Below are positions 1-64,000 of a stretch of DNA of 64,000 nucleotides, one piece after another (within the stretch, counting starts at the first letter, position 1; every line of letters starts with the position of its first letter). The notes under the pieces are model-generated. The model worked only from the letters and a program-made list of their open reading frames with translations, was not told where the DNA came from and made no database searches. A program made the translations under genes and the position numbers. This DNA is from Eublepharis macularius (lineage: Eukaryota; Chordata; Lepidosauria; Squamata; Eublepharidae): contig NC_072801.1 in the NCBI RefSeq assembly GCF_028583425.1, positions 64,247,766 through 64,311,765 of the forward strand, read 5' to 3'.

Positions 1-502
1 TGCACACCAATCTGCAGAAAAGCTGCTCCTCTACAATGATGGTTGCTGTGTATGTGAATAACACAACCACAGGAGTCTTTGCACAGTCGCACAAAGATTC
101 TGAGAAAAACTGGCCTCTTACCTCATCCCAAACCTGTAGTATGTAGGCCCCAAGTAGTTTGGGACATCTAGAATGACAGTAGGTGGCTACTGTAAGTAGA
201 GTACGACAGTGGTTAGTTTTGAGTGTAAGTGTTGAAATGAATGTAGAGCGATCTCATTGCATGAGAAATCATTCTTCATTCAAACCATTGTACACAGAAG
301 CCAATCACATGTATTAGTACAACTAGATTTGGATAAAAAGCTGTTGCACCACCAGCTTTAGAAGGAAAAACAGGCCTTCCTTGACAAACTTCTAGGCAGA
401 TTTTTGTTTTGTGTAAATAAATAAATTGATTTGATGTATATTGTGTTTTGAATCTGCTTTTGGGGACTAAATAATGAACAGCTATGACTCTTATCTCTGC
501 AG
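1..502 (+). other. FBRS: FBRS intron (5' end cut by window)
   Basis: Intron upstream of the first FBRS exon in the window, ending in a pyrimidine-rich acceptor just before 503. I see no gene or clear repeat in it. The earlier FBRS exons lie outside the window. Confidence 0.6.
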
Positions 503-16245
<15,743 letters not shown>

Positions 16246-17060
16246 TGGTGCTACAATGGGGGCCCTGGAACATGAGTACCTGCGCCAAGCAGCTTCCCTT
16301 GTCTCCAGCATGGGCCCTGGCTAGATATGTAGACCCCCATTTCACATTAGCAGGGATAGACGCATGGCCTCCTGCCACCTTAGCCTGAAAGGCAGGCTGC
16401 TGCCACCACTGCTACCGCCCCGGAAGGACTTGGCTCCCTTCAGCTATGAGCACTGGGAACCCCCTCCCTAGGTCAGACAAACGACTTAAGAAAAGTGGTC
16501 TCCTGGAAGGGTTGGTGGTGGTGGATGAGTGGGGCAGGAATCCTGGCTCGGGGTGCCCTTAGTCTTTGTTTCTGTTTTTCTTTCAAAGCTCCCTTTGCCC
16601 AGCTGTGGCAACTGTCAAAGATTTGGTGTCTGCTTCCAGCATTCCTGCTGGACTGAAATTAACTTTGGGGTATGTTCTCCCTCCCTCCATGGACTGAGGG
16701 GAAGGCTGCTTTCAGGGGAAGGGGGACTGTATCTTGGGGCACCTCCCCCCACCAGGCAGTGTAAATATTTATATATTCTGCCCCAGGCAGGTGGGGAAGA
16801 GATTTTTGTACATTTATAAAAGGTTTGAGATTGTGATTTTAAAAGTGACTTCTCCCTCTTCTCCTTCCCTACAGCTCCCCTTGTTTTTACTGTACTGCTC
16901 TTTTCTATACCTGTATCCAATCCTTTCTCCTCTCTTCCCCTCTTCCTCTGTCCTTCTGTAATTGATCAGAAAGATGCAACAAAGGAAGGTGCCACGCATC
17001 TGTCCACTGCCCTTTCCTCCCCAGGTTGGTTAATTAAACCCCAAACTGGTGCTTCTGGAT
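16246..17060 (+). other. FBRS: FBRS 3' untranslated region
   Basis: Follows the TAA at 16243-16245. It has no coding signal, is pyrimidine-rich, and runs to an ATTAAA signal at 17033-17038. The 3' end is approximate, set about 20 nt past the signal. Confidence 0.75.
17033..17038 (+). terminator. FBRS: Poly(A) signal ATTAAA of FBRS
   Basis: ATTAAA about 790 nt after the FBRS stop, followed within 30-60 nt by a T/GT-rich stretch (ccttttgttttcc, tgtgtgtttac) typical of a downstream element. It is the only good signal before intergenic DNA begins. Confidence 0.75.
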
Positions 17061-18397
17061 TCCTTTTGTTTTCCTTACTGTGTGTTTACTGGGGCGTTGG
17101 GACTGGGAGGGGTGGTGCTGGATTCCTGCATTCTTCCAGTGCCAGCGAAGGAGTAGGGTCCTGTTGTGTTAGAAGCGGGTTTCTGGGAAGGGGAAAGAAG
17201 TAAGGATTAAGAGGTGGTTCAGTACAGATTTTGTTTGCCCAAAAGCATCCAGGAAGGTGTAGTATTGTGAAAATGGGATTATAATGTTGGGGAAGGAGTG
17301 TAGACGCCTGAGACATTAAGACTACGGAAGACTGTGCCATTAATAGTGGTTCAGTGGAAAGCCACAGTGTCCTTTCTCAACCAGACCTTCCCTATTTTTC
17401 AACACCGTAAGCATTGAACTCTGTCTTGTAGCTGCCTGAAATGGAAAATGGACTCTCTGTTCTCTCATTGTCACACTGAGTTTTAGATCTACAGAGCAAA
17501 AGGCATTATCTATTAAACTCTTCCTGCAAGGTGTAGAACATTCCAGCCCCTGACGACAAAGCTCCTTAATATACAGTATAATTTTAATTTAGGTGCCTCT
17601 ATGTTTTTTTATTTATGTAAATATAAATATACATTTTTATCCTTTTGTCAAGGACTTGAGGTGGTGTATATAGCCTTGCATCCAGTAACCTGAAAAGTAG
17701 GTTAGTTTGGCCCTAAGTCACCCATTAGGCTTTATGGCAAAGCGGAGTTTTGGATATTTGCTTGACATTCATTTTTGCACATCATGTCCCTGTTTTGCCT
17801 TCCTTGGTCAGATTGGTTAGAAGAGCTAACTGGAATGGAAAAGCATCTTGCCTCCGAATAGTCTGGTGGGCAGCCAGCCCAGTTGTTGTATGCTCTCAGT
17901 CCAACCAGCTTGAAGCAAACTAAATGAGCCAGACTGGATGGAGTTTCCACCCCCCTCTTTTGCTTCTTTAAGAAAAACATCTTTTTTGCCTCTGCCAAGT
18001 CAGGACCTGGAAGCGTTGGGTATGGTGATGTTCCAAGGTCAAATGAAGTACAAAGTTGGCAGGGAAAAAAACCCAGGCCACCTAGGGATCCTGAATTTGG
18101 GGGCTGCTATTATTTTTAGAGCCTTATTGGATTGGATCCCTTTGAGCCAAGGCTCACTCTTGGAACCTGAGTTACTAGAAATTACATAGAGAATTCCTTT
18201 CCCTTGTGGCCACAGTCCACTCACATGAGACTAAAAGCCCAGAGCATACAGGCTGACATTGTCTACAAAACAACCAACCAACGACTCCACAAGTCACTAC
18301 TTTTTTGCTTGATCAGTACTTCATTGAAACTTTCTATTTCCTCTAAAAAAAAAAAAAGACATGTTTACAATTGACTACGTATACACAGTTTTCTTTT

Positions 18398-18562
18398 ACT
18401 GAGTCAGGCCACTGGTCGGCTATGGTCAGCATTGTCTACTGTGGCTGGCAGCAGCTCTCCAAGGTCTCAAATACAGGAAGCTGACATCATCTGATCCTCT
18501 TAACTGGAGGTGCTGGGGATTGAACCTGAGACCTTCATGCAAAGCAGGTGTCCCTCTGCAAA
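18398..18562 (-). repeat. tRNA-derived squamate SINE
   Basis: Read on the minus strand, the start is a degraded tRNA-like head (an A-box region and ggttcaatcccc-like B box), followed by a body ending in ccactggtcggc-type sequence. It is a diverged copy. Confidence 0.6.
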
Positions 18563-19824
18563 TTAACTATTTTTGACTGATACCAAGTTACCTGAAAGAT
18601 CCAGCTTGATGTATTTTTACAAATTGTTCTGGGGCGGGGGGAAGTCTAGTCCCAGTAAGCAACTGGGCAAGACGTGTTCATAGGGCTAGATGCTGGCTGC
18701 AGGCACAGTCATAAGGCTGCAAAAGATTTCTCGGCCTGGAGAGCAACCAAGAAGAGCTACGCCCTTCTAAGCCCACTGAAGCTTAGAGGGGTACAACTGC
18801 TTAAGATGGGACGGCAACAATCCTGGATTAGATGGATCCATGGTCTGACTCTGGATGAGGCACCTTCATTTGTGTAACAACTTTATATGCCTTTATGCAT
18901 GCATACATACAAATCCATCGCATTAGGATCGTGTCTTCCACCCAGGGAAGTCGGGTGGCATTCCGCATTGGAACCTTTAATTCTCATCCAACACAGAAGC
19001 ATGCTGCAGCCAAATTATTTCAATGGATATGTATACAATTCTGTCTTGGATTGTGGACTCACAATTTGGTATTTTAAAATGTGGAAAATTTCAAGCCAGT
19101 GGTCCCGTTTTTGATTTTGCAGTTTTTATGCTTCCCATTGGTTAGATTTGTACCAATGTTAGGATCTACCCTACTCTTAGCTGAACCTGATGTCTGCCCA
19201 GATTCAAACTTCTGTACTGGAAAAGAAAATACTGTATAAAAGAGGCAAGATACTATCTTACCGTGGCAATTTCTGCTTGTGCCAGCGTTTAGGTTCCCTT
19301 GGCTGATGAATTAGTTGCTTTTTTCCCACCTGCCTGACCAATCAACTACTAATGCAATGGTTCTTAACCTCTTTTAGCTTGTACATCTTTGGAATTTTGA
19401 GAGTGGGGGATGAGCGCCATCCCAAAATGGCAGCCACAAGAGATGGAGCCAAACTCAAAATGGCTGCCACGGGAAGCAAAGCCATACACAGTGCTGCCCT
19501 CCTTGCTTTGCAAAATAATAACATGGTGACCTCACTGAACTCATGAAACGGCCTTATTCAGAATCTGGCAAGGTTAATTGGCAAGATTGGTATTATCTGT
19601 AGTCTTCAAGCATGTTCTAGCCACTGCGAGGGACAGCAAGCCTGGAGGAAGGGTGGACTTTTACTCCTGAGCACTGATCTTCCCTAATGCAACTTCCCAG
19701 CTCCCTGAACTAGGGATACAGGCCTCCCAGTGGAGGTGAAGAATCCCCCACCTTTTGCTTGCCAGCTCTGCTCACTTGGCCAGGAGGGGCGAGGAGGACG
19801 GAGAGCATGTGGCAAAATGCCTTT

Positions 19825-19980
19825 CGGAGGCGCTCTGGTTATGTCACTTCCAGTTGAAGCCAGAAGCTGTGGCATCTCTTTGGAGCCAAATTGGTTCTAA
19901 ACATAGCAGAAACTGCTTGGGGCCAAAGAGATGGCTTCTGTTTCAACTGGAAATGAAGTCATGGGGGGAGCGCTGGAGTG
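19825..19980. repeat. Fold-back repeat with arms of about 55 nt
   Basis: The left arm (19827-19888) includes cacttccagttgaagccaga and catctctttgg. The right arm (19919-19978) is close to its reverse complement. It is MITE-like; I see no coding sequence or clear target-site duplication. Confidence 0.55.
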
Positions 19981-20174
19981 TGCAGATACAAGATGCCCAG
20001 ATCAGGGCTTGCTGCCCCCCATTCCCTGGTTTCCAGGTAAAGAGGGCTGGTAATTCTATTTGGAATTATAACAAAGCGCGCGCTCTCTTTTGCAAACCCG
20101 TGGTACAGTTGGACAAGCCTGAAGGGGGACTAGAACCGTTTTATTTGAATGAGGGCAGCCAGTACAGTGGGTTC

Positions 20175-20330
20175 TATACCATGGTGGTGAAGTGGTTGGA
20201 CTGCAAATCAGCACTCTGCTGGTTCAAATCCCATTACTGCCATGAGTTCAGCAAGTGGCCTTGGGTAAGCCACTCCTCTCAGCCTCTGTTTCCCAGCTAT
20301 ATTGTGGGGATAACAACATGGACTTTGTCC
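20175..20330 (+). repeat. MIR-like SINE
   Basis: Shows the tRNA-like B box (ctggttcaaatcccattactg) and the MIR core ggccttgggtaagccact, then ctcagcctctgtttcc and ttgtggggataacaac. This matches the MIR order well. Confidence 0.75.
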
Positions 20331-20837
20331 TCTGCTCTGAGTGGGGCACTAATCAGTTTAGAAGAGTGATATCTAAGTCAAGTTATTTTGGAAAAACACG
20401 GGAAGTAGAGTTGGGAGCTACGTTGGGTAATTGTGCTGGTTTATATTCACAATGAAAATTTGGCCTGATAAAAGAAGTGGCTACAGATTTATAATTTGAT
20501 AAATTAGTGCCGTTATTATCTTTATCTGTAGGCAGTCTTTGTGATGTGGGCCTAATTCAGTTCTAAGGGAGCTAAACCTCAATTCTTCTACCCTTACTAC
20601 ATGACATGACAGTGGGCACAGGATGGCTACTGCTAACTACTTTAAACCAGAAACAACAGCTTGAACTAGATTTCGGATTCTAGGCCGGAGGCAGGTACAA
20701 ACAAGCATTTCCCCTCAGTTTTGGCATCATGGGAAACAAATTATGTATAGATACTGCAGGAGGCAAGCTGCATGAAGCAGGTATCTGACAGCCAAACCCT
20801 AAGTTGGATGTAATATCTGAAGCGAGTCATTGACAGT

Positions 20838-20925
20838 ACAATCCTATACAGTTATTTCAATCTAAATGTACGGCAAGTTGGCAACCAATGCGCTTAGACT
20901 GGAGTAACTGCATAGGATTGCATTG
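20838..20925. repeat. Diverged palindromic element
   Basis: Begins acaatcctatacagtt and ends agtaactgcataggattgca, an imperfect inverted repeat of the same family as the near-perfect copy at 63872-63955. Confidence 0.5.
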
Positions 20926-21466
20926 CATGGTTTTCAGTTTCTCCATATTACTTCTATATTTCTTATTCAATTTGGACAGCTTCCAATATGATTTACAGTT
21001 TAATCTTCCTTTACATTCCCTCGAGTGTTCGAATTGAGATTAGAGCCAGAGTTGTTATTTTTAAAAATCAACGGCATGGAAAGTTTGTTGGGTTAAAAAC
21101 CTCTGCACAAAGAAACACACTTTTTAAAAAAAATAGCCAGATGCTTTGCCAATTACACTTGCGGTTGTTAAACCCCTGTAACTGAAAACGAATCATTAAT
21201 TGAAACTTTGGTGATTGCCAGTCATTTCTAAATTTCAAAACAGGTAAAATGCATGTTTCACAACGTTTTCGTAAGCAATTTCCCATTTATAAAAGCAGGT
21301 AACAGGAAAGTCCAACGGTAGCGCATCCTCCCACCGAACAGTTGAAAAAAATCTCCGCAATTAGAATATATACGATCTCCTTCCCTTCGGGGATCTTCCC
21401 TTCAGGGAGACGTTTCTCAGCCTAAAGAAAGGCACGGCCGGACTAGAATTCGCAGCATGGTCTAAG

Positions 21467-21485
21467 ACTACATTTCCCAAGATGC
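21467..21485 (+). promoter_or_regulatory. ZNF143/Staf-like site
   Basis: actacatttcccaagatgc, close to the known ACTACAATTCCCAGAATGC consensus. Confidence 0.7.
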
Positions 21486-21603
21486 TCCTCGCTCACGACG
21501 GCCTTTGCCTATCTCCTCGCGGGTTACGAGCTCGATTCCCATTTCTGTTATTAGAAAAAATCGTCCGCGCTTCACAGTCCCAGTGGTAAAGTCTCTCCTT
21601 TGG

Positions 21604-21622
21604 ACTCCATCTCCCATAATTC
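21604..21622 (+). promoter_or_regulatory. Second ZNF143/Staf-like site
   Basis: actccatctcccataattc, a weaker match to the same consensus, on the same strand about 140 nt downstream of the first. Confidence 0.5.
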
Positions 21623-21679
21623 CTCGTAACCTGCTTGGGATCCTGCTTGGAGTTTCTCTCCCCCGCCCGTTGCACTAGC

Positions 21680-21689
21680 TCTCGCGAGA
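21680..21689. promoter_or_regulatory. TCTCGCGAGA motif
   Basis: Exact 10-bp palindrome known as a strong element of CpG promoters without TATA boxes. The SRCAP first exon probably starts just downstream. Confidence 0.75.
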
Positions 21690-22031
21690 TTTGAATACCG
21701 AGGCTGACGGGCGGAGGGAGCAGTGGGAGGAGGGAGGGGGCTGGCCCTGGCGCTTGGTGGTGGCGGCCGCCATTTTGCTGCGGCGGGTCGGGTCTGCCTC
21801 GGCGGGGCCTGGTTAAGGATCAGCATCCCGGTGGGAGGGGTCGGCGAGGTCCTGAATAGCAGCGGCGAAGCCTGTGCAAGGGGAGAGGCCGAGCAGGGGC
21901 GGCCTGGGGGCCACGGATGGCGGTGGATTCTATCCGGCCGAGGCGGCGGCGCTGGGGCTGAGGCGGCGGCAGGAGGAGGCGGGGCAGGAGGCGCCTCCCC
22001 TCCCTCCTCACTCCTCCCCCCTCCCACCCAG
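21690..22031 (+). other. SRCAP: SRCAP noncoding exon 1 (left end approximate)
   Basis: Ends at a consensus donor, acccag/gtaaga, at 22031. The only ATG I see inside opens a 14-codon frame (21917-21961, MAVDSIRPRRRRWG) that stops before the exon ends, so the exon would be 5' UTR with a possible short upstream ORF. In human SRCAP the first exons are also noncoding. Confidence 0.6.
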
Positions 22032-22862
22032 GTAAGATGGCGGACCGGCCGGGCCTTGGCTCTTTTCGCTCACACCCACTTAACTGGAAGGGTGCAAGAC
22101 TCCACTTCGAGTCGGGAGGGAAAAGTGAGAAATCGAATGGGAAGAGGCGCGCGTGCGCCCCGCCGAAGCGGTGGCCTTTCGCGCGCGAGCGTGTGCGCGC
22201 GCCCTCCTTTCTCTCCTCTTACTCTGCTCTATGAATTCTGCTCCCCCCTGCCTATAGAGGGCGCACCAGTGGAGAGTGGTGGGCGCGAGAAGGGACCGAG
22301 CGAGTGTGAAGGGCGCACGCGTTTGTCCCAGCAACGGCCGGTCAAGGCGCGAGCTGTTCTCTCTCACCCTCCCCGCCGTAGCTCTTTCCTCGCGCGCCGC
22401 GAATCCAGCCGACCAACCAACTGCTGCCTTCTGCTCTGATGGGGGAGGGGCGAGTCGGGAAGCTGAGGGGACGGGGCTAGGGAGGGAAGGGGCCCATGGG
22501 GGGGAGGAGGAGTTGGGGAAGCAGGGCAGGGTCAAAGGGCAAGGGTCAAAGGGGGAAACCAGGGAAAGGGTGGCAAAAGGGGCTTTGGGAAGGGGGAAAC
22601 CAAAAGCCGTTGAATTTATACAGGGGAAGAGGGGTATCCGAAGGGGTCGTTGGTCATTCCAGGACAAGGGTTGTGAGGCAAAGGTGATGTGCTTAGAGGA
22701 TGAGGAATCCAAGGACACAGAAGTAAAGGGCTACAACTTGAAAAGACAGCTGAAGGGGTTACAGAGTGCTCGGGTGGCGAAGGGGTTGGGGTGTCCAAGG
22801 GCATTGGAGTTGGAGAGGTTTGGGATAAATATACAAGAAAAGGGAGGGATTTTATTTCTTAG
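22032..22862 (+). other. SRCAP: Candidate SRCAP intron 1 (short form)
   Basis: GC- and purine-rich sequence between the exon 1 donor and the acceptor ttttatttcttag at 22862. It contains stop-poor stretches in several frames, expected from low T content, so I do not call a gene here. Confidence 0.45.
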
Positions 22863-25800
22863 GGTCATTATACAGTGTAGGAAATTTTGAAAAACGAGAT
22901 TGGAAGTTTAAAAAGTTCTGTAGTCATGGAGTCTGAAGAGGGGAAGATAGGATCCCAAAGTGGTCACAGTGTAGAGGGAGCAATAAATCAAGATGTCTCT
23001 ATGGAAATATCCAGTAGTGAAGTGATAAAAGAGGTGGATGAGAAGGCACCAGCATTTAATCCAGAGGAAGCTGAGGGCTTGGTAGGGGCAAATCAGGATA
23101 TGGCTCAAAGTTTGGTGGAAGCTGCTCAGAGGCTTGTCGAGGAAGTAACCAAAGGAGCAATAGTATTGAGTAAGGTTTGGGGAGTGGCAGGACCAAGTCA
23201 GGGGATCACAGAAGAACTGGGGAGACTTGATCATGGAGACCTTAAGAATGTTGACGAGAAAAGCAAAACAGAGATGTTGGCGGGAGTGGGACAGGAGGAA
23301 ACACATGCTTTCGTGAGCCTACATCAGAGTAATGAAATACCATCTGTACGGGATCATGGGGAAACCCAGAGTTCTGTTGAAATGGAAGAAAAGGAGGTGG
23401 CCGAAGGGGGTGAAATAATAACTCTAGAAATGGGTGAGAGGGAGACTGAGGAATTGGCAAGACTGCATGGTGCAGATACTGAAAAAAGGAGTATACAAGA
23501 TGATCAGCACAAGGCAATAACTGGACTGGATGAGAGAGAGGTTGAGATCACCAGTAGGGTAGATGTAGCATCTGCAGTGGAGGAAGTTGAGGAGATGTTG
23601 GGCCCAGCTCAGATAAAGCTGGAGGGAGGGAGTAGAGAAGAGGTGGTTGAATCAGCTGTGAATTGGGGAGATCTGGATTTGGTAAGACTGAGAGAGGGGG
23701 CTAGTCAAAATGTAATGGGGCTGGAAGAGAATGTGGAACCTGCAGTAGAGCAGGAGGAAGCTGAGGCAATGCCAGGAATGGATCAGAAGGTGGCAGAGGA
23801 TGTGTCTGTAGATGAAGAGGGCCAGAGGGATTCCAAGGAGTTAGTGGGACCAGGTCAGGAGGAAATCAGTGTGTTAACTGGAGAGGAACTTGGGATATCA
23901 GCCTTGGATGAAGGGGAAGCTGGGGTGTTGGAACCAGGTCAGGAGGGGCCTAAGGAACCAACAGAAGGGGGCGAGGATGATAGGGTTTCTACACTGGGTC
24001 AAGCAAAGTCAGAGACTGTGACAGGAGTAGATTGGGAAGAGGCCAAAGGAGTTGGGACATTAACAGTGGCTGAGGGCTTGTTTGGGGGAATTGATGGAGA
24101 AGTTGAGGAGGGGGAGAAGTTAAAAGAGGATGTGATGACAGCAGTGGATAAAAAGGGGGTTGTGGAAATACCAAAAGCCCCTCAGGAAGCAGTCGAGGAG
24201 GTAATTGCAGAGAGAGATGTGGCATTATCAGTGGTTGAGGACTTGTTGGCAAATCAAAGAGAGACTGAGGAGAACATAATGCTAATGTTGGATTATGGGG
24301 AGGCTGAGGCAAAGTGGGTGAGCCCAGAGGGACAAGTGGCAACTGCAGCAGCTGAGGATTTGTTGGAGGCAAGCCTGACAGAATCTGCAAAGGTGTCTGG
24401 AAAGGAAGGAATGGCACCAGCAGTGGGTCAAGTCATGGCTGGAGAAGAGGCAGGGTGGGTGAGCAAAGAAACAGAATCAACTGTAAGTCAGAAGGAAGCA
24501 GGTATGGTGATAGAAATACAGGAGACGTCAGGAATGCATCTGGACGAAATCCCCGGGGAGCATCAAATTGTGGAAGCTGGAGCAGAAGAGAAGAAATCAG
24601 CCTCTCTCTATTCGGAACCTGTTATATCTCCCACCTTCTCCTCATCCATTACTAGAGACCCAGTAGGACCTGGGAAGGAAACAGGAGATGGAAAGGTGGC
24701 ACCTGCTGTGGATCTAGAGAAAGCTAAAGAAGGGGTGGGACTAGAGCAGGTTGCAGTTGTGGATGAGGAAGCATTACATGAGTATCTAGGGGATGCTAGA
24801 GAAATAATGGTATTAACTCAGGAAAAAGCGTTAGTTTTGGGCCCAGAATTAGAAGAGAAATTGGCAGAGCAGGAGATGACTGGAGTGGATACGGGAGAGG
24901 GGGTATCTGGATTGCCTCAGAAAAGCACTGAGAAGATGGCCAAGCCATGTATAGAAGAAGGTGTATTGGCCAGAGTTAGCTGGGCTGCAACAGATACAGG
25001 TTTGAGTCAAAAGGAAGTAGCACCAGAATTATTACAACCATTCTTGAGGGTGCCTGAAAAAGTGGACCGAACAGACTCAGGGATATCATCTCATTTGTCA
25101 CAGACCACTGTCACTGGAAAACCAAGCCAGCATCAGAGAGGTCCAGGGAAAAGAATTTTGGGTTTGGCAGGATTGCGGCAAGGGTCAGGAGTGATAGAAC
25201 ATTGTGGGATGACACGGTCAGCAGGAGTCGTTCATGGAGTGCTGGAACACAGGGCTCCAGGATTAATTATAACCAGTTTAACAGCACAGGTTCAGGCTGG
25301 GCAAAACAGATTGAAAAAGCGAGATTATAAGCGGCTGGAAACAGGGACTGTAGAAAAGAGGGAGACAAGATCAGCTGAACAGGTGCATGTTAGGACCACA
25401 GCAAAGGTGGATGGAGATATAGTCTTCATTGGCCACAGGACTGGAAGAGAAGGAATGTCATGTTTCTCAGAGGGGAAGCAGTTCAAGGCAGAGGAGGGGC
25501 AGCAAGTGCCAGTGCCTGAAGAGACAGGAATGGTGACTGATCAGAAGCAAGCAGATGCAGTCAAGCAGGAACAGGAAATTAGGGAGTTGATGATGCTAGG
25601 AAAAGAACTGAATGGCTTAGCAGGGCAGCATCTAGAAGAAGTACAGTTGCCACAACATAGTAGGCAGCTGACCCAAGATTATGAAATGCCAAGGCCCAGG
25701 TCTGCCTGGACTGCCAAGGTAGGACATGGTCATGGTCTTTCTTTAAGGCCATTGCGGGCAGAAATGAAAGGACAATTTGGCCTACTGGTGGTAGGCCAGG

Positions 25801-26332
25801 GTACAACCAAATCTGCAGGACATACACCTGAACCATCAAGATTTGGAACAGAAAGCAGGGTGTTGGGGCTTGCAAGCAGATCGGCTGATGTCCACTGGAT
25901 AAGGGAGGTGCTAAGACCAGAACGGACACCCTCTCCACTCTCTGTAGCAGGTCATGGCTCAACAACAGAAGGGAGTCCTGACTTGTCAGCAGAGAAGTGT
26001 TACCCCGGTATTGTAAAAGGGAAGCAAGAATTAAAAGATTGGCGTGATGGGGTGATGGGCATAGCAATTAGAAGATACAAAGCAATGAGGCTGGCAATGT
26101 GGGGTGAAGGCCCAGCTGGCTTGCAGGTGAAGGGGAGGAAGGTGTCCGGGGGTTTGGAAAGCGTTCGGGATAGTGTCTTTCTGGGACAGATTGACAGGAA
26201 GGGACTGAAGTTGGTGCAGCGTGTGAAAAGTGAAAATATGCCAGCATTGGCAGTAGAAGGAAAGGAGCTGAATGATATTTTGGCACAGGGTATAGGGTTA
26301 ACAGAGTCAGAACAGAGACATCAGTTTTCTAG
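22863..26332 (+). CDS. Uncharacterised giant exon, 1,136-codon frame; possible SRCAP N-terminus
   Basis: I do not recognise this protein. A good acceptor (ttttatttcttag) precedes 22863. The first ATG downstream, at 22926, has a purine at -3 and G at +4, and opens a single frame that runs to TAA at 26334-26336. No other frame is open for long, which argues for real coding constraint. The frame closes right at a donor: the last codons read ttt tct ag/g taa with gtaact as the donor. The predicted product starts MESEEGKIGSQ and is acidic and rich in Glu, Gly, Val and Ala, with degenerate repeats (AEGL/VEDLL and GxGQEE-type blocks). The last 350-400 residues are more basic (KRILGLAGLRQGSG, NRLKKRDYKRLE). 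No catalytic motif, signal peptide or membrane segment is seen. It could be the first coding exon of an extended SRCAP, a gene nested in intron 1, or a newly arisen coding exon. Confidence 0.6.
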
Positions 26333-26772
26333 GTAACTATTTTAGGAACATGAGGAAGGTTCAGTGGACTGGAGAATATTGGATTAAGAGCCACGATTGT
26401 GTTAAAAAAAAAGGAATAAACAGCCCCAAGTTGAGGTTAGAGAAGCACAGAATAAAACAGAGCTAAGAAAAAAAGGATAGCAAATAGAGTTGGGTTACAG
26501 GATTGGGTGGGTTAGTAGAATCAAGCTAGGAGAAGGAATGCTACACTGGACAGTGAGATGAGGGTAATGGACAGAATATTAACACTTCTGGAGCAAAAGT
26601 GGGTGCGTAGGAAAGTTAAGGCAGGCCAGGGAACAGAATATTTGAGGTTGTGAGTTCTTGGGGTCAGTGGTAATGAACATAAAGGATACCATGCAGACAT
26701 CCCAGAATCCTCAAGTGGAAGAGTAAGTAAGGGATGTGTTCTATTGGTGCTGCTACGTAGCACCCCAAACAG
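26333..26772 (+). other. Candidate small intron after the giant exon
   Basis: Donor ag/gtaact at 26333. Three possible acceptors end at 26760 (tacgtag), 26772 (caaacag) and 26792 (cttcccatag). The first two keep the reading frame of the giant exon; the third has the best pyrimidine tract but only fits a start at the ATG at 26795. Confidence 0.45.
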
Positions 26773-27104
26773 GTTCTTGCCTCTTCCCATAGGCATGGAT
26801 TTGGTAGCTGGTGCTTACAATAAAACTCTTCACTGCAACCCGCAGACAGGCCACCCCCGTGCTGTCTGCGTTACAATCAAGGAGAGACAGTTGTTTGGCC
26901 AAAATTTTGGTAGAGATGTTGAGGAGCAGGGGAGGGGAGAAAGGATCCGGAGCCAAAGGAACAGACACTTGTACAACTATCACCAAAAAGATGTTTGCTG
27001 TCCTGGAATAAGAATCTCACCTCCTTACAGGAGTAGTCTTCCTCAGGAAAGCGAAACCCTGGAAGTGGAGCCTGACAAGCAAGAAGAGTTCTCAGCTCAC
27101 AAAG
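26773..27104 (+). CDS. SRCAP: Candidate upstream SRCAP coding exon (start 26761, 26773 or 26793)
   Basis: Open frame through FLPLPIGMDLVAGAYNKTL and onward to EEFSAHK, ending at a donor aaag/gtacag in phase 1. The next exon (29370) begins with 'at', giving gat (Asp), and stays open to the canonical SRCAP ATG. If transcription enters at the 26793 acceptor, the ATG at 26795 (G at +4) would start a product 166 residues longer than canonical SRCAP. No known domain is seen. It could instead be 5' UTR that is open by chance. Confidence 0.45.
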
Positions 27105-29369
27105 GTACAGATGGCAGTGGATGCATTTGGGGAACTGGCTTTTACAGAGGAGTGCTAAAGAGAGACTTGCTGGGTGTTTTGCTGAAACTGAAGCTAGGTT
27201 TAGTTCACTCCCAAGGTGGTTTTTTTTGGGGGGGGGTAATTTCTGTGGTCATTGATGGGTCAAACTATATTATGTGATAAGATCTAATGACCACATACCA
27301 GTAGTGCACCAGAGATTACTACAGCATCTCAAAGGCAGAAAGTGCATTTTACAAGTATTATAACTAACACACATCCATTACCATAGTGGGAAAAAAATGG
27401 AAAGTCTTTGACTTTAAGCTGTAAAAAGTCTCTGATCAGTGACCTTGTTTGCCCTTGTTCACATTCACTCTGCTTCATGTTTGCCTTTCATTCCTTTTCT
27501 AGTCTGGATAAGAATGTAGAGGTGGAGTATGCCACTTTCTAACTATTGGGGCTTCAAATGCAAACTTTATGAAGGCAGATAACTGTTGTGTTCCATTTCG
27601 GATGATGAATAGAAAACCTATTTGTTGCCTTCTTGTTATGGTGGTTTGCAAGCTGACTTTGGGACAGAGTTTCCTGATTATGCTAATTTAAACATACTGG
27701 TTCCCAAACTTTATACTTCGTTTCACCAGAGAATGATTTCTTACAGATTGTGAGACCTCTCAGTAAGGTCTGTGTTGCTTCCATTTGATGTTCTGTTTAT
27801 CTTTAAATAAATGATAGGCAGTTCCTGATCCCTCCCCTTCATTTTCACTGTTGAAACTGCTCACAGTGCACTGGTGTAAATTGGCCACTTGCTGATTATT
27901 GGCCAGTCTGTTTGGGGAAATGTTACATTTCCTAGACTGAGGTTTGCTGATTAAAGAGAATGCAGTTAATCAATCCAGTAAACATTAGTTGTATGTCTAA
28001 CTGCATCACCTGTGTCAGATCAATTTATACAAGGAATGGGATGGTGGATGTAGGTAGCCATGTTGGTTGAAAGAAAGATCCTAAAACGAAAGTCGTGAAG
28101 TATTTTTTATTAGGACCAACTGAAGTAACAAAACTGTATAGGAGCTTTCTGAACTTCACAATTTTTCACTGGACTGAATGTTAAAAAAACCTAAATGGGT
28201 GCTGTTAAAATGTTTCAGGCCCCGATCTTAAGACCTGTTATCTGCATCTTACGTAGAATGTCTTGTAGGCTTGACTAGATTTGTGGTATTGAGCAGAGCT
28301 AGAACCACTTTCTACCTTCTAGTCTTCTAGGAAGGAAAAATAGCCACTGGTATATTAAAAGCATTATTTGATCATATGTTTCTGTAGCACCAAAAAGATG
28401 CAGATCACTTCAAAGGCCAAGAGCAGAGTAAAAATTTGGTAGTCGTTATGTTAACAAAATGGGAGATTATTTTAGATGATGCCCATGGTAGACAGTAATT
28501 GGAAACTAAAATGAGTAGCACTTGAATCTGGGTTGTTGGTAATTGAAAATTTAATTACTGAGTTCTAACCGTTAATCTTACATTTTTGGTTGATTTTTTT
28601 TCTCCTTTAATAATTTATTCGCATAATATTTTGTCACTTATGTTTATAGAGAGCCTACATTAGCTATTGGCATATGATACACACCCAAGTAGAAAGTTAA
28701 TTTGATTAGAAAATTACTACATAACATACAGAAGTACAGATCCAACACAACCCCACATTCTAACCCTTTCAGTGTGACCCAGCTCAGTTTGCAGAAAGTT
28801 TGCATGCAGTAGAGAGCTTAGAAACTTCTGTTTAGCCATGTATTGGCGGTAATCATGCCATTGTGCAGGATTGGGAATGACTTGAGGTCATTTAAGTGTA
28901 ATTAAAGAGAGTTAACTTGCAAGACCAGTTTAGTTGCTGGAATAGTACTTCAGTCTGCAAGCAGCTTCACATGTTCTGTACTTCATAGAAATCTCTTCTG
29001 ATTTTTTTTAACACACCCTTGCAAATTAAAAAAAGGTGTTGAAGCTTCATGCTAGGAAAAAGTTAACTGCTGTGTAAAGAGCACAAAGTAATTCATTGTA
29101 GTTTTTGCCCCCACCCCCTTTTTTGTGATACTAGGGAGAAGGTATGATGAACCATTAGGGCACAAATGATGCTATTATTTTTGAGGAATGTGCAGTTGCT
29201 GACTTTTTTTACACCATAGTTGCTAATTATTTTTTTACACCATGATTAATGTATGTTCCTCAGAAAAATTATCCTTTAGCCTGGACTTGAGAGTAGAGTC
29301 TTTAGTTAAGATCTCTTCAGCTTGGCTTTGATCACAATGTGATTGACGTTACTTTCTGAATTTTTTCAG
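27105..29369 (+). other. SRCAP: SRCAP 5' intron
   Basis: No coding signal. It contains a decayed SINE at 28050-28165. It ends in the acceptor gaattttttcag before 29370. Confidence 0.55.
28050..28165 (+). repeat. Decayed SINE of the 'gccatgttggt' family
   Basis: taggtagccatgttggttga followed by a degraded body with taggaccaactgaagtaac. Same family as the copies at 10612 and 37918. Confidence 0.5.
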
Positions 29370-29557
29370 ATAATTCTGAGACGGGCAGTCCCGAGCGCAG
29401 GCTGGGCTGCCAGAGAACCCAGGAGCTGGATAGCTCTTCCCAGTGGCTGGCTGACCAGAATGAGGCCGGTTCCCAGCATGCACTGGAGCAGGACACAAGC
29501 ACTACAACCACAAACGAAGCTATTGGGACGAGAGGCAAAGAGCAAGAGAGAATTAAA

Positions 29558-53326
<23,769 letters not shown>

Positions 53327-54512
53327 CCACAATGAAAGGAGTTATGATGTAACTTCTCTATGGGGATGGGTCAGTGGCCGTTTCTTCCCCTGCACATATC
53401 CTAAGCAGATTCAGCCTCCGCCCTCTTTACTCTTCCCCTTTACATTGGGGCAGCAGAAGGGGCTCATGTTGTACCCACACAGCTCCCTGCATTCCAGACT
53501 TGACTGTTAGAGTACTACTTGAACGGAGGACGGTGAGCACAGTTCATTCCCTGTTGTTCTCTGAGTGGGGCGCAGGGACACTCCTGCTGAAGTATCTAGC
53601 CACCTGGGTATGTAGCTCAGCTGTTCCGTCACCATGGGAGGTGGCACGGCCAGCACTTTCTCAATGAATTCTGCTACTTTCCTGATGGGTGGGGGAGCAG
53701 CTCCGAGAGTTACACTACAGGGCTCACATCATCCCTGAACGCCCCACCAATTCAGTACCACTTTGGGCTTTCTAGGCGCTTGCATCCTTTTTTTGGGGTC
53801 ACCTTTTGGGGTTATGTGTCTGCCCTTTTTTCTCCCCCCACTTCCCTCTCCTCCCCCAAAGTAACATAAGGGATGCCTCCTGATTTATAACACAGCTAGC
53901 TCTTACTTTTTTAAAGGCTTTGGGTTGGTTTTTAAATGACAGTGACCAAATGCTGGCTTTCTCCCTCTCGATTGTCCCCACGGCTTATTCCATTCTCCGC
54001 TCGGAGCCTCTTGAGGCACAAGGTGGTGGGCCAGTGGAGTCCTCACAATGAGGTGCGAGGCTGCCCCAGGGAAGGTGGTGCCTCCACTGCTTGCACCGCT
54101 GCTCACACATTCACACGCACCAGGAGAAACTGTCTTATTTTTAATGATGTATATTGCAGTCTCACTGCTTTGAGGACTTGGTGGGTATCTCCGTTTGCTC
54201 AGATCCCTCGCCCCTTCCTCTCGCCCCTTACTCTGTGTACAGCTCTTGTTGTAAAATAGGTTCTTTTGAACATAATCTATGCAAAGGTTATTTTGTATAG
54301 GGGAGCACAATGTTCCCTCCCCTCCCCCACCGCAGCGGGATAAAGGGGTGGCAGTGATTCTCTGGTTTTGGGGAGGGGATGCAGTTGGGGTGGAGGGGGA
54401 GGTGTTCCCATGGAGCTGTCTTTCCTACTGAAGCATGTTCAGAACTTGTACAGAAGACCGATGTAATCTTTCTTCAGAATAATGCTATGAATAAAGTGTT
54501 AAAAAAAGAAAA
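53327..54512 (+). other. SRCAP: SRCAP 3' untranslated region
   Basis: No coding signal after the TGA at 53324-53326. It runs to AATAAA at 54490-54495, with the 3' end set about 17 nt later. Confidence 0.8.
54490..54495 (+). terminator. SRCAP: Poly(A) signal AATAAA of SRCAP
   Basis: Canonical signal about 1.16 kb after the SRCAP stop, followed by an A-rich stretch and a T-rich downstream region (ctttcttttttt). Confidence 0.8.
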
Positions 54513-57082
54513 ACCAACAGCACACCAAATAAGCCTGTAGTGCCTTTTTTCTTTCTTTTTTTGGCAAGTGGGGCTATCTTCTTGTCCCATTTCTCTTGCT
54601 TCCATCTTCTTTGAATGTAACCTCTGTGTCACTGGTAACCCGCAGGACAAGGAATTTTTTTCTCTACAGGCCTGACAGCCACATTGCTTACCCATCCCTT
54701 GTATGCTGAAGGGCATATAACCGGATCTGGGGTCTTGGAAATTGAGGGGTCCCATTCCTGATCCACTTGAGGCCTTTCACTGTTCAGTCTGATGTTTTTC
54801 ACTTCAGGTAGTACACATGCCTATGACACTTTACTCTGCTGTGCAGTTGGACAAAATGCCTCCTCAAATATGCAGGGATCTGGATTTATTGTCAGCTTAC
54901 TGTTCTGAGGACGGGAGGAGGCTCTAGATCCCCACTGCTTTTAAAACAGCCTGCTAAGGCCACTGAGAAACCATTAGGGCTGCCATGTCTGGCTCCTTGC
55001 TCCTCCTCAAAAGACTTCACAAAACTTCTGAGAAGTGATGGCCTGATTTTTAAGCAGCAAGGCATTTGTGCCTTTTTGTTCTATGCCAGGTAAAAGGACA
55101 AGCAAAATCCTGTCCGCTCCTAAAAATACACAGTCCCACCTCAGTTTCCTGGAAGTACTGGAAACAAAAAACCAAGGGGGAGAGAATTAAGGAAATAATA
55201 CTTGTTGGGCCTTTCCACTTCTCAAGCACTCGAGGAGGGACGTATGTGAAATGGTATCAACCCGAGCACTCTTCATGGAAAGTTTCTGGATCGGAGAGAG
55301 CTTTCATGTAGTGCATCCAGAATTGCCTTGAAAGACTAATGGAAGGGCTGCAGAATATTCAGTAGATGAAGTAATCTTGGTTTTATAGGCTGGGTAAAAT
55401 GTAGGCAAACCAGTTCAGCTGCCCTTGGTATTGCCTGCCAGTGGGAGCCTTGTGTGAAAAATTCACTGGTGTTACTGCTGAGGTGTGACCTTATTTGGAT
55501 TTCCTTCTGACAATCTGCATTTTTGCAGCCCACTCTAAAATGCTGTTGGGTGTGGAGTAGAAGGGTACAGTTCCCTGTGGGGGAAGACATGTTGTCTAAT
55601 CAGACTTAAGTTTGCTCTGGTTAATCAGTTGCTTATTTGAAAATCCCATCCAAACCTTTTTTTTTTGCAATGGATAACAACCTGAATGCCTAGCCCATAG
55701 AAAGTAACCATTTCTTCTAGTGTGCTCTGAAATGCCTCTCCCAATTGATAAAAATCTCGGCATGTAGCTTTTCTGCCTAGATTCATTGCAGCAGAGTCCT
55801 CCCTGCCCAGGACCTCAATTTCTAACCTAGGTAAAGTTGGAAAGGAGCGCTGTGTAATATGTAAACTTCTAACTGATAACCACCCAGCCTTTGTGGTTTT
55901 TCACCTGAGATTCCAAGCATACTTGCTTAGAAGTTAGGGCTTCAGTTTCTCTTGCTGAAACAAAGAGTAAGAACAAGTGCAAAGAACTCGCTACTGTAGC
56001 TGGCCCCAGCATGCATTTTAGGAGTAAGACTGCAAAGCAGCAGTTCTGTCTTTCAGGACCTCGAGGCCTGGCACACTGGCATGAGAGAACACAGTTGGAC
56101 ATTGGGCCTCTTGGGGCTTCCAATATGGATGCGTAGGATAGGGAAATACAATTGCTCCCCTCCTATGTTTCACCTTTTATGGTGAACAGCATTTGTTATA
56201 TTCAACTAAATCCAAAAGTCTAAAAGCTAGGGCAAAAGGACTGAGAGGTCTGATCCTTGCCCACTAGAGACTATTTCCCAAAGCTGGAAAAACTATCCAG
56301 GGGCTTGCCTTGTATAATAGTTCACCTTGCTTTTACCAGGAAAACTTCCTTCTTGAGGGCAGAAGTCCCCCAGACTTAACCTCTCAGCTTTCCTATTCCT
56401 TCAGAAGTCCCTTCTCTTGAATCTCCTTGCTCTATAATACAGAAGTACTAGAACGTATGCTGTGGGATGAGAGTATCAGCTAACAAACATGAGCAACCCA
56501 CATACCTGGGTTGCTTCCAGGTAGTAATGACCTCATCCACCGAGAGTCTGGGACCCAGCCCAAAAGCACTAGGAAGCTGACAGGTATGTGAGTATTCTCA
56601 AGTCTGGGAGGTGAGAAGACCAAACGGAGAGCTGCCTTGGGGAACAGTGGAGAGGTAAGCTGCTCCTGGTCTGGATTTTTTTCCTGATTCCTTTTTTCTC
56701 AATCCAAAAGAGCTGAATTTTAGAGTCCTTGGGGTTGGGAAGATCTAACCAGGTATACAGAAGACCTTCCTCTTCAAAATTCAGATGAAGAGGCAGCATA
56801 CTGTAACCATTTATACAGTGCTTTCAGTTCTCTAACTAGATGTTTTCCACAACATTGGTGAAGTATGGCACCAGTGTGCTCACATTACAAGCAGGAAACA
56901 AGCATGGAAAAGGGCTTTTCCAGGATTTGAATTCCGGACGCTGACATCAAAGACTTCCACAACCTGCTGGTGCTGAACTGAGAACCATTAACGTGGACTC
57001 CGAGGTCCACTCCGCATTAAGGGTAGAGCGACACGGGCGTCCTTTTTTACCACTCTCCAGCAGCCTTCCTTCCGTGTCCCAG
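54513..57082. other. SRCAP-TMEM265 intergenic region
   Basis: I see no exon chain, CpG island or clear repeat. The promoter of TMEM265 may lie here but I cannot locate it. Confidence 0.5.
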
Positions 57083-57087
57083 ATGTA

Positions 57088-59406
57088 ATGGCTGAAGAGA
57101 TGGAGCTCAGCAATGGGACCTCAGCTAGGGAAGGGGCCGAGACTGCTGTGATGATCAACTCGGGGGCCATGGAGAATCACTGCTCTGACAAGGCTTTTCC
57201 TTTGTGCGTGCGCAGACTGCGCAACCTGGCTATAGCTAGCATCGTCTGTGGTTGTTCCTGCATTGGAGTCCTAGCCCTGATCTATGCAGTCAAGGTGAGA
57301 GTGATGGGATGAGGGTTTGTGCTTTCTTTGCTCCTGTGCCAATGAGAGGAGAAATTCAGGGCAGCCTTTGCACCAAAGGAGACACAACATTTGTTTTTAT
57401 AAAAACGTATTCTTGGACGGGGGAGGAGAGTGTGTCATCCCACAGAGACAGCAGAGAAACTAGCTCAGTGACAGAGCCCATGCTTTACAGGAAAAGTCCC
57501 CGGTTCTCACACTCGTGTCTCCAGCTAACAGGATCTTGGGGCAGGTGCGGGGTGTTGGGAAAGACTACTATTTGGCAGTGAGCTGAAGGGATCCCTGGCT
57601 GGACTCTATAGAAGGCAGCTTCAGAACAGCATCTCTGTCCACACTTCCCAAATTGAAAAGAAGCCAATACTTTCAGCCCTGCCCTCCCACAAGTGGATGG
57701 GTGTTTCTTCCATGGAAATTCTACGCACAGCCAGGTGTGTTGTGGGCACCTTCCAGTGGGGGGGGGGGGAGGTGGAAAAGAAAAAGACTTCAAGGGCACC
57801 TTGTTGCAGTTAATTGCCGCTTGGACGGATCTCATTGCTCAAGACAAGGCTGCATGCTGTAGCAGAAAACGGGGGCCCATTACAAGCTAGAGGATTTCTG
57901 TAGGTCTGAGCAGAATAGGAAGGAACCTGGATTTGCCAATTTACGTATTTCAGACTTGGTGAGGACAAGCAACTGCAAGTGACTGTATCTCCACCCACCA
58001 CCCTAGATCACTTCAAGTGTTAGCAGCGTCAGTATGGGAGCAGCACCCACACAGCTGCTGGGGCCATAGGTACCGGTCACCTTGTGAATATGCTAGAGTG
58101 CTAATGTTTTGACATCCATTAAGTGCCACGTAGCAATGAGGTTTCAGAGCAACTGCTGTTGAGTCCTTCAAGGGAACTCCATGGCTACTTGAACACTTAT
58201 CAGGACCTTTAAACTAGGAGAAGAGTTACCACAGAAAAGATTTCCTGAAGTGTACCCACCTAGTACCTGTTTTTAACATGTATTTTGCCGGGGAGTCTTT
58301 TGAGCCACGTTCACAGAAGTCACCAGTTTACTCTAGAATGTGGCCTGGAATCCTCTGCAGTGCACAAAGGTTTTGTGGCAGGTATCTATGGGGAAAGTAT
58401 TCCTTGAAAGTAGAAAGCTTTGAAATCCATGGCAACACTTCTATGGCTGCAAATGGAAGCCACTTTTTTGGGATCAGCTGGCTCTATCACAGGAGGATGC
58501 TATGCTTGGAACCTACTAACATTTTGTGGAACCTCCCAGTACTTTGTGATTGGCCCCGTCCCCTCACTGCAGCTGGGTTATGATTGGTCCTTTCCCGTGA
58601 CAGCCATTTTGTGGCACTGCCTACTAGCTCAACTAAGTTTGGGGACCTGGTCTTGGACTATGACAATGTCTTGCTTGACTTGAATAATCCCGTCAAGACC
58701 TTTCTACACACTTTTCTCTTAGTGTGGGTATTTCATAAACAGAATAAACCTGAAGGCTCTTAAAAATGGTTTCCTGAAATGGATCTTTTGTCTTGCTCGC
58801 TTATGACACTTTTTTTTTTCTTCATAAAATGTTCTTGCATAATGTTTCTTACCAAGTTGCACGCAAAGATACTGGCAGATTTTTGTTATTAGTGGAAGGC
58901 TGTTAATTGATAATACTTAACTAGAGTCTTTACCCTGATGCTAAGGAAATGCAGTAGTAAAGTGTATACACAACACTCTCTACACAACCTAGCCACTCTC
59001 TACACAACCTAGCCACCCCATTGGATTTAGAACGGTGTAACTCTGCTTAGGACTGCACAGTAAGGGAAGCAAAGGACATTGCCACTTACAGAACACTAAG
59101 CACCGCAACAAGTTTCTGGATATATATGTTAGGCCAACAGGAAACACCTTTGAATACAACAGCCATTCTCTGAAATAAACAACAGGCGACCGTACTCAGT
59201 AATTAGGTTTTCTAACCCATCTTTCTCCGTCTTCTCTTCTCCAGGCTAGGGAGAAACAAAAAGCAAATTCCAGCAAAGAAGCCGCCTACTGGGCTCGGAA
59301 GTCCCAGCGTTTGTCTTTCCTAAGTATTGGTGTCTGGGTCTCTCTCCTCCTCCTGGTCCCCTTGTCAATCATCCTCTTTTCCTACGCCTTCTCTCAAGCT
59401 GAATGA
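57088..59406 (+). CDS. TMEM265: TMEM265, CD225/dispanin-family membrane protein, 122 aa
   Basis: Two coding exons, 57088-57294 and 59245-59406, joined in phase 0 across a 1.95 kb intron (cag/gtgaga-type donor at 57294, ctcttctccag acceptor). The first exon probably starts at about 57083 after tgtgtcccag. The product has a polar N-terminus, membrane segment 1 at ~47-68 (AIASIVCGCSCIGVLALIYA), a basic loop with EAAYWARKSQRL, and membrane segment 2 at ~94-117. It ends FSQAE, as human TMEM265 ends IAQAE; the ICGCSCLGV block of human is also matched. The position after SRCAP agrees with human. Function is unknown; the family (which includes IFITMs) acts at membranes. The start is the first ATG of the exon (aatggct). 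Confidence 0.9.
57295..59244 (+). other. TMEM265: TMEM265 intron
   Basis: Contains a poly(G) tract near 57757-57771 and a short duplication (ctctctacacaacctagccac twice at 58973-59016). A fragment resembling the palindromic element is at about 59026-59062. No other gene is seen. Confidence 0.6.
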
Positions 59407-60195
59407 TGTTCCTAATTAACATGTGCCAAGATTCATCTTTTTTTGACTCTGGAAATGGAGCTACTTAATCTACTGCCATTTACTGAATGACATGATGTCA
59501 GAAAAAGACATGTTCGTTTATTGTTGAGGGCCTGGGGCTACGGACAAGGCACCATTGCATGTTTATGGATGTAGATAGTGCTGGAGAAGATGTTATAAAT
59601 CTTGTTCCGTTGCAGCCAAAGGACTTAATTCAGTAGCATACTTGAGTTAGGCCTGTGGCACAGATGTGGGATAAGCCTTGATTTAGACTTTGCTGATGCA
59701 TGAACATGACTTAGGAGCCGGGTTAAGAGAGACTGAAGCCACATCATTCTCCTCCTGTGCTATTTTTCTTTCAAAAGTTGCTGTGTTTATGCGTTGTTTT
59801 CTTTGGATACTCGTCCTACGAGCTCCTTTGGACCAAATGCACAGAATACTCAACTTGGATCTCAGAAACCTGATTTCAAATCACTGGTTGGTGATAAGAC
59901 TCCCTTGGTTGTTTTGAGCATCATTCCTTCACTGATAAAAATGAGAAACTCTAATCCTAAGGATACTTTTCTACAGTCCTAAGGACACATTGAATAACAT
60001 GGCACTTATGAGCAGACCTGCTTGGAATTGGTCACATTGTGGTCTCTCCCTTTCGCGGATGATGGAAGAGTGAATGAAGTAAAACTATGCAAAACCAAAT
60101 TATTCAGAACGGCTTTCTTACACAGAGGTAATAAGGCCATGCTGTAAGGTATGATTAAGGAGATGTATCAATAAATAAAGGTATGCAGACGGTAG
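59407..60195 (+). other. TMEM265: TMEM265 3' untranslated region
   Basis: No coding signal. It extends to overlapping AATAAA signals at 60170-60175 and 60174-60179. The 3' end is approximate. Confidence 0.6.
60170..60179 (+). terminator. TMEM265: Overlapping AATAAA poly(A) signals
   Basis: aataaataaa about 760 nt after the TMEM265 stop, followed by a T/GT-rich stretch (ttgttatgtactgttactgttgttt in part). Confidence 0.6.
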
Positions 60196-60339
60196 ACTAT
60201 ATTGTTATGTACTGTTACTGTTGTTTATTGTGTCATGTGAAATTGCTTATATTTTGTGTCAACGTTGTGTCAGCTCTATCAGATTTCAGCTTGTATTTGA
60301 ATTGTTCTGAAATCTATACCCTATTGTCTTGCTTATTGA

Positions 60340-60432
60340 ATGTCCCGGGTGCTGAATGTTTTGAATTATACTTTGTAATCTGCTTTGAGTCTCGATGAGA
60401 AAGGTGGATTATAAATAACATAAATAAATAAA
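60340..60432 (+). repeat. LINE/SINE 3' tail
   Basis: ctgctttgagtctcgatgag followed by aaaggtggattataaata and taaataaataaa, a typical squamate repeat tail. Confidence 0.6.
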
Positions 60433-60700
60433 ACCACTTTAAGCCCTCCGGAGAAGGAAAATAACTAGTAACAATTTGTAGGGACCCGTCTTTTTGCTGC
60501 CGTTAATGTTACTTGAAATGTACTTATCTTGTATATTCTGATGGGTCCTCTCTGTGGTGACTGTTGTCTAAATGCAGATTCAAGTGAAATGTTGCTGATT
60601 AAATAGAAAAGAGAAATCTCGTTTAACAGAGTTCTTGCTACTGCAGCCTGCAATAATAAGAGGGAGCAAAGAGGCAAGCCCTGTAAAGAGCTATACGTTT

Positions 60701-60888
60701 TGAGTGATCCAATCAGCCCTGATCACATCAGATCTCAGAAGCTCTGCCTTGGTTAGTAATTGGAGACCTCCAACAAAGACTGGGATTGCAGATGCAGGCA
60801 ATGGTAACCCACCTCTGTTAGTCTCTGGCCATAAAAACTCCACCAGGGATTGCAGTAAACCAGCTATGACTTGACAGCACTCTCTACT
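60701..60888 (+). repeat. 5S-rRNA-derived SINE, second copy
   Basis: Diverged 5S-like head (gatctcagaagctctgcctt, ggttagtaattggagacctc) and the same body as the copy at 1991 (acctctgttagtctctggcc, cagctatgacttgacagcac). Confidence 0.75.
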
Positions 60889-62424
60889 ACTAGTCATAAG
60901 GGAAAGTTACCTCCTTGCCAGTGACTCCAAGGACATTGGAGGACAGCTCGCTTCAGACACAAAGTGGTCCTGAAATGAACTTGGGCCAGTCACACCTTCT
61001 CAGCCTGACATCTGAGGAGAATGTGAGATAATCCCTCATCAGTGTCTCTCATCCGGCCTGACTTCCTCCCTGAGGAAGGGAAAGGATACAAATACCTTCA
61101 TCTTTCAAAAAATAAAATACTACTTGGCTTCTAAACGTAAAGTAGTTATTGTCAGTTGTAATTATGAAAGTAACAAACCCGCAGCCAAGGTAGTAGCTGC
61201 ATACTTAGGGGCTGCCCAGCTGTGCTAAAAAATAACAACACTCTAACTTAATCAAATGCAAAGGAAGCTACTCTCTTAGTGGCTTTTGGTGGGCAACCAC
61301 CAGTGTATTGTTAGTGTTTACGCCTTGGTTTCTGTTAGTAAACGGCAGTGGGATGGGTGGGGCGGGCCTGTTTCCAGGGCTGTTCTGTCCTTTGAGAGGA
61401 CACATCAGGGCCAGGCCCTCAAGCAGCCATTAGGTGACTTGCTACCACCCAGACCTAGCTGCTTGATACTATTCCACCCGACAAAAGAGAGTATCGTGGT
61501 AAAGCGTATCTATGCAGCAAAAAACCCCAGGAACACTTACTGAGTATCCCCTTAGATAACAATAAACACAAATTGTTACGACCACCTTTTTTTTCAGTCA
61601 GAGTTCCCCTTTAACCCTCTTCTTACACCCACTGGGTAGATTGCTGCCACCAGGAATTATATTCCAAAATAAGTAATTTAAATTTCCCTTTTAATAACAT
61701 GCCCAAGCATCAGGCTCCTTCATGGGACTATGTGGCCCTGGTGATAGAAATGGGATATATAGTAATGACAACTACCCTGGGATTTAAAAAAAAACCAAAA
61801 TAAACGTTTATTTTCTCAAGAAGTGTATCAGTTTCACTCTAGTACTTGAGCTTGATGGTTTCAAAGATAGTTCTCACTTCTTACAGTTTCCTCACATAGG
61901 CTCAGTCACATAAACTTTAATATATATAAACTGCCTCTCTCAGGCTGCACACACAGTTTGCCTGCTTCAAATAAATTAATCTCTCACTCAAATACACCTA
62001 GACTTTCTCTCAGGTTGCCTGCTTCAGACAAAATGAAAGTTCTCTCACAGACACACACAGTTCAGGCTTCCACACCGCTTGCCTGCTTTGCTCAGGCTGA
62101 CTCTTCTCTCTCCACTCAGTAACTAAAAACTGCAGGGCTGTTGTGAGGATAAAATGGAGAATGATGTAAGCTGCTTTGGGTCCCCATGGTGGAAAAAGCC
62201 TGACTATAAATGAAGAATATATATAATATAGCTGAAGATGGGGGTCAGATAAAATGTGTGAAAGATGGAAGTAGGGGGAGATAAGGGGCCCTGGCTGCCA
62301 GGAGGAGGAAAAGAGAGGAAGGGGATACAGGGGAAAGTGAGGTGCCCTCCATAAGTCCTTGTGAGCTCCCCACTCTTCAACTGGCTCCTGTTCAACCCAG
62401 CAGCTGGAACCACAGTTTCCCCAG
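60889..62424. other. Intergenic, repeat-like sequence
   Basis: No gene seen. The part 61560-62130 has a repeated style (caggctgcacacacagtttg, caggttgcctgcttcagaca) suggesting an unclassified old repeat. A MIR/L2-like tail (gttgtgaggataaaatggag, gtaagctgctttgggtcc) lies at 62138-62215. Confidence 0.45.
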
Positions 62425-62640
62425 GCACAAGGTTGCCATCCTGCTGGTTGTGGCTTGAGAGCTCCCAGAATTACAACTAATCTCCAGAGGATAGAGCAGT
62501 CCCCCTGGAAAAAATGGCTGCCTTGGACTCTATGGAATTACACTTTACTAAGGTCCCTCCCCTCCCTAAACCCCACCCTCTCCAGGCTTCACCCCCCAAA
62601 TCTCCAGGAATTTCACAACCTGGAGCTGGCAACCCCAGGT
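62425..62640. repeat. Squamate interspersed repeat (unclassified)
   Basis: Contains acaactaatctccagaggat, aaaatggctgccttggactc and ccctccctaaaccccaccct and ends acctggagctggcaacccc. I recall this form from lizard and snake genomes but cannot assign a class. Confidence 0.5.
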
Positions 62641-63009
62641 AGAAGCTGCCAGAGAAGGGGATTGGGGGATGCTAAAGATGGAGGCTAGTGCGTGAGGAGA
62701 AAAGATAGCAGGTAAATGGGAGAAGCCCCCAGGGGGAGAGAGAAACGAGACGCCTCCCCCTCCCCGCAAACTCTTGTGGGTCCCTTGCTTGCAACAACAA
62801 CAGGATTTAAGGCCGGGGCACCTTAAGAGAGCAGCAAGATTGTTCAAGGGAAGGGGTTTCGAGAGGCGACGTTCCCTTCTTCAGATGCACTTTAGTAATA
62901 GAACCCATTTGCAGCTGCTCTGGCTGCGCGTTCCTGCCTTGCCCGACGGATGTCAACGGATGGCGGACCCGGGCTCGAAAGCCTCAGCCCAGCTCCAGTC
63001 CGGGCCCCT

Positions 63010-63599
63010 TGTGTCACGTGCCTTCTCGGCGTTGAGGCGGAGCCCTGTGTGAGCAGGTGACCAGGAAGCGGCACCAGCCCTGACCTCCCTCTCACCTTTC
63101 CTTTCACCGATTGTGAAACCCTGAATAACCTTTCTGTTCAACATCCGCCCCTTTCCTCTTCTGATTGGTTCCAGATTCAGCGCATCGCCTCCTGCCCGCC
63201 TCCTTTAACCATTGGGTGTTTTTTCCTGTCAATCACAAGCACCACTTCCCTCGGGGTTTTCCTATTGGTTCTATGGTCTTCCCAGCCCGCTCACCGCTCT
63301 CGCAGAGTATAGGAAACTGCCGCTTCCTCTTTTTATCGCCTCTCGTCTACTTCACCTCAGTTTTGATTCGCTCCTGCCGCCAAATAGCCCGCCCTCCTCC
63401 CTTCGCCCTCTCTTCATAGGACGCTACTCTCGCAAGTCTCGACACACCCCTTGTTTTTCTTTGGTCGATTGGTCTGGAGGCGCATCACTCACTGCTTCCC
63501 TCGAAACGGCGCCGACCAATCGGAGAGGGAAAAGGCGGAGCTAGAGAGTCGCCGGTTGCGGCGGGGTCATTCACTAAATCCCAGCAAAGGCGCCGCCTG
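63010..63599 (+). promoter_or_regulatory. Promoter-like region with candidate noncoding first exon, probably PHKG2
   Basis: CpG-richer region with an E-box CACGTG at 63015-63020. CCAAT-type boxes are found as attgg near 63164, 63211, 63264 and 63469, and as ccaat at 63516-63520. It ends in gccgcctg/gtgaga, a good donor at 63599. In human, PHKG2 follows TMEM265 on the same strand with a noncoding first exon, so this is the likely assignment. No coding exon of it lies in the window. Confidence 0.5.
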
Positions 63600-63871
63600 G
63601 TGAGAATCTGGGGGAGTTAATGCGCATGTGTATATTGGGGTGGAATCACCCCCAGGCAGGAAGGGGGTAGAGGGAGAGGAGAATGGACCTTCATATAGGG
63701 CCGGGTGGGTTTTGAGCCCAGAACTTGTTGCTAGTGCTAGGCCACGGCCCTGCGATCCAAGTAGAGAGCGTCTCTGAGCATGTACAGAGTGCCGGTCCCT
63801 TGCCTTTAACCAGCCATGGACCATCTCCTCGGATCTGGGGTGGGAAAGTTTGCAGGCTAGGGAGCATTTCA

Positions 63872-63955
63872 GTGCAATCCTAGGCAGAGTTCCTCCAGCC
63901 TAAGCCCACTGAAATCAAAAGGCTTAGACTGGAGGAACTCTGCCTAGGATTGCAC
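63872..63955. repeat. Near-perfect inverted-repeat element
   Basis: 35-nt arms (63872-63906 and 63921-63955) differ at one position and are separated by about 14 nt. Arms begin gtgcaatcctaggcagagtt. Diverged copies occur at 20838 and in part at 18770 and 59026. It is MITE-like and known in style from squamates. Confidence 0.75.
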
Positions 63956-64000
63956 CGTTAGTCTTTCGTGGATGCTTGCCTCGGCCCCTGCATGTTTTAT

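What the first reader, a model, noticed from the sequence alone, without database searches (positions are those of the whole stretch)
22863..26332. Undescribed 1,136-codon single-exon frame between the SRCAP promoter and SRCAP
Seen: one frame stays open for about 3.4 kb while the other five do not, in sequence with enough T to give many chance stops. The first ATG (22926) has a good start context, and a strong acceptor lies just upstream. The predicted protein is acidic, with degenerate AEGL/VEDLL and GxGQEE-type repeats and a more basic end. I know of no protein like it. Inference: it is a real coding exon, either an extension of SRCAP or a separate gene.
Basis: partly seen in the sequence, partly recalled or inferred. 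Interest (0 to 1): 0.88.

Follow-up and report, generated by a model that had tools for sequence, protein, structure and literature searches.

The report
Giant coding exon inside SRCAP gene
Just inside the SRCAP chromatin-remodeller gene of an unnamed animal lies what looks like a real protein-coding stretch of 1,136 codons for which no relatives were found; by its splice signals it most likely gives SRCAP a huge, mostly acidic front end, though no RNA or related genome was available to prove it.

Summary
The open frame is real: ATG 22926 to TAA 26334-26336, 1,136 codons, no internal stop where about 70 are expected from flat composition and 41 from position-specific composition. The other two + frames hold 92 and 67 stops. 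Base use by codon position is coding-like beyond mere openness in five of six blocks, and at null level in the flanks. DNA and protein have one match each in the 2.24-Gb genome. PDB, Pfam and viral contigs gave no match.

Best reading: an alternative giant first coding exon of SRCAP. The frame reaches a donor at 26332. From there a 74-nt exon (27031-27104) and the exon at 29370 keep it open into the human-like SRCAP start, adding 1,223 residues. Splicing to 26793, the best acceptor, breaks the frame. The paralogue EP400 in the same genome also starts with an oversized exon, unrelated in sequence.

Main rival: a separate protein ending at TAA 26334, with AATAAA at 26415 and 26451. The coding signal weakens in the last quarter. 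The claims of a strong acceptor and of repeats did not hold. No RNA or orthologue was available.

The parts
21900..22031 (+). 3' part of the GC-rich, presumably non-coding SRCAP exon 1; donor CAG|GTAAGA after 22031. The start of the exon was not determined.
   Evidence: Donor score 11.0, best of 21990-27300; sequence; exon 1 role by inference
22863..22925 (+). 5' non-coding part of the giant exon after a moderate acceptor (TTTTATTTCTTAG|GGT); no ATG inside
   Evidence: Acceptor 4.9, rank 13 of 563; no ATG
22926..26332 (+). Giant coding exon, 1,135 full codons plus 2 nt, ending at donor TAG|GTAACT (phase 2)
   Evidence: Open frame, statistics, donor 6.9
26334..26336 (+). TAA that ends the frame if the donor at 26332 is not used
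26415..26456 (+). Two AATAAA hexamers (26415, 26451): possible intronic poly(A) site of the rival reading
26793..27104 (+). Alternative exon with the best acceptor of 22032-29500 and ATG at 26795; perhaps a start for a short SRCAP form. 26795-27030 scores as non-coding.
   Evidence: Acceptor 11.6; codon score -13.1
27031..27104 (+). 74-nt connecting exon (SSLPQESETLEVEPDKQEEFSAHK) that keeps the giant frame in SRCAP's frame
   Evidence: Top of 15 open candidates; in-frame path
29370..29602 (+). SRCAP exon with the human-like start Met at 29558; open upstream of it in the same frame
   Evidence: Match of the joined downstream exons to human SRCAP residues 1-249; acceptor 11.2; Met position

Best explanation
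The stretch 22863-26332 is a real coding exon of the SRCAP gene: an alternatively used, giant first coding exon. When exon 1 (donor 22031) is joined to the moderate acceptor at 22863, translation starts at the first ATG, 22926, and reads up to the donor at 26332. Two nucleotides of a codon are carried over to a 74-nt exon (27031-27104) and then to the exon at 29370, so the frame runs without a stop into the start that matches human SRCAP. The product is SRCAP with 1,223 extra N-terminal residues: about 600 strongly acidic ones (net charge -49 and -44 per 300), then a mildly acidic to mildly basic part. When the exon is skipped (exon 1 to 26793 or 29370), a short, human-like SRCAP is made. The most likely action of the long arm is as a flexible acidic histone-binding or partner-recruiting arm in front of the HSA/ATPase module that handles H2A.Z-H2B. 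Shown here: open and coding-like frame, single copy, in-frame path, matching phases. Inferred: splicing, expression and function.
For: No internal stop against 41-70 expected and coding-type position bias beyond openness. The coding signal begins near the acceptor. The stop begins 2 nt after the last base before a donor of score 6.9, one of 12 donors of at least 6.9 in the frame (my count from the list). Among 15 candidate middle exons open in SRCAP's frame, 27031-27104 ranks first on splice plus codon score and needs phase 2, which the donor at 26332 has; phase was not used in the ranking. With a codon table trained on other exons (two SRCAP pieces, one FBRS piece; gene names of the training pieces by recall), 27032-27103 scores +8.8 (other frames -1.4, 3.3) and 29372-29555 scores +15.9 (other frames 1.6, 10.9), but 26795-27030 scores -13.1 and 27107-27215 scores -13.7. 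Joined protein: 1,319 codons, no stop, human-like Met after 1,223 residues. The human-like Met is overlapped by an out-of-frame uORF 29460-29606, so an upstream start would make sense. EP400 in the same genome has a 1,340-nt first coding exon with its ATG 26 nt inside.
Against: The acceptor 22863 (4.9) and the donor 27104 (4.1) are weak, and better acceptors lie inside the frame (25104: 8.6; 25951: 8.0). The coding signal fades from about 25.6 kb. The codon signal of the connecting pieces is modest: 3.5% of 678 stop-free 24-codon intron windows and 13% of 158 stop-free 62-codon windows (overlapping windows) do as well; the position bias of the joined pieces was reached in 16 of 400 simulations. 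By splice scores alone the path ranks fourth of the 15 open paths among 437 with a middle exon. Two poly(A) hexamers follow the stop. Human SRCAP begins at the inner Met. No RNA or orthologue was examined.
Confidence: 0.52

Rival explanations
1. A separate protein: exon 1 is spliced to a terminal exon at 22863, translation runs 22926-26336, and the message ends at poly(A) signals 26415 or 26451. The SRCAP promoter thus makes a free, mostly acidic 1,136-aa protein by intronic polyadenylation, instead of or beside SRCAP.
For: TAA at 26334 followed by AATAAA at 26415 and 26451, with a GT-rich stretch after the second. Two such hexamers in 200 nt occur in 0.18% of simulations with regional and 1.7-3.5% with local composition. 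The only phase 1 donor above 4 in 25900-26336 for a direct join to 29370 is 26103, at 4.1.
Against: A donor of 6.9 ending 2 nt before the stop, and a phase-matched exon chain into SRCAP, would be coincidences. AATAAA is not rare in such A-rich sequence: at least one in 18-25% of local simulations.
Confidence: 0.3
2. Both: a composite exon that is either spliced on into SRCAP or ended by the intronic poly(A) site, so the same N-terminal arm is made free or attached.
For: Donor and poly(A) signals are both present.
Against: No direct evidence for either use.
Confidence: 0.12
3. A recently dead coding exon or relic that happens still to be open.
For: Weak acceptor; weaker position bias in the last 186 codons (15 of 400 simulations reach it).
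Against: Not one stop in 1,136 codons where 41-70 would be expected without constraint.
Confidence: 0.05
4. By-product of a purine-rich, R-loop-type strand asymmetry downstream of the promoter, without coding.
For: Purine fraction of at least 0.62 in 37 of 41 500-bp windows starting 22301-26301, beyond the frame on both sides.
Against: The same composition gives longest runs of about 110-120 codons on average and 247 at most, and the other + frames are full of stops. Flanks with the same skew show no position bias (31 of 200 and 109 of 200 simulations reach the observed value).
Confidence: 0.01

Closest known systems
SRCAP (SNF2-related CBP activator protein), SWR1-type remodeller
   Same: The frame can be joined to a gene whose first human-like exons match human SRCAP residues 1-249 (E 6.5e-111).
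   Different: The human SRCAP chain in PDB starts at the inner Met; the arm has no match among solved-structure sequences.
EP400 (p400), paralogue of SRCAP
   Same: Also starts with an oversized first coding exon: 1,340 nt with ATG 26 nt after the acceptor in this genome. Human p400 carries about 700 residues before the segment that matches SRCAP's start region.
   Different: No sequence similarity to the SRCAP arm (best E 1.0 in a two-sequence BLASTP). Donor phase 0 rather than 2, strong splice sites (10.8, 10.0), purine fraction 0.51.
Drosophila Domino isoforms (PMC7239659, passages read)
   Same: A SWR1-type ATPase gene diversified by alternative splicing.
   Different: Domino isoforms are identical for the first 2,008 residues and differ at the C-terminus; here the N-terminus would differ.
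Intronic-polyadenylation terminal exons (e.g. titin novex-3, recalled, not searched by name)
   Same: Large exon with its own stop and poly(A) signals inside an intron.
   Different: Here the exon also ends at a frame-keeping donor.

Membership tests
SRCAP gene product (N-terminal extension) | Frame joins the human-like SRCAP start without a stop by GT-AG splicing | tested here: met
   26332-27031/27104-29370 path, 1,319 codons and 0 stops through the exon ending 30125
SRCAP gene product (N-terminal extension) | Downstream exons are SRCAP | tested here: met
   phmmer to human SRCAP 1-249, E 6.5e-111
SRCAP gene product (N-terminal extension) | Spliced RNA linking the giant exon to SRCAP | not testable with these tools
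   No RNA data
SRCAP gene product (N-terminal extension) | Extension present in known SRCAP proteins | tested here: not met
   Human SRCAP chain begins at the inner Met; the arm matches no PDB chain up to E 10. Only PDB sequences were available.
EP400 N-terminal region | Sequence similarity | tested here: not met
   human p400 chains are in the library; own-genome EP400 exon, best E 1.0
EP400-like exon architecture | Oversized first coding exon, ATG close after the acceptor | tested here: met
   1,340 nt with ATG offset 26 versus 3,470 nt with ATG offset 63; exon limits in both by sequence signals only
Alternative terminal exon by intronic polyadenylation | Stop followed by poly(A) signal within the intron | tested here: met
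   AATAAA at 26415 and 26451; use not shown
Known protein domain family | Match to any Pfam model | tested here: not met
   0 families up to E 1; the four other window frames in the same call also gave 0
Transposon- or virus-derived gene | Further copies in the genome or relatives in viral contigs | tested here: not met
   One match in 2.24 Gb by DNA and one by protein; in viral contigs 9 stretches matched a peptide pattern, none encodes a relative

The most novel reading that the evidence does not exclude
In this animal SRCAP exists in two forms. The long form carries a 1,223-residue, largely acidic N-terminal arm encoded mainly by one 3.4-kb alternative exon, and the same exon can also end at its own poly(A) site to release the arm as a free protein, tuning H2A.Z exchange. 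The arm arose inside the first intron of SRCAP with no detectable relatives.
Probability: 0.1. Interest if true: 0.75.

Novelty: new variant of a known kind. Interest (0 to 1): 0.58.

Why it matters
SRCAP is the catalytic core of the complex that puts histone H2A.Z into promoters. A form with a front end of over 1,200 residues, or a free protein of that size made from its promoter, would mean that a basic chromatin machine has been remodelled in this lineage. It would also show that a very large, probably disordered coding exon can sit inside a first intron with no detectable relatives. It is directly testable with RNA and genomes of related species.

Tried and rejected
Chance frame in T-poor sequence: rejected. 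R-loop or purine skew as the cause: the skew is real and wider than the frame but does not make such a frame. Internal protein repeats: not above shuffles; the short DNA repeats listed were not pursued. Upstream frame 22258-22890 in another phase as an earlier coding exon: open for 210 codons, but codon scores are mostly at or below zero, so it is not included. Direct join to 29370: the only fitting donor above 4 is 26103, at 4.1. Join to 26793: the frame breaks (read). Rfam on the whole window at gathering thresholds: nothing. PDB, Pfam and viral contigs: nothing for the frame.

Literature: search listings only for (1 of 1 listed; 6 of 6; 3 of 3; 8 of 16; 10 of 19; 10 of 12; 6 of 6; 8 of 42, none of the eight holding the word SRCAP). 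No title or abstract start that I saw describes such an SRCAP exon; this is weak evidence. Passages were read in three papers. The reptile or lizard identity of the genome was not tested. Orthologue dN/dS, RNA and peptide tests could not be run; metagenome scans were capped at 0 and, apart from the window's own genome, the genome collections are prokaryotic.

Slips in my scripts. In one search, two SRCAP control segments (29556-29602 and 30288-30474) were given out of phase; their right-phase columns read +0.7 and +6.5, and 29884-30125 reads +22.7. In one search, three of five reference donors and four of six reference acceptors were misplaced (-99) and are not used. The script found no site for its nuclear-signal pattern. 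Antisense frames reach up to +0.32 per codon in places.

Full report
Observation. The frame is there as described: 22881-26336 open from stop to stop, ATG 22926, TAA 26334-26336, 1,136 aa. Stops in the other two + frames over the same stretch number 92 and 67, and in the - frames 48, 37 and 26. Simulated sequences of the same local composition give longest runs of 108-121 codons on average on the + strand and 247 at most (300 per Markov order 1-3). By block of 190 codons (the last of 186), 10.9-12.7 stops are expected from flat composition (sum about 70) and 4.6-9.4 from position-specific composition (sum 41); none is seen.

It is more than open. A null in which the frame is forced to be open reaches the base-by-codon-position bias in 0 of 400 simulations for each of the first five blocks and in 15 of 400 for the last. 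G is 38-58% at position 1 and 13-27% at position 2. The same measure is at null level in the flanks: 22356-22925 (31 of 200), 26337-26766 (109 of 200) and 27217-27786 (194 of 200). A codon table trained on 22926-25199 scores this frame positive from about 22876; outside its training part the score falls to about zero from 25.6 kb on. Three-base periodicity likewise drops, from 8-19 in the windows starting 22801-24601 to 1.5-5.6 in those starting 24901-26101. A table trained on other exons (two SRCAP pieces, one FBRS piece; names by recall) prefers this frame over the other two + frames in all six blocks, with scores from +36.5 down to -4.4 in the last. So the last quarter is open without exception but compositionally less marked.

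What it is not. It has one DNA match and one protein match in the 2.24-Gb genome, itself (the tool scores only its best candidates), so there is no sign of a repeat family or duplicated gene. PDB sequences up to E 10, Pfam up to E 1 and viral contigs give nothing. The reported repeats do not exceed shuffled sequence. The purine-rich strand (at least 0.62 A+G in 37 of 41 500-bp windows starting 22301-26301) is wider than the frame and cannot explain it.

How it connects. Exon 1 ends at a strong donor, 22031 (11.0). The acceptor at 22863 scores 4.9 and ranks 13 of 563 AG sites. No ATG lies between it and 22926, whereas an exon starting at the better acceptor 22258 (7.5) would carry four ATGs first. 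At the 3' end the frame meets a donor at 26332 (6.9), 2 nt before its stop. Joined to 26793, the best acceptor (11.6), it ends after ten codons; joined directly to 29370 it ends after the junction codon (read). Joined to 27031 (8.4) it continues SSLPQESETLEVEPDKQEEFSAHK, and from the donor 27104 (4.1) into the exon at 29370 and on to the Met at 29558, which aligns with residue 1 of human SRCAP. Of 437 tried paths with one middle exon (donors above 4 in 25900-26336, acceptors above 4, second donors above 3), 15 are open, plus one direct join; this path is fourth by splice scores alone, and the second uses the same 26332/27031 junction with a longer middle exon, 27031-27215. Ranking 15 open middle exons by splice plus codon score, without using the upstream phase, puts 27031-27104 first (21.3; next 15.7 for an overlapping one and 11.1), and it needs exactly the phase that 26332 offers.

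Coding signal of the link. With the table trained on other exons, 27032-27103 scores +8.8 (other frames -1.4, 3.3) and 29372-29555 scores +15.9 (1.6, 10.9) in the SRCAP frame, while 26795-27030 scores -13.1 and 27107-27215 scores -13.7. This is modest: 3.5% of 678 and 13% of 158 overlapping stop-free intron windows do as well, and the position bias of the joined pieces is reached in 16 of 400 simulations. A known SRCAP exon, 29883-30125, does worse on that last test (68 of 400) and another piece, 49646-50216, better (1 of 400).

Rival end. AATAAA occurs at 26415 and 26451. Two in 200 nt have a chance of 0.18% with regional and 1.7-3.5% with local composition; at least one, 7% and 18-25%. A terminal-exon protein therefore stays possible, and both uses may occur.

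Paralogue. In the same genome EP400 (found with a recalled human stretch, and confirmed by phmmer to human p400 residues 1-448) starts with a 1,340-nt exon, ATG 26 nt after a strong acceptor (10.8), donor 10.0, phase 0. So the sister gene uses the same layout, although the two N-termini are unrelated in sequence. The weaker sites around the SRCAP exon suggest alternative rather than constant use (inference).

Function. The first 600 residues carry net charges of -49 and -44 per 300; residues 601-760 carry -9, 761-960 +3 and 961-1136 +7. There is one SUMO-interaction-like stretch (DGDIVFI, residue 829; motif recalled). In passages of PMC13426437, SRCAP is said to hold a second H2A.Z-H2B chaperone domain beside the ATPase N-lobe, with YL1 chaperoning the dimer; a passage of PMC10853557 names Chz1, YL1 and Swr1-Z as handlers of H2A.Z-H2B. 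A flexible acidic arm ahead of the HSA module could add histone or partner binding. This is inference; I could not fold the protein, disorder was not computed, and no domain was found.

Uncertainty. That it codes now: about 0.94. That it is joined to SRCAP in at least one transcript: about 0.64 (best explanation plus the 'both' reading). No orthologue, RNA or general animal protein database was available, so the arm may already be annotated in related species; my eight literature listings (four of them cut) do not exclude that.

Noticed in passing
42288-42826 (+), within frame 42133-43026: A 42-nt unit repeated 13 times, in frame, in what looks like an SRCAP exon (14-aa unit of the type [14 protein letters not shown]): a minisatellite in coding sequence.
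   Followed up: no
22301-26800 (+): A 4-kb purine-rich strand asymmetry (GC skew up to 0.475, AT skew about 0.25) just downstream of the GC-rich exon 1, wider than the giant exon: a candidate R-loop region or splicing-enhancer-rich stretch.
   Followed up: partly
29460-29606 (+): Out-of-frame upstream ATGs (29460, 29478) open a uORF that overlaps the human-like SRCAP start Met at 29558.
   Followed up: partly
22258-22890 (+): A second, 210-codon open frame in another phase between exon 1 and the giant exon, after an acceptor-like site (7.5); codon scores do not support coding.
   Followed up: partly
36649-37045: 50-bp intronic minisatellite of 8 copies.
   Followed up: no
28049-28520: One or two old dispersed repeats in the intron, with 16 further matches in the genome (a lower bound).
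   Followed up: no
13511-13966 (-): Open stretch resembling a CR1-type LINE reverse transcriptase (name by recall).
   Followed up: no
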